A DNA stretch of 64,000 bases from Psychrilyobacter piezotolerans (lineage in GTDB: Bacteria > Fusobacteriota > Fusobacteriia > Fusobacteriales > Fusobacteriaceae). Positions 1 through 64,000 of the stretch are shown here, piece after piece. The translations under genes and the position numbers were made by a program. The notes under the pieces were generated by a model. It saw only the letters and a program-made list of their open reading frames with translations. It ran no database searches and was not told the origin of the DNA. Every line of letters begins with the position of its first letter. Position 1 is the stretch's first letter. The stretch lies in NCBI RefSeq assembly GCF_003391055.1, contig NZ_QUAJ01000017.1:1-64000 (forward strand), given 5' to 3'.

Positions 1-163
1 CTTGTAGATTTTTTTTGATTAAGTGAAACAGATAACAACTAATTTCAAATATTATTATTTTGTTTTTTATCTAATTCTTAAGTTAAATTTAATTAAAAGT
101 TAATTTAAAATGAGTTTTGTTTTTTTATTTTTACAATATTTTTATTTTTTAAATAACATTATT

Positions 164-200
164 AAAAAAAAGACTAAAAATATAAAACTTAGTCTTTTTT
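164..200. terminator. Bidirectional rho-independent terminator
   Basis: An A-run plus GACTAA pairs with TTAGTC plus a T-run around a short AT loop, so it can work on either strand. It closes the minus-strand transcription unit that contains the leucine-rich-repeat gene. Confidence 0.7.
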
Positions 201-275
201 AAAGTGTTTATATGAATTAAAATCTAATTTTTCTGCTCCATCATCTATACCTTTACCATAACTTCCAATTATCAT
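189..275 (-). pseudogene. C-terminal fragment of an unidentified gene
   Basis: Minus-strand reading gives about 28 codons from an ATG (35 if read from the previous stop), ending in LDFNSYKHFKKD with its stop inside the terminator at 164-200. No ribosome binding site precedes the ATG and the product is not recognised. Its position directly after the LRR gene and before a terminator suggests the tail of a truncated gene. Chance in AT-rich DNA cannot be excluded. Confidence 0.25.
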
Positions 276-301
276 TATATAAATCTGCTGAACCTTTTAA
301 T

Positions 302-1462
302 CTACCTAGGAGTAAAATTGATGTGCGGATTATCTGCCTCTATCTTAGCCGTTACCCTAAGGTATTCTACAGTCCCTGTGATAGGGTTGCTATTCATACA
401 AATCCGAAAAAATTTATTAAGTTTAGAAAATGCTTTTTCAAACCCAGCAATTGTATCTATCTGGTTGTTGGAAAGATCGAGATTCTGTAGGTTATCAGGG
501 AACTTCACCCCTTCCAAGCTGGTTATCTGGTTGCTGAGAAGATCGAGATTCTGCAGGTTATCAGGGAACTTAATTCCCTCTAAATTCTTTATCTGGTTGC
601 TGAGAAGATCAAGACTCTGCAGGTTATGGGGAAACTCCACTTCCTTCAAGCTGGTTATCTGGTTGCTGAAAAGATGGAGAGTTGTAAGGCTATGGGGGAA
701 CTTTACCCCTTCCAGGCTCCTTATCTGATTGTTATTAAGACCGAGGGCTGTCAGGCTATGGAGGCCGGTGAAGTCCAGCCCCTCCAGGCTGGTTATCTGG
801 TTGCTGAAAAGATGGAGAGTTGTAAGGCTATGAGGGAATTTCACCCTCTCCAGACTCACTATCTGATTGTTATTAAGACCAAGAGCTGTCAGATTATCGA
901 AACCGGTGAAGTCCAGCCCCTCCAGACTTGTTATATGGTTATTATTAAGATGGAGAGTTGTAAGGCTATGGGGGAACTTCATTCCATCCAGGTTCGCTAT
1001 CTGATTGTTGTTAAGATCTAGAGTTGTAAGGCTATCAGGGAACTTTATCCCATCAAGGCTCCCTATCTGGTTATGCTTGAGATTAAGTTCTGTCAGGCTA
1101 TTGGGGAACTTCACTCCCTCCAGGTTCCCTATCTGGTTGTTATTAAGATCAAGAGTTGTAAGGCTGTCGGGAAACTTGACCCCATCAAGGCTTGCTATCT
1201 GGTTTTGACTGAGATTAAGTTCTGTGAGATTCACCAGATGATCTATCCAGTTCAGTTTTTTAATTCCTTTATTGATGGCTGTCAATTTTGTTATCAGCAT
1301 CAGCTCATGTGTGAATAATCTGTAAGGGTTAGATGAGAGAGTGACACCTTCCTCAGCTGCCGCTGCCTTCAATGTCTCCCAGATTAAATCCCTGAGGCTT
1401 TCGTCATCTATCATTAGGGCTGTCCACTTAATTTCTACTACTTTTGATATCGATAAACTCAT
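302..1462 (-). CDS. Leucine-rich-repeat protein
   Basis: A 386-residue protein. After a roughly 65-residue N-terminal region without repeats come about 13 leucine-rich repeats of 22-24 residues with the pattern LxxLxLxxNQIxxLxGVKFPxS. A capping segment containing NPITGTVEYL follows. No signal peptide or anchor is visible, so a cytoplasmic role in protein-protein contacts is inferred; the partner is unknown. The start is the ATG at 1462-1460, preceded at good spacing by AGGAGGG; a longer reading frame back to 1525 has no such site. The repeats are nearly identical at the DNA level, which points to recent expansion by unequal recombination. The opposite strand carries long repeat-derived open frames that are not genes. 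Confidence 0.85.
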   Translation of the reverse strand: MSLSISKVVEIKWTALMIDDESLRDLIWETLKAAAAEEGVTLSSNPYRLFTHELMLITKLTAINKGIKKLNWIDHLVNLTELNLSQNQIASLDGVKFPDSLTTLDLNNNQIGNLEGVKFPNSLTELNLKHNQIGSLDGIKFPDSLTTLDLNNNQIANLDGMKFPHSLTTLHLNNNHITSLEGLDFTGFDNLTALGLNNNQIVSLERVKFPHSLTTLHLFSNQITSLEGLDFTGLHSLTALGLNNNQIRSLEGVKFPHSLTTLHLFSNQITSLKEVEFPHNLQSLDLLSNQIKNLEGIKFPDNLQNLDLLSNQITSLEGVKFPDNLQNLDLSNNQIDTIAGFEKAFSKLNKFFRICMNSNPITGTVEYLRVTAKIEADNPHINFTPR

Positions 1463-1979
1463 TTTAATCCCTCCTATTGATACGTCAAGATACAAAAAAT
1501 ATTTACTCTTATAATATACAATCACTTTTTTTTAATTCCTCTTCTAAAGTTAGTAAATTGTTCATAAGAAATGTTATTATTTATCATACAAACTCTAATT
1601 ACTTGGATAAATATATGGTTCTGGTGCAGCAATTATAAAAAAATTAAAAGCAGTATTCGTTCAAAAGATTAGCAAAATTAATATAATTTCGAAAGTTTTA
1701 AATCCATCAAAATCTAATATTGAAAAATATTATAAAAAAAAATAAACTTTTTTTTAATAATAGACGTCGAAATAATCGAATGAAAAAATTACTTCTTTCT
1801 TTAATAATAAAAACCTAGTAGTTAATAACTGCTACAACAAAAAGGTTTGGCCGAATAAAAAAAAACAGAATCATAAATATTCTGTTTTTTTATTTTTTGT
1901 AAATTAATTTATTGTCTGTTGAATTCTACTCCAGAAAAAACTCCTATAAATTCTTCCCCACCCCATATTCCATCTTAAC
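1463..1979. other. Intergenic region with possible gene debris
   Basis: About 500 bases without a convincing gene. Plus-strand bases 1611-1742 read open for about 40 codons without a start, ending NPSKSNIEKYYKKK then stop; this could be a gene remnant. A hairpin-prone stretch at 1811-1848 has AAACC/GGTTT arms enclosing TAGTAGTTAATAACTGCTA. Nothing else is supportable. Confidence 0.3.
1861..1891. terminator. Bidirectional terminator
   Basis: AAAAACAGAAT and ATTCTGTTTTTTT pair around a 7-base loop, about 90 bases past the stop of the Spy-like gene on the minus strand. Confidence 0.75.
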
Positions 1980-2414
1980 CTAATATTTATCCTCTATCTC
2001 TTTTATAAATTTCATTTCCTCTAACCTTTCCTTAGCTCTAAAATCTGAAATTTCTTTATTTAATTTTTCAACTGCTATCCAATCCACCTTATCTACAGCT
2101 AGTTTTTTCTCTAATGCCAACTCTTTTTCTCTAATTTCTAAGCTGTTTTTATAAGTTGAATTTCTTCTTCTCTGGATCATTGTAAATATCTCTGCACGCT
2201 GCTTTTCACTCAGATTATTTTCATTCAGCATTATTTCCATTCTTCTTTCGAAATTATATCCTCTACCCATCATTCCTCCGAAACCATGCCCACTATCCAT
2301 CATTTCCACGGAACCATATCCTTTACCCGTGACAAATTCATCACTATAAGATCCATAATGTCCAAAAGTCATAGCTGTTATAAATAATAAACCTATAATT
2401 ATTTTCTTTTTCAC
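1980..2414 (-). CDS. Spy/CpxP-like small periplasmic protein
   Basis: A 144-residue exported protein. The N-terminus MKKKIIIGLLFITAMTFG is a signal-peptide-like segment. A Gly/Met/His-rich stretch with two GYGS/GHGF-type motifs follows, then a helical charged region beginning NLSEKQRAEIF. That region resembles the LTxxQ motif region of the Spy/CpxP/ZraP group, which are periplasmic chaperones or metal-stress sensors in diderms. The chosen start is the GTG at 2414, which has GGAGG eight bases upstream; the ATG at 2429 has no ribosome binding site and overlaps that GGAGG. Family membership is by pattern only, since the identity is low. A consensus-quality promoter precedes it. Confidence 0.6.
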   Translation of the reverse strand: MKKKIIIGLLFITAMTFGHYGSYSDEFVTGKGYGSVEMMDSGHGFGGMMGRGYNFERRMEIMLNENNLSEKQRAEIFTMIQRRRNSTYKNSLEIREKELALEKKLAVDKVDWIAVEKLNKEISDFRAKERLEEMKFIKEIEDKY

Positions 2415-2451
2415 CTTAATCGCCTCCATTTTTATTATTATTTATATATGT

Positions 2452-2479
2452 ATTATACTTTTGTTTTTAGGCTTGTCAA
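2452..2479 (-). promoter_or_regulatory. Sigma70-type promoter of the Spy-like gene
   Basis: Minus strand: TTGACA at 2479-2474, a 16-base spacer, then TATAAT at 2457-2452. This is a consensus match on both boxes. Confidence 0.75.
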
Positions 2480-2711
2480 AAAAATTAAAAGAGATAATTA
2501 TTGTGGCAGTATTGTAATTATGCTAAGAAGTTATTAATTCCTCCACGGTTAACACAGAGCCAAAATTGCTTAAAGAAAATAGGTGAGCCGTTTGACAAAA
2601 TGACCGACCATACAAATATCTAAAATATAGAAAAATGAGATATTTAATTTAGAGGAAATTATTAAAGTATGTAAAATAATAATAAGTGAAATGAATGATA
2701 TTGTTGGGGAG
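2480..2711. other. Intergenic sequence upstream of the intron
   Basis: No supported gene. Bases 2643-2711 read open on the plus strand (ending SEMNDIVG) up to the intron boundary, but without a start codon. They could be the 5' exon remnant of an interrupted gene. The 3' flank reads only about ten further codons before a stop. Confidence 0.25.
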
Positions 2712-5210
2712 GTGCGACACGTTTTACAATGAAAAGTTGTAAGGGTCTTTAAGTAATAAAAATAAAGACAACAACTGTAAGTCCGATAAGAGGAATGATG
2801 GCGTAACGTCTTGAAACTCTTACCCTAATACTACGATATGCATCTATATACTTTAATATATAGGGGTATAAAGCTCGTTGAAGTCAGTTAAGAAGTAGCC
2901 CTAAGGTTTTACCTTAGGAAAGGTAGTTTCAATGGAAACTAGGTTACCGATAGACTGGGGGTCTATAAAGCTAATATGATGAGAATGTGATAAAATCACT
3001 GACGAAATTGCGAATTTACGGGTCTAAAAACCGAACGTATAGAGTAATGTACGGATTCCTAAAAAGGAAAGTATGTGAGGTTTAGTAAGAATCTGCCCTA
3101 TGAAAAACCTTTTAGTGTTATAGGCATTAATAAAGCATACAGGCTCATAGCAATCATCTAAGTTGGATATGTAAAGATAGGATTTATGGAACGTGGAAAG
3201 CAAAGAACACTTACTTTAAACAGTTAAAGCTGGAGTGGTGGATATAAGATATAATAAAATATCGAAATTCTTTTATCTTTGTGAAAGTAGGGATACAGTA
3301 CCTATGAAACCGTGATAATAAACGGTGGAGGGATAGTCCCAAGTCAAAAATTATATATAAATTAATACAATTACAATTGAATTTTTGAATGGTGGTAAAC
3401 CGAGATAATAATTTTGTCTAACCAAATTTAAGTAGGTGAGTCAAATGAATAAGAAAAGTATCTTTTCAGAAATAATCAAAAAGGAAAACTTTGAAGTAGC
3501 AATAAAAAATATAAAAGAAAATGGTAAGAAGGCAACTGGAATAGATAACATCTCTATTGATGAATTTATCGAAACCCAGAACCCATACCAAACTATCCTT
3601 GATAGACTGGAAAATTTCATACCCAATGGGGTTAGAAGAGTGGATATTCCAAAAGGTGATGGCAAAACTAGACCCTTAGGAATACCAACAATCGAAGATA
3701 AAGTAATACAAATGATGTTCAAGAATATTCTTGAGCCTATATGTGAAGAAAAATTTAACCAACATTCGTATGGCTTTAGACCTAACAGAAGAGCTGAACA
3801 TGCAATTGCATGGAATAATATTCTAATAAATGTCAGTAAACTACACTTCTGTGTAGATATTGATATTAAAGGTTTCTTTGACAATATTAACCATAATAAA
3901 CTAATAAAACAATGCATAACCATTGGGATAACAGATAAGAAAGTTCTTAGTATAATCAAAGCAATGTTAAAAGCTCCTATACATCAAAAGAATGGAGAGG
4001 TAGAAATACCCAATAAAGGAACTCCACAAGGAGGAATACTTAGTCCCCTTTTATCTAACATATGCTTAAACGAATTAGATTGGTGGATAAGCAATCAATG
4101 GCAAACTTTTAAAACTGACCACACATATAAGCCAGATAGCAATAAATACCCTGCAATAAAAAAGACAAACTTAACAGAAGTTTTCTTAATCAGGTATGCA
4201 GACGACTTTAAATTAATGTGTAGAGATAGAGGAAGTGCTGAAAGAATGTTTAGAATCACCAAACTTTTTCTAAAGAATAGACTAAAACTTGATATATCTA
4301 AAAAGAAATCTAAAATTGTAAATTTAAGAAAACAGAAATCTGAATTTCTAGGATTTGCAATAAAAACCGTCTTGAAAGGTAAGAATGGAAAACGAGTAGC
4401 TCAAACTTGGATAAAAGATAGTGCTATTAAAAGCTGTACTACAAAGCTTAAAAAAACTATCAAAGAAATTCATAAAAAACAAAGTATTAAATATATTTTG
4501 TTATATAACAGTCAAGTAAGAGGTATTCAAAATTATTACCAAATTGCTACCAATATAACTATTAGTCTATCAACGATTGGATATAATACTGATAAAGTAA
4601 TATATAACAGACTAAAAGATATAGCTAGGAGAAATTATAAGGATGAGAGATACCGCAAAAGGTTCCGTGGATACAATTATAAAACTTGGAGTATAAAAGG
4701 TATAACTCTTTTCACTATACAAGCAAGAAGGTGTAGAAATCCAATGATGTTTTCAAAGAAAACACCTAAAAATCCTACCATTAAGCAAGATAAATTTAAC
4801 CAAATTGAAAAACTATACAAAAATATACCACTTGGGGAAAATCATGCTAATGATATAGAATGGCAATTACAAAGAATAAGAGCATATCAACAAGTAAATT
4901 GTATCTGCTATGTAACGGGAGAATACGTAAAATTCAACGAATTTGCTGTACATCACATTATCCCAAGAGAATATGGAGGAAAAGACAACCTTGAGAATTT
5001 AGTTATTCTCAAAAAAGAAATCCATATTGAACTGCATAAAAAGAACCCTAGTTTTAGTAATCCTAAATTTGATAATCTTAGAAAAGAAATTCTAAATTGT
5101 AAACAAATTAAATTAATATAATTTTGATGGACCGCCGTATGAGGGGAAACTTTCACGTACGGTGCGGATGTGGGGAAAAGATGGAGATAATATCAAAGTC
5201 TTACCTATGC
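2712..5210 (+). mobile_element. Group II intron with encoded maturase
   Basis: The 5' end GTGCGAC at 2712 matches the group II consensus GUGYG. About 730 bases of non-coding, structure-rich sequence (domains I-III and the start of IV) precede the reverse-transcriptase gene. Domain V is visible at about 5131-5166, with GCCGTATGAGG, a GAAA tetraloop and TTCACGTACGG. Domain VI and the 3' boundary follow, near TTACCTATGC. The catalytic-triad position in domain V appears to read CGC rather than the more common AGC. The 3' end is approximate by a few bases. The element appears complete; it lies between the Spy-like gene and the M48 gene and does not break a recognisable gene. Confidence 0.85.
3445..5121 (+). 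CDS. ltrA: Group II intron reverse transcriptase/maturase with HNH nuclease
   Basis: A 558-residue intron-encoded protein. The order is reverse transcriptase, maturase (X) domain, then a C-terminal HNH endonuclease. The RT part has GIDNISIDEF, the PLGIPTIEDKVIQ block, GTPQGGILSPLLSN and the catalytic YADDF at about residue 250. The HNH part has HHIIPREYGGKDNLENLVIL. The family helps the intron fold, splice and retro-home into DNA. The ATG at 3445 with AGGTGAG four bases upstream is preferred over a GTG at 3436. No frameshift or stop is seen and the active-site residues are present, so it should be functional. It sits in intron domain IV. Confidence 0.95.
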   Translation: MNKKSIFSEIIKKENFEVAIKNIKENGKKATGIDNISIDEFIETQNPYQTILDRLENFIPNGVRRVDIPKGDGKTRPLGIPTIEDKVIQMMFKNILEPICEEKFNQHSYGFRPNRRAEHAIAWNNILINVSKLHFCVDIDIKGFFDNINHNKLIKQCITIGITDKKVLSIIKAMLKAPIHQKNGEVEIPNKGTPQGGILSPLLSNICLNELDWWISNQWQTFKTDHTYKPDSNKYPAIKKTNLTEVFLIRYADDFKLMCRDRGSAERMFRITKLFLKNRLKLDISKKKSKIVNLRKQKSEFLGFAIKTVLKGKNGKRVAQTWIKDSAIKSCTTKLKKTIKEIHKKQSIKYILLYNSQVRGIQNYYQIATNITISLSTIGYNTDKVIYNRLKDIARRNYKDERYRKRFRGYNYKTWSIKGITLFTIQARRCRNPMMFSKKTPKNPTIKQDKFNQIEKLYKNIPLGENHANDIEWQLQRIRAYQQVNCICYVTGEYVKFNEFAVHHIIPREYGGKDNLENLVILKKEIHIELHKKNPSFSNPKFDNLRKEILNCKQIKLI

Positions 5211-5232
5211 ATAATAAAATGAGGAGGACAGT

Positions 5233-5256
5233 CATAAATAAATAAATAAATAAATA
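5233..5256. repeat. AAAT tetranucleotide repeat
   Basis: About six tandem ATAA/AAAT units just past the intron. It is a simple repeat that could vary by slippage; no role is evident. Confidence 0.6.
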
Positions 5257-5370
5257 CCGTAAGAGGTCTAATAATAGAAATAAAGTTTTAATTTTTAGGA
5301 GTTTTTTTTAAAACTCTTTGTAAAAGAATAAAATTTGGATTAATTTCCTGCACAAGAAAGGAGGAGAACT

Positions 5371-6408
5371 ATGATTGTCAAGATATTAAATCATTTCCGG
5401 CTTACCTGGAGACTGGTAGAGGATCGCAGAGTAAATAAGTGGCTGAAGGTGTTTTTAGTTTTCATTCCACTTGCTTATGTTTTTTTACCATTTCCGCCTG
5501 ATGACTTCCTGCCTCTCCTGGGACTTTTAGATGACCTGCTCCTCCTGACAGTTACCACCATACTCTTTGTTGAAATGTGCCCAGAAACTGTGGTACGGGA
5601 ACATAAATTGGCACTGACCGGTCTTTTTCCCTCAGCCAGATCCATCAACTTGGAAGACTACCGCTGTAAAACCGAGAACCGTGATCTCGCTCTGGGATTT
5701 ATCTTTGCTGTAGTCATCCTCCTTTTGGGGGGATACTTAGCAGGAGTCCTTTTTCTGCTCATCTTTGGAATGGGTTATATAACATCAAACCTGAAGCGGA
5801 AGGAGATCCTTGCCAATGCTGTTCAGATCGGCCCCCATCAGCGCCCAGACCTCTATGAGGCACTTGAAGAAGTTCAGAAACTCCTTCCCCCTGTGAAAAT
5901 AGATCTCTTTATAAACCAAAACCCGGTAATGAATGCCTATACCTTTGGTTATGGCGAACCCTATACTGTGGTTCTTACATCCAGCCTGGTGGAGAAGCTT
6001 TCCAAAACCGAGATAAAGGCGGTAATCGGGCATGAAATGGGACACATCTTATTCGGACACGTGCGGATTATCGGTTTAATGAGTACTCAGTTTGGACTGG
6101 GCCGACTCTTCTTCTATAAGTGGAGCCGCTCATGTGAATACTCTGCCGATTCAGTGGCCCTTATAGCCAGCAGGGGGGATCTAATTCCCCTGACCTCTTC
6201 CCTGCTAAAACTAGCGTGGGGTTTGGACGATTCAGTTGATGTAGAGGAATTTTTGGCACAGCTGGATGGGGATTCAGGGACTCTCAGCATGGAGGTGTTC
6301 AGTACGCATCCCTTTATGAATAATCGGATCAAAAGCCTTATCCTCCTTGCCAGGCAGAAAGAGTTTAGGGAAAAGATGAAACATATGGATCCCAGGGATC
6401 TCCCATAA
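5371..6408 (+). CDS. DUF1232-M48 fusion: membrane zinc peptidase
   Basis: A 345-residue membrane protein. The first 70 residues form a DUF1232-like hydrophobic module (VNKWLKVFLVFIPLAYVFLPF, then LLGLLDDLLLL). A further hydrophobic hairpin lies around 110-140, and a C-terminal M48 (HtpX/Ste24-type) domain follows. The zinc motif HEMGH is at about residues 221-225, and the third ligand is expected in SCEYSADSVAL at about 255. M48 enzymes cleave misfolded membrane proteins. AGGAGG lies seven bases before the ATG. Base composition is visibly more GC-rich than the flanks. A single gene, ending before a terminator-like inverted repeat. DUF1232 is assigned by pattern only. Confidence 0.85.
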   Translation: MIVKILNHFRLTWRLVEDRRVNKWLKVFLVFIPLAYVFLPFPPDDFLPLLGLLDDLLLLTVTTILFVEMCPETVVREHKLALTGLFPSARSINLEDYRCKTENRDLALGFIFAVVILLLGGYLAGVLFLLIFGMGYITSNLKRKEILANAVQIGPHQRPDLYEALEEVQKLLPPVKIDLFINQNPVMNAYTFGYGEPYTVVLTSSLVEKLSKTEIKAVIGHEMGHILFGHVRIIGLMSTQFGLGRLFFYKWSRSCEYSADSVALIASRGDLIPLTSSLLKLAWGLDDSVDVEEFLAQLDGDSGTLSMEVFSTHPFMNNRIKSLILLARQKEFREKMKHMDPRDLP

Positions 6409-6496
6409 ATTCCTTTGAAGACTAGCAATAATAAGTTTACAATGATTCCTTTAAATTTTGAAAAAAAAAAATACGAAGAAAAGTTGTCCACTATAT

Positions 6497-6517
6497 TGAC
6501 ATAAGACCATAATGTCA
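6497..6517. promoter_or_regulatory. Inverted repeat, possible operator
   Basis: TGACAT at 6497-6502 and ATGTCA at 6512-6517 form a symmetrical site with a nine-base centre, between the M48 gene and the flavin reductase gene. Function is inferred from symmetry alone. Confidence 0.35.
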
Positions 6518-6585
6518 TTTCTAAAATTACATAAACTAAATCTATTTATCCTTTTAATTTGACAATCTAGGATCATAAAAGTTAG

Positions 6586-6625
6586 GAATAGTTTTATTTT
6601 TTTTTTTAAAATAAAACTATTTTAG
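6586..6625. terminator. Terminator-like inverted repeat
   Basis: ATAGTTTTATTTT (6588-6600) pairs perfectly with AAAATAAAACTAT (6608-6620). The stem is AT-only, so it is either a weak terminator for the M48 gene or a regulatory hairpin just before the next promoter (TATAAT at 6642-6647). Confidence 0.45.
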
Positions 6626-6681
6626 AAGTTCTATTTAATGATATAATAAAAGTACAATCTAAAGATCTAAGGAGTGGTTTT

Positions 6682-7377
6682 ATGAAGAAAACAAAATTTA
6701 AAGGCAGTGTAATCTTAAATCCGGTACCAGTGGTAATGGTTACCTCAAGAAGCAGTGAAGGAAAGGATAACGTATTTACTGTGGCCTGGGCTGGGACAGT
6801 CTGTACCACGCCTCCCATGCTATCTATTTCCATAAGACCCGAAAGACTCTCATACGAGTATATAAAAGAAACGATGCAGTTTACAATAAACCTTCCCCAT
6901 AGAAGACTTACAAAGGAAACCGATTATTGTGGTGTGCGGTCGGGAAGACAACTGGATAAGATAAAAGAAATGGGCTTTACCATGGTGGAAGGGACGCATA
7001 TAGATGTTCCTTATATCGATGAATGTCCTGTCAGTATTGAATGTAAGGTGAAGAGTATCGTTCCTCTCGGAACCCACGATCTTTTTATCGCAGAGGTTAT
7101 GGGATCCCATATAGATTCCAAACTTTTAGATGAAAATGGAAAACTCTGTTTAGAGAAGGGAAATCTGATAAATTACTGTCACGGAGAATACTATCCCATG
7201 GCTAAAGATGCCATCGGTAAGTTCGGATTTTCAGTAGCCAAGAATAAACCAGAGATAAAAAATATTTCCAATGTTGAAAAGAAATCTGAATCCCAAAGGG
7301 GCAAATCAGAGAAAAAGAAGCCATCTAAAAAAGCAAAGAAATCTTTAAAATCAGGAAAAAAGAAAAATAAAAAATAA
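6682..7377 (+). CDS. Flavin reductase-like FMN-binding protein with Lys-rich tail
   Basis: A 231-residue protein. Residues 1 to about 185 match the flavin-reductase-like (DIM6/NTAB, flavoredoxin) fold: VTSRSSEGKDNVFTVAWAGT, then PPMLSISIRP, and the CGVRSGRQLDK segment. These proteins bind FMN and pass electrons between NAD(P)H or ferredoxin and acceptors in anaerobes. The last 45 residues are an extra tail made almost wholly of Lys, Ser and Glu (for example KKKPSKKAKK). It is not part of the fold and could bind nucleic acid or a polyanion. AAGGAGTGG precedes the ATG. A single gene with its own terminator. The acceptor is unknown. Confidence 0.85.
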   Translation: MKKTKFKGSVILNPVPVVMVTSRSSEGKDNVFTVAWAGTVCTTPPMLSISIRPERLSYEYIKETMQFTINLPHRRLTKETDYCGVRSGRQLDKIKEMGFTMVEGTHIDVPYIDECPVSIECKVKSIVPLGTHDLFIAEVMGSHIDSKLLDENGKLCLEKGNLINYCHGEYYPMAKDAIGKFGFSVAKNKPEIKNISNVEKKSESQRGKSEKKKPSKKAKKSLKSGKKKNKK

Positions 7378-7423
7378 TAGTTCATTAATATTAAATTAAT
7401 TAGAATTTTTTTATAAACACAAT

Positions 7424-7457
7424 AAAAAAAGAACCAGATTATTTTCTGGTTCTTTTA
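7424..7457. terminator. Bidirectional terminator
   Basis: GAACCAGA and TCTGGTTC flanked by A- and T-runs, between two convergent genes (flavin reductase and decarboxylase-arginase). Confidence 0.85.
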
Positions 7458-7528
7458 TTTAATTTATGGATTCAAGTCCCATAGAAAGTGCCTGTCTTTA
7501 CCTTTAAAGTTATTCATGAAAGACGATA

Positions 7529-9874
7529 TTACCTTCCCACTCCATCTAAAAAATCAATAAGTTCTTTTACAAAGTCTACACTCTTGCCATCTTTATCTGT
7601 AAGAGGATTTAATTCCACTATATCAACAGAAGTAATCTTGTAGTTTTCAAAGAGAATAGAGAAAATTTCAAGTATCTCTTCTTTTTCAAAACCATCGTTA
7701 ACTGGAACACTCACTCCAGGGGCAAAATTTGGATCTACAGAATCTAAATCAAAACTGATATGAAGTTCTTCAACCTGGAGCATTTCCTTTGCTTTTTCCA
7801 AGGCAGCTACTAATCCCATCTCAAGGACCTCATCATGTGTTATTAAATTAACACCATATTTTTCTATAAAATTTAATTCTCCAGGATCTAAATCTCTAGC
7901 ACCAAACAATAAAACTTTTTTTGGATCAAGGAAATTACCCTTATTCAATCTAGTTAGCTTTGCATCTCCATGGCCCATAAGAGCGGCAAGGACCATCCCG
8001 TGGATATTACCTGAAGGACTTGTATCAGCAGTATTCATATCTGCATGAGCATCTATCCAGATAACACCGGCATCCCTTTTTTCTGCCAATAACCCTGAGA
8101 TACTACCCAGTGAGATAGAGTGATCTCCTCCTACCACGATTGGCCTGTATCCGGATGTAACTAATTCCCTTGTTCTTTCTGCAAGAACTTTTGATGTAGA
8201 TATAACTGAGTTTACAAATTTAAGTCTTTTATCGAATAGATTTTCATCTTCACGTACAGGTTCAATTAATTCTATGACGTTTTTAAGTTCAGGATATTCA
8301 CCGAAAAGATAGTCTATAGCAAATTCAGTTCCTGTTACTGCTGCTCCTAAATTAAAAGGAACTCCAAGAATAAAGTTTTGAACTTTTTCTACGAAAAGAT
8401 AAACAGCGTCAATCTCCTGTATTATATTTATATTTTCAAGATTTACATCTTCTAGACCTTGGACACTGAGCCCAGCTTTCTTAAGATCTTCAACATAATC
8501 AATTATTTCTTCTGTGATTCTCTCACCAGGGCAGAGAATTGGTATTCCAGGAGGATATGCCATGATAAATTCACCACTTATAGCTCCTACAGCTTCTTCT
8601 AAACGTGTTCTGGTTTTTTCACTGAAGAATGCTTCTCTAGGGTTTTGTTCCATCTCTGGGACATTTGGAATATCTTTAAAAGTAGGAATCTCTCCTTCAT
8701 GCTTTGTTTCATTTGAGATCTCTTTTACTGCAGCGATAACACTCTCATGACTTTTAAGGGTATCTCCAAAAGTAGTAACTAAGAGTACATTATAAAAGTC
8801 AGAAAGTTCAGGCTGGATATTGTATTTATCCACAAATATTCTTTCTAATTGATATCCGGTAAGGCCCAGGTCTCTGGCACTGATGGCTATTTTAGTGGGA
8901 TCAAAAGAATATTTTCCCATACCGTCAAGAACTTCTCTGCCAAAACATTTAAATCCGTCGATCTTATTTATCTCTTCTCTTAGAATATCTGCTCTTTCAA
9001 TGGATTTTTTGATAAGATCTGCTCCATCCAATGCAATTTGTTTTCTCGCACAGTCTAAAGAAGCTAATAAGATGTAAGATGGTGATGTAGTCTGTAAAAG
9101 ACTTAATACTTGTCTCATCTTTCCATAACTGATTCTATCCCCCTGTACATGAAGAATAGATCCTTGAGTCATAGCTCCTATTATCTTGTGGGTACTCTGA
9201 GCACAGGCATCTGCACCGGCTTCCATAGCAGAGAGAGGAAGTTCCTCTGAAAATCTCAAGTGGGGACCGTGAGCCTCATCTACAAGAAGAGGGATATCAT
9301 ATTCATGAACTATCTCCACAATTTTTTTAAGGTCTGTAGCCACTCCATAGTAGGTTGGATTTATTATGAGGACAGCTGAAGCATCAGGATTTTCTCTGAG
9401 AGTTCTTTCTACAGTCTCAGGTGCTACTCCATGAGCTATTCCATTTTCATGGTCTATTTCAGGATCCATATATACAGGTTGAGCACCACTCAGGATAACA
9501 CCAGCATTTACTGATTTATGAGTATTTCTAGGAACTAGGATCTTATCCCCGGCCTTTACAGCAGACATTATCATAGCCTGAATAGCTCCAGATGTGCCGT
9601 TAATACAAAAAAAACTTTCCCTTGCACCATAGGCATCTGCTGCCAGTTCCAATGCTCTTTTTATATGGGTCTTGGGATTGTGTAATCCGTCCACCATTTC
9701 AAATATAGTAACATCGATTTTAAATGGGTTAGGTCCCATAAAATCATAAAACTCTTTTTCTACGCCTGCACCCTGTTTATGTCCAGGTACATGAAAGGGG
9801 ATTACCTCTCTTGCTGCGTATACATCCTTTAACACACTAAATATAGGGGTTTCTTTTTGGTTTAATTTATACAA
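7529..9874 (-). CDS. Fused Orn/Lys/Arg decarboxylase-arginase family enzyme
   Basis: A 781-residue two-domain enzyme. Residues 1 to about 480 are a fold-I PLP decarboxylase of the SpeA/Cad type: FHVPGHKQGAG near the start, DEAHGPHL, and the PLP lysine in STHKIIGA at about 229. Residues from about 490 are a ureohydrolase with the dimanganese motifs GGDHS (about 577), DAHAD (about 608) and SFDLDSVDP (about 706). The substrate-loop motif TSPSGNIHGM is closer to arginase than to agmatinase. If the second half is an arginase, the pair would run arginine to ornithine to putrescine; if an agmatinase, arginine to agmatine to putrescine. TTG start with GGAAGTG upstream. Both active sites look intact. 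A single gene. Confidence 0.85.
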   Translation of the reverse strand: MYKLNQKETPIFSVLKDVYAAREVIPFHVPGHKQGAGVEKEFYDFMGPNPFKIDVTIFEMVDGLHNPKTHIKRALELAADAYGARESFFCINGTSGAIQAMIMSAVKAGDKILVPRNTHKSVNAGVILSGAQPVYMDPEIDHENGIAHGVAPETVERTLRENPDASAVLIINPTYYGVATDLKKIVEIVHEYDIPLLVDEAHGPHLRFSEELPLSAMEAGADACAQSTHKIIGAMTQGSILHVQGDRISYGKMRQVLSLLQTTSPSYILLASLDCARKQIALDGADLIKKSIERADILREEINKIDGFKCFGREVLDGMGKYSFDPTKIAISARDLGLTGYQLERIFVDKYNIQPELSDFYNVLLVTTFGDTLKSHESVIAAVKEISNETKHEGEIPTFKDIPNVPEMEQNPREAFFSEKTRTRLEEAVGAISGEFIMAYPPGIPILCPGERITEEIIDYVEDLKKAGLSVQGLEDVNLENINIIQEIDAVYLFVEKVQNFILGVPFNLGAAVTGTEFAIDYLFGEYPELKNVIELIEPVREDENLFDKRLKFVNSVISTSKVLAERTRELVTSGYRPIVVGGDHSISLGSISGLLAEKRDAGVIWIDAHADMNTADTSPSGNIHGMVLAALMGHGDAKLTRLNKGNFLDPKKVLLFGARDLDPGELNFIEKYGVNLITHDEVLEMGLVAALEKAKEMLQVEELHISFDLDSVDPNFAPGVSVPVNDGFEKEEILEIFSILFENYKITSVDIVELNPLTDKDGKSVDFVKELIDFLDGVGR

Positions 9875-10182
9875 ATTATATCACTTCCTTTTAAAAAAAT
9901 TATACTAGCAGGGAATTGTATCTTGTTTTTCATAAAAAAGATATCTCTTTTGTATATATATATACCATCTATTATATATATCCTTTAAAAAAATACTGAC
10001 TTTTAATAAAAAATGACATAATTTCTGGTTCTGCTGCATCAATGGTTCTGGTTTAATAATTTAAAGGTGATAAAATACCCTAAAAAACCAGAAGAAATAT
10101 CATGCGGCCAAAAGAATTTAAATATAACAATTTGAAGGTGACATAATACTACTTTGTGTTCGGTTGTATTTTATCAATCCTT
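9875..10182. other. Intergenic region with inverted repeat
   Basis: No gene seen. TTCTGGTTT (10046-10054) pairs with AAACCAGAA (10085-10093). Two imperfect copies of a motif AAGGTGATAAAATAC / AAGGTGACATAATAC lie at about 10063 and 10133. GGTTCTGCTGCATCAAT at about 10027 resembles IS-end sequences also seen at about 1615 and 35110. Confidence 0.35.
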
Positions 10183-11916
10183 TTAATCATTAACACTTAT
10201 ATCTATAAATTTAAAATTAACAACATCAAATAAACCCTTATCTGTAACTTTTATTTCTGGAATAACAGGTAAGGCTAAAAATGCTAAAGTCATAAATGGA
10301 TCCAGGTCTCTATTTACGCCCAACCTATCATAAGCTGTTTTAAGCATTTCCTCTAGAATTTCTTTTACTGCCTCAATGGGCTTATCCGACATCAATCCTG
10401 CTATTGGTAATTCCAGTTTTTTCAATACCTTACCCTTAGACACTATGACCACTCCTCCCTGTATTTTTCCAATCTCCTCTACAGCTGCATGCATATCATG
10501 ATCATTATCTCCTATGACTAAAATATTATGGGAATCATTTGAAACAGTAGAAGCTATGGCTCCCCCTTTAAGGTTAAAGTTTTCTACCAGGCTGAACCCT
10601 ATATTTCCCGTGGCATTATGTCTTTCAATTACTGCTAGTTTTAGAAGATCTTTATCACTGTTAAACTTGAAATATCCCTTATCATCTACTTCCACTTCAC
10701 GGATTACTTTTTCAGTTAAAAGACTATGGGGCAGTAACCTCATGACATTTGCACGATTACTTGTTAGTTTGATCTTTAGATCTTTTTCGTGAATTTTTTT
10801 AAAATTCACAGTGCCGCTCACCTTTGTAATATCCTCTTTTTTTACCTGGAAGAGTGCTTCACCATCCTTCGCAGCAAATTTTCCATTTTTTATAACTTCC
10901 AATACATTAAAATCTTCTAAAGAATCTACAACTATTAAGTCTGCATCATATCCGGGAGCGATTGCTCCTAAGTTTTTTATCCCATAACATTCGCAGACAT
11001 TGATAGTCGCCATTTTAATTGCTGTTATGGGGTCTATCCCTTTTTTTATAGCAGTTCTTATATTATTGTCAATATGCCCGCTTTCTATTATATCCTCTGG
11101 ATGCCTGTCATCTGTGCAGAACAAACATCTCCTTTCATTTTCTGGAGTTATTCCTCCTATTAAAGCTTCTAAATTTTTGGCTGCACTCCCCTCCCTTATG
11201 GAAATATAGATCCCTTTTCTTAACCTGTCCTGCATCTCATCTACAGTAGAACACTCGTGATCCGTTTTTATTCCCCCTATTATATATGCATTCAGCTCTT
11301 CACCGCTGATATCAGGTGAATGACCATCTATTATTTTATTATTATCCTGAGCTAATTTTAATTTGTCTACTATTTTACTGTCTCCCTGTATTACCCCTGG
11401 ATAATTCATCATTTCTCCCAGGCCTAAGACCATAGGATTACCAATTAACTCCTTTAATTCTCCAGCTTCCAGTATTGCTCCTGAATTTTCAAATGGTGTT
11501 GCAGGGACACATGAAGGGAGCATATAATAAACATTGAGGGGGAGATCTTCACTGGATTTAATCATAAATTTAATACCTTCCAGACCACACACATTGGCTA
11601 TTTCATGGGGATCTGTAATTACACTTGTTGTTCCTTTGGGGACCACTGCCCGTGCAAACTGACCGGGTGAAATCATAGAACTTTCCATATGAACATGGCT
11701 GTCTATAAGTCCCGGAGATAAATATTTACCATTTAGATCGATTTCGTGTAAACCGCAATAATCTCCAATCCCTATTATTTTCCCCGAATCAATTGCCAGA
11801 TCACCTTCTATTATCTCGCTTGAAAATACATCAATAATCCGGCAATTCTTCAGCACAAGTTCTGCTTTTTTTCGTTTTGCTGCTACATCAATTAAATGCT
11901 TTATTTTGTCATTCAT
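10183..11916 (-). CDS. ade: Adenine deaminase
   Basis: A 577-residue amidohydrolase converting adenine to hypoxanthine and ammonia, for purine salvage or use as a nitrogen source. The metal-binding motif GLIDSHVHMESSM carries His74 and His76. Further family blocks are VITDPHEIANVCG, GHSPDISGEELNAYI, and CTDDRHPEDI with the downstream metal/catalytic Asp-His. Length matches Ade (about 580). Start ATG with GGAGGG upstream. The leader holds an adenine-type purine riboswitch, and the promoter has consensus boxes, so expression should rise with adenine. All key residues are present. Confidence 0.95.
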   Translation of the reverse strand: MNDKIKHLIDVAAKRKKAELVLKNCRIIDVFSSEIIEGDLAIDSGKIIGIGDYCGLHEIDLNGKYLSPGLIDSHVHMESSMISPGQFARAVVPKGTTSVITDPHEIANVCGLEGIKFMIKSSEDLPLNVYYMLPSCVPATPFENSGAILEAGELKELIGNPMVLGLGEMMNYPGVIQGDSKIVDKLKLAQDNNKIIDGHSPDISGEELNAYIIGGIKTDHECSTVDEMQDRLRKGIYISIREGSAAKNLEALIGGITPENERRCLFCTDDRHPEDIIESGHIDNNIRTAIKKGIDPITAIKMATINVCECYGIKNLGAIAPGYDADLIVVDSLEDFNVLEVIKNGKFAAKDGEALFQVKKEDITKVSGTVNFKKIHEKDLKIKLTSNRANVMRLLPHSLLTEKVIREVEVDDKGYFKFNSDKDLLKLAVIERHNATGNIGFSLVENFNLKGGAIASTVSNDSHNILVIGDNDHDMHAAVEEIGKIQGGVVIVSKGKVLKKLELPIAGLMSDKPIEAVKEILEEMLKTAYDRLGVNRDLDPFMTLAFLALPVIPEIKVTDKGLFDVVNFKFIDISVND

Positions 11917-11941
11917 TTTTTCCCTCCGTTTATAGTTAAAT

Positions 11942-11989
11942 AAAAAAATCCCACCACAAAAATGAAATGCTGTATAGCATTCATTTTGT
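11942..11989 (-). terminator. Expression-platform terminator of the adenine riboswitch
   Basis: Minus strand: a hairpin of about 14 base pairs (ACAAAATGAATGCT with AGCATTTCATTTTTGT, loop ATAC) followed by GGTGGGA and seven Ts. Its 5' arm overlaps the 3' strand of aptamer helix P1, so ligand-bound aptamer and terminator exclude each other. This is the layout of an ON switch. Confidence 0.75.
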
Positions 11990-12050
11990 AATGAGAAATT
12001 AAGGTTTCCCGTAGAAACCCCCGAACCAAATTATCGGGGTTATACGATTA
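11985..12050 (-). ncRNA. Adenine-type purine riboswitch aptamer
   Basis: The minus-strand RNA shows all purine-aptamer landmarks in order: J1/2 TATAAC; P2 CCCCGA/TCGGGG with an L2 close to AATTTGG; J2/3 GTTTCTAC; P3 GGGAA/TTCTC with L3 ACCTTAAT; and J3/1 ATTAC. The base that pairs with the ligand in J3/1 is U, not C, which is the adenine signature. P1 is short and imperfect. It sits directly upstream of adenine deaminase, so the predicted ligand matches the gene. Confidence 0.9.
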
Positions 12051-12063
12051 TTTTATTTTGTAT

Positions 12064-12092
12064 ACTATATATTTTATTTTAAATCTTGTCAA
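12064..12092 (-). promoter_or_regulatory. Promoter of ade
   Basis: Minus strand: TTGACA (12092-12087), a 17-base spacer, TATAGT (12069-12064), placed just upstream of the riboswitch. Confidence 0.75.
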
Positions 12093-12103
12093 CTATAATT
12101 TTA

Positions 12104-12133
12104 ATTACCTTTGAGGCAATTGATGCCGGTAAT
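12104..12133. promoter_or_regulatory. Two-part inverted repeat between ade and the arsenite exporter
   Basis: ATTACC/GGTAAT outer arms and GGCA/TGCC inner arms. It could be an operator for the divergent arsenite gene or an RNA hairpin; no known operator is matched. Confidence 0.3.
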
Positions 12134-12288
12134 ATTGCAGAATAAAGACAAAAGAAAAAGGAAAATACGTCTATTTAAAGTAAAAAGACAAGGCCGATTA
12201 AAAATGGTAGGTAAGGGATGAAAAAATAAAAGAAACTGGAAACCAGCATAAGAAAGGCTATGGAAGGATCAAAGGGGGGAATAAGGTT

Positions 12289-13362
12289 ATGAAGAATACC
12301 GATGAAAAAAAATCAGGTATAGGATTTTTTGAAAAATATCTGAGCCTGTGGGTCATACTCTGTATGGTTACTGGTGTACTGATAGGTAAATTTTTGCCCG
12401 GCATCCCTGAATTTTTGGGAAAATTTGAATATGCCAAAGTTTCCATACCGATAGCAGTCCTTATCTGGCTCATGATCTATCCAATGATGATGAAAGTTGA
12501 TTTTACCAGTGTTAAAAATGTCGGTAAAAATCCCAAAGGACTGTATGTTACCTGGGTTACAAATTGGCTGATTAAACCTTTTACAATGTATGCTATAGCA
12601 CACTTTTTCTTGTTCGTGGTTTTCAAGTCACTAATTTCAACAGAACTTGCCAAAGATTATCTGGCAGGAGCAATTCTTTTAGGTGCGGCTCCCTGTACTG
12701 CTATGGTGTTTGTCTGGAGCTATCTGACCAAGGGAAATCCTGCTTATACCGTTGTCCAGGTAGCAACAAATGATCTGATTATTTTAATAGCCTTCCCTCC
12801 CATTGTTGCCTTTTTGCTTGGTATTGGAGGTATAGTAATTCCCTGGGCTACCCTTTTTCTGTCTGTCTTACTTTTTGTAGTGATTCCTTTAGTCGGAGGA
12901 GTACTGACAAGGGTGAATGTTATAAAGAAAAAAGGTATAGAATATTTTAACCGGGAGTTTATTCCCAAATTCAACGATCTTACAATTGGAGGGTTACTGC
13001 TGACTTTGATAATTATTTTCTCTTTTCAGGGAGAAGTCATTCTCAATAATCCCCTGCATATTATATTGATTGCCATTCCTTTGAGTATTCAGACCTTTTT
13101 TATTTTTTTTATTGCATATTTTACCAGCAAAAAGGTAAGGCTGAGCCATGAAATTGCAGCTCCTGCCGCAATGATTGGAGCCTCTAATTTCTTTGAGCTT
13201 TCGGTTGCAGTAGCTATATCGTTATTTGGGGCGTCATCGCCGGTAGTGTTAGCTACTATTGTAGGGGTACTTGTAGAGGTTCCTGTAATGCTGACCCTGG
13301 TAAAAATAGCTAACTATACAAAAGGATGGTTTCCTGAAGATATCTCGAAAAAACAGATTTAG
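12289..13362 (+). CDS. acr3: ACR3-family arsenite efflux permease
   Basis: A 357-residue integral membrane protein with about ten hydrophobic segments, exporting As(III) as an ACR3 (bile/arsenite/riboflavin transporter superfamily) carrier. The family signature AAPCTAMVFVWSYLTKGNP, with its essential cysteine, is present at about 128-146, as are the N-terminal block IWLMIYPMMMKVDF and a late GASNFFELSVAVA segment. Length fits ACR3 (about 350). ATG preceded by AAGGGGGGAATAAGGTT. No arsR or arsC is adjacent, so it appears as a stand-alone gene; regulation is unclear. Confidence 0.93.
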   Translation: MKNTDEKKSGIGFFEKYLSLWVILCMVTGVLIGKFLPGIPEFLGKFEYAKVSIPIAVLIWLMIYPMMMKVDFTSVKNVGKNPKGLYVTWVTNWLIKPFTMYAIAHFFLFVVFKSLISTELAKDYLAGAILLGAAPCTAMVFVWSYLTKGNPAYTVVQVATNDLIILIAFPPIVAFLLGIGGIVIPWATLFLSVLLFVVIPLVGGVLTRVNVIKKKGIEYFNREFIPKFNDLTIGGLLLTLIIIFSFQGEVILNNPLHIILIAIPLSIQTFFIFFIAYFTSKKVRLSHEIAAPAAMIGASNFFELSVAVAISLFGASSPVVLATIVGVLVEVPVMLTLVKIANYTKGWFPEDISKKQI

Positions 13363-13686
13363 TATAATAAATTTTAAACTTTTTCCACCTAAGTGATATC
13401 CGATAGATATAAGTAGATTTTCTGCTTGAGTCACCCACTTTTTATTTTTTTCAAAATTACTCTAAATGATGAATTTCACTGTGAAAAAAACAACAATACC
13501 AAATTTATATATAATTTTTTAAGGTAGAGCATAACAATGTTTCTATTCTTTTTTAGTCTGTGCTGTTTCATTATGGAGTGAAAAAAATATTAATTATTTA
13601 CTTTGCTGTAATATAGAAATACACTTAAATAAAGGTGATATGGGATATAGAAGGTATAGTGAATAATATTATGAATATAGGAGTAG
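13363..13686. other. Leader region of the lipoate/glycine cleavage operon
   Basis: No gene. A small hairpin AAGTAGA/TCTGCTT lies at 13409-13425, and a palindrome TTTCACTGTGAAA at 13474-13486 could be a regulator site. A TGCTGTAATAT extended -10-like box is near 13601. The glycine riboswitch consensus was looked for and is not apparent. Confidence 0.4.
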
Positions 13687-14556
13687 ATGATATTTATGAA
13701 TAATAATAGAGTAGCAAAACCAGAATGGCTAAAAATAAACTTAGGAAGTGTTAAAGGTTTTCAAAATATAGAAAGTATGTTAAAGGAGTTGAATTTAAAA
13801 ACTGTATGTAAAGAAGCTAATTGCCCTAATAGAGCAGAGTGTTACTCCAGTGGAACTGCGACCTTTTTGATAATGGGAGGGGTATGTACAAGAAAGTGTA
13901 AATTTTGTAATGTAAAAGATGGTTCACCTAAGGACTTGGATAGTGATGAACCAAAACATATAGCTGAAGCTGTTAAAAAACTTAAATTAAATTATGTAGT
14001 AGTTACATCGGTAACCCGGGATGATTTAGCTGATGGAGGTGCCAGCCACTTTGCGAAGGTTATAAGGGAGATAAGAAAAATAGATAAGGATGTCAGAATT
14101 GAAGTATTAATTCCTGATTTAAAAGGGAGGGAAGAATCTTTAAAAATAGTTTTAAAAGCAATGCCGGAAGTATTAAATCATAATATCGAAACAATTCCAA
14201 GGTTATATGATCTCATAAGACCTGAAGCTGAGTATAATAGAAGTTTAGACATTTTAAAGAGTGCAAAGACAACAGCTCCTAAAATTAAAACAAAATCCGG
14301 GATAATGTTAGGATTAGGGGAAACTCGGGAAGAAGTTATTGAAGTTTTTAAAGATTTGAGGGAACATTCCTGTGATCTCTTAACTATCGGTCAGTATTTA
14401 AGACCTTCGGCAGAACATTATCCGGTATATGAATATGTAACTCCTGAAGAGTTTGAATGGTACAAACAAAAAGCTGAAGAAATGGGTTTTGAAAATGTAG
14501 CTTCAGGGCCTCTTGTGAGAAGTTCTTATAAAGCCTGGCAGCTATATAATGATTAA
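13687..14556 (+). CDS. lipA: Lipoyl synthase
   Basis: A 289-residue radical-SAM enzyme that inserts two sulfurs into octanoyl groups on lipoyl domains (here GcvH). The auxiliary cluster motif Cys41-x4-Cys46-x5-Cys52 and the radical-SAM motif Cys67-x3-Cys71-x2-Cys74 are both intact. The C-terminal RSSYKAW, whose serine ligates the auxiliary cluster, is also present. Two starts are possible: ATG 13687 lies three bases after AGGAG, ATG 13696 twelve bases after. First gene of the operon; its product serves the GcvH encoded two genes later, together with lipB at the operon end. It overlaps an upstream reading of gcvT but not the chosen gcvT start. Confidence 0.95.
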   Translation: MIFMNNNRVAKPEWLKINLGSVKGFQNIESMLKELNLKTVCKEANCPNRAECYSSGTATFLIMGGVCTRKCKFCNVKDGSPKDLDSDEPKHIAEAVKKLKLNYVVVTSVTRDDLADGGASHFAKVIREIRKIDKDVRIEVLIPDLKGREESLKIVLKAMPEVLNHNIETIPRLYDLIRPEAEYNRSLDILKSAKTTAPKIKTKSGIMLGLGETREEVIEVFKDLREHSCDLLTIGQYLRPSAEHYPVYEYVTPEEFEWYKQKAEEMGFENVASGPLVRSSYKAWQLYND

Positions 14557-14566
14557 GGAGGGTAAA

Positions 14567-15667
14567 ATGGAATTGAAAAAAACGTCATTAAATGAAGTGC
14601 ACAAAAAACTAGGTGGTAAATTAATAGACTTTGCAGGTTGGGAACTCCCTATTCAATTTCAAGGGATTAAAGAGGAGCATCTTGCCGTTAGGGAAAGAGC
14701 CGGTCTCTTTGATGTATCTCATATGGGAGAAATTACTGTTGAAGGTTTAGAATCTTTAAAATTTGTAGATTACTTAGTTGCCAATGATGCAGGTACTCTG
14801 AATGATAATCAAGTGATGTATACATTTATGTGCAATGAAAAAGGCGGTGTTGTCGATGACCTGCTTGTCTATAAGTATTCCAATGAAAAGATATTATTGG
14901 TAGTAAATGCATCTAATATTGAAAAAGATTATAGATGGATAGAAGAAAAATCCCATGATTTTGATGTTATAACAAAAAACATATCTGAAGAAGTTTCACA
15001 AATTGCAATTCAAGGACCTAAAGCACAGGAGATCCTTCAAAAGATTACAGATATTGACTTAAATGAGATAAAATTCTTTACATTTAATTCTGAAGTTCTA
15101 TTATCTGGAGTAGAATGCCTGGTCTCAAGAACCGGATATACCGGAGAAGATGGGTTTGAAATATATCTAAGTAATAACGCAGCTGTTTCTATTGTAGAAG
15201 AACTGCTAAATGTTGGTGGAGAGGATCTTTCTCCTATAGGACTCGGAGCCAGAGATACACTTAGGTTTGAAGCAGGGCTGCCTCTCTATGGGAATGAATT
15301 AAGAGAAGATGTTACCCCCCTTGAATCGGGACTTGGTTTTTTTGTAAAGTTAGAGGCTGGAGACTTTATAGGAAAGAATATCCTTGTAGCACAAAAAAAA
15401 GAAGGATTAAAAAGAAAAACAGCAGGATTTAAATTAATTGGAAAAGGCATTGCCAGAGGTGGATACAAAGTCGTTGCCCATGGAAAAGAAATTGGAGCTG
15501 TTACAACAGGCTATCAGCTTCCTGGAAAAAAAGAAAGTATCGGCCTTGCTCTTATGGATACAGAATATGCTAAGTTAGGAACACATATTCAAATAGAAAT
15601 CAGAAAAAAACTTGTAGATGCCCAAATAATTAGTAAAAAGTTTTTAGATAAAAAATATAAAAAATAA
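14567..15667 (+). CDS. gcvT: Glycine cleavage system T protein (aminomethyltransferase)
   Basis: A 366-residue enzyme that moves the aminomethyl carbon from lipoyl-GcvH to tetrahydrofolate, releasing ammonia. Family blocks seen: GGKLIDFAGWELPIQF, FDVSHMGEI, the QIAIQGPKA region, SRTGYTGEDGFEIY and the C-terminal SIGLALMD. The ATG at 14567 is chosen because AAGGAGG lies just upstream; an in-frame ATG at 14549 overlaps the lipA stop and contains that site. Length is normal. Second gene of the lip-gcv operon. Confidence 0.95.
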   Translation: MELKKTSLNEVHKKLGGKLIDFAGWELPIQFQGIKEEHLAVRERAGLFDVSHMGEITVEGLESLKFVDYLVANDAGTLNDNQVMYTFMCNEKGGVVDDLLVYKYSNEKILLVVNASNIEKDYRWIEEKSHDFDVITKNISEEVSQIAIQGPKAQEILQKITDIDLNEIKFFTFNSEVLLSGVECLVSRTGYTGEDGFEIYLSNNAAVSIVEELLNVGGEDLSPIGLGARDTLRFEAGLPLYGNELREDVTPLESGLGFFVKLEAGDFIGKNILVAQKKEGLKRKTAGFKLIGKGIARGGYKVVAHGKEIGAVTTGYQLPGKKESIGLALMDTEYAKLGTHIQIEIRKKLVDAQIISKKFLDKKYKK

Positions 15668-15694
15668 ATAAAAAACTCAGAGGAGGAATTAATA

Positions 15695-16069
15695 ATGGAG
15701 AATTTACTTTATTCAAAGGAACATGAATGGATTAAGGTAGAAGGGAACACAGCACTTGTAGGAATTACTGATCATGCACAAAAATCATTGGGAGAAATTG
15801 TATATGTGGAACTGCCTGAAATTGATGATGAATTTGAAGCTGCAGAAGCTTTTGGTGTTATAGAGTCTGTAAAAGCAGCTTCAGATTCATATATGCCTGT
15901 ATCGGGAAAAATTATCGAAATTAACGAGGATTTAGAAGATAACCCTACTTTATTAAATGAAGATCCATATGGAACTTGGATTATAAAGATCGAACTTTCG
16001 GATAAAGGAGAATTAGATTCATTATTAGATCTATCAGCATATAATGAATTATGTGAGGAGGATAATTAA
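15695..16069 (+). CDS. gcvH: Glycine cleavage system H protein
   Basis: A 124-residue lipoyl carrier protein that shuttles the aminomethyl intermediate between P, T and L proteins. The lipoylation site is Lys60 in [11 protein letters not shown], and the domain ends with the usual NPYG-type turn (EDPYGTWI). Strong site GAGGAGG before the ATG. Its stop overlaps the gcvPA start (TAATG), giving translational coupling. It is the probable client of the lipA and lipB in the same operon. Confidence 0.97.
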
Positions 16070-17403
16070 TGTTTAGATATATCCCTGCTACGGAGGAAGA
16101 TAGAAAAGAGATGTTAGATGTAATTGGTATTAACAGCGTTGATGAACTTTTTGATGATATCCCTAAAAATTTAAAACAAAGTCAACCATTAAATATTGGT
16201 GCACCTATGTCTGAAATAGAATTGAAAAAAAGAATTGAGGAATTAGGTAATAAAAATTTATCTAATCTTATATGTTTTAGGGGAGCGGGAGCATACGATC
16301 ACTATATCCCTGCTGCAGTTGATCATTTGATCAGCCGGTCTGAATTTTATACAGCTTATACACCATATCAACCTGAAATCAGCCAGGGAACATTACAGTG
16401 TATATTTGAATATCAAACTATGATAGCTGACTTAACTGGGATGTTTGCATCCAATGCTTCTATGTATGACGGAGCCACGGCAGCAGCTGAAGCCGCTATG
16501 GTAGCGGCAACCGTTACAAAGAGACAAGAGATAGTTGTCTCAAAGAGTGTTAACCCTGAAACAAGAAAAGTTCTGAAAACATATTGCAAATTTAGAGATA
16601 TAAAGGTAGTAGAGATAGAGCTGGATGAAGGTGCGACCTGTATTAAAGATTTAAAAGATAAAATTTCAGATAAAACAGCAGGAGTAATGGTACAAAGTCC
16701 TAATTTTTTTGGAATAATTGAAGATCTGGATGAAATTAGGGAAAATATTATAGATAAAAAAACAAAGTATATTGTCTACACAGATCTTGTAGCAATGGGA
16801 ATACTTAAGACCCCTGGGGAATCTGGAGCAGATATTGTTATTGGAGATGCCCAGAGTTTTGGAACCGGACTTACATATGGCGGGCCTTATCTGGGGTTTA
16901 TGACAATAACTAAAGAACTTATTAGAAAGATGCCTGGAAGGATCGTTGGGGAAAGTGTCGATCAAGACGGGAAAAGGTGTTATGTCCTGACTCTTCAAGC
17001 AAGGGAACAGCATATCAGAAGGTATAAAGCTACTTCTAATATCTGTTCAAATCATGCATTAAATGCTTTAGCCGCCACTATTCATATGAGCCTTTTAGGA
17101 AGGGTGGGATTAGAAAAGGTCGCTGAGCAGTGTTATAAAAAAGCTAATTATACATTGAGAAAAATTGTGGAAACAGATAGATATAAACTAAAATTTAACA
17201 GGCCTTTTTTCAGAGAGTTTGTAATAGAGGGAGAAGAATCTCCTGAAATTATTAATGAAAAACTGTTAAAGGATGGTATTTTAGGCGGGTATCCTCTGGA
17301 AAAAGAATACCCGGAATTAAAAAATACATCTTTAGTCTGTATTACTGAAAAAAGAAGTAAATTAGAGATCGATAGTTTTGTTGAAAGGATGGGTGAGATA
17401 TAG
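16069..17403 (+). CDS. gcvPA: Glycine dehydrogenase (decarboxylating) subunit 1
   Basis: A 444-residue alpha subunit of the split two-gene P protein, as found in Firmicutes and Fusobacteria. It forms the decarboxylating complex with GcvPB. Recognised blocks are FRGAGAYDHYIPAAVDHL, YTPYQPEISQGTLQ and FEYQTMIADLTGM near the N-terminus. The subunit has a PLP-fold but no PLP lysine. It overlaps gcvH by one base and is followed directly by gcvPB. Confidence 0.96.
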   Translation: MFRYIPATEEDRKEMLDVIGINSVDELFDDIPKNLKQSQPLNIGAPMSEIELKKRIEELGNKNLSNLICFRGAGAYDHYIPAAVDHLISRSEFYTAYTPYQPEISQGTLQCIFEYQTMIADLTGMFASNASMYDGATAAAEAAMVAATVTKRQEIVVSKSVNPETRKVLKTYCKFRDIKVVEIELDEGATCIKDLKDKISDKTAGVMVQSPNFFGIIEDLDEIRENIIDKKTKYIVYTDLVAMGILKTPGESGADIVIGDAQSFGTGLTYGGPYLGFMTITKELIRKMPGRIVGESVDQDGKRCYVLTLQAREQHIRRYKATSNICSNHALNALAATIHMSLLGRVGLEKVAEQCYKKANYTLRKIVETDRYKLKFNRPFFREFVIEGEESPEIINEKLLKDGILGGYPLEKEYPELKNTSLVCITEKRSKLEIDSFVERMGEI

Positions 17404-18852
17404 ATGAAAGAATATAATAAACTTATATTTGAGATTTCTAAAAAGGGAAGGTGTGGTTATGCCCTTCCAGAATTAGAGGTAGATAATTCTCCTCTTGACT
17501 TGATAATACCAAAGAATCTATTAAAAACAAGGGATGTAAAATTACCAGAAGTGAGTGAAAATGGAGTAATAAGACACTATACCCGTTTATCTAATAAAAA
17601 TTTTGGATTAGATACAGGGTTCTATCCTTTGGGATCCTGCACAATGAAATACAATCCCAAAATAAATGAAGTGATTGCTAGAAACCCTAAGATGGTAAAT
17701 CTTCACCCTTACCAACCTGAAGAAAGTGTACAGGGAGCTCTTGAGATGATGCATGAGGCAGCTGAACACTTAGCCGAAATTTCTGGAATGGATCAGGTAT
17801 CTCTCCAGCCAGCAGCAGGTTCCCATGGAGAGATGGCAGGACTTATGTTGATAAAAGCTTACCATGAAAAAAATGGTGACTTTAAAAGAAAAAATATAAT
17901 CGTACCTGATTCCGCTCATGGAACAAATCCGTCTTCAGTACAAATTGTAGGTTTAAATGTGATTGAGATCAAATCAACCCCTGAGGGTGACGTGGATATA
18001 GAAGTTTTAAAGGAGCATCTAAACGATGAACTGGCAGGATTTATGTTAACCAATCCCAGTACCCTTGGAATTTTTGAAAAAAATATCGAAAAAATATCGA
18101 CACTTATCCATGAAGCCGGAGGATTGCTATATTATGATGGGGCAAATATGAATGCAATAATGGGTAAAGCAAGACCTGGAGATATGGGGTTTGACGTAAT
18201 GCATTTTAATCTTCATAAGACTTTTTCTACCCCCCATGGTGGAGGGGGGCCTGGAGCCGGACCTATCGGGTTTAAAAGTAAACTTGCCGATTTCCAGCCT
18301 GTACCTGTTATAGAAAAAATGAATAATAAATATAGACTTAATTATGACAGACCAGATAGTATAGGTAAGGTTCGTAGTTTTTATGGGAATTATGGTGTTA
18401 TTTTAAGAGCATACGCATATATATTGACAATGGGTGGAAGCGGTTTAGAAACTGCAAGTGAAACGGCAGTTCTTAATGCAAACTATATGATGGCAAGATT
18501 AAAAGAGCATTACCCTGTGGCAGTTGATAAAGTATGTAAACATGAGTTTATATTAACAGAGCCAGCCCATGAAAAGATAACTACACTTGATATTGCAAAA
18601 AGACTTTTAGACTTTGGGTATCATCCACCGACAATCTATTTTCCTCTTATTATAAAAGGGGCTATGATGATAGAGCCTACAGAAACAGAGAGTAAGGAAA
18701 CAATGGATGAATTTATAGAAACTATGATTAATATAAGAAAAGAGATGGAGGAAAATCCTGAGGCTGTTCTATCAGCTCCTGGAAACACATTGATAAAAAG
18801 AGTTGACGAAGGAAAAGCTGCAAGAGATATAGTAGTTACTCACTCTTGGTAA
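17404..18852 (+). CDS. gcvPB: Glycine dehydrogenase (decarboxylating) subunit 2
   Basis: A 482-residue beta subunit carrying the PLP cofactor, bound by the lysine in NLHKTFSTPHGGGGPG (about residue 271). It decarboxylates glycine and loads the aminomethyl group on lipoyl-GcvH. Other family blocks are FYPLGSCTMKYNPK, LQPAAGSHGEMAGL and DSAHGTNPSSV. It begins one base after the gcvPA stop. Length is typical (about 480). The next gene, 36 bases on, is the UGA-containing small ORF. Confidence 0.96.
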   Translation: MKEYNKLIFEISKKGRCGYALPELEVDNSPLDLIIPKNLLKTRDVKLPEVSENGVIRHYTRLSNKNFGLDTGFYPLGSCTMKYNPKINEVIARNPKMVNLHPYQPEESVQGALEMMHEAAEHLAEISGMDQVSLQPAAGSHGEMAGLMLIKAYHEKNGDFKRKNIIVPDSAHGTNPSSVQIVGLNVIEIKSTPEGDVDIEVLKEHLNDELAGFMLTNPSTLGIFEKNIEKISTLIHEAGGLLYYDGANMNAIMGKARPGDMGFDVMHFNLHKTFSTPHGGGGPGAGPIGFKSKLADFQPVPVIEKMNNKYRLNYDRPDSIGKVRSFYGNYGVILRAYAYILTMGGSGLETASETAVLNANYMMARLKEHYPVAVDKVCKHEFILTEPAHEKITTLDIAKRLLDFGYHPPTIYFPLIIKGAMMIEPTETESKETMDEFIETMINIRKEMEENPEAVLSAPGNTLIKRVDEGKAARDIVVTHSW

Positions 18853-18888
18853 TATATAATTCGAAGATAATAATTAGGAGGAGAATGA

Positions 18889-19197
18889 ATGGGTTTTTTA
18901 AATGGTAAATCGGTTAAAAAAGCTATAGAAGATAACATATTGGAATCTCTTCTTGAAAGGGATGCAAAAATGTGTGATACATGAGATAGAAATGCGGCAT
19001 TATCTCTGGCATTTGGAGTAAAGGCTGATCTATCTCAGGATGAGGTAGAAGAAGTTAAAAATTATGTTGAAGATTTAAAAGATGAAGAATTTTTACTTAA
19101 CGATAAGATCAAAGTCCAGTTTATAAAAGGAGATGTTAAAGAAAGAAAAAATAAAGCTCTTTTAATTTTTAGATATAAATATTTGGAGGGGTTATGA
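18889..19197 (+). CDS. Candidate selenoprotein, 102 residues, in-frame UGA at codon 32
   Basis: Read through one TGA (18982-18984), this frame gives 102 residues with MCDTU, a CxxU redox motif, followed by DRNAALSLAFGVKADL and an acidic helical tail. AGGAGGAG sits five bases before the ATG. The part after the TGA is also gene-like: it has no other stop and ends in TGATG overlapping the next start, which itself overlaps lipB. That is hard to explain if translation stopped at codon 32. Imperfect hairpins start at the TGA (18983-19014), as bacterial SECIS elements do. I do not recognise the family. The operon lacks an L protein, so a thiol/selenol redox role with lipoyl-GcvH is a speculation. 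Alternatives: nonsense-mutated pseudogene or base error. Confidence 0.55.
18983..19014 (+). promoter_or_regulatory. Possible SECIS hairpin downstream of the in-frame UGA
   Basis: Two alternative folds exist. One is GAGAT/ATCTC outer with AATG/CATT inner and a CGG loop (18983-19006). The other is AAATGC/GCATTT (18990-18995 with 19009-19014) with a 13-base loop starting GG. Position fits a bacterial SECIS; no consensus match can be proven by eye. Confidence 0.35.
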
Positions 19198-19334
19198 TGT
19201 CTAAAAACAGTCTTAGGAATGTCGATGTGGAAAGGATTGCTAGTATAGCTGCAGATGTTATGGAAGGAAAAGAAAAGAAAATTTATAGGGAAGAAGTTCA
19301 GGCCTTAGCAGCAGAATTTTCCATAAATAGATAA
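19197..19334 (+). CDS. Small conserved-looking operon protein, 45 residues
   Basis: A short ORF, MSKNSLRNVDVERIASIAADVMEG..., ending EEVQALAAEFSINR. It is mainly helical, charged, without cysteine, signal or membrane segment. GGAGGGG lies five bases before the ATG at 19197 (an ATG at 19194 is less well spaced). It overlaps the preceding stop by one base (TGATG) and the following lipB start by one base (TAATG). Such coupling on both sides argues that it is real despite its size. Function not recognised; its position suggests work with the preceding candidate selenoprotein or with lipoylation. Confidence 0.6.
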   Translation: MSKNSLRNVDVERIASIAADVMEGKEKKIYREEVQALAAEFSINR

Positions 19335-19984
19335 TGAAGGATATAAGGGTTACAGACACAGGAAGGACACCATATTTAAAATCCTATAATTTACAAATGA
19401 AATTTTTCGATAACTTAATTTCTGATAAAGAAAATTTTGGATACCTTATTATAACTGAGCCTGACCCCACTATAACTAAGGGTATTAGAGGGGAAGATAG
19501 TGAGGTTTTTATCTCAAAAGAGGAAAGAGTGGAGAAGGGAATTGAGCTTATTGATATTAGAAGGGGTGGAAAGGTAACTTTTCACGGTCCCGGTCAAATA
19601 GTTATCTATCCTATCTTGAATTTATCTCATTTCAAAAAAAGTATTAAATGGTATATTGAATCTTTAGAAGATGTTGTAATTCTAACATTGGAAGGACTGG
19701 GAGTAAAAGTTCATAAAAAAGAAGGGATTGTCGGTATTTTCACCAAAAAAGGGAAAATTTGTGCCATAGGAGTAGAAGTGAAAAAATGGAGAACACTTCA
19801 TGGTATTGCAATAAATCATGAAATTGTTCTAGACTATTTTAATAATATCAATCCTTGCGGCCTAAGGGATTTAGGAGTTACTTCAATATTAAACGAAGGT
19901 AAAAAAATTACAAGAGAAGATGTAGTTGATCTCTTCAAATTAAACTTTTCTAAGATATTTAATGTCCGACTAAAAAATTATTAA
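19334..19984 (+). CDS. lipB: Octanoyl-[ACP]:protein N-octanoyltransferase
   Basis: A 216-residue LipB-type enzyme that transfers octanoate from acyl carrier protein to the lipoyl lysine of GcvH; LipA then adds sulfur. The signature RRGGKVTFHGPGQ (about 77-88), the catalytic lysine in GKICAIGV (Lys141) and the catalytic cysteine in NPCGLRD (Cys175) are all present. These distinguish it from LplA and LipM. It overlaps the previous ORF by one base and is the last gene of the operon. Confidence 0.93.
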   Translation: MKDIRVTDTGRTPYLKSYNLQMKFFDNLISDKENFGYLIITEPDPTITKGIRGEDSEVFISKEERVEKGIELIDIRRGGKVTFHGPGQIVIYPILNLSHFKKSIKWYIESLEDVVILTLEGLGVKVHKKEGIVGIFTKKGKICAIGVEVKKWRTLHGIAINHEIVLDYFNNINPCGLRDLGVTSILNEGKKITREDVVDLFKLNFSKIFNVRLKNY

Positions 19985-20025
19985 AAATAAATAAAGGATA
20001 AAATATATATTGTTGTATAAGTTAT

Positions 20026-20082
20026 AACTCTCCTAAAACGTAATAAGGATTTTAGGGCCCCCAAGAGTTTTATTCTTATTAC
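20026..20082 (+). ncRNA. Candidate pseudoknot RNA element after lipB
   Basis: AACTCT plus CCTAAAA (20026-20038) pair with TTTTAGG (20050-20056) and AGAGTT (20064-20069), leaving a GCCCCCA bulge. Eight bases of the 11-base loop, GTAATAAG (20040-20047), pair perfectly with CTTATTAC (20075-20082) outside the stem. The layout is an H-type pseudoknot or two competing hairpins. It abuts the strong terminator. No known riboswitch class is matched, and no plus-strand gene lies downstream in range, so a 3'-UTR element or small RNA is likelier than a riboswitch. Confidence 0.5.
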
Positions 20083-20142
20083 AAAAAAGTGGCAACATCT
20101 CAGCTGTATGATTATTACAGCTGAGATGTTGCCACTTTTTTT
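20083..20142. terminator. Very strong bidirectional terminator
   Basis: A perfect 25-base-pair stem (AAAAAAGTGGCAACATCTCA... with its complement ending in seven Ts) and a nine-base loop. It separates the lip-gcv operon from the convergent GntR gene. Confidence 0.95.
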
Positions 20143-20260
20143 GAGCCTATAATATGAGAAACTAAAATTCCATATTTTTTTCTTCCTCTGATTTATTGCT
20201 GAGCTTGTACAAGATAATACTGCTTATCTTTAATATATGAATAAAATAAAAATACTCTTT

Positions 20261-20899
20261 CTATACTACCAGTATTTTTAAATAGTATCTTTGTGCTCTT
20301 TCTAAATGTTCATAGAGAAGTTGTTCTGCTTCTTCTATCTTTTCTTCTAAAAGAAGATCTATCAAAATTATATGTTCTTCTTTAGATTTTAAAATTACTT
20401 CTTTCACTTTTCTATCTAAAGAAAACATCTTAATTCTTTTTGCATGCTCCATAATATTTACAGTGGCTTTTTTTAGAAAAAAATTATCATAAAAACTAAT
20501 TATCATATTATGAAATTCATCATCTATAATCTCTAATTTTTTTGGATCATCCACAGTAAGATCAGCAAACTTTTCCTTTAGAAGCTCTAATTTCATTTGA
20601 GGAAGTCTGCCTGCAGTGAGTTTTAAAGATGAAATTTCTAGAGTTTTTCTAGCCTCAAATACGTTATTTATTAAAGTTTCATCTATTTTAGCCACATAGA
20701 TTCCTTTTCTTGGATATATGTTTACCCACCCCTCGTCTTCTAGACGGCTCAAGGCTTCCCTCATGGGAGTTCTGCTGACTTCCAGTGAACTGCTCAATTT
20801 TTTTTCTTCTAGATATTCTCCAGGTCTATAAATTAAATTTATTATATTGTGTTTAATAATTTCATACGATTTTTCTTTTAAGTTCATATATTTAGACAT
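20261..20899 (-). CDS. GntR-family (FCD) transcriptional regulator
   Basis: A 212-residue regulator. An N-terminal winged helix-turn-helix (residues about 8-72, with GEYLEEKKLSSSLEVSRTP and MREALSRLEDEGWV) is followed by an all-helical FCD ligand domain. The FCD domain has metal-binding-type residues in the DDEFHNMI block and a late His (SKEEHIILIDLL). GGGGAGGATGAC precedes the ATG. It is transcribed away from the malic enzyme-aspartase operon, and symmetrical sites lie between them. Local control of that operon by a dicarboxylate or aspartate is inferred. Confidence 0.88.
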   Translation of the reverse strand: MSKYMNLKEKSYEIIKHNIINLIYRPGEYLEEKKLSSSLEVSRTPMREALSRLEDEGWVNIYPRKGIYVAKIDETLINNVFEARKTLEISSLKLTAGRLPQMKLELLKEKFADLTVDDPKKLEIIDDEFHNMIISFYDNFFLKKATVNIMEHAKRIKMFSLDRKVKEVILKSKEEHIILIDLLLEEKIEEAEQLLYEHLERAQRYYLKILVV

Positions 20900-20959
20900 G
20901 TCATCCTCCCCTTCAGAACATAATTATACGTGTCTAAATACTATAAGTCAAATTTTCTC

Positions 20960-21051
20960 TTTACAAAGATTATTTTTTATAGTAGTATATCTGTGTATAC
21001 ACGAGTATATCACGACAAAAGATCATTTTGTCTGTAATTCGTTTGAAACGA
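20960..21051 (+). promoter_or_regulatory. Promoter and candidate GntR operators of the aspartate operon
   Basis: A -35 box TTTACA (20960-20965), 17-base spacer and -10 TAGTAT (20983-20988). A perfect palindrome GTGTATACAC (20993-21002) sits at the expected transcription start; GTATAC cores are common in FCD-GntR operators. Two more symmetrical sites follow: GACAAAA/TTTTGTC (21013-21031 or so) and TCGTTTGAAACGA (about 21038-21050). Confidence 0.6.
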
Positions 21052-21095
21052 GCTATATAAAATCAATAAAATAATAAGAATGAAGGAGAGCAACT

Positions 21096-22286
21096 ATGTC
21101 AGTATATGAGGAATCATTAAAGTTACATATTGAAAACAAGGGTAAGATTGAAGTTATTTCAAAGGTAAGTGTAAAAACTAAGGAGGATTTAAGTCTAGCT
21201 TATTCCCCAGGGGTAGCAGAACCCTGTAAGAAGATTGCTGCGAATAAAAATGATGTTTATAAGTATACAGCTAAGGGAAACATGGTAGCTATAATTACAG
21301 ATGGAACAGCAGTATTAGGATTAGGAGATATCGGTCCCGAAGCAGCATTACCTGTAATGGAGGGAAAAGCAATCTTATTCAAAGAATTTGGCGGAGTAGA
21401 CGCCTTCCCTATCTGTTTAGATACTAAAGATACTGAAGAAATTATCAGAACCTGCAAGTTATTAGCACCTTCTTTTGGTGGTATAAACTTAGAAGATATA
21501 GCGGCTCCTAAATGCGTTGAAATAGAAAGAAGGTTAATTGAAGAGTTAGACATTCCTGTATTCCATGATGACCAGCATGGTACAGCGATAGTTACTACAG
21601 CTGCAGTAATAAACTCGGCTAAATTATTAGGAAAGAATATCTCTGATTTAAGAGTATCTATGATCGGTACCGGTTCTGCCGGGTCATCTATCGCCAGAAT
21701 GCTTAAGGGATTAGGAGTTAAGAGTCTATATGCATACAACTCAAAGGGTGTTGTAACCCAGGCTAAATATGATTCATACAGGTTCTTAGTAAAGGAATTA
21801 TTGGATCAAAATATCATAGATACTCCAGAAAACTTAGAGGAAGATTCAGTTGCCGGAATGATGAAGGGAACAGATGTATTTGTAGGGGTATCAGGACCCG
21901 ATATGGTTACTAAAGATATGGTTAGATCTATGAACGCAGACCCTATTATCCTGGCTATGGCTAACCCTACACCTGAGATCATGCCTGAAGATGCATTAGA
22001 AGCTGGAGCAGCAGTGGTAGGAACAGGTAGATCGGATTACCCTAACCAGGTAAACAATGTATTGGCATTCCCGGGATTATTCAAAGGGGCTTTAGAAGCC
22101 GGAGCTACGGTAATCAACGATGAGATGAAGATAGCAGCTGCATACGGTATTGCCAATGTATTGAAGGAAGAGGAATTAAGAGCAGACTATATCATTCCTA
22201 GTCCATTTGATGACAGAGTAGCATCGGTGGTAGCTGAAACTGTTAAGAAGATAGCTATAGAGAATAACTTAATAAGAAAACAATAA
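21096..22286 (+). CDS. Malic enzyme (oxaloacetate-decarboxylating)
   Basis: A 396-residue short-form malic enzyme converting malate to pyruvate and CO2 with NAD(P). Family blocks are YSPGVAEPCKKIA, TDGTAVLGLGDIGPEAALPVMEGK and the metal-binding FGGINLEDIAAP...FHDDQHGTA region. A Rossmann motif GTGSAGSSIA lies near residue 190. Length matches the roughly 390-residue bacterial form without a phosphotransacetylase domain. GAAGGAGAGC before the ATG. First gene of the operon. With the fumarate-forming aspartase next to it, it would carry carbon to pyruvate, provided fumarase is supplied from elsewhere. Confidence 0.94.
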   Translation: MSVYEESLKLHIENKGKIEVISKVSVKTKEDLSLAYSPGVAEPCKKIAANKNDVYKYTAKGNMVAIITDGTAVLGLGDIGPEAALPVMEGKAILFKEFGGVDAFPICLDTKDTEEIIRTCKLLAPSFGGINLEDIAAPKCVEIERRLIEELDIPVFHDDQHGTAIVTTAAVINSAKLLGKNISDLRVSMIGTGSAGSSIARMLKGLGVKSLYAYNSKGVVTQAKYDSYRFLVKELLDQNIIDTPENLEEDSVAGMMKGTDVFVGVSGPDMVTKDMVRSMNADPIILAMANPTPEIMPEDALEAGAAVVGTGRSDYPNQVNNVLAFPGLFKGALEAGATVINDEMKIAAAYGIANVLKEEELRADYIIPSPFDDRVASVVAETVKKIAIENNLIRKQ

Positions 22287-22374
22287 ATATAATAAAACTT
22301 ATTAGTAGGGTCATACTATTAAGTAGGGAAATAGTTGAATTTAAAAACATAAATATTAAAAAGGGGAATTTAAA

Positions 22375-23793
22375 ATGATTAAATTTAGAACTGAAGGAGA
22401 CTCATTGGGAACAATGGAAGTCCCTGCAAATGCATACTACGGAATCCAGTCACTGAGGGCAAGAAATAACTTCGGTATCACAGGATACAAATTATCATCT
22501 ACATTTATTAAATCAATGGCAATGGTGAAGAAGGCTACATCACTTATGAACTTAGAAGCTGGGGTAATAGAAAAAGACGTTGCTGAAGCGATGATTTGTG
22601 CCAGTGAAGAGATCATCGACGGTAAATTCCATGACCAGTTCATTACCGACGTTATCCAAGGCGGGGCAGGAACTTCTATGAACATGAACATCAACGAGGT
22701 TATTGCCAACAGAGCCAATGAACTGATGGGTGGAAAATTAGGTAAATATGAATTTGTTACTCCCAATGACCATGTGAACTACGGGCAGTCAACCAATGAT
22801 GTTATTCCTACCAGTGGAAAATTGACTGTAATCCAACTCTGTGAATCACTGTTAAGTGAATTGGAAGATTTAAAAGAATCTTTATACGAAAAAGGAGCAG
22901 AATTTGACCATGTCATCAAGATGGGAAGAACCCATTTACAGGATGCTATCCCTATCAGATTAGGACAAGAATTCAAAGCCTATGCCAGACCTATAAGAAG
23001 AGATATCAAGAGGATAAAAGAGACATTGGAAGATTTTTACTTTGTTAATATGGGAGCTACAGCTGTAGGTACCGGATTAAATGCAGACACTACATATGTA
23101 AAGGATATTGCAGCTAAATTAGGTGAAGTAACTGGAATGGACTTCAAGCAGAGTACAGACCTTGTAGACGGGACTAGAAACTTAGATGGCTTTGTATGGT
23201 TATCATCGGCATTAAAAGTATGTGCTGTAAACTTATCAAAGATGTCTAATGACCTTAGATTGATGGCATCTGGACCTAGAGCCGGATTCTTTGAGATAAA
23301 CTTACCACAAAAACAGCCAGGATCATCCATCATGCCTGGAAAAGTTAACCCTGTTATTCCCGAGGTAATGAATCAAGTTTCATTTCAAATTTTTGGAAAT
23401 GATCTTACAATAACCAAGGCTGCTGAAGCGGGACAACTGGAGTTAAATGTATTCGAACCAGTGTTATTCTTTAATTTGTTCCAGTCTATCCAAATCTTAA
23501 AAAACGGTGTACAAACACTTAACCATAACTGTATCAAGGGAATCACTCCTAATGTGGCTAGAACCGAAGAGGTGGTTAAGAATTCAATCGGAATTATCAC
23601 TGCTATCAATCCCCATGTAGGGTATAAAAATGCTGCTGAGGTAGCTAAGGAATCGCTAAAAACAGGAAAAACTGTAAGGGAACTTACAATAGAAAAAGGG
23701 TTATTAACTAATGAAGAATTAGATGTTATTTTAGATGTATATAACATGACTAATCCTGGGATCTCTGGAAAAGAATTAATGAAAAAGAACTAA
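22375..23793 (+). CDS. aspA: Aspartate ammonia-lyase
   Basis: A 472-residue member of the aspartase/fumarase superfamily. N-terminal LGTMEVPANAYYGIQSLRA and GQSTNDVIPTS, and the superfamily signature GSSIMPGKVNPVIPEVMNQV (about 316-335), are present. The catalytic serine lies in that flexible loop. The YYGIQ start and the PVIPEV continuation favour aspartase over class II fumarase. Neighbouring aspartate racemase and isoaspartyl dipeptidase support aspartate as substrate. The reaction gives fumarate and ammonia. AAAGGGGAA precedes the ATG. Confidence 0.88.
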   Translation: MIKFRTEGDSLGTMEVPANAYYGIQSLRARNNFGITGYKLSSTFIKSMAMVKKATSLMNLEAGVIEKDVAEAMICASEEIIDGKFHDQFITDVIQGGAGTSMNMNINEVIANRANELMGGKLGKYEFVTPNDHVNYGQSTNDVIPTSGKLTVIQLCESLLSELEDLKESLYEKGAEFDHVIKMGRTHLQDAIPIRLGQEFKAYARPIRRDIKRIKETLEDFYFVNMGATAVGTGLNADTTYVKDIAAKLGEVTGMDFKQSTDLVDGTRNLDGFVWLSSALKVCAVNLSKMSNDLRLMASGPRAGFFEINLPQKQPGSSIMPGKVNPVIPEVMNQVSFQIFGNDLTITKAAEAGQLELNVFEPVLFFNLFQSIQILKNGVQTLNHNCIKGITPNVARTEEVVKNSIGIITAINPHVGYKNAAEVAKESLKTGKTVRELTIEKGLLTNEELDVILDVYNMTNPGISGKELMKKN

Positions 23794-23814
23794 TAAAAAG
23801 AGGAGTTAAAAATA

Positions 23815-24504
23815 ATGAAGATAGTAGGAGTTTTAGGCGGGATGGGACCCCTTGCCACAATGGATTTATGCAATAAAATAATAAAATATACCGATGCAAA
23901 AAAAGACAGTGATCATGTGCATACTTTAATAGACAATAATACGGAGATTCCCGATAGAACCGCTTATATTTTGGGCAAAGGAGAAAACCCTGAAAAATAT
24001 CTTATTGATTCAGCTTTAAAGCTAGAAGATATGGGAGTCAGCTTTATAGTTATACCGTGTAATACTGCTCATTATTTTTACGAGAAAATCCAAAAATCAA
24101 TAAAGATACCAGTTGTAAATATGATAGATGAAGTAGCAAAAGAATTAAAAGATGTAAAAAAGGTAGGTCTTTTAGCAACTAAGGGAACTTATTCTGGGCA
24201 CATATATGAAGATACCTTTGATAAATATGGAATAAAAGTAGAGGTACCACCTATGGAGTTGCAAGAAATTGTAATGGAATTGATCTATAGGGTGAAAGAA
24301 GGGAAAGATAATATAGATGAAGTAGATATAGATTCTGTCATAGAATATTTTCGTAAATTAGGAATAGATAATATTATTTTAGGATGCACAGAACTACCTG
24401 TAGCTTTTGAACAATTGGGAATAAAGGGTAAATTTTTAGATCCGACTAAAATATTGGCTATTAGCACAATAAGATTAATGGGAAAAAGAGTTGTAGGGGT
24501 ATAA
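23815..24504 (+). CDS. Aspartate/glutamate racemase family protein
   Basis: A 229-residue cofactor-independent racemase with the two-cysteine mechanism: Cys82 in PCNTAHYFY and Cys191 in GCTELP. The N-terminus MKIVGVLGGMGPLATMD is typical of the aspartate-racemase branch (YgeA/RacD) rather than MurI. It would interconvert D- and L-aspartate, feeding the adjacent aspartase. AGAGGAG lies before the ATG. Substrate preference cannot be read from sequence alone. Confidence 0.9.
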   Translation: MKIVGVLGGMGPLATMDLCNKIIKYTDAKKDSDHVHTLIDNNTEIPDRTAYILGKGENPEKYLIDSALKLEDMGVSFIVIPCNTAHYFYEKIQKSIKIPVVNMIDEVAKELKDVKKVGLLATKGTYSGHIYEDTFDKYGIKVEVPPMELQEIVMELIYRVKEGKDNIDEVDIDSVIEYFRKLGIDNIILGCTELPVAFEQLGIKGKFLDPTKILAISTIRLMGKRVVGV

Positions 24505-24594
24505 CAAAGCAAGAATGACTATAGCATCGTAGTCTGTAATCAGACATAAGATTATTTAGTAATAATTATTTTTTTTAATCTAGGGGGGTAAAAA

Positions 24595-26079
24595 ATGAAT
24601 AAGAAAAAATTTCAAATGCCAACAGCCTATACTATTTTAATTAGTATAATAGCTATAGTGGCGGTATTAACATGGATAGTTCCGGCAGGACAGTATGATC
24701 TTGTAGACCCGTCAGCATCTAAACCACAGCCAATTCCGGGAACTTATCAGGTAGTGGAGTCTAATCCACAGGGGTTATGGGAAGTAATAAATGCTCCTAT
24801 CAATGGTTTTTATCAAGCTAAGGATATTGCATTGTTTGTATTGGTAATTGGTGGATTCTTAGGTATAGTAATGAAGACAGGTGCTATCGATGCAGGAATA
24901 GGGCAGGTTATAAAAAAATTAAAGGGAAGGGAAAAGATAATGATTCCTATCCTTATGATGATATTTGCAGCAGGGGGAACTTCTTTTGGAATGGCAGAAG
25001 AAACCATCGCTTTTTATCCCTTATTGATACCTGTATTTATTGGAGCCGGCTATGATGCTATGACAGCAGTAGGAGTAATCCTTCTTGGAGCCGGGACAGG
25101 GGTACTGTGTTCTACGGTAAACCCATTTGCTACAGGAGTAGCCTCTGGATTTGCGGGGATATCCATAGGTGACGGACTTGGATTAAGACTGATTATGATG
25201 GCTGTTTTACTTACCTTTGCCATTATCTACGTGATGAGATATGCTGAAAAAGTTAAAAAAGATCCAAGTAAATCTATAATATTTGATCTTAAAAAAGCCA
25301 ATGAAGATCATTTTTTAGGAACTAAATCTCAAGAAACACCTGAATTAACTTCCAAAAGAAAGATAATTCTTGGAATTTTTGGCGGGACATTCCTTGTTAT
25401 GATATTAGGAGTAATACCTTGGGCATATAAATTTAACATAACAATCTTTGAAGATATGAATAATTTCTTCATCACACTACCTGTAATAGGTAAACTCTTA
25501 GGTGGAATGGTTCCTTTAGGTGACTGGTGGTTTGGAGAGATGACTGTTTTATTCATGGTTTCGGCAGTCTTAATAGGGAAAATTTTTGGGATGGAAGAAA
25601 AAGAAATAGTATCTGTATTTGTAAATGGTGCGAGAGATCTTTTAGGAGTAGCCTTAATAGTAGGTGTTTCTAGAGGAATTACTATAGTAATGAATGCTGG
25701 TGGAATGACCAATACGGTATTATACTGGGGAGAACAGGCTTTGACAGGTGTGGGATCGACAGCATTTGCAATTATCTCATACTTATTCTACCTGCCTATG
25801 TCTTTCCTGGTTCCTTCGACCTCTGGACTAGCCACTTTATCTATGCCTATCATGGCTCCCCTTGGAGAGTTTTCAGGATTAGCAAAGAATATAGTAGTAA
25901 CTTCGTATCAATCTGCTTCAGGGGTATTAAATATAGTTACTCCTACATCGGCAGTGGTAATGGGAGCACTGGGAATAGCGAGAGTATCTTATACTAAATG
26001 GCTTAAATTTGTAATGCCATTATTCGTTTCATTTATATTGATTACTATGTTATTATTAGCAATAGGAACAATGATGTAA
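24595..26079 (+). CDS. YfcC-family amino-acid/peptide carrier
   Basis: A 494-residue membrane protein with about 12 hydrophobic segments. It starts with a short basic N-terminus followed by TAYTILISIIAIVAVLTWIVPAG, the opening of YfcC / C4-dicarboxylate-anaerobic-carrier-like proteins. Further motifs are GGTSFGMAEETIAFYPLLIP and a late LVPSTSGLATLSMPIMAPLG. YfcC members are predicted carriers for basic amino acids, dipeptides or dicarboxylates; few have tested substrates. In this operon it probably imports the isoaspartyl peptide or aspartate. AGGGGGG precedes the ATG. Confidence 0.85.
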   Translation: MNKKKFQMPTAYTILISIIAIVAVLTWIVPAGQYDLVDPSASKPQPIPGTYQVVESNPQGLWEVINAPINGFYQAKDIALFVLVIGGFLGIVMKTGAIDAGIGQVIKKLKGREKIMIPILMMIFAAGGTSFGMAEETIAFYPLLIPVFIGAGYDAMTAVGVILLGAGTGVLCSTVNPFATGVASGFAGISIGDGLGLRLIMMAVLLTFAIIYVMRYAEKVKKDPSKSIIFDLKKANEDHFLGTKSQETPELTSKRKIILGIFGGTFLVMILGVIPWAYKFNITIFEDMNNFFITLPVIGKLLGGMVPLGDWWFGEMTVLFMVSAVLIGKIFGMEEKEIVSVFVNGARDLLGVALIVGVSRGITIVMNAGGMTNTVLYWGEQALTGVGSTAFAIISYLFYLPMSFLVPSTSGLATLSMPIMAPLGEFSGLAKNIVVTSYQSASGVLNIVTPTSAVVMGALGIARVSYTKWLKFVMPLFVSFILITMLLLAIGTMM

Positions 26080-26166
26080 AGTTTAATTTAAAATGGAGTC
26101 TATAGATTCTATAAACTCCATTTTGATAATGTTAGTGTATTAATAAAACATTTCAGGGGGAATACA

Positions 26167-27333
26167 ATGATTAAATTATTAAAAAATGCAGAGATCTACA
26201 CACCGGAGTATATAGGAAAAAAAGATATTTTAATAGCAGATAAAAAGATAGCTAAGATAGCTGACTCTATAAAGATAGATGAAAGTATAGCTACAATCAT
26301 AGATTTAAAAGGAAAAAAAGTAGTCCCTGGATTTATCGATGCCCATGTTCATATCTGCGGAGGAGGAGGAGAGGGTAGTTTTAAAACGAGAACTCCTGAA
26401 ATTCAATTGACAGATATGACCACTGCTGGTGTTACTACGGTAATAGGTGTCTTAGGAACCGATGGTACCACTAGAACTATAACAAATTTAATAGCTAAAG
26501 CAAAGGGCTTAAAAGAAGAAGGGGTATCTGCATTTGTATTGACAGGATCTTATGAGATACCTGTCAGAACCCTTACAGGAAAGATTTCAGATGATATCAT
26601 CCTAATAGAGGAAGTAATCGGATGTGGAGAGTTATCAGTTGCAGACCATAGATCATCCCACCCTACAGTGGATGAACTCTTGAGAGTAGCATCTGAAACG
26701 AGGTTAGGAGGAATTCTATCCGGGAAAGCTGGAATCATCGGAGTTCATATGGGTGATAGTAAGAACGTTACAAACTTACTTTTAGATACTCTAAATAAGG
26801 GAGATATTCCTATGAAACAATTTGTACCTACTCATATGAATAGAAATCCGTATCTATTTGAAGCTGGAATAGAGTATGGAAAAAAAGGTGGATATTTAGA
26901 CTTCACCACTTCGACTACACCTGAATATTTAGCCGATGGAGAGATTAAATGTGGAAAAGCTACAAAATTGGCCATAGAAGCTGGAGTAGATATTTCTCAA
27001 ATTACTTATACCTCAGATGGACAGGGAAGCTTGCCTGAATTTGATTCAGAAGGAAATTTAATCAGACTTAAAATAGGTAAATGTAAAACACTTTTCGAAG
27101 CTGTAAAGGAAGGAATGGAAGAGGAAGGATTAAAATTAGAAGAGATCATAAAAGTTATCACTTCAAATCCAGCTACAATATTTAAATTAACTGGAAAAGG
27201 ATTTATTCAAGAAGGTTTTGATGCTGACTTGGTAGTTTTGGATGAAAATTTAGATATAGATACAGTATTGGCTTTGGGAAATATAATGGTTGAAAAAAAG
27301 GTGCCTGTAGTTTATGGAACTTTTGAAAACTAA
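26167..27333 (+). CDS. iadA: Isoaspartyl (beta-aspartyl) dipeptidase
   Basis: A 388-residue amidohydrolase that splits beta-aspartyl dipeptides into aspartate and an amino acid. Metal-site His60 and His62 lie in GFIDAHVHICGGGGEG, followed by GVTTVIGVLGTDG, DHRSSHPTVDEL, HMGDSK, PTHMNRN and YTSDGQGSLPEFD. These match E. coli IadA (390 residues) block by block. TTTCAGGGGGAATACA before the ATG. It is the last gene of the aspartate operon and is followed by a terminator. Substrates could be damaged-protein peptides or beta-Asp-Arg from cyanophycin. Confidence 0.94.
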   Translation: MIKLLKNAEIYTPEYIGKKDILIADKKIAKIADSIKIDESIATIIDLKGKKVVPGFIDAHVHICGGGGEGSFKTRTPEIQLTDMTTAGVTTVIGVLGTDGTTRTITNLIAKAKGLKEEGVSAFVLTGSYEIPVRTLTGKISDDIILIEEVIGCGELSVADHRSSHPTVDELLRVASETRLGGILSGKAGIIGVHMGDSKNVTNLLLDTLNKGDIPMKQFVPTHMNRNPYLFEAGIEYGKKGGYLDFTTSTTPEYLADGEIKCGKATKLAIEAGVDISQITYTSDGQGSLPEFDSEGNLIRLKIGKCKTLFEAVKEGMEEEGLKLEEIIKVITSNPATIFKLTGKGFIQEGFDADLVVLDENLDIDTVLALGNIMVEKKVPVVYGTFEN

Positions 27334-27353
27334 GAAAAATTAAAATGATTTTT

Positions 27354-27385
27354 AAAAAAGGGCAAACCAAAAGGGTTGCCCTTTT
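27354..27385 (+). terminator. Terminator of the aspartate operon
   Basis: AAAAGGGCAA and TTGCCCTTTT around a short loop, directly after iadA. Confidence 0.85.
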
Positions 27386-27442
27386 CCAATCTCTCCAGTT
27401 TTTTTGAGCAATCATTCTTATCAGTTAATTAAAATATGTCTT

Positions 27443-27469
27443 GCTCCTTTTCAAGGAGCTCTATTTTTT
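27443..27469 (+). terminator. Second terminator-like hairpin before the hydrogenase operon
   Basis: GCTCCTT and AAGGAGC with a three-base loop, followed by TCTATTTTTT. Confidence 0.6.
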
Positions 27470-27626
27470 ACCAAGCTTATTATCCTATTAAAATATAAGT
27501 AAAAGCCTTGTGTGAATGGCCTAAAAATTTATTTTATTTGATTTTTACAGATACTAAAGTATTATTAAAGTATAGTGTTTTAATATTTATGATGAAAGTT
27601 CTAATTATAAACGAGGAGGAATTATA

Positions 27627-28106
27627 GTGAGATGTAATAACAGATTAAAAGATGAATATTTTACAAAATTAGATGAGTTTATTGATTCTTTAGAAGATCA
27701 AAGAGGAGAACTAATCACAGTTTTGCATAGAGCACAAGATCTTTTTGGATATCTCCCCTTGGAAGTGCAGACCCATGTGGGGGAAAAAATGAATATCCCC
27801 CTTTCAGAGATTTATGGTGTAATAACTTTTTACTCATTCTTTACTACGACACCGAAAGGGGAACATCCTATTTCAATTTGTATGGGAACTGCATGTTATG
27901 TTAATGGTTCTGAAAATATTTTAAATGAATTTAAGAGGGAGTTAGGATTAAAAATCGGAGAAACGTCAAATGATGGGAAATTTTCCATCGATATCCTCAG
28001 ATGTGTAGGGGCATGTGGAATGGCTCCCATAGTGACTGTAGGAAAAAAAGTCTATGGAAGGGTTAAGGCTGATGAAGTGGCCAATATACTAAAAGAATAT
28101 AATTAG
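27627..28106 (+). CDS. hydC: [FeFe] hydrogenase HydC-type subunit (NuoE-like, 2Fe-2S)
   Basis: A 159-residue thioredoxin-fold [2Fe-2S] subunit. Helical N-terminus with LITVLHRAQDLFGYLP, then the cluster cysteines in CMGTAC and in LRCVGACGMAP. In bifurcating hydrogenases and formate dehydrogenases this subunit sits beside the NADH/flavin subunit. GTG start with GAGGAGGA seven bases upstream. First gene of hydCBA; the downstream start follows within 13 bases. Confidence 0.93.
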   Translation: MRCNNRLKDEYFTKLDEFIDSLEDQRGELITVLHRAQDLFGYLPLEVQTHVGEKMNIPLSEIYGVITFYSFFTTTPKGEHPISICMGTACYVNGSENILNEFKRELGLKIGETSNDGKFSIDILRCVGACGMAPIVTVGKKVYGRVKADEVANILKEYN

Positions 28107-28118
28107 GGGGGAGACAAG

Positions 28119-29918
28119 GTGATTAATGGAATTAATGATTTGAATAAGATAAGAGAAGAAAAATATTTAGCTGATAAAGAAAATAAAACTATTATAAAAG
28201 TATCTATGTCTACCTGTGCTATAACTGCTGGAGCTGACACTATTTTTGAGTACTTCAAAGAGGAGATAGAGAGGGAAGGGAATGATTCTATAAAACTTAT
28301 CTCTACAGGGTGTATGGGGCTCTGCCATTCCGAACCGACAATAGAAGTTACCCTTCCAGGAGGAGAACCCAATATTTTTGGAAATCTCAATATTGCAAAA
28401 GCTGAAAAAATATTAAAGGATATCAAATATAATAAAACCCGTGAAACCGACGTATTTATAAGTAAGAAGCAGAAAAAAATAGTTTTAAAAAATTGCGGAT
28501 TTATAGACCCTGAAAATATAGTTGAGTCCATAGGAAATAACGGGTATTTTGCTTTAAATAAAGTTCTAACAAAGATGAAACCACAGGAGGTAATAGATGA
28601 AATAAAACTTTCCGGCCTCCGGGGAAGAGGGGGAGGAGGTTATCCTACAGGTTTAAAATGGCAATTTGCAGCTGATAATAAAGCAGATCAAAAATATGTA
28701 GTATGTAATGCTGATGAAGGGGATCCGGGAGCATTTATGGATAGATCCGTATTAGAAGGAGATCCCCATACTATTATAGAAGCTATGGCAATTTGCGGAT
28801 ACGCCATAGGAGCCGATCAGGGAATTATTTATATTAGAGCGGAATATCCTCTGGCTATTAAAAGACTTGAAAAAGCAATTATGGATGCAAATACCCACGG
28901 ACTTTTGGGGGAAAAAATATTTGGAACTGATTTCAACTTTAAAATTCGTTTAAAATATGGAGCAGGGGCATTTGTTTGCGGGGAAGAAACCGCTCTAGTC
29001 CATTCCATGGAAGGAAAAAGAGGAGAACCCACCTTAAAACCACCTTTTCCCGCTGAAGCCGGGTACTGGGAAAAACCTACAAATGTAAATAATGTAGAAA
29101 CTTATGGAAATATCCCCTCTATAATTAAAAAGGGGGCCCTTTGGTTTAAAAATATTGGTACGGAAAAATCATCCGGGACTAAAGTTTTTGCATTGGCTGG
29201 AAAGGTAAAAAATGTCGGACTTATAGAAGTTCCTATGGGAACCACCTTGGAAGAGGTTATTTTTGATATTGGCGGCGGGATTGTAGGAAACAAAGAATTT
29301 AAAGCTGTTCAAACTGGCGGGCCTTCTGGAGGCTGTCTTACAGAAAAGGACCTGGAGACCCCTATAGATTTTGATAACTTAATAGCCAAAGGTTCTATGA
29401 TGGGATCCGGTGGAATGATAGTAATGGATGAAGATGACTGTATGGTTGCAGTAGCTAAATTTTACCTAGGTTTTACTGTGGAAGAATCTTGTGGTAAATG
29501 TACACCCTGCAGAATAGGTACTAAAAGGTTATATGAAATTTTAGAAAGAATTACAGATGGAAAAGGCAGTTTAAATGATCTTAATTTATTAAAGGATCTG
29601 TCCAATACAATAAAAAGAGCATCTTTATGCGGGCTTGGAAAAACTGCTCCAAATCCTGTCCTATCTACCCTTAAAAATTTTCATGAGGAATATACAGCCC
29701 ATGTAAAGGAGAAAAAATGTCCGGCTACTGTATGTATAAACCTCATCCAGTTTACCATTACAGATAAATGTATCGGCTGTACTGCCTGTGCAAAGGCATG
29801 TCCCACAGAAGCTATTATGGGAAGGGCAAAAGAGAAACATTTTGTTTTTCAAGACAGGTGTATTAAATGCGGCGCATGTTACAATGCTTGTAAATTCAAT
29901 GCAATTGAGAAGAGATAG
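28119..29918 (+). CDS. hydB: [FeFe] hydrogenase HydB-type subunit (NuoF-like flavoprotein)
   Basis: A 599-residue NAD(H)/FMN subunit. The domains in order are a thioredoxin-like 2Fe-2S region (CAITAGA...CMGLCHSEP), then a NuoF core with the FMN/NADH motifs GLRGRGGGGYPTGLKW and CNADEGDPGAFMDR, and AGAFVCGEETAL. Next are the 4Fe-4S ligand motif SCGKCTPCRIGT and two C-terminal ferredoxin motifs, CIGCTACAKACPTEA and CIKCGACYNACKFNA. This architecture is that of HydB/HndC, where flavin-based bifurcation couples NADH and ferredoxin. GTG start with GGGGGGAG. Spacing to hydA is eight bases. Confidence 0.95.
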   Translation: MINGINDLNKIREEKYLADKENKTIIKVSMSTCAITAGADTIFEYFKEEIEREGNDSIKLISTGCMGLCHSEPTIEVTLPGGEPNIFGNLNIAKAEKILKDIKYNKTRETDVFISKKQKKIVLKNCGFIDPENIVESIGNNGYFALNKVLTKMKPQEVIDEIKLSGLRGRGGGGYPTGLKWQFAADNKADQKYVVCNADEGDPGAFMDRSVLEGDPHTIIEAMAICGYAIGADQGIIYIRAEYPLAIKRLEKAIMDANTHGLLGEKIFGTDFNFKIRLKYGAGAFVCGEETALVHSMEGKRGEPTLKPPFPAEAGYWEKPTNVNNVETYGNIPSIIKKGALWFKNIGTEKSSGTKVFALAGKVKNVGLIEVPMGTTLEEVIFDIGGGIVGNKEFKAVQTGGPSGGCLTEKDLETPIDFDNLIAKGSMMGSGGMIVMDEDDCMVAVAKFYLGFTVEESCGKCTPCRIGTKRLYEILERITDGKGSLNDLNLLKDLSNTIKRASLCGLGKTAPNPVLSTLKNFHEEYTAHVKEKKCPATVCINLIQFTITDKCIGCTACAKACPTEAIMGRAKEKHFVFQDRCIKCGACYNACKFNAIEKR

Positions 29919-29926
29919 GAGGGAAG

Positions 29927-31693
29927 ATGGAAACTGTAAAGATAAAAATTAATGGTATAGAAATAGAAACACCCGAACAGGTTACAATTTTAGACGCTGC
30001 CAAGAGTGCAGGAATACATATCCCGTCTCTCTGTCACTTAAAAATAGGTGAAATGGATTATATCAATGACTGTGCTTCATGCAGGATTTGCGTTGTGGAG
30101 GTAAATGGGCAGGAAAATCTCTACCCATCATGTGAAACTAAGGTATCTGAAGGTATGGAAATAGTTACTAATTCTCCGGAACTCATTGAAATAAGAAAAT
30201 CAATTTTAGAGTTACTTTTATCTAATCATCCAAAAAACTGTCTGACATGTTCAAAATCGGGAGAATGTGAATTACAAAAATTAGCGGATGAATTCAGAAT
30301 AAAAAATATCAGATTTGAAGGGGAAGAATCAACTTATAGAATAGATAATTCAGCTGCAATAATAAGGGATATCGATAAGTGTATTATGTGTAGAAGGTGT
30401 GAAACTATGTGTAATAAGGTCCAGACCTGTTATGTGCTGTCTGCTGTTAACAGGGGATTTGAAGCAGCTATTTCCCCTACCCATGAACTGGATATAGAGG
30501 ACACTAACTGTACTTTTTGCGGTCAATGTGTAGCTGTATGCCCTGTTGGAGCTCTCCATGAGAGAGATTATACCTGGGAGGCAGTGGAGGCCTTGGCTGA
30601 TCCCAGTAAAACAACGGTAGCACAGATCGCCCCGGCTGTGAGGGTAGCTCTCGGTGAAGAATTTGGGTTTGAACCAGGAACAGATGTAAGCGGGAAAATG
30701 GTCAATGTCTTGAAAAAGATGGGATTTGATCATGTATTTGACACTAATTTTGCTGCAGATTTGACTATTATGGAGGAGGCAGCAGAATTAAAAACCAGAA
30801 TAGAAAAATACCTGGCTGGGGATAAAGATGTAAAACTTCCCCTGCTCACATCATGCTGCCCGGCATGGGTGAAATTTATAGAACATAATTATCCTGAAAT
30901 GCTGGATATCCCATCTACTGCTAAATCTCCCCAGCAAATGTTCAGTAGTGTGATAAAAGAAATATGGGCTGAGGATATGGGGCTGAGAAGAGAAGATGTA
31001 TTTGTTATCTCTATAATGCCGTGTCTGGCTAAAAAATACGAGGCCTCCAGGGATGAATTTTCAAAAGATGGAAATAGGGATACCGACCTGTCTATTTCAA
31101 CCAGGGAATTAGCTAATTTAATAAAGCAGAGCGGGTTTAATTTTGAAGTATTGAAGGATGTGCCTTTTGATAATCCCTTTGGAGTTTCAAGTGGAGCTGC
31201 CGATATATTTGGCAGGACAGGGGGAGTAATAGAAGCGGCTACGAGAACTGCCTATGAATGGATTACAGGAACCAGTTTAGAAAATGTTGACTTCTCCCAA
31301 TTGAGGGGATTAGAGGGGGTAAGGATAGCTGAAGTTCCTGAACTGACAATAGATGGATCCCCCCTGAGAATTGGCATAGCCCATGGATTAGGATCAGCCA
31401 GGGAATTATTAGATAAAATTAGGAATGGAGAAGAGGTTCTGCACGCTATAGAAATTATGGCATGCAAAGGTGGATGTATAGGAGGAGGAGGTCAGCCTTA
31501 CCACCATGGTGATTTTGAAATTATTAGAAAAAGATTTGAGGGGATACAGGCTGTAGATAATAATAAAAAAATAAGGAAATCCCATGAAAATCCTTATATT
31601 AAAGAACTCTATGAAAAACATCTGGGAGAACCTATGAGTCATAAAGCACACGAACTTTTGCATACGAAATACTTTCCTAGAAAGAAAAACTAA
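29927..31693 (+). CDS. hydA: [FeFe] hydrogenase catalytic subunit HydA
   Basis: A 588-residue catalytic subunit. N-terminal 2Fe-2S plant-ferredoxin-like domain (CHLKIGEMDYINDCASCRIC), a His-Cys3 cluster region (HPKNCLTCSKSGECELQ), and two 4Fe-4S motifs (CIMCRRCETMC, CTFCGQCVAVCP). The H-cluster domain has L1 TSCCPAW (about 309), L2 IMPCLAKKYEA (about 363) and L3 MACKGGCIGGGGQP (about 511). A short C-terminal small-subunit-like tail ends PHx-type. With hydC and hydB it forms the trimeric, NAD- and ferredoxin-linked hydrogenase of fermentative anaerobes. All cluster ligands are present. Confidence 0.96.
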   Translation: METVKIKINGIEIETPEQVTILDAAKSAGIHIPSLCHLKIGEMDYINDCASCRICVVEVNGQENLYPSCETKVSEGMEIVTNSPELIEIRKSILELLLSNHPKNCLTCSKSGECELQKLADEFRIKNIRFEGEESTYRIDNSAAIIRDIDKCIMCRRCETMCNKVQTCYVLSAVNRGFEAAISPTHELDIEDTNCTFCGQCVAVCPVGALHERDYTWEAVEALADPSKTTVAQIAPAVRVALGEEFGFEPGTDVSGKMVNVLKKMGFDHVFDTNFAADLTIMEEAAELKTRIEKYLAGDKDVKLPLLTSCCPAWVKFIEHNYPEMLDIPSTAKSPQQMFSSVIKEIWAEDMGLRREDVFVISIMPCLAKKYEASRDEFSKDGNRDTDLSISTRELANLIKQSGFNFEVLKDVPFDNPFGVSSGAADIFGRTGGVIEAATRTAYEWITGTSLENVDFSQLRGLEGVRIAEVPELTIDGSPLRIGIAHGLGSARELLDKIRNGEEVLHAIEIMACKGGCIGGGGQPYHHGDFEIIRKRFEGIQAVDNNKKIRKSHENPYIKELYEKHLGEPMSHKAHELLHTKYFPRKKN

Positions 31694-31700
31694 ATAATGT

Positions 31701-31773
31701 GTTTCTCTAATCGGTTAATTATTAGATTTAGCAATAAAAAATTGAGGCTGACCCAAAAGGGTCATGCCTCAAA
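31701..31773. terminator. Repeat-family terminator after hydA
   Basis: TTGAGGC/GCCTCAA outer and GACCC/GGGTC inner arms. Together with the preceding TCGGTTAATTA...GATTTAG segment it is closely similar to the sequence at 61448-61516, and its hairpin to 49764-49799. Confidence 0.8.
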
Positions 31774-31789
31774 ATTAATTATAAATTCT

Positions 31790-33946
31790 TTAAATTTTTT
31801 CTAACTCCATTAAAGTTGTCGCCAATAAGAGTGATTTTTCAAGGAGATTATGCTTTAATATATATTCATTTCCTATATATTCTTTTTTCCCGCTTGGGCC
31901 AAATCCATCAATCACATATTTCCCACTTTCAACATTTGATATATCGGCAGAACTCCAACGGTGCTCGCCATTTATCCTTATATCAAAATTATCTGCAATA
32001 TTTTTTATTATTGACATTATTTCATCTGATTTCTCTGTTGCAGTTAATGCAGGTCTTTTTTGTCCGCCTTCCAAATGAAAATCAATGAATTTCTTATATT
32101 TGTTTGCAGGAACTATCTTTCTGATTTTCTCATCATAAACTTTAAACATTTCGTTGTCATTAAATCTTACACTCAATTCAAGATCGGCATGAGCAAAAGG
32201 TTCCGTTATATTAGATTCTATTTTAAATTCTCTTGGGGATATTATGATCCCTTTCTCTTCATTGGATAAATTCGTCCAGTCTGAAACTAGTTTTGAAAAT
32301 ACAGCTACAGCTTTTGAAACATCTTCTGAGTTTTTATTTTCTCTTAAATTCATATTGCAGGTATATGATGCTGATCCTGATCTGCTCGTTACCATCCCAC
32401 CATCAGGGAACCCACCATGAAGTCCGAATATATATTTTGCTTTTTTAGATTTTTCTTTAATTATATTCCTTGAAAATCTGCCTTGTACCGTTTCATCAGT
32501 TGTAAGCAAAACTCCTATCTTCATTTTCTTTAACATTCTGAGATATTTAAGACTTTGGAGGGATTGAAGCATCATTACTATTCCGCCCTTATGCTCCCAT
32601 ACACCGGTTCCAAAAATCTTGTGTTCAGTTTTCATAAAGTATTTTTGTTTTTTTAATTTTACATTGTTGTCTAGATTTCCAATTAAAAGATAATCATATT
32701 CTCCATCATCACTGTTTGAAAAAAACAAGATATTTCCAACTTCTGTCTGTGGAAAACTCTCATAACTAAAGCCTAAATTATTAAAGCTTTTTTTTATGAT
32801 ATTTCCAAATCTATTTACACCCTCTATATTTTTATAATAGGTATTTATGTCTATTACACCCTCTAAAAGATTTTCTGTTTGGTCTAATCTGCTTCTTAAA
32901 AAACTCTTTGCTCTGATTGGCAGGGCTATCTTTTTACCGTCTATCTTATGGTCTATTCCGATATTTTCCTTTGAAAAATATCGGAAAGAGGCTACATCAA
33001 GCATTTTATTTACCAAGGAATCAAAATCATAGCCTGCCGCTTTGGCCGCAGTAACATATGAACCGGTTGCTCCTAAACTGGCCATTGAATTTACTTCTAG
33101 TATATGAATATTATTTTCTTCATCCAGTCTGATATCAACTCTGGAAAAATCTCTCAATCCTAAAGTTTTAAAAACTTTAAGACTCAGATCCTGCATTTTT
33201 TTTGCTAACTCTTCGTCTATATCAGCAGGACATATTTTATCTTTTGGTTTAAATTTTTTATCATCTACCGTTTGGATTGCATCTGGATCACCATTCAAAT
33301 CAATCTCAAGAACAGGCAGCACTTCTACCGGTGAATTACCGATAACTCCTACTGCAAATTCCCTTCCTCTGATAAACTTTTCAACAAGAGCCTGCTGTTT
33401 AAACTCATCTATTATAAATCCGACTGCATCTCTTAATTCTTCCAAATTATATACAACTCTCAAACCAAATGAAACACTCTCCATTTTAGGCTTTACAATT
33501 ACCGGAAACTCTACATCGCTCATATCTTCATCAACAGATGAAAACACCCAGAAATCCGGTGTAGGAATGTTATTTTTTTGCAATATTATCTTTGTAATTA
33601 TTTTATCCAGTGCAATTGCATGTCCCGATGGAGATGAACCCACATAGGGAATTCCAAGCATCTCCAGCATTGCCGGGATATGCGTGTATCTGCTTTCTCC
33701 CTGTATTCCATAAGCCATATTAAAGACAATTCCAAATTTTTCCCCGTCCTGTACCTTAGGGAAAAAATCTCTTATATTATCTATAACATGCATATCCCCA
33801 TCTATAATCTCTACATTATGACCGCCTTTTTCAAGGGCATCTGCTACACGCTTTACAACTGAAGGATTATATATCTCTTTATTCTGCATACCAAAGACAT
33901 TTATTACATTACTGAAATCTTTGTTATAAATTATTGCTACTCTCAT
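31790..33946 (-). CDS. ATP-grasp ligase fused to an M20-like domain lacking metal ligands
   Basis: A 718-residue fusion. Residues 1 to about 330 are a D-Ala-D-Ala-ligase-type ATP-grasp: GIQGESRYTHIPAMLEMLGIPYVGSS, DKIITKIILQ, FPVIVKPKMESVSFG, and metal residues in SRVDIRLDEENNIHILEVNSM. Residues from about 390 have M20 topology, but by eye every expected zinc ligand is changed. GHxD reads GNLDNN, DDKGG reads EHKGG, DEE reads DET, and the last His of GYHSD is missing. So the M20 half is probably a non-catalytic or substrate-binding domain. It would join two amino or carboxylic acids using ATP; substrate unknown. ATG 33946 has GGAGGAAG upstream. It follows a glutamine amidotransferase by 16 bases. 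Confidence 0.75.
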   Translation of the reverse strand: MRVAIIYNKDFSNVINVFGMQNKEIYNPSVVKRVADALEKGGHNVEIIDGDMHVIDNIRDFFPKVQDGEKFGIVFNMAYGIQGESRYTHIPAMLEMLGIPYVGSSPSGHAIALDKIITKIILQKNNIPTPDFWVFSSVDEDMSDVEFPVIVKPKMESVSFGLRVVYNLEELRDAVGFIIDEFKQQALVEKFIRGREFAVGVIGNSPVEVLPVLEIDLNGDPDAIQTVDDKKFKPKDKICPADIDEELAKKMQDLSLKVFKTLGLRDFSRVDIRLDEENNIHILEVNSMASLGATGSYVTAAKAAGYDFDSLVNKMLDVASFRYFSKENIGIDHKIDGKKIALPIRAKSFLRSRLDQTENLLEGVIDINTYYKNIEGVNRFGNIIKKSFNNLGFSYESFPQTEVGNILFFSNSDDGEYDYLLIGNLDNNVKLKKQKYFMKTEHKIFGTGVWEHKGGIVMMLQSLQSLKYLRMLKKMKIGVLLTTDETVQGRFSRNIIKEKSKKAKYIFGLHGGFPDGGMVTSRSGSASYTCNMNLRENKNSEDVSKAVAVFSKLVSDWTNLSNEEKGIIISPREFKIESNITEPFAHADLELSVRFNDNEMFKVYDEKIRKIVPANKYKKFIDFHLEGGQKRPALTATEKSDEIMSIIKNIADNFDIRINGEHRWSSADISNVESGKYVIDGFGPSGKKEYIGNEYILKHNLLEKSLLLATTLMELEKI

Positions 33947-33962
33947 TTCTTCCTCCAAAATT

Positions 33963-34541
33963 TTATATTTCAAACCCGCAAATTTTTAAAAAATTTTTTA
34001 TAATTAAAATTCCATCTTCTCCCGATGCTTCAGGATGTGATTGGAAACCATAAATTGGTTTTTCTCTATGTTTTATTATTTCATTTTGACAGATTTTTGA
34101 TTCACCTATTCTAATAAAATTTTCCGGTAATTCAGCAACATAATAATTATGTCTTCTGGTAAAATATACCTCTGTTTTATTCAAACCTTTAAATATTGGA
34201 TCATTTGGATCTGTAATAGTAATTTTTTCCTTTTTTCTCTGAGGTTCAGATAATTTTTTTATCCTTCCCATATTGGCTACTGTTAGTATCTCATGACCGA
34301 GACAAAGTCCAAGGACAGGGACATCAAAATTCATCAAGGCTATAAAATTCGATGTGAGATTTAAAGGTTCATATGGATTCCCCCTCCCCCCCGATAATAT
34401 TATCCCTTTTACCTTCGCTTTTGCAGATAAATTAAGAGGCTGATTATGATCAAAAAAAATATAATCAAAATCTTGTTCCGATAAAAAATATCTCTTAAAT
34501 TTTTTTATAAAACTACTCTGATTATCGATAATTAAAAGCAT
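33963..34541 (-). CDS. Class I glutamine amidotransferase-like protein
   Basis: A 192-residue triad-type GATase. The catalytic cysteine is Cys80 in GLCLGHE, with His169 and Glu171 in QSHPEAS. The oxyanion-hole motif is GGRGNP. It resembles the stand-alone amidotransferase subunits of anthranilate/GMP synthase type. As it stands alone it may hydrolyse gamma-glutamyl compounds or feed ammonia to the adjacent ATP-grasp enzyme. AGGTGTAATATG-type site upstream. First gene of a two-gene minus-strand operon. Partner function is inferred from adjacency only. Confidence 0.85.
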   Translation of the reverse strand: MLLIIDNQSSFIKKFKRYFLSEQDFDYIFFDHNQPLNLSAKAKVKGIILSGGRGNPYEPLNLTSNFIALMNFDVPVLGLCLGHEILTVANMGRIKKLSEPQRKKEKITITDPNDPIFKGLNKTEVYFTRRHNYYVAELPENFIRIGESKICQNEIIKHREKPIYGFQSHPEASGEDGILIIKNFLKICGFEI

Positions 34542-34698
34542 ATTACACCTCTTTTAAAATTTTTATAAAAACTAAAAATATTATGTTATTTTATTTTAAG
34601 ATAGTATAAGTATAAAATAAATTAATAGACATAAAAAAAATTACAGCAGCTATGTTTAAAATTTTATCCTCCATTATCCGCCATAATTTTATTTAATA

Positions 34699-34983
34699 CT
34701 AATAATAATCCCAGTTGTCTCGTACCCAGTTTTTAACCTCTTCTTGTTCTTTTTTACCTTCTGGTAAAGATTTATAAATCATTGTTTCTATTTTTCTTAT
34801 ACTGTATCTGTCTTCAAGTTTCCATATTTCTGTCAATTTTTTGATAATATATAGCATCTCATGTCCTTCATTCTTATCAAAATTAGTAGAGTCCAGTTTC
34901 CCTGTTATCTTAGGGTCTCCCTCGTCATAAATTTTCCATGAATAATTTTTATAAGCCATACTAGATTTACCGATCGAAATCAT
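34699..34983 (-). CDS. Hypothetical protein, 94 residues
   Basis: A short, charged, soluble protein starting MISIGKSSMAYKNYSW and ending KNWVRDNWDYY, with no signal, membrane segment or cysteines. AAAGGGG lies about nine bases before the ATG. Not recognised. It stands between the amidotransferase operon and an ankyrin-repeat gene on the same strand, with about 150-190 bases of AT-rich DNA on either side. Confidence 0.6.
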   Translation of the reverse strand: MISIGKSSMAYKNYSWKIYDEGDPKITGKLDSTNFDKNEGHEMLYIIKKLTEIWKLEDRYSIRKIETMIYKSLPEGKKEQEEVKNWVRDNWDYY

Positions 34984-35138
34984 TTTATTAACCCCTTTAC
35001 CTATTCATTTTTTTGAAATTCGCTCTATTAATTTATACTAAAAAATCAAAAATGTCAATATAAAAAATAAATACTAATGAGTTATAAAATTAGTTTAATA
35101 AATCTTTCTGGTTCTGTTGAAAATTAATTTTAAAAAAA

Positions 35139-35168
35139 GTTATTTTATTTTCGAAAAAAATAAAACTA
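35139..35168. terminator. AT-rich terminator-like hairpin
   Basis: AGTTATTTTATTT and AAAATAAAACT pair with one mismatch, immediately after the ankyrin gene on the minus strand. Confidence 0.4.
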
Positions 35169-35176
35169 TATTTAAA

Positions 35177-35590
35177 TTAATCTTCTAATTTTTTGTGACA
35201 CTTCATCTTTTCAACATATCCATAATCTTCACTATAATCCTGAATAATTTTTAATATCCCCATCATATTCTTCATCTTAGCAAGCTGTTCGAGAGTCCTT
35301 TGGGAATTATTTCTGATACTCAGGTCTGCTCCATAATCCATGAGAATCTGGAATATTTCACTATCATCTATCTCTACTGCAATGTGAGCAGGAGTTTCGC
35401 CTTTTTTATTTCTAGCATTTACATTTGCTCCAAGATCAGCTAAGACCTCAACCCCATAAATATTTCCTATCTTTACAAGTTTATGAAGAAGTGTATTTCC
35501 TTCTTCATCTCCAATATCTAAAGTTTCAAAGTCAAAAATTTTCAAAAAATAATCTAATTTTTCTTCATTTAAATATTTTAAAATATCCAT
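35177..35590 (-). CDS. Small ankyrin-repeat protein
   Basis: A 137-residue protein with two to three ankyrin repeats. The repeat cores are GNTLLHKLVKIGNIYGVEVLADLGANVNARN and KGETPAHIAVEIDDSEIFQILMDYGADLSIRN (given in parts; each about 33 residues), at about residues 30-100. They are flanked by helical ends. No signal peptide, so an intracellular protein-binding role is inferred. A GGGGGC-ATTA-ATG start context. A single gene ending in a short Cys/Lys tail (KMKCHKKLED). Partner unknown. Confidence 0.8.
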   Translation of the reverse strand: MDILKYLNEEKLDYFLKIFDFETLDIGDEEGNTLLHKLVKIGNIYGVEVLADLGANVNARNKKGETPAHIAVEIDDSEIFQILMDYGADLSIRNNSQRTLEQLAKMKNMMGILKIIQDYSEDYGYVEKMKCHKKLED

Positions 35591-35972
35591 TAATGCCCCC
35601 TAAAGTTCTTAACACCTAAAAGTAGTGTGTTTTTTAAATTTACCCGCTCATCTGTAAATAAAACCTCTATTTATTTCTTCCTCCATAGCACATAATTTCT
35701 ATGTTAAAATCATTTATATTGTATATAAATGATTATTAGCAAGATATTTTATGCTTTTACAATTAAAAAGTCAACTTAATTTTTGAGTAAAATCACATCA
35801 GGATTTTATAGATGATTTTGTATGAAAAAATTAAATATTTACAATTGATTAATCCATAAAAATATAGTACTATAATGACAATAAAAAGAAGAAGACCTCC
35901 TAAATCAACCTGATATTTCTATAATAAAGGAGAATAAAACTTTTTAATAAATTTAAAAAAGGAGAATAAATT
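35591..35972. other. Intergenic region with long palindrome
   Basis: No gene seen. A perfect palindrome with 12-base arms, AATCATTTATAT (35708-35719) and ATATAAATGATT (35723-35734), has a three-base centre. A TACTATAAT box at about 35869 probably promotes the acidic-protein gene. Confidence 0.5.
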
Positions 35973-36170
35973 ATGGATTTAGATGAATTAGAAGAGATTA
36001 TGACACCAGAGGATTTTAACAAGTATTTAGAACTTTTTGAACGTGAAGAAGAAATATATACTCCTGAATGGTTTGAGATAGAAGAAATGAAAGAAGAAAT
36101 CCTTGAAAAATATGATTTAGATCATCCTGATGATTCATATGAAGCAGAGTTTGATGAGTATTATTATTAA
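35973..36170 (+). CDS. Very acidic small protein, 65 residues
   Basis: Starts MDLDELEEIMTPEDFNKYL and ends EAEFDEYYY. Close to half the residues are Asp or Glu, and there is no membrane segment. AAAAAGGAG lies eight bases before the ATG. The same AAGGAGAATAAA segment also occurs about 33 bases further upstream, where no start codon follows. Not recognised. Its charge suggests a DNA mimic, chaperone-like or inhibitor protein, but that is only a guess. A good terminator follows. Confidence 0.65.
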   Translation: MDLDELEEIMTPEDFNKYLELFEREEEIYTPEWFEIEEMKEEILEKYDLDHPDDSYEAEFDEYYY

Positions 36171-36218
36171 TACAAGTTGGAGGGATCAACATTTAGAGAA
36201 GTCAATAAAATCGACCTT

Positions 36219-36252
36219 AAAAGGACACTAAAAAAATTAGTGTCCTTTATTT
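36219..36252 (+). terminator. Terminator of the acidic-protein gene
   Basis: AAAGGACACTAA and TTAGTGTCCTTT with a T-rich tail. Confidence 0.85.
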
Positions 36253-36313
36253 ATTATTTTTTTAATTTTTGTCTTTGTTTTATTATGGATTTTATCTGAG
36301 ATAATTGATGATT

Positions 36314-36553
36314 TTAATTGGTATGACATTTTTCTGAACAATAAAGACATCCATTGGATTGTGAAAATATTTGTTTAGCTTTTTCTACTGCATCTTCACA
36401 ACAATCAAAATGTCCAAGATATTCCCTATTTGCTGGACTAGGTAACTTTTCACAATCTTCCCTGTGTACCTCATGATCTCCATTGTCTTGTGGATTTTTA
36501 TTAACATAGTAATTAGAACTTTCGACTTCAACCTCTACTGAACTACTACTCAT
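36314..36553 (-). CDS. Cys/His-rich small protein of an uncharacterised widespread type
   Basis: A 79-residue protein. Its core reads YYVNKNPQDNGDHEVHREDC, a LP...REYLGHF segment, and a C-terminal GCLYCSEKCHT. I recognise this pattern (YVN..PQ..GDHEVH, then NGCxYCxxxCHT) from short uncharacterised proteins of many bacteria, but know of no assigned function. Six cysteines and several histidines suggest a metal site or disulfides. The first 14 residues are Ser/Val/Glu-rich and not conserved-looking. AGGAGG lies eight bases before the ATG. Confidence 0.75.
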   Translation of the reverse strand: MSSSSVEVEVESSNYYVNKNPQDNGDHEVHREDCEKLPSPANREYLGHFDCCEDAVEKAKQIFSQSNGCLYCSEKCHTN

Positions 36554-36747
36554 ATTCCCAACCTCCTGATTTTATAAAATAAACAATAAGTTAACTTTAA
36601 TATATAACAATTTTTCAATATTCCTTCTATTTCTTATTTTAAAGTTTTCAAAATTGTATTACTCCCATGATTATAAAATCAATACAAATAGACGGTGTTC
36701 TACTATAGAATGCCAAGTTTTATAAATATTTATTTTAAACTTATGAC

Positions 36748-36775
36748 ATTTATGATATCTGTGATACAATGTAGT
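36748..36775 (+). promoter_or_regulatory. Probable promoter of the 69-residue ORF
   Basis: An ATGACA-type -35 and a GATACAAT -10 preceded by TG (extended -10), spacing about 16. Placed 20-50 bases before the ribosome binding site. Confidence 0.45.
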
Positions 36776-36796
36776 ATACAAAGGAGAGGTGCCGTC

Positions 36797-37006
36797 ATGA
36801 ATATATCCAGAAAGAACAACAATGGTTACATCGTTAGAGTAATTGAAAAAATAACCGAAGAAGGAACCTTTATAACAGAAAAAAGAGTGGTTAATAAAGA
36901 AGAATTAGCATTAGAAGCTTATGGTAATCTTTTAGAAAAATATCCTGATTTAAAAATTGAATGTTTTAATTATAAAACAGGTGAAATGCTTAATAAAAAT
37001 TTTTAG
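36797..37006 (+). CDS. Hypothetical protein, 69 residues
   Basis: Starts MNISRKNNNGYIVRVIEKIT and ends YKTGEMLNKNF. It looks like a compact alpha/beta domain with no signal peptide. The ATG at 36797 is preceded by AGGAGAGG, whereas a longer reading to 36695 begins at a GTG without such a site and would add a hydrophobic stretch overlapping the promoter. A terminator follows. Not recognised. Confidence 0.65.
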   Translation: MNISRKNNNGYIVRVIEKITEEGTFITEKRVVNKEELALEAYGNLLEKYPDLKIECFNYKTGEMLNKNF

Positions 37007-37037
37007 TAAGACTATAACATTATCAAATAAAAAAATT

Positions 37038-37063
37038 AAAGATCCTAAATGGGATCTTTTTTA
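37038..37063 (+). terminator. Terminator
   Basis: AAAGATCC and GGATCTTTTTT with a TAAATG loop. Confidence 0.85.
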
Positions 37064-37179
37064 TTACCTTTCTAGACACAGGCTGGATCGTAAATTACTA
37101 TTTTATTTATTAATTCCTCTAATTTTAAATAAGGCTTTTTTTAAAGATACTATTAGTATTTTCTGATAGGCTAAAACAT

Positions 37180-37208
37180 TTGACAATTCATTCGAAACCG
37201 TATATAAT
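37180..37208 (+). promoter_or_regulatory. Promoter of the MarR-family gene with internal operator-like site
   Basis: TTGACA (37180-37185), 17-base spacer, TATAAT (37203-37208): a perfect sigma70 promoter. The spacer contains CATTCGAAACCGTATA, a close relative of the CATTCGGAATCGGATA sites downstream of the gene, which suggests autoregulation. Confidence 0.8.
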
Positions 37209-37238
37209 GTTATAAATAGATAAAACGGGGGTAATAAT

Positions 37239-37676
37239 ATGGTTTTAGCAAGTTCTATAATGGGAATAATATATCATATAGGTAACGACTTCGCCGACTA
37301 CTTAAAGGTTGAATTAAAAAAAAGAGATATACCAATTGAAGGAAAACATGTGGGTTTATTTATGATACTTTCCATCAATAATCAGCTGGAGTTTAAGGAT
37401 ATAGCTCATCTATGGAGAAAGTCTAAATCTACACTTTGTGATATTTTACGTAAATACTCTGAGGAGGGACTTGTTGAGAAATTAAACTGTACCCTAGACA
37501 AGAGACACCTGTATGTAAAGCTTACTGAAGAAGGGTTGAAATATGCAAGGGAGTTTGATGAAATAGCAGCTGAATTTTTAGAAAAAATCACAGTTGGACT
37601 TTCTGAAGAGCAGAAGGAAGAATTAAAAACGATACTTCTGGAGATGAAAGATAATATTAAAAAAACATTGAAATAG
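37239..37676 (+). CDS. MarR-family transcriptional regulator
   Basis: A 145-residue winged-helix protein. It has a dimerisation helix, an HTH (FKDIAHLWRKSKSTLCDILRKYSEEGLVEK, given as one region at about 48-77) and a wing (CTLDKRHLYVKLTEEG). A long C-terminal dimerisation helix follows. MarR proteins usually repress near their own gene and release DNA on binding a small ligand. Its own promoter and the promoter of the downstream secreted-peptide array share one sequence motif, so it likely controls both. AACGGGGGT site before the ATG. Ligand unknown. Confidence 0.88.
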   Translation: MVLASSIMGIIYHIGNDFADYLKVELKKRDIPIEGKHVGLFMILSINNQLEFKDIAHLWRKSKSTLCDILRKYSEEGLVEKLNCTLDKRHLYVKLTEEGLKYAREFDEIAAEFLEKITVGLSEEQKEELKTILLEMKDNIKKTLK

Positions 37677-37703
37677 AGCTCAAAAAAATATTTTAAAAAA
37701 ACA

Positions 37704-37732
37704 TTGACATAACATTCGGAATCGGATACACT
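37704..37732 (+). promoter_or_regulatory. Promoter of the secreted-peptide array with operator in spacer
   Basis: TTGACA (37704-37709), 17-base spacer, TACACT (37727-37732). The spacer is almost filled by AACATTCGGAATCGGATA (37711-37728), whose core ATTCGGAAT is symmetrical. Confidence 0.7.
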
Positions 37733-37792
37733 TAATTTGTTCGATAAAGAATAAATTTTCTGGGGATATTAATCCCCATTTAATTTAAGAAC

Positions 37793-37810
37793 AACATTCG
37801 GAATCGGATA
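37793..37810 (+). promoter_or_regulatory. Second copy of the MarR operator-like site
   Basis: AACATTCGGAATCGGATA, identical over 18 bases to the copy at 37711-37728, about 80 bases downstream and in the leader of the first peptide gene. A GGGGAT/ATCCCC hairpin lies between the copies at about 37763-37777. Confidence 0.65.
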
Positions 37811-37888
37811 TTTTTTTTAGAGTAATCATACGGAAATGAATGAATTTTAAAATTTGAAAAAAAGTATATAGCTGCAGGAGACATAAAT

Positions 37889-38197
37889 ATGAAAAAATTA
37901 ATATTAGGTATGATGTTAGTAACGGTTTTTTTATCTTTTTCTAAGGATAGAGACAAAGGTGTAGACAGGCACGATTTTGATAATAACAAATCCCTTTCTA
38001 ACGATAGTGATAACGGCAGAGTAGATTATTTTGATGATCTGGTTTTCAATAACAAGAGATCCCTTTCTAACGATAGAAACAGAGGTGTAGACAGACAGGA
38101 TTTTGATGATTTCAAATTGAGGAGAAAACCTAGCTACAATAAGGAGGAGTTAAAGAGAAAAAGAGAAGTAATGTTAAATAATATGTTTGACAACTAA
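37889..38197 (+). CDS. Secreted small protein, long member of the tandem array
   Basis: A 102-residue protein with the same signal peptide start as its three followers, MKKLILGMMLV...LSFSK. The mature part contains internal repeats (NNKSLSNDSDNGRVDYFDD and NNKRSLSNDRNRGVDRQDF), is very rich in Asp, Asn, Arg and Lys, and ends VMLNNMFDN. That end matches the V(K/M)(V/L)SNIF(D/G/S)N ending of the other array members. AGGAGACAT before the ATG. Not recognised; a secreted or periplasmic peptide is inferred. Confidence 0.75.
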   Translation: MKKLILGMMLVTVFLSFSKDRDKGVDRHDFDNNKSLSNDSDNGRVDYFDDLVFNNKRSLSNDRNRGVDRQDFDDFKLRRKPSYNKEELKRKREVMLNNMFDN

Positions 38198-38310
38198 AGT
38201 CATTAGATATAATTAATAATATGAAAGAAATTTTTTTAAAATTATTGTCCGAAAATGAATAAATTTAACGTAAAGGTAAAAATAAATAAATAGCTGTAGG
38301 AGGCGTAAAA

Positions 38311-38502
38311 ATGAAAAAATTAATATTAGGTATGATGCTGGTAATGGGTGCTTTATCTTTTTCAAGTGAAAAAGGAACAGAGGTAAAACTAAGTAACATT
38401 TTTGATAATGTTAAAAAGGAACAAATTCAGGAACAGGAAAGTTCTCAGGATAAATTGAATCCAGGAAATTCAGTAAAGGTAAGTAATATTTTTGGCAATT
38501 AA
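38311..38502 (+). CDS. Secreted small peptide, tandem copy 1
   Basis: A 63-residue precursor. Signal peptide MKKLILGMMLVMGALSFSS, then a charged mature part of about 43 residues that opens EKGTEVKLSNIFDN and closes VKVSNIFGN, so the SNIF motif occurs at both ends. In between lies KKEQIQEQESSQDKLN. AGGAGGCG is six to seven bases before the ATG. The unit (about 305 bases, gene plus upstream spacer) is repeated nearly unchanged three times, so the copies are recent duplicates. No homology recognised. Confidence 0.8.
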   Translation: MKKLILGMMLVMGALSFSSEKGTEVKLSNIFDNVKKEQIQEQESSQDKLNPGNSVKVSNIFGN

Positions 38503-38615
38503 AGCTATTGGATATAATTAATAATATGAAAGAAATTTTTTTAAAATTATTGTCCGGAAATGAATAAATTTAACGTAAAGGTAAAAATAAATAAATAGCT
38601 CTAGGAGGCGTAAAA

Positions 38616-38807
38616 ATGAAAAAATTAATATTAGGTATGATGCTGGTAATGGGTGCTTTATCTTTTTCAAGTGAAAAAGGAACAGAGGTAAAACTAAGTA
38701 ACATTTTTGATAATGTTAAAAAGGAACAAATTCAGGAACAGGAAAGTTCTCAGGATAAATTGAATACGGAGAATTCAGTAAAGGTAAGTAATATTTTTGG
38801 CAATTAA
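38616..38807 (+). CDS. Secreted small peptide, tandem copy 2
   Basis: A 63-residue precursor that differs from copy 1 only near the C-terminus (LNTENS instead of LNPGNS). Signal peptide, two SNIF motifs, ribosome binding site and upstream spacer are the same. The unit starts 305 bases after copy 1. The spacer again contains the 13-codon frame starting MKEIFLKLLS. Confidence 0.8.
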   Translation: MKKLILGMMLVMGALSFSSEKGTEVKLSNIFDNVKKEQIQEQESSQDKLNTENSVKVSNIFGN

Positions 38808-38922
38808 AGCTATTGGATATAATTAATAATATGAAAGAAAATTTTTTAAAATTATTGTCCGAAAGTGAATAATTTTAACTATAAAGTTTAAAAATAAATA
38901 AATAGCTGTAGGAGGCGTAGAC

Positions 38923-39114
38923 ATGAAAAAATTAATATTAGGTATGATGCTGGTAATGGGTGCTTTATCTTTTTCTAGTGAGAAAGGATCATCGGTAAAA
39001 CTAAGTAACATTTTTGATAATGTTAAAAAGGAACAAATTCAGGAACAGGAAAGTTCTCAGGTTAAATTGAATCCAGGAAATTCAGTAATGTTAAGTAATA
39101 TTTTTAGCAATTAA
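38923..39114 (+). CDS. Secreted small peptide, tandem copy 3
   Basis: A 63-residue precursor, the most diverged of the short copies: EKGSSVKLSNIFDN at the mature start, SSQVKLN in the middle and SVMLSNIFSN at the end. The unit starts 307 bases after copy 2. It is the last of the array and is followed by a strong terminator, so all four genes are probably one transcript from the MarR-controlled promoter. Changes cluster in the linker while the SNIF ends are kept. Confidence 0.8.
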   Translation: MKKLILGMMLVMGALSFSSEKGSSVKLSNIFDNVKKEQIQEQESSQVKLNPGNSVMLSNIFSN

Positions 39115-39142
39115 AGCCATTAAACATAGATAATTAAAACAG

Positions 39143-39172
39143 AAAAAACCAGAAAGGATCTGGTTTTTTTTA
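39143..39172 (+). terminator. Terminator of the secreted-peptide array
   Basis: AAAAAACCAGA and TCTGGTTTTTTTT with a short loop. Confidence 0.9.
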
Positions 39173-39255
39173 TTATATAAGAAATGATACCCGCAAGGGT
39201 GTCACCAAAATACCCCTAGATTACGCCTATCTGGATGCAAAGTCACGTTGTTTTT

Positions 39256-39955
39256 TTACCAGTTTATTTCTAAACCTACTCCAACTTCTTTTACAGGTAA
39301 AGTTTTATTTATTTCTGCTTTAACAGAAAATGAAGTACAGTGGCAAGGATATAATTCCTTTAGATTATTTTTTTTAAAATAATCGATAGTTTCGTTGATC
39401 TGTTCAGACACTTCAAATAAATGAAATCCTCCTATAACTCCCAATACCCTGTCATCATTACATACTTTTTTTGCATACTCTATTATATTGCATATCCCAC
39501 TGTGAGAACATCCTGTAATAATATAAATACCATTTTCATTTTTATATGCAAGGGCTGTATCATCCATTACATAATCGTCAACGGAATTTCCATTAACAAT
39601 TTGTGTGCCAATAGCTTCTCGATTTTCAAAATTATTCATTTGAGGTATCTCTCCTAGAAATGTTATATTTTTACTAACTTTAATAGGTTTTTTTGAAAGA
39701 ATTAAATTACATTTTTCTTTTAATTCTTCCTTTAAAATGGGAGAACAAATTTTTAAATTATCAAATTTTTTTTCATTAAATGCATCTGGATGAGCGATAA
39801 TAGAAATATTTTGTTTATCATTTTTTTTAAAATAGTATTTCAATCCTCTTGTGTGGTCATCATGACCATGTGAAATAACAATGGTACTTATATTTTTTAA
39901 ATCTGCACCCAATGCAATAGAATTTTTTAAAAATAAATCAGAATATCACATTTGT
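39256..39955 (-). pseudogene. MBL-fold hydrolase, 5'-truncated
   Basis: A metallo-beta-lactamase-fold protein of the COG1237 type (dihydropterin-aminobenzene-phosphate-synthase-like). The motif SHGHDDHTRGL, the later GCSHSGI and the C-terminal PCHCTS are present. Family members begin some 45-50 residues earlier, with a LFDTGxSDLFLKNAxxLGxDL segment. Here SDLFLKNSIALGADL is readable, but only back to a TGA at 39956-39958, and nothing coding-like lies beyond it. The only starts (a TTG at 39912) lack a ribosome binding site. The gene has therefore lost its 5' end and promoter, probably by deletion. The remaining 218 codons are intact, so decay is recent. Confidence 0.7.
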
Positions 39956-40051
39956 TCTTTTGAATGTATTTATGTGATTTTTTTATAAGAGAAAAAATGC
40001 AATTATGTTATAATAACTTAAGTTATTAAAATAAATAAAAGGAGATGAATT

Positions 40052-40279
40052 ATGATAGCAGTAAATTTTGGAGGAAACCTAAAATAAAAAAGGACCTCCG
40101 TTAAAAAATTATATATAATTAGGAGTTTGCGGAAAAAGAAAAAATAAAAACTATGATGGGCTGTCTAGATAAAAAGAAAAAAATTATACATAGATAAATA
40201 TCAAAGAAACAAGGTTGGAGAAAGAAAAGAGGAAAAAGAACTGATGAAAGACAGTGAATATATAGAAAAGGTTTTATAA
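40052..40279 (+). pseudogene. Decayed small gene(s)
   Basis: Begins with an excellent site AAAAGGAGATGAATT and ATG, but reads only MIAVNFGGNLK before a stop. Further on, two frames read coding-like and join across an A-run at about 40178-40190: ...KTMMGCLDKKKK, then LYIDKYQRNKVGERKEEKEL, then MKDSEYIEKVL stop. This looks like a frameshifted remnant of a short lysine-rich protein. Identity unknown. A terminator follows at 40305-40341. Confidence 0.4.
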
Positions 40280-40304
40280 AATAATTTAAAACTAAATATT
40301 TTTT

Positions 40305-40341
40305 AAGGTTTAGAGTGATACCTCACTTTAGACCTTTTTTA
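40305..40341 (+). terminator. Terminator
   Basis: AAGGTTTAGAGTGA pairs (two G-U pairs) with TCACTTTAGACCTT, followed by Ts. Confidence 0.8.
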
Positions 40342-40484
40342 TGATCTAGGAAATTTTAAAATATTAAAAAATTTTAAAAATAAATAAATTATGTTAGAGT
40401 AGACATTGAATCAAATAATATTTCTATGGAAGAAAGACTCATTGAAGAATAAAAATCCATTTAACTAATTTATATTTTTTCTGA

Positions 40485-40544
40485 GGGGGTCGACAGAGGT
40501 GGAATTTTTGAGGTATACTCTTATTGGAATAAAACAAGTACAAT
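40485..40544 (+). promoter_or_regulatory. Probable CRISPR leader
   Basis: AT-rich stretch directly before repeat 1, with GAATTTTTGAGGTATACTC. A related sequence ATTTTTGAAGTACACTC occurs at about 40921-40937, between the array and cas6. The leader is inferred from position and from the array direction. Confidence 0.45.
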
Positions 40545-40761
40545 ATTAATCTAACCACGGTGGAATGTAAATGTATTTTTTTCTTTTAAATGACAACCAA
40601 ACAATATTAATCTAATCAGTGTGGAATCTAAATATATTCAAATCAAGTTCGAAACCATGTTTAGTTATAAATTTAATCTAACCAGTGTGGAATGTAAATC
40701 AAAGACCAGTGGTCTGACAAGATCCAGAAAACTATTAATCTAACCATAGTGGAATGCAAAT
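40545..40761 (+). CRISPR. Short CRISPR array, four diverged 28-nt repeats, three spacers
   Basis: Repeats at 40545-40572, 40606-40633, 40672-40699 and 40734-40761. Consensus is ATTAATCTAACCA, two variable bases, then GTGGAATGTAAAT. Spacers are 33, 38 and 34 bases. The 3' end TGGAATGTAAAT matches the end of clostridial type I-B repeats, which gives the plus direction and an 8-base ATGTAAAT crRNA handle. No two repeats are identical, unlike an active array. It lies 340 bases before cas6. Confidence 0.9.
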
Positions 40762-41101
40762 AAATAACCATTGACCTCAATAAATATATATAATACTTTT
40801 CCGATGTATATTTATATACATATGTACCTATGAGCCTTAAATGTATAAAATGTTAAAATTTAATTAAAAAAAATATTAAAAATTAAGTTTTTTCAAAGAA
40901 AACTATTGATTAATCCATATTTTTGAAGTACACTCAATTTAAAAGAAATAATTTATTGTTTATATTTATAGATTAAATTATTGAGTAGTTATGGTTATTT
41001 GTGGGAAGAATATCTATTAAAGAATAAAGAACCTAAGGTTCTTTTTTTTTACTTTATAAGTAAAAATTAAGGGATATATTTAATTATAGGGGAGAGGCAG
41101 T
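40762..41101. other. Region between CRISPR array and cas6
   Basis: No gene. Contains a second leader-like segment (about 40915-40945), a short hairpin-like CCTAAGG element near 41028, and the GGGGAGAGG ribosome binding site of cas6. Probably holds the cas promoter. Confidence 0.4.
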
Positions 41102-41809
41102 ATGAGGTTTGAAATAAGGTGTAAATTAGAAAAAAAAGTGATTTCAACAGATTATAGGAGGAAGATACTCTCATTTTTTAAAAGATCATTGGAAGAATAC
41201 AATAGGGAGATAAAAAAAGCTATATATGATGATCCTGAAAGGAGAAATTTTACTTTTTCTGTATATCTGCCAGTTGAAAAAATAGAAAAAGACAGGGTAT
41301 ATCTAAAAAATGACGGTATAAAAGTATTTTTATCGGTTGAAAATATGATGGAAGCTCTCCATTTTCTAAATGCACTCATAGGCAGCAAGGGGAAAAAATT
41401 CTCCATGGGTGAAAATTCATTTGTAGTAAGGAGTATTCATAAAAGAGAAGAAATAGAAATAGTCAGAGATGAGGTTATATTTAAGGCACTATCACCTATT
41501 GTGATAAGGGAAGTCAGGGAAGGGAAAAACAGCTGGTATCATGATTTTGATAAAAAAGGAATGGAAATTTTAAAGAAAAATACTCTGTATAATTTAAAGG
41601 ATAAATTTTATAAATCATCATTGGAAGAATTTGAGGTAGTACCGATAAAAACAAGGCGTACCGTAGTGAGTTTTTATAAATCTAACTTCCCGGTGACCTT
41701 AGGTACCTTCTATGTGAAGGCAGATAAAAAAATACTAAATTATTTATACAAATCAGGATTTGGCAGCAGATCATCAGCCGGCTTCGGGATGCTGGAAGTT
41801 ATAGAATAG
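41102..41809 (+). CDS. cas6: Cas6 crRNA endoribonuclease
   Basis: A 235-residue RAMP protein that cuts the CRISPR transcript in the repeat and keeps the 5' handle. The C-terminal glycine-rich loop GFGSRSSAGFGMLEV is the family's signature, and the N-terminus MRFEIRCKLEKK is a ferredoxin-like strand. Length is typical (about 230-250). GGGGAGAGGCAGT precedes the ATG. First gene of the four-gene cas operon; nine bases separate it from cas8. Confidence 0.92.
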   Translation: MRFEIRCKLEKKVISTDYRRKILSFFKRSLEEYNREIKKAIYDDPERRNFTFSVYLPVEKIEKDRVYLKNDGIKVFLSVENMMEALHFLNALIGSKGKKFSMGENSFVVRSIHKREEIEIVRDEVIFKALSPIVIREVREGKNSWYHDFDKKGMEILKKNTLYNLKDKFYKSSLEEFEVVPIKTRRTVVSFYKSNFPVTLGTFYVKADKKILNYLYKSGFGSRSSAGFGMLEVIE

Positions 41810-41817
41810 GAGGGGCT

Positions 41818-43158
41818 ATGAAGGAAATCATAGAGGGAGAGTTTAATACCCGGCTTTATCCATCGGATTGGCGGTGGAGTGCAGCCATTGTAGGGGTAAG
41901 CAAATATTTAAAGGGTTGTGATCTTGGCTATAATCAGACAGATGATTATTTAGAATTTAATATTGAAGAGATAACAGACGAAAAATATCTAATCTTTACA
42001 GAAGGTTATTTTAGAGATTCAATGCATCACAAAAAGGTTGAGGACCTATTGGAAACTACCTGGAGTGAGGAGGATCAGAGGATAGAGAAAGTAAATGAAA
42101 AACTCTCTAAAAATACATCCACTAATACCATAATGTTAAAAACTTTTAAGGGAATTGAATATAATGGCCAGAATAATATGGATATAAAGGAAATTATAGA
42201 TAGAAACAGACTGAAATTAATTAATGATACTTTTAAGGGTGGCAGGAGTTTATATTATAATTTCTGTAATGAAAATAGTCTTTTAAAAGAAGATAGAAAT
42301 TCTTGCAGGATCAGGGGGTATTCTCTGGATATGTCTAAAAAAGGAAAATCTGTTTCTTATATGAGAGATACATCTACCTTTGTATATTCCGATGATAAGT
42401 TATTTGATTTTATACCCTTTGCTTTTTCCAAAACAAGGGAAGCCTTCTTTATAAATAATAATTTCACCCTGGAGCAGCTCATAAAAACTAATAGCTGGGA
42501 CTCCCATGATCGGACAGAGGCAGGAAAAAATATGAGGAGTAACTTATTTTACAGGGTAAAGGAAGGTGTTAATTTTATAGATTATGATGTAGAGATCATT
42601 TATAAGGAAAGGGAAAAAGATTATTTTGAGACTATCTATGTCAGAGAAAAAGCCAGAAAGGTATTCGATAAAATAAATGATAAACAATTAAAGGCTCTAA
42701 GAAAACCTTGTAAGATAAAAAATGATTTTATAAAGATAGAAAAAATTGTAACCGATAATATTTTAAATGAAGTAAAGCTGGATGATTTGATAGATATGTT
42801 ATTAAAAGAAGGGAATAAATCGTACTTGATATCACATTTGATAAAAATAAATGAACTGATCTACAGGGGTGTGACCGATAAACAAAAGACAGCTTACGCA
42901 TCTGCTGTACAGATAAGAAAAGCATTGAAGAATAATCCAAATAAGGTAAGGGCCTATGAGCAGAGACTGATAAGAGCCATCACATTAAAGGATTATGACG
43001 GGGTATGTGAGATATTGTTATACCTTTCTATATATACACAGGTGAGTATAGAGGTAGCCATAGACCTGTTTGAAAATTTTGAAGATAATAAAAACTTAGC
43101 GTACACATTTATAAATACATTGGGAGAGAAAAAAAAATTTAAAGGAGAGCAAAAATAA
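41818..43158 (+). CDS. cas8: Cas8-type large subunit of type I-B Cascade
   Basis: A 446-residue protein in the place of the large subunit in the order cas6-cas8-cas7-cas5. The N-terminus FNTRLYPSDWRWSAAIVGVSKYL resembles Cas8a1/Cst1-like (Tneap) proteins. No paired CxxC zinc motif, often present in that group, is visible. The large subunit recognises the PAM and recruits Cas3. Its last codon overlaps the cas7 start (TAATG). No disrupting stops. The assignment rests on context more than on motifs. Confidence 0.75.
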   Translation: MKEIIEGEFNTRLYPSDWRWSAAIVGVSKYLKGCDLGYNQTDDYLEFNIEEITDEKYLIFTEGYFRDSMHHKKVEDLLETTWSEEDQRIEKVNEKLSKNTSTNTIMLKTFKGIEYNGQNNMDIKEIIDRNRLKLINDTFKGGRSLYYNFCNENSLLKEDRNSCRIRGYSLDMSKKGKSVSYMRDTSTFVYSDDKLFDFIPFAFSKTREAFFINNNFTLEQLIKTNSWDSHDRTEAGKNMRSNLFYRVKEGVNFIDYDVEIIYKEREKDYFETIYVREKARKVFDKINDKQLKALRKPCKIKNDFIKIEKIVTDNILNEVKLDDLIDMLLKEGNKSYLISHLIKINELIYRGVTDKQKTAYASAVQIRKALKNNPNKVRAYEQRLIRAITLKDYDGVCEILLYLSIYTQVSIEVAIDLFENFEDNKNLAYTFINTLGEKKKFKGEQK

Positions 43159-44054
43159 TGAAACATGCATTAACATTGACAGTAATTGCCAACATAACAT
43201 CAAACTATGGAGAGGGATTGGGAAATGTATCCTCTATACAAAAAGTTTTTAAAAATGGAAATACCTATGCCACTAGAAGCAGGGAAAGCTTGAAGAACTC
43301 ATTGATGGTACAAAGCGGGATGTATGATGATCTGAAAGTAACTGTAGACGGGGCTACTCAAAAAGAAGTAAATGAAAAATTAAATGTAAGCAACTGCAGA
43401 GCCTTGGAGGGCGGATATATGAATACCTCTGTAGGGGAAAAAAAACTTACATTCGTAAGGAAGAGTTCATTTTATCTGACAGATGCCATTGCCTGTGATC
43501 CCTTTGTAAATGAAACTAGATTTCACAACAACCTTCATTTAGCCAGAACATATGCTAAAGCTAATAATATAACTCTTCAGGATAAAGAAGCTGCTAAAAA
43601 AACAGGACTTATGCCCTATAACTATGAATATGATAAATCTCTGAAAATGTATTCCATTACATTTGATCTTTCTATGATCGGGAAGGATGAAAATTTTGAT
43701 ATAGAAGCCAGCAGGGAGGAAAAGGCAGAAAGGGTTAATTCTATGCTGAAAACTATTGAAAACCTTAATTTAATTGTAAAAGGAAACCTAGATAACGCAG
43801 AGCCTGTATTCGTTGTAGGAGGGTTATCAGACAGGATGACCCACCAGTTTGAAAATGTTGTAAGGGTAAAAAATGGAAAATTAAAGATAACCAATGATTT
43901 AAAGGATAGGATAGCCAGAGGATATAAGGTAGGACTTCTAGAGGGGGGGAGTATGGATAATGAGGCTGATATAGTTGAGGAATTAAAACCTGTGAGTATA
44001 GCTAAGTTCTTTGATGGTTTAAAAGATGAAGTCAATAAATACTATGGAATATAG
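43158..44054 (+). CDS. cas7: Cas7 backbone subunit (Cst2/DevR type)
   Basis: A 298-residue RAMP protein that forms the crRNA-binding filament. The N-terminus MKHALTLTVIANITSNYGEG, the central EGGYMNTSVGEKKLTFVRKS and the late VFVVGGLSDRMTHQFENVVRVK are typical of the DevR/Cst2 branch of Cas7 (type I-B Tneap). Length is normal (about 300). It overlaps cas8 and is two bases from cas5. Confidence 0.92.
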   Translation: MKHALTLTVIANITSNYGEGLGNVSSIQKVFKNGNTYATRSRESLKNSLMVQSGMYDDLKVTVDGATQKEVNEKLNVSNCRALEGGYMNTSVGEKKLTFVRKSSFYLTDAIACDPFVNETRFHNNLHLARTYAKANNITLQDKEAAKKTGLMPYNYEYDKSLKMYSITFDLSMIGKDENFDIEASREEKAERVNSMLKTIENLNLIVKGNLDNAEPVFVVGGLSDRMTHQFENVVRVKNGKLKITNDLKDRIARGYKVGLLEGGSMDNEADIVEELKPVSIAKFFDGLKDEVNKYYGI

Positions 44055-44056
44055 CC

Positions 44057-45145
44057 ATGAAAGCACTTCGAATTGTATTAACTCAAAATAAGGCACACTA
44101 CAGGAAGGAGGAAAGTATAACCAACAAGATGACCTATCCCCTTCCCCCCTTTTCAACAGTGATAGGAGCACTGCATAATGCCTGTAAATTTAAGGAATAT
44201 CATCCCATGGATCTGTCTATTCAGGGAACTTACAGCTCCCTGATGAAACAGCCCTATACGGATTATTGTTTTTTAAATTCCATTATGGATGACAGGGGAA
44301 TTTTAGTAAAGATGAAAAATAATAACCTTATATCCGTGGCCTTTGATAAGGTGGCAGTGGCTAAAAAAGGTATGGGAAATAGTTTTAGAAAAGGGATTAC
44401 CATAGAAATAAAAAACCAGGATTTAATGGATGAATACAGAGGTTTAAAAGATTTGAATGATGAAATTTCAAACTTTAAGAGAACAAGGATAGACAGACTA
44501 AAAAAAATATTTAAAGTCAGAAAGAAAACTTTGTTAACTAAGAAAAAAAGTATGGATAAAAAATCATTGGGATTTAAAATGGTTACTTTGAGGGAAAAAG
44601 AGATTAAAAGAAAAGAAAAACAAATCAATGAAAGGGTAAAAGAATTTGAATATAATAACTATACAAAGGAAATTTCAAAATATAACTCATTGACTACTTC
44701 CCTGAAATATTATGAAATTCTGCACAACGTGAATTTAATAATTCATATTAAAACAGATGATGAGACTCTAAAAATTATAAAGGAAAATATCTACAACTTA
44801 AAATCCATCGGTAGGAGTGAAGATTTTGTGGATATAGAGCAGTGTGAAATTGTGGAATTGACTCAAAAATTTGAAAATGATTTAGAATATCTAATCGGTG
44901 AAAATTCTGCATATTTAGATCATGAGCGGATAAAAGAAGAGGATATAATATTAAAAAATAAAAATGGAACCAAATATTTTTTAAATAAAGATTATGAAAT
45001 CGTGGAAAATAAAAGGGTGTTCAATAAAAAAGTAGTTATTTATACATCGGGGTACAGTATCGATGATAAGAGTGAGGGTATTTATATAGATACGAGAGAA
45101 AAAGAAAATGGTGGAACAGAAAATTATATTGTTAACTTTATATAG
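44057..45145 (+). CDS. cas5: Cas5 with a long charged insertion
   Basis: A 362-residue Cas5, which caps the crRNA 5' handle. The N-terminal RAMP block LRIVLTQNKAHYRKEESITN, PLPPFSTVIGALHNAC and HPMDLSIQGTY is unmistakable. Residues about 130-220 form a Lys/Glu/Arg-rich, predicted coiled-coil insertion (for example KKSLGFKMVTLREKEIKRKE), after which the RAMP domain resumes. Cas5 proteins are usually 200-260 residues. The C-terminus ends TRE..NGGTENYIVNFI. Last intact cas gene; a terminator follows 70 bases later. Confidence 0.88.
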   Translation: MKALRIVLTQNKAHYRKEESITNKMTYPLPPFSTVIGALHNACKFKEYHPMDLSIQGTYSSLMKQPYTDYCFLNSIMDDRGILVKMKNNNLISVAFDKVAVAKKGMGNSFRKGITIEIKNQDLMDEYRGLKDLNDEISNFKRTRIDRLKKIFKVRKKTLLTKKKSMDKKSLGFKMVTLREKEIKRKEKQINERVKEFEYNNYTKEISKYNSLTTSLKYYEILHNVNLIIHIKTDDETLKIIKENIYNLKSIGRSEDFVDIEQCEIVELTQKFENDLEYLIGENSAYLDHERIKEEDIILKNKNGTKYFLNKDYEIVENKRVFNKKVVIYTSGYSIDDKSEGIYIDTREKENGGTENYIVNFI

Positions 45146-45171
45146 ACAAAACCCTTACGACCGAGGGAGAT

Positions 45172-45216
45172 ATGATACCAGAAAGTGCATGGAAAAGTAT
45201 AAAATTATTAAAATAA
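45172..45216 (+). other. Fourteen-codon frame after cas5
   Basis: GAGGGAGAT followed by ATG and MIPESAWKSIKLLK, then stop. It lies where cas3 would usually start. It may be the relic of a deleted downstream cas gene or a meaningless frame. Confidence 0.25.
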
Positions 45217-45246
45217 AGAGGAGTAATTTGGAATTACTCCTCTTTA
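45215..45246 (+). terminator. Terminator of the cas operon
   Basis: A perfect AAAGAGGAGTAATT / AATTACTCCTCTTT stem with a three-base loop. Confidence 0.85.
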
Positions 45247-45270
45247 AAAGGTATTTTGGATAGATCTAAA

Positions 45271-45459
45271 TTAAGTTATTTTTACCTGATGATTTTTTTC
45301 AAATGCACTTTTTATACTTGCTTTTGCTGGCTGCGGTTTATTGACGATACTGTAAATAAAGCCTGCTATTATAAGAAGACCTGTTATAAATAATATATTA
45401 AAAATTATTTTATTATCCTTTTCTTCTATAGTCATCTCGCTTTTTTGTTTGCTGTTCAT
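45271..45459 (-). CDS. Small single-pass membrane protein, 62 residues
   Basis: A charged N-terminus (MNSKQKSEMTIEEKDNK), one membrane helix (IIFNILFITGLLIIAGFIYS, about 18-40), then a basic C-terminal tail ending KNHQVKIT. Topology is probably N-in. GGAGGTGTAAA lies before the ATG, which supports translation. Not recognised; no partner on the same strand. Confidence 0.65.
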   Translation of the reverse strand: MNSKQKSEMTIEEKDNKIIFNILFITGLLIIAGFIYSIVNKPQPAKASIKSAFEKNHQVKIT

Positions 45460-45728
45460 TTTACACCTCCATAAATTATAAAAATATACACATTAATTTA
45501 AATAACAATTCAAGTACGGTTTATTTATGTAATTTATCTTGCTTGTGTTCAATAATATATATTATATATCATAAAACAAGGTTAGTCAATTGAATTTTTG
45601 TTTTTTACGAATAAAACCCTAAAAAAGATAAATTATATATATAATACTGTGTTTTGGAATATATTTTATTTATATTTGGCAGGGAGGTTATATGCTGAGC
45701 AGTTTTATAATTTTAAAGGAGATAAACT
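45460..45728. other. Intergenic AT-rich stretch
   Basis: No gene seen. It holds the promoter regions of the flanking genes and nothing else that I can support. Confidence 0.4.
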
Positions 45729-45892
45729 ATGAATATTTATTTAAAAAAATCAGACTTAGATGAGCCTGTGGAAATTTTTAATTTAGTTAAAGAAATGGTG
45801 CCAATGCAGTTTCAAGAAAAATCATAGAAAAGAATATAGGAGTTTTTGAAAATATAGTAGATGGGGTCAGAAGATATTGGATAGAACTATAA
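45729..45892 (+). pseudogene. GNAT acetyltransferase with large internal deletion
   Basis: A good start (AAAGGAGATAAACT-ATG) opens MNIYLKKSDLDEPVEIFNLV, then after about 25 codons the frame switches by one base. The new frame reads GANAVSRKIIEKNIGVFENI and ends VRRYWIEL stop. The latter is the C-terminal end of a GNAT N-acetyltransferase (the NxAS.r.iEKNgG motif and RYWI end). About 110-130 central codons, including the acetyl-CoA loop, are missing and the junction is out of frame, so it is dead. Confidence 0.75.
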
Positions 45893-45920
45893 AAGCATAT
45901 TAAACATTAGGAGGTTAGAT

Positions 45921-46235
45921 ATGAAAATATATAATAAATTAGTCAGAGATAAGATACCTCAAATAATTGAAGAGAATGGGAAAAAATCTTGCTGTCATAT
46001 TGCAGAGGAAGAAGAATATTTAGAAGTTCTGAAAGATAAAATTAATGAGGAAGTAGAAGAATTTTATGAAACTCCATCTGTAGAGGAGATGGCAGATATA
46101 TTGGAAGTGTTAGGGGCCTTAACAGATTATCATGGTTTTAATAAAGATGAGATTGAAAAAGTCAGGTTAGAAAAAAATAAAAAGCGAGGAGCTTTTAAAA
46201 ACAGAATAATTTTAGAAAAAGTGGAAGAACTCTAA
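45921..46235 (+). CDS. MazG-like nucleotide pyrophosphohydrolase
   Basis: A 104-residue all-alpha protein starting MKIYNKLVRDKIPQIIEENGKK. This opening and the acidic metal motifs (INEEVEEFYE, then EEMADILEVLGAL) are typical of small phosphoribosyl-ATP-pyrophosphohydrolase-like/MazG proteins. These hydrolyse NTPs to NMP and pyrophosphate or remove aberrant nucleotides. TTAGGAGG before the ATG. A single gene with its own terminator. The substrate is unknown. Confidence 0.82.
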   Translation: MKIYNKLVRDKIPQIIEENGKKSCCHIAEEEEYLEVLKDKINEEVEEFYETPSVEEMADILEVLGALTDYHGFNKDEIEKVRLEKNKKRGAFKNRIILEKVEEL

Positions 46236-46289
46236 AGTTTATGCCATCTCCAATATTCCTAGATTGTCAAATTAAATGCAAGGCTTGGT

Positions 46290-46322
46290 CTCTCCAGAAT
46301 TTTTCCTGGGGAGTTTTTTAAT
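46290..46322 (+). terminator. Terminator
   Basis: CTCTCCAG with CTGGGGAG (one G-U pair) and a following run of Ts. Confidence 0.75.
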
Positions 46323-46458
46323 TTAAGCATTCAATAAAATTCAATAAATAATAAAAGGATTTATATAATTATATTCATATATAAATATAAAAATATTGGA
46401 ATGTGGTAAGTGATTATGACAACCCAAGATTTTTATAAAGAAATTTATGGAGGGGAAA

Positions 46459-47421
46459 ATGAAAAAAATACTGTCAATGTTAATGAATAGTATCAATTTA
46501 ATTAGTTATGGGAAAAAAATTAATGAAAAACAGCTGCAAAATAGAAATGGAGTATATTATGAAATAAATCAACAAACTCCGTACACAGGGAAAGTAGTTA
46601 ATTACTATGAGAATGATGGAATCCAAACAAAAAGAAATTATAAAGATGGAAAACAAAAAGGTCAAATGATTGGTTACTATGAAAACGGACAAATCAAATT
46701 TAAAAGAAATTATAAAGATGGAAAACTAAAAGGAGAATCGATTTCTTTCTACGAAAATGGACGAATCAATGGAAAAGAAAATTATAAAGGCGGAAAACTA
46801 GAAGGGGAATCAATTTTTTATTATGAAAATGGTGGAATCCAGACAAAAGGAAATTATAAAGATGGAAAAGCGGAAGGAGAATTAATTTTTTATTATGAAA
46901 ATGGTAAAATCCAGACAAAAGGAAATTATAAAGATGGAAAAGTGGAAGGAGAATTAATTTCTTACTATGAGAATGGTCAAATCGAAACAAAAGGAAATTA
47001 TAGAGATGGAAAAGCGGAAGGGGAATTGATTTCTTATTATGAGAATGGTCAAATCGAAACAAAAGAAAATTATAAAGATGGAAAAGCGGAAGGGGAAACG
47101 ATTTCTTACTATGAGAACAATCAAATCAAATTTAAAGGGGATTGCAAAGATGGAAAACTAGAAGGAGAAACGATTTCTTACTATGAAAATAGTCAAATCA
47201 AATTTAAAGGAAATTATAAAAATGGAAAGAAAGAAGGGAAAACGATTAAGTACTATGAAGATGGCCAAATTGAAGCAAAGGGGAATTATAAAGATGGAAA
47301 ATTAGAAGGGGAATCGATCTATCACTACGAAAATAGTCAAATCAGATTTAAAGCAAACTATAAAGGGGGAAAACTAGAGGGGGAAACAATTAAGTACTAT
47401 GAAAATGAAAACCAATTATAA
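46459..47421 (+). CDS. MORN/YwqK-type repeat protein
   Basis: A 320-residue protein. After a roughly 40-residue N-terminus come about 13 tandem repeats of 23 residues with consensus YYENGQIxxKGNYKDGKxEGE. This is the MORN_2-type repeat found in YwqK-like proteins (annotated as antitoxin components in some genomes). No clear signal peptide is present, although the first residues are mildly hydrophobic. The ATG at 46459 has GGAGGGGAAA upstream; a longer frame to 46447 swallows that site. The 69-base DNA repeats are very alike. The opposite strand is open only as a repeat shadow. A terminator follows. Confidence 0.8.
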   Translation: MKKILSMLMNSINLISYGKKINEKQLQNRNGVYYEINQQTPYTGKVVNYYENDGIQTKRNYKDGKQKGQMIGYYENGQIKFKRNYKDGKLKGESISFYENGRINGKENYKGGKLEGESIFYYENGGIQTKGNYKDGKAEGELIFYYENGKIQTKGNYKDGKVEGELISYYENGQIETKGNYRDGKAEGELISYYENGQIETKENYKDGKAEGETISYYENNQIKFKGDCKDGKLEGETISYYENSQIKFKGNYKNGKKEGKTIKYYEDGQIEAKGNYKDGKLEGESIYHYENSQIRFKANYKGGKLEGETIKYYENENQL

Positions 47422-47485
47422 GCAAGGTAAACATGGTAAGTCTCTCTCTGATAAAGAGGTTTCCAAAAAAATTATATATATATAT

Positions 47486-47514
47486 AGACCAAATTTTATA
47501 ATTTGGTCTTTTTA
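47486..47514 (+). terminator. Terminator of the MORN gene
   Basis: AGACCAAAT and ATTTGGTCT with a T-run. Confidence 0.8.
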
Positions 47515-47643
47515 AAAAAGTTGTATTCTAAAAAAACAAACGTAAGAATAAGAAATAAACCTTTTTAGATTAGAATTTGGTTAGAATGAGATTAAAATGA
47601 TATTAAAAATGGATGAAAATAAAAAAATAATATTCTGGATTAA

Positions 47644-47671
47644 TTGTTATCTGTTTCACTTAATCAAAAAA
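47644..47671. repeat. 28-base sequence repeated in inverted orientation at 11-38
   Basis: TTGTTATCTGTTTCACTTAA plus TCAAAAAA. It is exactly complementary to bases 11-38 of the window, and weaker similarity continues about 30 bases on one side. It could be an insertion-sequence end or other dispersed repeat. Confidence 0.7.
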
Positions 47672-47922
47672 GTTCTACGAAACTATTGAATCTAAAAATA
47701 AGATAAAATAGATGAATTCATATTTTAGTACTATTTTAGAATACGAAATTAGGGGAAATAAAAAAAATAATAAAAGTCTCCTATTAGGTTAGATTAAACA
47801 CCGCTATAGAGGCTGATATAGTAATTGGTGGAGAGCAACGTTATTTATATATAAACTTAGAGAATTTTTGATAAATCAACCAAAAACTTAAGAAATAAAC
47901 GTATAAATAAATACCTGAAATT

Positions 47923-47987
47923 AAATAGTACAAAATAAAAATATCCCAGCTGCATGAACTGGGGTATTTTTATTTTGTACTATTTTT
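47923..47987. terminator. Long hairpin, possibly terminator or MITE-like element
   Basis: A 27-base arm (AAATAGTACAAAATAAAAAT then ATCCCAG) pairs with its complement (one G-U pair) around a nine-base loop. The GC-rich core with flanking A/T runs resembles a terminator, but no gene ends nearby. Confidence 0.6.
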
Positions 47988-48217
47988 AAAGTCTGTAGTG
48001 TCAAAATTTAGGACTCTCCTGTCCTTGATTTTAGATTGCTGTTTTTTTGACAAAAAAATCACAACCTATAACATTTCTCCAAAACAAAGTGATCTAAAAC
48101 GAGATTAGATGTTCGATTTTAGTTTTGAAAATTATGAAAAGTAGGCTAAACTTTTATTAGTAGATAAATGAAATTTAGAAAATTATATTTATTGTTGAAA
48201 TTATTTTGGAGGTTTTA

Positions 48218-49756
48218 ATGGAAGTTTTAATTAATGGGTTGAATAGTATTGTTTGGTCACCGGTACTCGTATATCTTTGTTTAGGTGCAGGATTATTTTT
48301 TACTTTAAAAACAAGCGGTGTTCAATTTATGATGATTAAGGAAATGATAAGGCTGTTACTGGGAAAAGATGTTAAGGAAGGGGAAAAATCGGAGGATTCA
48401 ATAAGTGGATTTGAAGCAATGTGTATGTCTGTTTCTGGAAGGGTAGGAACTGGAAATATTGCAGGGGTAGCTACCGCCATAGCGTTAGGGGGACCTGGAT
48501 CGATATTCTGGTTATGGATGATTTCATTATTGGGGGCTGCATCATCATATATTGAATCTACATTGGGACAATTATATAAAGAAAAATTTGAAGGTGGATA
48601 CAGAGGAGGACCTGCTTATTACTTTAAAAAAGGATTGTTGGGCGGGAAAACCTGGTATGGAAATCTGTTTGCAATGTCTACAGTATTGGCTATGTTGATA
48701 TGTATGCCGTCTACTCAATCAAATGTAATTGCAGGAAGTTTGAAAACAGCAGTAGGAGTTCCTCAGTGGATTACAGGATTAATTATTGTAGGATTCCTAT
48801 GTGTTATTGTTTTTGGAGGAGCTAAAAGATTAGCGAAGTTTGCCGGGATAGTAGTTCCATTTATGGCAGTAGTATATATCATCATTGCAGTGATAGTGTT
48901 AGCACTTAATGCAGGGGACATCATCCCGTCACTGACTTTAATTGTTAAATCTGCATTTGGAAAAGAAGAGGCCTTTGCAGGGATTGCAGGAGCAGCAATA
49001 TCCTGGGGTGTAAAAAGAGGTATTTATTCAAATGAAGCAGGGCAGGGAACGGGACCAGCTTCAGCAGCAGCAGCAGATACTTCACATCCTGCTAAACAAG
49101 GATTGATACAAGCATTTTCTATCTATATTGACTCTATATTTGTATGTACAGCTACAGCCTTGATGATTATCATTACAGGAGCATATAAGGTCTTTGATGG
49201 AGCTACTGGTGAGGCAATTTATGCAGGGAAAGGTGCAACTTCTAATATGAGTATGGGAACAGTAGGAGCAGCTAATACATCTACAGCTTTAGATATTGGA
49301 ATTGGGTATGGTGCATATATAGTAGCAATAGCTATTGTATTCTTTGCCTTTACTACACTATTAGCATTTTTCTGGAATGGAGATACAGCATTAGTTTATT
49401 TAACTAATGGCAGTGAAGAAGGGAAAAAAATCAGATTTATTTTAAAATTAGTATACCTTGGATTTACATTTTCAGGTTCTATAGCTGCAGGAGGAATGGC
49501 TTGGACTTTTGGAGATATTGGAATAGGAATAATGGCTTGGATAAATATCGTAGGAATTTTAATTATGCATAAACCTGCTATTGCCTGCCTGAAAGATTAT
49601 AAACTAAGGATGAAAGAAAATAGAGAAGATGATTGGGACTTTAATCCAAATCAGATTGGAATTCAAGGAGAGTTTGCGGTTTGGGATGAAATAAGAAGAG
49701 AAGGAAGAGAAAGGGTAACGGTTGAAGAAGGTGTAACAGAATTAAAAATATCATAA
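48218..49756 (+). CDS. Sodium/proton:alanine/glycine symporter (AGCS family)
   Basis: A 512-residue membrane protein with about ten to eleven helices. Family motifs include SVSGRVGTGNIAGVATAIAL, GGPGSIFWLWMISLLGAA, YRGGPAYYFKKGL and the SNEAGQGTGPASAAAAD stretch that contributes to substrate binding. AGCS carriers import alanine or glycine with Na+ or H+. Glycine would be a substrate for the gcv operon of this genome, but there is no direct link. The ATG at 48218 follows TTTTGGAGG; a TTG at 48206 is unlikely. A single gene. Confidence 0.93.
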   Translation: MEVLINGLNSIVWSPVLVYLCLGAGLFFTLKTSGVQFMMIKEMIRLLLGKDVKEGEKSEDSISGFEAMCMSVSGRVGTGNIAGVATAIALGGPGSIFWLWMISLLGAASSYIESTLGQLYKEKFEGGYRGGPAYYFKKGLLGGKTWYGNLFAMSTVLAMLICMPSTQSNVIAGSLKTAVGVPQWITGLIIVGFLCVIVFGGAKRLAKFAGIVVPFMAVVYIIIAVIVLALNAGDIIPSLTLIVKSAFGKEEAFAGIAGAAISWGVKRGIYSNEAGQGTGPASAAAADTSHPAKQGLIQAFSIYIDSIFVCTATALMIIITGAYKVFDGATGEAIYAGKGATSNMSMGTVGAANTSTALDIGIGYGAYIVAIAIVFFAFTTLLAFFWNGDTALVYLTNGSEEGKKIRFILKLVYLGFTFSGSIAAGGMAWTFGDIGIGIMAWINIVGILIMHKPAIACLKDYKLRMKENREDDWDFNPNQIGIQGEFAVWDEIRREGRERVTVEEGVTELKIS

Positions 49757-49763
49757 GATAAAC

Positions 49764-49799
49764 AAAAGAGGCTGACCCCAAAAGGGTTGTGCCTCTTTT
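49764..49799. terminator. Repeat-family terminator
   Basis: AAAAGAGGC/GCCTCTTTT arms around a GACCCC...GGGTT core; same family as at 31742-31773 and 61478-61516. A nearby CTGGATGCAACGTCACGTTG (49806-49825) has a close copy at 39231-39250. Confidence 0.85.
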
Positions 49800-49839
49800 G
49801 ATTTTCTGGATGCAACGTCACGTTGCTTTTTGATTATTT

Positions 49840-52800
49840 TTATTCTTTAAATTCCACCTCAGCTTGGGGCAGGGATTTATTTTCCTTGGAAACCTTTACC
49901 TCTATCCTTTCAGAAGATACTCTGTCCGAGAAGAAGTCTAAAATATACTTTTTTCTCTCCTCCATGAGATTTTCCAGAGTCCTTTCTGGATCCATCTTTT
50001 GACCTAAGAGGATCCCGGTGATGGATTTGGTGGTAAGAAGACTTATTTCCACATTCTCATTGGTGTATAGGGTAAAGGTTACCTTGTGTTTAGGATTTTC
50101 TGTAAGTATATTTATAATCTCACTTAGTTTATCTGTTTCAGGTTGATTAGGCTCTCCCGAAAGATAGTTAAAGTAAATGGTCTTGATTTCGTCATCTCCC
50201 AAGGTAAGAACCTTGGAGATGATGGTCTGAGGAGACCTGGCCGCCTTTACCAGACCGCTCATAATACTGCTGGTTACGATAGAGGTGATACCTAACTTTG
50301 GATTGGTGAGGTCACCAGTCACAGGAAGGGTAATACGGATATTCCCATATCTATCGGAAAGAACCTTTATTACAGATCCCAAAGGAATCCCCCTGGAATA
50401 ACCGGTAGTTTTCCCCAGATCCACCTTTGAGATGGTTATGTCGTGTTCCGAATTCAGCTGAGCGGCTCTCAGATTAACCCTTCCCCTGGATGACAGAATC
50501 CCTCCGTCAAACTCGTTGGGAAGATTCTTCTGGAGGATATTGTTGAAGGTAGGGATATTTAAATTTGTCACATTAAGGGTTCCGCTGAAGGTGATGGTCT
50601 TGGGAGAAAAATCCCAGTCCTCCTTCAGGGAGAGATTTCCCTTGAGTTCTACCCTTTGGATGCCTGCAAGGGACAAACCTGCATCTATAGAGGAATTTTT
50701 ATTTTTTTGAGTGGTAAAGTTTGCAGCTGAAAATCCTATATTTTCGTAGACAGATGTTTTTTCCAGCCCCCTGTAAATAACTTTTCCATTTTTAACATTG
50801 ATTTTGGAAGCAAATATTACGGGAAGGGGCTGTTCATCTTCCTTCTTTTGATCGCTGGAACCACCGGAACCACCGGCTTCTTCGGGGGATTCCTTGAGAT
50901 CGATCAGAGGAGAAGTAAGGGAAATTGAGCTAAATTGTATTATTTTTGGAGAGTACTCCTTAACCACTATATCACCCTTTGCCAGCTGAACCTTAGTTTC
51001 ATCCTGGATCTCTCCTTTGAGATTTGAAAGTGAGAAACTGCTGTTTGAAAGAAAAATCCCCTCTTTTTTAAAATTAAAGTTTAGTTTAGATCGGATGTTT
51101 TCTACTGAGATATCCATAGATTCAGGTTTTTTTATGCGGAGGTTGGATCCTGAAAAATCCCCCTTGGAACTTATGTTGTCCTTTGAATAATCTAAAAATG
51201 ACGAATAATTGACAATCCCTCTAATTTCATAGGGGAAATCCTTTGTGTAGGAGTTTAAGATCTTAAGATCCAAATTTGAAACCGATATATTGCCCTTTGC
51301 CTTGAGGTCTGAAAAAGTATCCATGTCATTTACCTTTACATTTAGATCTCCCTTTAAGGGGGTAAAACCATCCATAAGGGCATCCAGGACAAAATTTGAA
51401 TTAATTTTTTTATTGGAAACATTATTTCCATCTAGATAGACCTTTTCAAAAGATAGATCTTTTGTAAGTACCCGACCACTTCTCAGTTTGAGATTACCTA
51501 TTACAACTTCAATTGCCTCTTCCTTAGAAGGTGGGCTGTTTTCTCCGGAACCTGTTTCCTCTCCATGGAAGTTTTTGGATTCCTCAGGAGAAATTTTCGT
51601 ATTTAAATCTAAAAAAAAGCTGTTCAGTATCACTGAATCCAGAGTGATCATCTCCTTACTCAAACCTCCCAGTTCAACAGAGAGATCTCCCATAAAAAAA
51701 TCCTGCCCCTTCTTATTTTTAATGTTGAAATCCTTGAGATTCAGCGGGCCAGACAGGGAGTAGGAGCTGTCATCCAGATTGTAAGCAAGAGAGCAGTTAC
51801 CATAAAGGGATTTAAGCAGGATATCGTGAAATGTCTCCTTCTTTCCTATGAGTTTCAGATTTTCACTAAGTATATCCGATTTTAATATGACCCTGGGATA
51901 GCTGAAGGAATAATCCCCTTTCAGGTTAACTTTTTTGACTTCAGCCTCATATGAGAGCGTCTTTTTAACGGAGTCAGGAAGCTCCCAAGATGGGGTATCC
52001 AAGATAAAACTCCCCTTAAGGATAAGAGATTTAAGAGGATCAAAGCTCGTGGAATAATCCAAGACCTCAACAAGAGACTGGGATGAAAAATCTATGGAGT
52101 CGTTAAGGGTAAAGGACGCAGAAGCAGATGCCTTATTTTCGGGAATATTCCTCAGGTCCTTGAGACTTAAATCTATATCGGTAAATGCAAGGTCGCCGTA
52201 GGTCAGGGAGGATCTTTTAACTGTAATCTCACCGATGATTATATCCTTTAGGAGATAGGCCCTTTCCTCTGCAGGAAGGGATTTAACCTGCTGTTTTTCC
52301 TCAGGGAGAGGAATGGCTTTTTCTTCTTGTAGGATGGAAAGGTTACTTTGGGTATCCTCTATTTCCAATTTTTTAAGGTTTAAAGAGATTTCAGGAAATG
52401 TGAGACTCGCGAGGTCTATAATTATACTTTCAGAATTAAGAAGCTGATTTCCTTTTTTGTCCTCAGCAAGAACCTTTGAACCAGAGACATTTCCTCTTAC
52501 CTGAAACTCCTTCTTAAGGTAGTTTCCCTGGAGAAAGATTTTTCCATTGAGATTTCCAGACAGCTTAAGCTCATCCTCTTCATCAGGGGAGAAGGTATTG
52601 GTGAATTCAAACCCCTCTGAGGCCAAGGAGGTATCCAATATACCGGTTTCTGTATTGGCTTTAATTTTTATATCAAGGAGACCACTCCCTAAAATATTTA
52701 AACTTGCAGAAAGATCCAGCTCATTATTTTCATAAGTGAAGTCAGGTACCCTGAAAGTTATTGTATTCATTGACTTCAATATTTCCCCGGCTCTTATGAA

Positions 52801-53250
52801 AGTCAGCCTTTCTACAGCGATATTTTTAATTTCCACCTCCCTTATGAAACCTTGTGAAGATGCCCCTGGATCTTCCTCTTCTGTCTGTGGAGAACTTTCT
52901 TTCTCTGCTTTCGAGTCATTTCCTAAACCAATAAGGTTTAGGGTGGGTTCGATAAGGCGAACCTCACTTATAGACAATTTTCTTTCAAAAAGTTTAAGAG
53001 GATCGGCATTTACCTCTATGGATTCCAGAGACAGCAGCGGTTCTTCTTCTCCGTTCCATATAATCACATCATGAGAGGAAAGAGTTCCTGTGAAAGGATT
53101 CAGCCAAAGGCTCCCCATACTTACCTTTCTGCTTAAAGTATCTTCTAAAGATGAGATGACAATCCCCTTTAAAAACAGGTTTGTACCTGCTACCAAAAGA
53201 AATATAAGCACACCCATAGATAGCAGAATTATTTTATATATTTTTTTCAT
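49840..53250 (-). CDS. AsmA-like/DUF748 envelope protein
   Basis: A 1136-residue protein with one N-terminal membrane anchor (KIILLSMGVLIFLLVAGTNL), followed by a very long beta-rich periplasmic part. The opening (ISSLEDTLSRKVSMGSLWLNPFTGTLSSHDVIIW) and the repeated 'LxLxxLxL' strands are typical of DUF748/AsmA-like proteins, which belong to the bridge-like lipid-transport group of diderm envelopes. Acidic, Ser/Glu-rich linkers (EKESSPQTEEEDPG, GGSGGSSDQKKEDEQP) separate segments. The C-terminal 120 residues carry a short helical domain. The ATG at 53250 follows AGGAGG; a frame to 53271 includes that site. More GC-rich than its surroundings. A single gene. Confidence 0.82.
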   Translation of the reverse strand: MKKIYKIILLSMGVLIFLLVAGTNLFLKGIVISSLEDTLSRKVSMGSLWLNPFTGTLSSHDVIIWNGEEEPLLSLESIEVNADPLKLFERKLSISEVRLIEPTLNLIGLGNDSKAEKESSPQTEEEDPGASSQGFIREVEIKNIAVERLTFIRAGEILKSMNTITFRVPDFTYENNELDLSASLNILGSGLLDIKIKANTETGILDTSLASEGFEFTNTFSPDEEDELKLSGNLNGKIFLQGNYLKKEFQVRGNVSGSKVLAEDKKGNQLLNSESIIIDLASLTFPEISLNLKKLEIEDTQSNLSILQEEKAIPLPEEKQQVKSLPAEERAYLLKDIIIGEITVKRSSLTYGDLAFTDIDLSLKDLRNIPENKASASASFTLNDSIDFSSQSLVEVLDYSTSFDPLKSLILKGSFILDTPSWELPDSVKKTLSYEAEVKKVNLKGDYSFSYPRVILKSDILSENLKLIGKKETFHDILLKSLYGNCSLAYNLDDSSYSLSGPLNLKDFNIKNKKGQDFFMGDLSVELGGLSKEMITLDSVILNSFFLDLNTKISPEESKNFHGEETGSGENSPPSKEEAIEVVIGNLKLRSGRVLTKDLSFEKVYLDGNNVSNKKINSNFVLDALMDGFTPLKGDLNVKVNDMDTFSDLKAKGNISVSNLDLKILNSYTKDFPYEIRGIVNYSSFLDYSKDNISSKGDFSGSNLRIKKPESMDISVENIRSKLNFNFKKEGIFLSNSSFSLSNLKGEIQDETKVQLAKGDIVVKEYSPKIIQFSSISLTSPLIDLKESPEEAGGSGGSSDQKKEDEQPLPVIFASKINVKNGKVIYRGLEKTSVYENIGFSAANFTTQKNKNSSIDAGLSLAGIQRVELKGNLSLKEDWDFSPKTITFSGTLNVTNLNIPTFNNILQKNLPNEFDGGILSSRGRVNLRAAQLNSEHDITISKVDLGKTTGYSRGIPLGSVIKVLSDRYGNIRITLPVTGDLTNPKLGITSIVTSSIMSGLVKAARSPQTIISKVLTLGDDEIKTIYFNYLSGEPNQPETDKLSEIINILTENPKHKVTFTLYTNENVEISLLTTKSITGILLGQKMDPERTLENLMEERKKYILDFFSDRVSSERIEVKVSKENKSLPQAEVEFKE

Positions 53251-53482
53251 AACCAGCCTCCTAAAAAACAAAGATCTTTCATTATAATTTAGGGAAAAGA
53301 CTTGTTTTTTCCTGCCTAATTTCTAAAATAAATGAAATAATATACTTCTTCTCTAAATATTTTCCCGTTCTGTAATTTATTGTTGAATAAGCACAAAAAT
53401 AAAAAAATGAAAAATATCATCTTCGTAGTATAAATCAGGCAGAGAAAAAAATTATTCTGTACGAAAGGCTAATGGAGGTGCC

Positions 53483-53908
53483 ATGGATATTGAAAGAGCC
53501 ATAAAACTCATAGAAAAATCCGATACAGTCTTTGCAGCAGTAAAAGATAGGAAGGTAATCTTTGTCTCAGAGGAAAGGGGGATAAAACCCGCCCTGGAAT
53601 TTTTTTTCCTTGGAAAAGAAACTACCCAAGGAAGTTCTGTAGCTGACAGGATAATCGGAAAAGGGGCGGCCATGGTTCTTTCCCTTTGCTGCTGCAAGGA
53701 GTTATACGGTGGTGTCATCTCCCGGGATGCCCTTGCTTCTTTGAAGAAGGGGGGACAGACTGTCCAGTGGGGAACTGTGGTCCCCTATATAATAAATCGC
53801 AGGGGAGACGGCATGTGCCCGTTGGAAAAACTGCTCTCAAATACAGAGGATCCCCAGGTGGGACTGGATATTATAAAGAAATTTTTGATGAAGTTAGGAG
53901 GTAAGTAA
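53483..53908 (+). CDS. DUF1893 protein
   Basis: A 141-residue protein with a cytidine-deaminase-like fold family pattern. MDIERAIKLIEKSDTVFAAV and GSSVADRIIGKGAAMVLSLC are the recognisable DUF1893 blocks, and DGMCPLEKLL is near the end. The function of the family is unknown. GGAGGTGCC precedes the ATG. Its stop overlaps the next start (TAATG), so it is coupled to the aldo/keto reductase, which hints at shared function. Confidence 0.8.
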   Translation: MDIERAIKLIEKSDTVFAAVKDRKVIFVSEERGIKPALEFFFLGKETTQGSSVADRIIGKGAAMVLSLCCCKELYGGVISRDALASLKKGGQTVQWGTVVPYIINRRGDGMCPLEKLLSNTEDPQVGLDIIKKFLMKLGGK

Positions 53909-55041
53909 TGAAGTACAGGAAGATGCCAAAAACAGGGGAAAAGATCTCTATCTTAGGTTTTGGGTGTATGAGATATCCCCTGAGAGATGACGGATCCATC
54001 CATGAGGAACTTTCGGAAAGAATGATGGATTACGCCATTCAAAGGGGAGTAAACTATATAGATACAGCCTGGCCCTATCATAAGGGGGAGAGTGAACCCT
54101 TTGTAGGAAGATTTTTAGAAAAATATGGTCTCAGAGACAGGGTAAAGCTGGCCACCAAACTTCCTTCGTGGCTCATAGAAAAGAGAGAGGATATGGACTA
54201 CTACCTGGATGAACAGTTAAAAAAGCTGAGGACCAATCACATCGATTATTATCTTGTTCATGCCCTCGATAAAAAAAGGTGGGAGCAGGTCAAGAAATGC
54301 GGTATCTTTGACTTTCTGTCAGCTGCTAAAGCAGACGGCAGGGTGAGGAATGTGGGATTTTCCTTCCACGACGACCTATCCGTTTTTAAGGAAATCGTCG
54401 ATTCCTATAATTGGGATTTTTGCCAGATTCAATATAACTACATGGACATAGAGTTTCAGGCAGGAAAAAATGGGCTTCTCTATGCTGCTGGAAAGGGACT
54501 GGGTGTAATCGTTATGGAACCCCTGAGAGGCGGTAAGATAGCAGGGAGGGTTCCCCAAGAGGTGAAGTTGTTGTTGGACTCCCAGAAAAAGAATTACTCC
54601 CCTGTGGAATGGGCCCTCAGGTGGGTGTGGGATCATCCCCAGGTAACACTGCTTTTGAGCGGTATGACTGCTCTGGAGCATGTTGTGGAAAATGTAGAGG
54701 TGGCATCCAAAGCCGAACCTTCTTCCCTCACAGAGAAGGAAAAATCCGTCATTGAAGAAGTCCGGAATATATACAGGACCAGAATGAAAGTTCCCTGTAC
54801 CGACTGTAAATACTGTCTTCCCTGTCCCTCTGGTGTAAATATCCCCAGAGTTTTCCAGTTATATAACGACGCCTTTATCTTTGATGATATGGAAGGTGCC
54901 AGAAAAGATTATAATATGTTTCTAAAGGAGGATGAGAAGGCTCACAACTGCATTGAATGCGGAAAGTGCGAGAGCCTCTGTCCCCAGAAGATTTCTATAA
55001 TAGAAAAGCTGTCTCAGGCTGTAAAAGCCTTTGAAAAATAG
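53908..55041 (+). CDS. Aldo/keto reductase with C-terminal ferredoxin motifs
   Basis: A 377-residue protein. Residues 1 to about 285 are an AKR barrel with catalytic Asp52 and Tyr57 (IDTAWPYHKGES), Lys84 (LATKLPSW) and a His in IDYYLVHAL (about 118). The last 90 residues contain CTDCKYCLPCP and CIECGKCESLCP, which should bind one or two 4Fe-4S clusters. This AKR-ferredoxin combination is common in anaerobes; its natural substrate is not established. The start overlaps the DUF1893 gene by one base. GTTAGGAGG upstream. Confidence 0.92.
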   Translation: MKYRKMPKTGEKISILGFGCMRYPLRDDGSIHEELSERMMDYAIQRGVNYIDTAWPYHKGESEPFVGRFLEKYGLRDRVKLATKLPSWLIEKREDMDYYLDEQLKKLRTNHIDYYLVHALDKKRWEQVKKCGIFDFLSAAKADGRVRNVGFSFHDDLSVFKEIVDSYNWDFCQIQYNYMDIEFQAGKNGLLYAAGKGLGVIVMEPLRGGKIAGRVPQEVKLLLDSQKKNYSPVEWALRWVWDHPQVTLLLSGMTALEHVVENVEVASKAEPSSLTEKEKSVIEEVRNIYRTRMKVPCTDCKYCLPCPSGVNIPRVFQLYNDAFIFDDMEGARKDYNMFLKEDEKAHNCIECGKCESLCPQKISIIEKLSQAVKAFEK

Positions 55042-55052
55042 GAGGGATTTTT

Positions 55053-55559
55053 ATGAATGTAAGAAATTTTGAAGTTTCCAAGGGGAAGGGAGTGACCTTT
55101 GCACTTTTTATGACCTTTTCGCTTCTAGCTCCCTATCTCTTTCATCTGGCAGGATTTAATGGAACTGTTTTTCTTCCAATATTTTTAGGAGTTATTCTGG
55201 CTTCTCAATATCTTAAATCTACGGGAGTTATGGGAATAGCACTTCTCACTCCCTTAGCTAACCATATCCTTACGGGGATGCCCATGAGGGCCCCTCTGCC
55301 CATGTTGCAGCTCCTCACTTTGGAGGCAGCTGTTTTAGGGATGAGTGCTTTCTATCTCAGGGGAAAAACTTCCAAAACTCTCCTTAGAACAGGGATTCCT
55401 TTATTATTGGGACGCATCTCTTCTATAATTTTGGTTTTCTTTTATCCCGGTCTATCCCTAGACCTCTGGATAAAGAATTTTATTCTGGGAGTTCCAGGGA
55501 TGATCCTCAATACAGCCCTGGTTCTCGTGGTTCTCAGGTTCTTTCCGGTTAAAGAGTAA
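55053..55559 (+). CDS. Six-helix membrane protein, ECF S-component-like
   Basis: A 168-residue protein with about six hydrophobic segments and short loops, compatible in size and layout with S-components of ECF vitamin transporters or related small membrane proteins. No clear family motif is readable, so this is only a topology-based suggestion. TAGGAGG before the ATG, 11 bases after the AKR stop, so it belongs to the DUF1893-AKR operon. A very strong terminator follows. Confidence 0.6.
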   Translation: MNVRNFEVSKGKGVTFALFMTFSLLAPYLFHLAGFNGTVFLPIFLGVILASQYLKSTGVMGIALLTPLANHILTGMPMRAPLPMLQLLTLEAAVLGMSAFYLRGKTSKTLLRTGIPLLLGRISSIILVFFYPGLSLDLWIKNFILGVPGMILNTALVLVVLRFFPVKE

Positions 55560-55566
55560 GGTAAAC

Positions 55567-55602
55567 AAAAAAAAGCCGGGCAGCTGCCCGGCTTTTTTTT
55601 AA
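55567..55602 (+). terminator. Strong terminator
   Basis: AGCCGGGCAG and CTGCCCGGCT with A- and T-runs on either side. Confidence 0.95.
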
Positions 55603-55718
55603 GGTCAATAGATTTATATATCGATAGAAAAATTAAATTTTTAATTGCTAAAAAAAAGAAATATCGTTTTTTTTTGTATAAAATCTATTAGGAAAAATTG
55701 AAAATGAGGTGATCCAAG
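55603..55718 (+). promoter_or_regulatory. Leader of the GT/GH130 cluster with nested inverted repeats
   Basis: AATAGATTT (55607-55615) pairs with AAATCTATT (55681-55689), CGATA with TATCG, and a central ATTAAATTTTTAAT is self-complementary. A TATAAA box (about 55677) overlaps the right arm. Promoter activity is inferred. Confidence 0.4.
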
Positions 55719-56786
55719 ATGGATAAAAATAAAAGAAATAATAAAGCTCAGGAAAAATCCCCATTGAAGGTGGCTTTGATTTCCCCCATAGCATGGAGAA
55801 CCCCTCCCAGGCATTACGGTCCCTGGGAGAATATTGTCTCCTTACTCTGTGAAGGATTAGTAAAAAGAGGAGTGGATGTAACCCTATTTGCAACAGGGGA
55901 GTCTATAACAGAAGGGAAATTAAGGTCGGTGTGTCAGGTCGGGTATGAAGAGGATAAAAATATAGATCCCAAAGTCTGGGAAAGTCTCCATATAGCTAAG
56001 GTATTTCAGAGTGCCGATGAATTCGACATTATACACAACAATTTTGATTTTCTTCCGCTGACCTATAGCGGGTTAGTGGATACGCCGGTAGTTACCACGA
56101 TCCATGGATTTTCCTCTGAAAAGATCCTTCCTGTATATGAAAAATATGGTGAGAATACCTACTATGTTTCAATAAGCGATTCGGATCGGAGTAGCAGCCT
56201 GAATTATATAGATACTGTGTATCACGGGATAGATCTGACCCAGTTTACCTATAGAGATCTGCCGGAAGATTACCTGTTATTTTTTGGAAGACTGCATAGA
56301 GATAAAGGCCCTAAAGAAGCTATTGAAATTGCTAAAAGATCCAATAAAAAACTCATAATGGCAGGAATTATTCAGGATGAAGGGTATTTTAAAGGTGAGA
56401 TAGAACCCCACCTCAGTGGAGATATTACCTATATAGGAAGTGTTGGTCCCAGAGAAAGGGATAAGCTGCTAGGGGGAGCCCAGGCTCTTCTCCATCCTAT
56501 ATACTTCGAGGAACCCTTTGGATTATCTGTTGTTGAAACCATGGCTTGCGGGACACCTGTAATAGCCTATAACAAAGGCAGTATGCCTGAACTTATAGAG
56601 GATGAGGTCAATGGATTTCTTGTGGATGATGTAGATGGAGCTCTGGCAGCCCTGGACAAACTCCCAAATATTGAGAGGAAGAGGTGCAGAGAAACTGTAG
56701 AGGAAAAATTTTCAGTGGGCCGAATGGTAGATGAATATATAAAAGTCTATGAAAAGATCCTCAAAGAACGAGGAGGTAATAGATGA
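55719..56786 (+). CDS. GT4-family glycosyltransferase
   Basis: A 355-residue GT-B enzyme. The N-terminal half has the HYGPWENIVSLLCEGLVKRGVDVTLF donor-side start. The C-terminal half has LLFFGRLHRDKGPKEAIEIA and the sugar-nucleotide motif EPFGLSVVETMACGTPVIA (about 258-276), with EX7E glutamates. No signal or membrane segment; cytoplasmic. AGGTGATC is a near-perfect ribosome binding site. It overlaps the next gene by four bases (ATGA) and begins the cluster. Being next to GH130 phosphorylases suggests a GDP-mannose donor, by context only. Confidence 0.9.
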   Translation: MDKNKRNNKAQEKSPLKVALISPIAWRTPPRHYGPWENIVSLLCEGLVKRGVDVTLFATGESITEGKLRSVCQVGYEEDKNIDPKVWESLHIAKVFQSADEFDIIHNNFDFLPLTYSGLVDTPVVTTIHGFSSEKILPVYEKYGENTYYVSISDSDRSSSLNYIDTVYHGIDLTQFTYRDLPEDYLLFFGRLHRDKGPKEAIEIAKRSNKKLIMAGIIQDEGYFKGEIEPHLSGDITYIGSVGPRERDKLLGGAQALLHPIYFEEPFGLSVVETMACGTPVIAYNKGSMPELIEDEVNGFLVDDVDGALAALDKLPNIERKRCRETVEEKFSVGRMVDEYIKVYEKILKERGGNR

Positions 56787-57715
56787 AGAGAGAAGTGGTA
56801 ACTCGGTATAAAAAAAATCCCATACTGACCAAGGATGATGTGCCATATCCTGTGGCTACAGTTCACAATGCAGGGATTGTTAAATATAAAGGTAAATATA
56901 TTATGTTATTTCGTTCCCATCTGCTAAATGGAAGATCGATTATTGGAATGGCTAAAAGTGATGACGGTTATGATTTCAAAGTGGAATCGAAACCTTTTTT
57001 GACACCCTGTGAAGACAAGGGATCGATATTTTCCCAGTATGAGGAATATGGTGTAGAAGACCTGAGAATCAGTGAAATAGACGGGGAATATCTTTTGACC
57101 TATAGCTGCTATTCCAAATACGGAGTAAGGATAGCTCTGGCAAAAACCCTTGATTTCATAGAGGTAGAAAGAGTTGCTCTTATAACCCAGGCAGATCTGA
57201 GGAATGTAGTAATATTTCCAGAAAAGATAGGTGGACAGTATGTGAGGCTGGACAGGCCTCATTCAGAGATATCTAAATGGTCGATCTGGATATCGTACTC
57301 ACCGGATCTAATACATTGGGGGAGATCTAAATTAATAATGCAGCCCCATAAATACCACTGGGATGAGATGAAGATAGGACCTGGAGCCACTCCCATAAAG
57401 ACTGAAAAAGGATGGCTGAATATATATCATGGTGTATTTAAAACCATGTCAGGATCTGTTTACAGACTGGGGGCAGCCCTTCATGATTTGGAAGATCCCT
57501 CTATTGTACTGGGAGTTTCAGACGAGTGGATTCTGGAGCCGGAAGATCCCTGGGAGGTAACAGGCTATGTGCCCAATGTAGTCTTTACTTGTGGAGCAGT
57601 GGATGAAGGGGATGGAACAATAAAAATTTACTGGGGCGGAGCCGACAGTGTCATGTGTGTAGGAGAAGCCAATATAGATGAGTTAATAGACCTGTGCATA
57701 AAGGGGGGGAGTTAG
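56783..57715 (+). CDS. GH130 beta-mannoside phosphorylase
   Basis: A 310-residue five-bladed beta-propeller enzyme of GH130, which cleaves beta-mannosides with phosphate to mannose 1-phosphate. Visible landmarks are the N-terminal NPILTKDDVPYPVATVHNAG, the catalytic Asp93 in GVEDLRI, GPGATPIKTEKGWLNIYHG and GYVPNVVFTCGA. Length is normal for the short GH130 subfamilies. The linkage (beta-1,4 or beta-1,2) cannot be told from sequence by eye. It overlaps the upstream GT4 gene by four bases; next gene one base on. Confidence 0.88.
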   Translation: MKREVVTRYKKNPILTKDDVPYPVATVHNAGIVKYKGKYIMLFRSHLLNGRSIIGMAKSDDGYDFKVESKPFLTPCEDKGSIFSQYEEYGVEDLRISEIDGEYLLTYSCYSKYGVRIALAKTLDFIEVERVALITQADLRNVVIFPEKIGGQYVRLDRPHSEISKWSIWISYSPDLIHWGRSKLIMQPHKYHWDEMKIGPGATPIKTEKGWLNIYHGVFKTMSGSVYRLGAALHDLEDPSIVLGVSDEWILEPEDPWEVTGYVPNVVFTCGAVDEGDGTIKIYWGGADSVMCVGEANIDELIDLCIKGGS

Positions 57716-57716
57716 A

Positions 57717-59156
57717 ATGGGAAAATTAAATGTAAGGAGGATAGGGAAGATATTCAGGCCAGATCCGTCCAGGGTAATTATAAAATCTCATATACCTTCA
57801 GGTGAAGGGCGTATAGAGAATATCATAACACGGGTTTTAAACCTATCGGATGAGGAAGCCCATAAGATTTTGCAGGATATAATAGAAGACTTCTCAGGAA
57901 GGCATAAAAATATATGGGATGCACTGGATAAGCACTATAATAGAATAAAAAAACATATCCCTTCAAATCAAAGGATAAGTGATACAAAAAGAGCCCTGCT
58001 GGGAGCTTATTTTTCCCAGGAGTATACAGTTCAATCGGCGGCTTTTTTTAATCCGTCTATTGTGAAACATCCGGATCAAACTCAAGTCCCAGAAGGGAGT
58101 ATAAGATTTATATTGAGTTTTAGAGCAGTGGGAGAAGGGCACCTATCCTCCATAGAGTTTAGGGGGGGAATTGTAGATAAAGAAGGTAACTTCGAATTTG
58201 ATGAGGTGAGCCCCTTTGTAGAAAGGGCAGTAGCCGTGAATAATCCCGTATATAAAAAAGATATACTCTTTTGTAAATTGGATGAGATGCATGAAGACTG
58301 CAGTTCCTTATCAAATCTAAAAGAACAGCTATCGGATGAATTTAACTTATCTGAACTCCGGGCTCTTTTGAATATATCACCAGAAAAAAAAATTCATGAC
58401 CTAAAGGATACCGTATTGTGGTTAGCAGAATCCAATTATGAGCTGCAGTTTAAAATAGATCAAAAATTATCTGAAAGGATTGTATTCCCCAGTTCACAAA
58501 ATGAAAGTAACGGAATAGAGGATGCAAGGTTTGTACGATTTAAATATGATGATGGAGAGATAGTTTATTACGCTACATATACTGCCTACAATGGAGTTAA
58601 GATCCTGCCTCAAATATTGGAGACTAAAGATTTTTTTAACTATAAAGCTATAACGTTAAACGGAGAGTACGCAGCCAATAAGGGGATGGCTCTTTTCCCG
58701 AAAAAAATAAATGGGAAATACATGGTAATCTCCAGGGTTGACGGAGAAAATCTGTATATAATGTCATCTGAAAACATCCATTTTTGGGAAACTGCACAGA
58801 TACTGAGGCGGCCGAAATATGATTGGGAATTTATGCAGATCGGGAACTGCGGGTCGCCCATAGAAACAGACAAAGGGTGGATAGTTTTAACTCATGGTGT
58901 GGGGCCCATGAGAAAATATTGTTTAGGAGCGATCCTCCTGGATCTGGAGGATCCGGCAAAGGTAATAGGAGCTACCAGGGAGCCCATATTAGAACCGTTA
59001 GAAAGCGAAAGAAATGGTTATGTGCCAAATGTAGTGTACTCTTGCGGTGGGATCGTCCATGGGGATAATTTAATTATACCTTATGCAATGTCGGATACAA
59101 ATTCAGGGATAGCCCTGGTTTCTGTAAAAGAATTACTGGATTACATGCTAAATTAG
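57717..59156 (+). CDS. Long GH130-type phosphorylase
   Basis: A 479-residue GH130 member with an N-terminal extension of some 160 helical residues (SDEEAHKILQDIIEDFSGRH and following). The propeller has Asp about 269 in GIEDARF, CGSPIETDKGWIVLTHGVG and NGYVPNVVYSCGG. Such long GH130 proteins are known beside short ones in gene pairs from Thermoanaerobacter that act on beta-1,2-oligomannans. GGGGGGAG upstream of the ATG. Part of a four-gene cluster with two GT4 genes. Confidence 0.83.
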   Translation: MGKLNVRRIGKIFRPDPSRVIIKSHIPSGEGRIENIITRVLNLSDEEAHKILQDIIEDFSGRHKNIWDALDKHYNRIKKHIPSNQRISDTKRALLGAYFSQEYTVQSAAFFNPSIVKHPDQTQVPEGSIRFILSFRAVGEGHLSSIEFRGGIVDKEGNFEFDEVSPFVERAVAVNNPVYKKDILFCKLDEMHEDCSSLSNLKEQLSDEFNLSELRALLNISPEKKIHDLKDTVLWLAESNYELQFKIDQKLSERIVFPSSQNESNGIEDARFVRFKYDDGEIVYYATYTAYNGVKILPQILETKDFFNYKAITLNGEYAANKGMALFPKKINGKYMVISRVDGENLYIMSSENIHFWETAQILRRPKYDWEFMQIGNCGSPIETDKGWIVLTHGVGPMRKYCLGAILLDLEDPAKVIGATREPILEPLESERNGYVPNVVYSCGGIVHGDNLIIPYAMSDTNSGIALVSVKELLDYMLN

Positions 59157-59168
59157 GGGGATGGATAC

Positions 59169-61442
59169 ATGATAGATAAGATTATAGATGGGCAGAAGAA
59201 AATAGGTGTTGTAGGAAATTATCTCCCAAGACGGTGTGGGCTGGCTACCTTTACAACAGATGTAAGTAAGGCAATCAGAAGTGAATTAGGTGAAGATAAG
59301 AAATTGATAAATATAGCGATGAATGACAGGGAAGAGGGGTATGATTATCCTTCAGAGGTAAAACTAACAATTCAGGAAGATGACAGGGAAGAATACATTG
59401 AAGTGGCCCATTATCTGAATGAGAATGAGTATGGAGCTGTAATTATTCAGCATGAATATGGAATCTACGGCGGTGAAGACGGAGAATACATTATAGAGCT
59501 CATGAAAAGGTTAGAGATGCCTGTTCTGACCAACCTTCATACGGTACTGGAAAATCCAAGTTTAGGCCAAAGAAAGGTAATGAATGACTTGGCTAAATAC
59601 TCCGAAAAGCTATTGGTAATGAGTAAAAAAGCTTTCGATATATTGATGAGAGTATATGGAATCCCTAAAGAGGTTGTAGCTTTTGTTCCCCATGGAATAC
59701 CGGATACTGCCTATGAAGAGCAGGGTATATATAACGATGCAATAGGTTTAGAAGGAAAAGAAATTATTCTTACCTTTGGTCTTTTGGGTCCTGGAAAGGG
59801 ACTGGAAGTGATGATAGAAGCAATGCCAGCTATTGTCAAGAAAAATCCCAATGCGGTTTATTTAATCCTGGGGAAAACACATCCCCATATCTTAAAGAAA
59901 ACAGGAGATGTATACAGGGAGAAATTAAAAGAGCAGATAAGGAGTTTAAATTTAGAAAAAAATGTTGTTTTTCATAATAAATTCGTGGACTTAGATATCC
60001 TTGTAAAATATATAAAGACATCCACTATATATTCTATCCCATATCTGAATAGGGAACAGATAACTTCCGGAACATTAGCCTATGCTCTTGGATCAGGGGC
60101 AGCAGTGGTATCTACGCCCTTTTGGCATGCTGAAGAACTCTTAGCAGAAGGAAGAGGTGTATTGGTGCCCTTTAGAGATTCAGAGAGTTTAGCCAGAGAA
60201 ATAAATATGTTGTTAGCAGATTCAGAAAGGCGTCAAAATATGAGAAGAAAGGCCTACGATTACGCCAGATCCATGATTTGGCCGAAGGTTGCCAAGAGTC
60301 ATTTGAAGATCATAGGGGAGTGCAAAGGAAAAAAAAAAATCAATATATCTTCTAAAAAAAAAAATAAACGAGAGGATGGAGCAGGGTCAAGAAAGATCCT
60401 TAATAAATTACCTGAGATAGACCTATCTCATCTAAAGATATTGACAGACGATACAGGAATACTTCAACATGCCAAATATACTATTCCAGATTTAACTCAT
60501 GGGTATTGTGTAGATGATAATGCCAGAGCACTAATCGCTACATCGATGTATTACAACCTCAGAGAAAACAGGGATATATATCCTTTTATTCAGAAATATC
60601 TGGCCTTTTTAAATTATTCCTTTGATGAAAAGACAAAGAGGTTTGCAAATTTTATGTCCTACGACAGAAGGTGGCAGGAAAATATAGGAAGTCAAGATTC
60701 TCACGGGAGAGCTCTTTGGGCCCTGGGAGTCACATATAAAAACATAAGAGATGAATCTATCCGGGCCATCGCTATGGATCTGTTCACATCTGCACTTTCT
60801 GTGGTAACAGACTTCACCTCTCCCAGGGCCTGGGCTTTTACGGTTCTTGGCTTATCGGCATATTTAGAAGTAAATCCAGAAGACACAGGAAAAAAAGAAA
60901 TTAAGAGGATTTTAGCTGAAAAAATTCATAGTTTATATAGGAATACAGCAACCAACGACTGGGTTTGGTGTGAGGAATCCGCTACATATTCCAATGGGAT
61001 TTTACCCCACGCTTTAATATTAGCCGGGGAATATATCAATGATAAGGAGATGTATAACACAGGAATTCAGTCTCTGAAGTGGCTCCTAAAAATTCAAACC
61101 GCTCCAGAGGGGCATCTTTCTGTAATAGGTAATGAGGGCTGGTTTAACAGAGATAAAGAAAAAGCTGCCTTTGGTCAGCAGCCGGTCGAGGCCATGTGCT
61201 TACTCAATGCCTGCTTAGATGTATATAGAATTACCAGGGATCGTTGGTGGCTGAATGAAGGAAATAAATGCATGGCCTGGTTTTTTGGAGAAAATGATCT
61301 GAATACTCCTCTATATAACTATGACGATGGGGGATGCCGGGATGGATTAGATTCTCATGGGGTAAGTAAGAATCAGGGTGCTGAATCTACATTGGCCGGG
61401 TTAATATCCCTGATTAACATCCACGGGATAGCTGCTGAATAA
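59169..61442 (+). CDS. GT4 glycosyltransferase fused to an (alpha/alpha)-barrel domain
   Basis: A 757-residue fusion. Residues 1 to about 385 are a GT4 enzyme: GVVGNYLPRRCGLATFTTD, then TFGLLGPGKGLEVMIEAMPA and SGTLAYALGSGAAVVSTPFWHAEELLAEG. A lysine-rich linker at about 390-415 leads to a second domain with six-hairpin/(alpha/alpha)6-type features. These include GYCVDDNARALIATSMYY, NWVWCEES-like WCEE, NGILPHALI and a GH88/GH105-like arrangement. The second domain may hydrolyse or epimerise a sugar or just bind it. GGGGGAT before the ATG. Last gene of the GT/GH130 cluster; a terminator follows. Confidence 0.8.
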   Translation: MIDKIIDGQKKIGVVGNYLPRRCGLATFTTDVSKAIRSELGEDKKLINIAMNDREEGYDYPSEVKLTIQEDDREEYIEVAHYLNENEYGAVIIQHEYGIYGGEDGEYIIELMKRLEMPVLTNLHTVLENPSLGQRKVMNDLAKYSEKLLVMSKKAFDILMRVYGIPKEVVAFVPHGIPDTAYEEQGIYNDAIGLEGKEIILTFGLLGPGKGLEVMIEAMPAIVKKNPNAVYLILGKTHPHILKKTGDVYREKLKEQIRSLNLEKNVVFHNKFVDLDILVKYIKTSTIYSIPYLNREQITSGTLAYALGSGAAVVSTPFWHAEELLAEGRGVLVPFRDSESLAREINMLLADSERRQNMRRKAYDYARSMIWPKVAKSHLKIIGECKGKKKINISSKKKNKREDGAGSRKILNKLPEIDLSHLKILTDDTGILQHAKYTIPDLTHGYCVDDNARALIATSMYYNLRENRDIYPFIQKYLAFLNYSFDEKTKRFANFMSYDRRWQENIGSQDSHGRALWALGVTYKNIRDESIRAIAMDLFTSALSVVTDFTSPRAWAFTVLGLSAYLEVNPEDTGKKEIKRILAEKIHSLYRNTATNDWVWCEESATYSNGILPHALILAGEYINDKEMYNTGIQSLKWLLKIQTAPEGHLSVIGNEGWFNRDKEKAAFGQQPVEAMCLLNACLDVYRITRDRWWLNEGNKCMAWFFGENDLNTPLYNYDDGGCRDGLDSHGVSKNQGAESTLAGLISLINIHGIAAE

Positions 61443-61447
61443 TTTAT

Positions 61448-61516
61448 CTTTCCAGTCGGTTAATTAGATTTAGTAAGAAAAAAGAGGCTTGACCCAAAAG
61501 GGTCAGCCTCTTTTTA
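61448..61516. terminator. Repeat-family terminator between convergent genes
   Basis: AAAAAGAGGCT/AGCCTCTTTTT with GACCC/GGGTC inside. The preceding TCGGTTAATTAGATTTAG segment is shared with 31707-31731. Confidence 0.85.
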
Positions 61517-61559
61517 AGCTCTTAAAAGGAGTACGTCTATTTATTTGACACGAATGACA

Positions 61560-64000
61560 CTAATAGATGACCTCTGCCTTACTTCCTCTGACAGTTTTTT
61601 CTACCTTAATTTGGCTGGTTATTGTCTGCTTTAATTCACTCACATGGGAGATGATTCCCACAGTCCGGCCGCTGCTTTTTAATTCCATCAAAATATCCAT
61701 GGCTACAGAGAGAGATTCCTCATCCAGAGTACCGAATCCTTCATCTATAAAGACTGAATCGAGCTTTACCCCGCCGTTTTGTGACTGCACCACATCGGAT
61801 AATCCCAGAGCCAAAGCCATAGATGCTTTAAAAGTTTCACCCCCAGAGAGAGTTTTAATACTTCTTTCCTTTCCTGTATGGGAATCGAAGATATTTACCT
61901 CCAATCCCGATCCGGCATTTCCTTTTTTACCGGTGTCTAACCTCATATGGTATTGATTATTTGTCATTATGCTGAGTCTGTCATTGGCTCTGTCCAAGAC
62001 GTCCTGAAAATAAACGGCCAGAACATAGTTTTGAAAAGTTATATTATTTCTTTTTTCTCCATATTTACCCACAGATATCTCGTAGAGTTTATTAAAAGTT
62101 TTATACTGTTTTCCTTTATCTCCTAATATTTTTCTGCTGTCCTCTAATTTTTTTTCAGGGTTAATAAAACTATTCAGCTTAGTCTGTTCCCTGTTTATAA
62201 ATTTATCTAATTCATTGATCTCCTGGGTGATTAGTTTACTTTTTTCATTTAACTCCTCTAAATCGATCAGGTCTAAATTTTTAAATTTTTCAGATTCAGA
62301 AATTATAGTTTTGAAAGCAATTGTTTTGTCTTTATATACCTGAATTTCATTAGTTATTGAATCAACGGGTAGGTTAATTATAGAACAATATTCATCTATA
62401 TCGATAAAATTATGATCTTTTAGAGATTCATTCCATTTCTTTTGTTTTGTTTTGAGATCTTCCTCCAGATCTTCGATGTTTTTTTTGCTGCTGTCCAGCT
62501 GAATCTCTTGAGTTTTTATTTGTTCTTTTAAATCTTCAATTTCTTTTATAAGATCCTCTAATTTATTATGTCTATTTATAGTAGAACTCAATGTTTCATC
62601 AAAGTCTTTTATATTTAATTTTCTTTTTTCAAATTTATTTTTGATATTAAAATTAGCTTCAATAAATCCTTTTAGCTGAGACTGAGAAACCTCTAAATTA
62701 GTAGAAATTTCACTTTCTTTTGCAACGGCTTGGATGATTTTATCGTTATTTTCGTTTTTGTTTTGAGCAGCTTCATCCAGGTCAGCCTGTGTAGGTAAAG
62801 TTTCCAATTTGGTATTAAGATCAGATATTTTATCTTGGTATTCTCCTTTTAAATTTAACAGACTAACTCTATCTTCTGGAAGATTATTCAGAGCAATTGA
62901 TTCTAAAAATTTATTGTTCTCACATTCCAATTGATTTTTTAATGAGAAGAGATTACCTTCACAAAGATTTAGCTTTTCTTTACAGATTTCATACTTATCT
63001 TTATTTTTATTTAATTCTTCTTTGGTAGGAGAATTCGATGGTTTTTTAGGAAGGCTCGGGTGGGTAGTAGAACCGCAGACCATGCAAGGTTTTCCTGGTT
63101 CTAACTCTTTTGACAGATTATAAGCTTCATTTTCAAACCATCTGTGACTGAGATCACTATAAATATCCAGTTTTTTTTGAGTTAGTTCTATTAATTTATC
63201 GATATCTTTCTGCTGCAGTTCAATTTTAGTTTCGATAGAGATGATATTATCCAAATTAGCCAATACAGGAGTTAAAATAAGTTGTTTTTTTTCTAACAGA
63301 CCCCTATGATCATTAATTTTTTTACTTTCCTCCAACTCTTTCTTTAGAGTAGACTCAATGTGTTCAAAATAACATTTTTGAGAATTTAAATGTTTAATAC
63401 TCCTTTTTGTGTCACGGAGCCTTCTGGTTAATTTTTTTATCTCTTTATTCAAATTAACCATCTCTTTCTCATGGAAAATAAAAACTTTTAGATCCTCTTC
63501 TAAGACACTCATCTTACTTATAAGCTCAGATGTTTCTTCCAATTCTCTTTTGAATTTATCGTAATTAACAAATTTTTCCTTGGAAATATTCTGTGCATCT
63601 ATAAGAGAGTTTTTATTGCGGAAAAATTCTTTTTGTTTCTCATCCAAATTTTTCTGAGAAGCCAAAAGAGTTTCATATTCCCCATTTATCTTCATGGCTT
63701 CTTGGTTTATCTTTATTTGATTTTTTTTACTTTCTATATCTTTATCTTGTTTTTGAAGGGTTAAAAGATCGTTCTCAGCGGAATGTAATTTTTTTATACC
63801 TTCATTGATCGCTTTAGATTTCTCTATCTCTTTAGTCAGCGTTACAATATCTAACTTTGATTTTTTGTTTTGTTTTTCCCTTATAGCAGTTTCCAAAGAT
63901 AATTTACTGGATCTTATGATCAGGTTAAGTTTTTCATAATCGAGGATCTCACCTTCTAATAAATTTTTCCATTCTTCATCTTCTATCTCCAAAGTTCTCA
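61560..64000 (-). CDS. sbcC: SbcC exonuclease subunit, partial (C-terminal part)
   Basis: At least 810 codons, with the frame continuing past the right edge of the window. It is an SMC-like ATPase of the Mre11-Rad50-type SbcCD nuclease, which cuts hairpins and DNA ends. Visible are long coiled coils, the zinc-hook motif GKPCMVCGS near the centre, and at the C-terminus the ABC signature LSGGETFKASMALALGLSDV. Walker B VFIDEGFGTLDE and the H-loop GIISHV follow. The Walker A part and true start lie beyond the window. sbcD would be expected upstream, outside view. Confidence 0.93.
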   Translation of the reverse strand, partial: RTLEIEDEEWKNLLEGEILDYEKLNLIIRSSKLSLETAIREKQNKKSKLDIVTLTKEIEKSKAINEGIKKLHSAENDLLTLQKQDKDIESKKNQIKINQEAMKINGEYETLLASQKNLDEKQKEFFRNKNSLIDAQNISKEKFVNYDKFKRELEETSELISKMSVLEEDLKVFIFHEKEMVNLNKEIKKLTRRLRDTKRSIKHLNSQKCYFEHIESTLKKELEESKKINDHRGLLEKKQLILTPVLANLDNIISIETKIELQQKDIDKLIELTQKKLDIYSDLSHRWFENEAYNLSKELEPGKPCMVCGSTTHPSLPKKPSNSPTKEELNKNKDKYEICKEKLNLCEGNLFSLKNQLECENNKFLESIALNNLPEDRVSLLNLKGEYQDKISDLNTKLETLPTQADLDEAAQNKNENNDKIIQAVAKESEISTNLEVSQSQLKGFIEANFNIKNKFEKRKLNIKDFDETLSSTINRHNKLEDLIKEIEDLKEQIKTQEIQLDSSKKNIEDLEEDLKTKQKKWNESLKDHNFIDIDEYCSIINLPVDSITNEIQVYKDKTIAFKTIISESEKFKNLDLIDLEELNEKSKLITQEINELDKFINREQTKLNSFINPEKKLEDSRKILGDKGKQYKTFNKLYEISVGKYGEKRNNITFQNYVLAVYFQDVLDRANDRLSIMTNNQYHMRLDTGKKGNAGSGLEVNIFDSHTGKERSIKTLSGGETFKASMALALGLSDVVQSQNGGVKLDSVFIDEGFGTLDEESLSVAMDILMELKSSGRTVGIISHVSELKQTITSQIKVEKTVRGSKAEVIY

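Follow-up and report, generated by a model that had tools for sequence, protein, structure and literature searches.

The glycine cleavage cluster and its interrupted reading frame

The analyzed stretch of DNA, called the window in the following, comprises 64,000 nucleotides of a Psychrilyobacter piezotolerans contig and contains a glycine cleavage cluster on its forward strand. As judged from the open reading frames and their synteny, the cluster starts with lipA, encoding lipoyl synthase (13,687–14,556; named by sequence, with the synteny conserved where contigs reach), followed by gcvT for the aminomethyltransferase (14,549–15,667), gcvH for the lipoyl carrier protein (15,695–16,069), gcvPA (16,069–17,403), and gcvPB (17,404–18,852). 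Downstream of gcvPB lies a reading frame with an internal TGA, here termed SELP and regarded as a probable prpU (18,889–19,197). It is followed by a remnant of the serine hydroxymethyltransferase gene glyA (19,197–19,334) and by lipB, encoding octanoyltransferase (19,334–19,984), as last gene of the cluster, both likewise on the forward strand. In relatives whose contigs are long enough, the order is lipA-gcvT-gcvH-gcvPA-gcvPB-SELP-glyA-lipB, with gcvPB directly upstream of SELP in six out of six genomes.

SELP is preceded by the ribosome binding site AGGAGGAG (18,876–18,883), which can be read directly from the sequence and is placed 5 nt before the ATG at 18,889. The frame consists of 102 codons, with the in-frame TGA as codon 32 (18,982–18,984) in the context Cys-Asp-Thr-TGA, and after 70 further open codons it ends with a TGA (19,195–19,197) that overlaps the ATGs at 19,194 and 19,197. 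The codons TGT GAT ACA TGA (18,973–18,984) would encode a CxxU motif, namely Cys29-Asp-Thr-Sec32, of which Cys29, Asp30, and the TGA at codon 32 are invariant in all six homologs; the protein of 102 residues has a predicted mass of 11.8 kDa with selenocysteine. Every positional detail given for this frame in the first-pass annotation, from the ribosome binding site and the 31 codons before the TGA to the 70 codons behind it and the overlaps, proved to be correct. No in-frame ATG or GTG start is found 3′ of the TGA in the window, the only possible start being a TTG at codon 99. The downstream half therefore needs readthrough, and a separate downstream gene, considered as a candidate, was ruled out. 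Since standard annotation would end SELP at the TGA, it would miss the gene.

The open reading frame of 45 codons that overlaps the SELP stop had been noted earlier as the next open reading frame. The reported overlaps with SELP and with lipB, whose ATG at 19,334 coincides with the end of this frame, are real, but alignment with the full-length glyA of relatives revealed that it is an in-frame remnant of this gene, so that an independent gene between SELP and lipB was rejected. The start region of glyA is fused in frame to its last approximately 33 codons, while the middle is lost; at the same place, contigs of relatives (L019, L018) carry a full-length glyA encoding 410–411 amino acids. The last approximately 33 codons are about 67% identical to GlyA of Psychrilyobacter relatives, compared to 77–91% identity for SELP and lipB against the same relatives, and two intact glyA genes are present elsewhere in this genome. 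The fact that SELP stayed intact although the neighboring glyA was lost indicates that its function is independent of the adjacent GlyA.

Downstream of lipB, a 26-bp perfect inverted repeat with a T-run (20,083–20,141, forward strand) likely serves as terminator. It has a 7-nt loop and is probably a strong, possibly bidirectional one; its 18-base core has no other copy in the window. A glycine riboswitch was not found in the window. Elsewhere, the window contains a purine riboswitch aptamer (11,969–12,067, reverse strand, 59 bits) and, according to Rfam, group II intron domains at 2,770–2,969 (RF02004) and 5,130–5,210 (RF00029).

Conservation of the TGA codon and of a SECIS-like hairpin

A six-frame search of relatives identified SELP homologs in four other Psychrilyobacter species or genomes (78–90% identity) and in a single genome from a different genus of the same family (49% identity). 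Each of the resulting six sequences contains exactly one internal TGA, always at codon 32, and a sense codon occurs there in none of them. The first-pass annotation had proposed to look for homologs on both sides of the TGA and at their residue at codon 32, and with a TGA in six out of six cases no unrelated residue was encountered. As the TGA-bearing frame is kept in six genomes, a chance open reading frame or a sequencing error was ruled out. The alignment extends over 102 columns without any gap or indel in all six sequences, the invariant positions including Cys29, Asp30, Sec32, Asp33, Arg34, and the stretch KGDVKER (80–86). Within the genus, pN/pS amounts to 0.25 before the TGA and 0.38 after it, and to 0.26 for codons 51–102; amino acid variation within the genus is higher in codons 33–50, the hairpin region, with a ratio of 0.74. 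Measured against the distant genus, change at synonymous sites has come close to saturation, yet pN stays at only about 0.3 upstream as well as downstream of the TGA. These low values for pN/pS and pN on either side imply that both halves of SELP are translated and constrained. A form of SELP with cysteine at the selenocysteine position was found neither among 98 Fusobacteriota genomes nor among 389 sampled genomes, nor in a scan of contigs from close relatives, whose single pattern spanning codon 32 had Cys at that codon. Cysteine homologs of this type are customary support for a selenoprotein, not a requirement.

A hairpin beginning at the TGA, as suspected earlier, was confirmed by a consensus fold, pair counts, single-sequence folds, and a background control with other TGA triplets. 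It reaches from the UGA to position +55 (18,982–19,037, forward strand) and is composed of a lower stem (18,982–18,989/19,030–19,037), in which UGAGAUAG at the UGA pairs with CUAUCUCA 48 nt further on, and an upper stem (18,996–19,008/19,014–19,025) that carries the small loop GCAUU. Over the six SELP sequences, 91% of the cells pair, compared to 31–48% for slid versions of the alignment, and changes on both sides of a pair, i.e., compensatory ones, were counted for 5 pairs, with 1.5 expected from shuffles. Folding more stable than in shuffles was obtained for four of the six sequences, with z values between −1.7 and −3.6, but not for those of G006 and G007, which are identical over the hairpin stretch (z −0.16). 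In the window, a perfect 8-bp stem of this type is headed by only 8 of 2,223 TGA triplets, and folding as stable as that of the SELP hairpin occurs in 0.6% of 1,500 sampled TGA contexts. The hairpin that had been suggested is real, and it is conserved as a fold with compensatory changes. Bacterial SECIS elements lie just 3′ of the UGA, which is where the SELP hairpin is placed, and its position and fold suggest that it may function as a SECIS element.

The machinery for selenocysteine insertion, which the first-pass annotation had recommended checking for, is present in full in this genome. The genes selD, selA, and selB are clustered (C5:24018–28343), and selC, encoding tRNA-Sec, was identified at C6:58148–58240 with a score of 65.8 bits (gathering score 47). 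The selD gene (L023 4019–5029, G000:C5) itself carries an in-frame TGA at 4043, beyond which its frame runs on. All six genomes with SELP contain selA. Because of the conserved TGA and hairpin together with the selenocysteine machinery, SELP can be considered a selenoprotein gene with high confidence, as far as sequence allows, and the initial proposal of a candidate selenoprotein with a CxxU motif in a glycine cleavage operon is borne out.

Distribution of SELP and its likeness to PrpU

Among 98 Fusobacteriota genomes, gcvPB is found in seven, and six of these seven also contain SELP. The seventh (G097) has neither selA nor SELP, and its contig stops 186 bases past gcvPB. Expressed in terms of both genes, SELP occurs in six of six genomes with gcvPB and selA and in none of 46 genomes with selA that lack gcvPB (Fisher p = 5e-8); since five of the six SELP genomes belong to one genus, the true weight of this value is smaller. 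In at least three genomes (G005, G008, and G002, the last of them incomplete), grdA is present with neither gcvPB nor SELP. Glycine reduction itself thus does not depend on SELP, whose occurrence follows the cleavage system rather than the reductase. No further SELP homologs were detected in the scan of contigs from close relatives, in the 389 sampled genomes, in plasmids, or in viral contigs. The sole extra match among the 389 sampled genomes (G328, E 0.005) sits within an unrelated open frame of 592 amino acids that contains no TGA and was discarded. In Acetoanaerobium noterae, gcvT-H-PA-PB are present and no relative of SELP is located nearby.

SELP matched no family in the Pfam or NCBIfam profiles and no sequence in the PDB. 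Its predicted fold, with a pLDDT of 78 and a pTM of 0.62 of moderate confidence, consists of a helix, the CxxU loop, and a mixed alpha/beta part; in comparison with the PDB and viral fold libraries, it yielded no convincing relative and no thioredoxin-like match. Since the predicted fold is without a structural relative, any assignment of function depends on context.

The earlier statement that no described family resembles SELP did not hold, as Peptoclostridium acidaminophilum has PrpU, likewise a small selenoprotein with a CxxU motif, which agrees with SELP in size and operon context. PrpU was described as an 11-kDa CxxU selenoprotein whose gene shares an operon with those for glycine decarboxylase and formyltetrahydrofolate synthetase, and electron transfer to glycine reductase was proposed for it (PMC4056300). 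It was reported from Clostridium litorale as well (PMC4118067). The genome paper on P. acidaminophilum, there called Eubacterium acidaminophilum, noted the absence of dihydrolipoamide dehydrogenase (PMC4056300). For the same organism, a gcvT-gcvH-gcvPA-gcvPB-fhs arrangement without lpd was described (PMC12674515), and its glycine reductase was noted to use electrons from the gcv system directly (PMC3091704). Compared by description, SELP and PrpU share a small size (11.8 and 11 kDa), the CxxU motif, and, as far as P. acidaminophilum is concerned, the location in a glycine decarboxylase operon, and the PrpU hosts have, like this genome, glycine reductase and a thioredoxin system. They differ in that the P. 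acidaminophilum operon contains fhs, whereas SELP is next to glyA, or its remnant, and lipB; however, fhs in a prpU operon is known from one species and does not clearly define PrpU. A further difference, the lack of lipoamide dehydrogenase in P. acidaminophilum as opposed to two lpd genes here, is a feature of the host rather than of the protein. Judged by analogy, homology of SELP to PrpU is therefore likely, and by size, motif, operon, and metabolic setting SELP most likely corresponds to PrpU in Fusobacteriota.

Other known proteins were compared with SELP. GrdA (PF04723), two copies of which are encoded in this genome, is also a small CxxU selenoprotein of glycine fermentation, but it is about 150 amino acids long with selenocysteine near residue 41 in CFVU, and SELP does not match PF04723. 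PrdC of proline reductase (TIGR04481) is a CxxU electron-transfer selenoprotein from a Stickland operon; it is, however, RnfC-like with a C-terminal CxxU, and SELP shows no similarity to it. The DUF1858 selenoproteins (PF08984), a family included in a 2026 selenoproteome review, have the CxxU motif in common with SELP, which yet gives no match to PF08984 even at E values up to 10. Lipoamide dehydrogenase (L protein, TIGR01350) would act on the same proposed substrate, dihydrolipoyl-GcvH, but is a flavoenzyme of about 460 amino acids unrelated to SELP.

SELP thus probably adds a member to a selenoprotein type that is rare and has received little study, and does not represent a new kind of system. 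A 2026 list of 119 prokaryotic selenoprotein families does not mention PrpU, nor do the other selenoprotein family tables examined, and we found no earlier report of a PrpU-type protein from the phylum Fusobacteriota. SELP would extend a type so far reported, in the literature examined, from two clostridia to another phylum, and its six sequences define the invariant residues of this type.

Possible role in glycine metabolism

The first-pass annotation had tentatively connected SELP to a missing L protein gene. This absence does not apply to the genome as a whole, since two lipoamide dehydrogenases score above the curated cut-off, one of them in a lipA-E1a-E1b-E2-lpd operon that has its own, second lipB (G000:C8, L069 5617–12311). 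L protein loss was therefore rejected as an explanation of SELP. The lipoamide dehydrogenases encoded elsewhere could serve GcvH too, and with them available, this organism, unlike P. acidaminophilum, does not need another electron acceptor. A lipA-lipB pair seems to belong to each of the lipoyl-using systems, one in the gcv cluster and one with the 2-oxoacid dehydrogenase operon. From the tie of SELP to lipoyl-GcvH or lipoate synthesis that had been suggested, the connection to the cleavage operon stands, while a connection to lipoate synthesis may exist but is less favored, because another lipA-lipB pair accompanies the oxoacid dehydrogenase operon.

The genome also contains two glycine reductase loci, with GrdA carrying a TGA in the context CFV-TGA and with trxA and trxB adjoining both. 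Together with the gcv cluster, these loci make the host appear equipped for both glycine oxidation and glycine reduction, and from its genes it looks able to perform both.

As best explanation of the observations as a whole, to which we assign a probability of roughly 55%, SELP would be the fusobacterial counterpart of PrpU, with Sec32 decoded via the hairpin and with the protein acting as electron relay from dihydrolipoyl-GcvH. Conservation and the selenocysteine machinery indicate that the UGA at codon 32 is read as selenocysteine, probably through the hairpin beginning at this codon, and Cys29-x-x-Sec32 may form a reversible selenenylsulfide. Once glycine has been oxidized, the latter might be reduced by the dihydrolipoyl arm of GcvH, and SELP could pass the electrons on to thioredoxin and hence to glycine reductase (GrdA). 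Such a relay would link the oxidation of glycine to its reduction in glycine fermentation, either beside the NAD route of lipoamide dehydrogenase or replacing it. We infer the redox activity of SELP, its partners, and the direction of electron flow from the genomic context, which somewhat favors the relay function.

Alternatively, SELP could be a selenoprotein with a maintenance role and not an obligate electron carrier. It might act as thiol/selenol reductase or peroxidase in the protection or repair of the P-protein or the lipoyl group, or serve the operon as redox sensor. This would agree with lipoamide dehydrogenases that could oxidize GcvH as usual and with SELP tracking gcvPB instead of grdA, at least G005 and G008 having grdA without SELP. 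However, every selenocysteine-decoding genome with gcvPB has SELP directly after this gene, the accompanying gene set for glycine fermentation resembles the one of P. acidaminophilum, and neither a peroxidase-type motif nor a family match was recognized in SELP, which leaves a maintenance role a tentative alternative, clearly behind the relay. Unlikely, too, is that SELP has no sequence relationship to PrpU and forms a separate selenoprotein family, which would deliver electrons of dihydrolipoyl-GcvH straight to thioredoxin and glycine reductase as an NAD-independent bypass of the L protein, arisen in Fusobacteriota despite the presence of lpd.

Still more doubtful appears a function as accessory in lipoyl synthesis or transfer by LipA and LipB, e.g., as redox partner in the assembly of the lipoyl group on GcvH. 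Although the gcv cluster starts with lipA and ends with lipB, a pair distinct from the one of the 2-oxoacid dehydrogenase operon, the latter pair is without such a companion among the listed open reading frames of at least 130 amino acids, SELP has gcvPB and glyA as neighbors, and other organisms assemble the lipoyl group without a SELP-like protein. That the TGA is a true stop, due to a pseudogene, a sequencing error, or a short peptide followed by a separate gene, or that it encodes another amino acid, is very improbable, as nothing but standard annotation practice speaks for it, whereas six genomes, each assembled separately, share the codon with 49–90% identity on either flank, the pN/pS values given above indicate constraint before and after it, no ATG or GTG follows it in the window, and the selenocysteine machinery is complete.

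As a PrpU counterpart, SELP provides a direct way to test by which route the electrons released in glycine oxidation arrive at glycine reductase, and fusobacterial genomes with both SELP and lipoamide dehydrogenase would show whether it replaces or supplements the L protein. The two glycine reductase loci, L077 and L078 (G000:C48 and C53), contain near-identical trxA, trxB, and grdA genes, to which L077 adds a transporter-like open reading frame (2478–4043) beside trxB.
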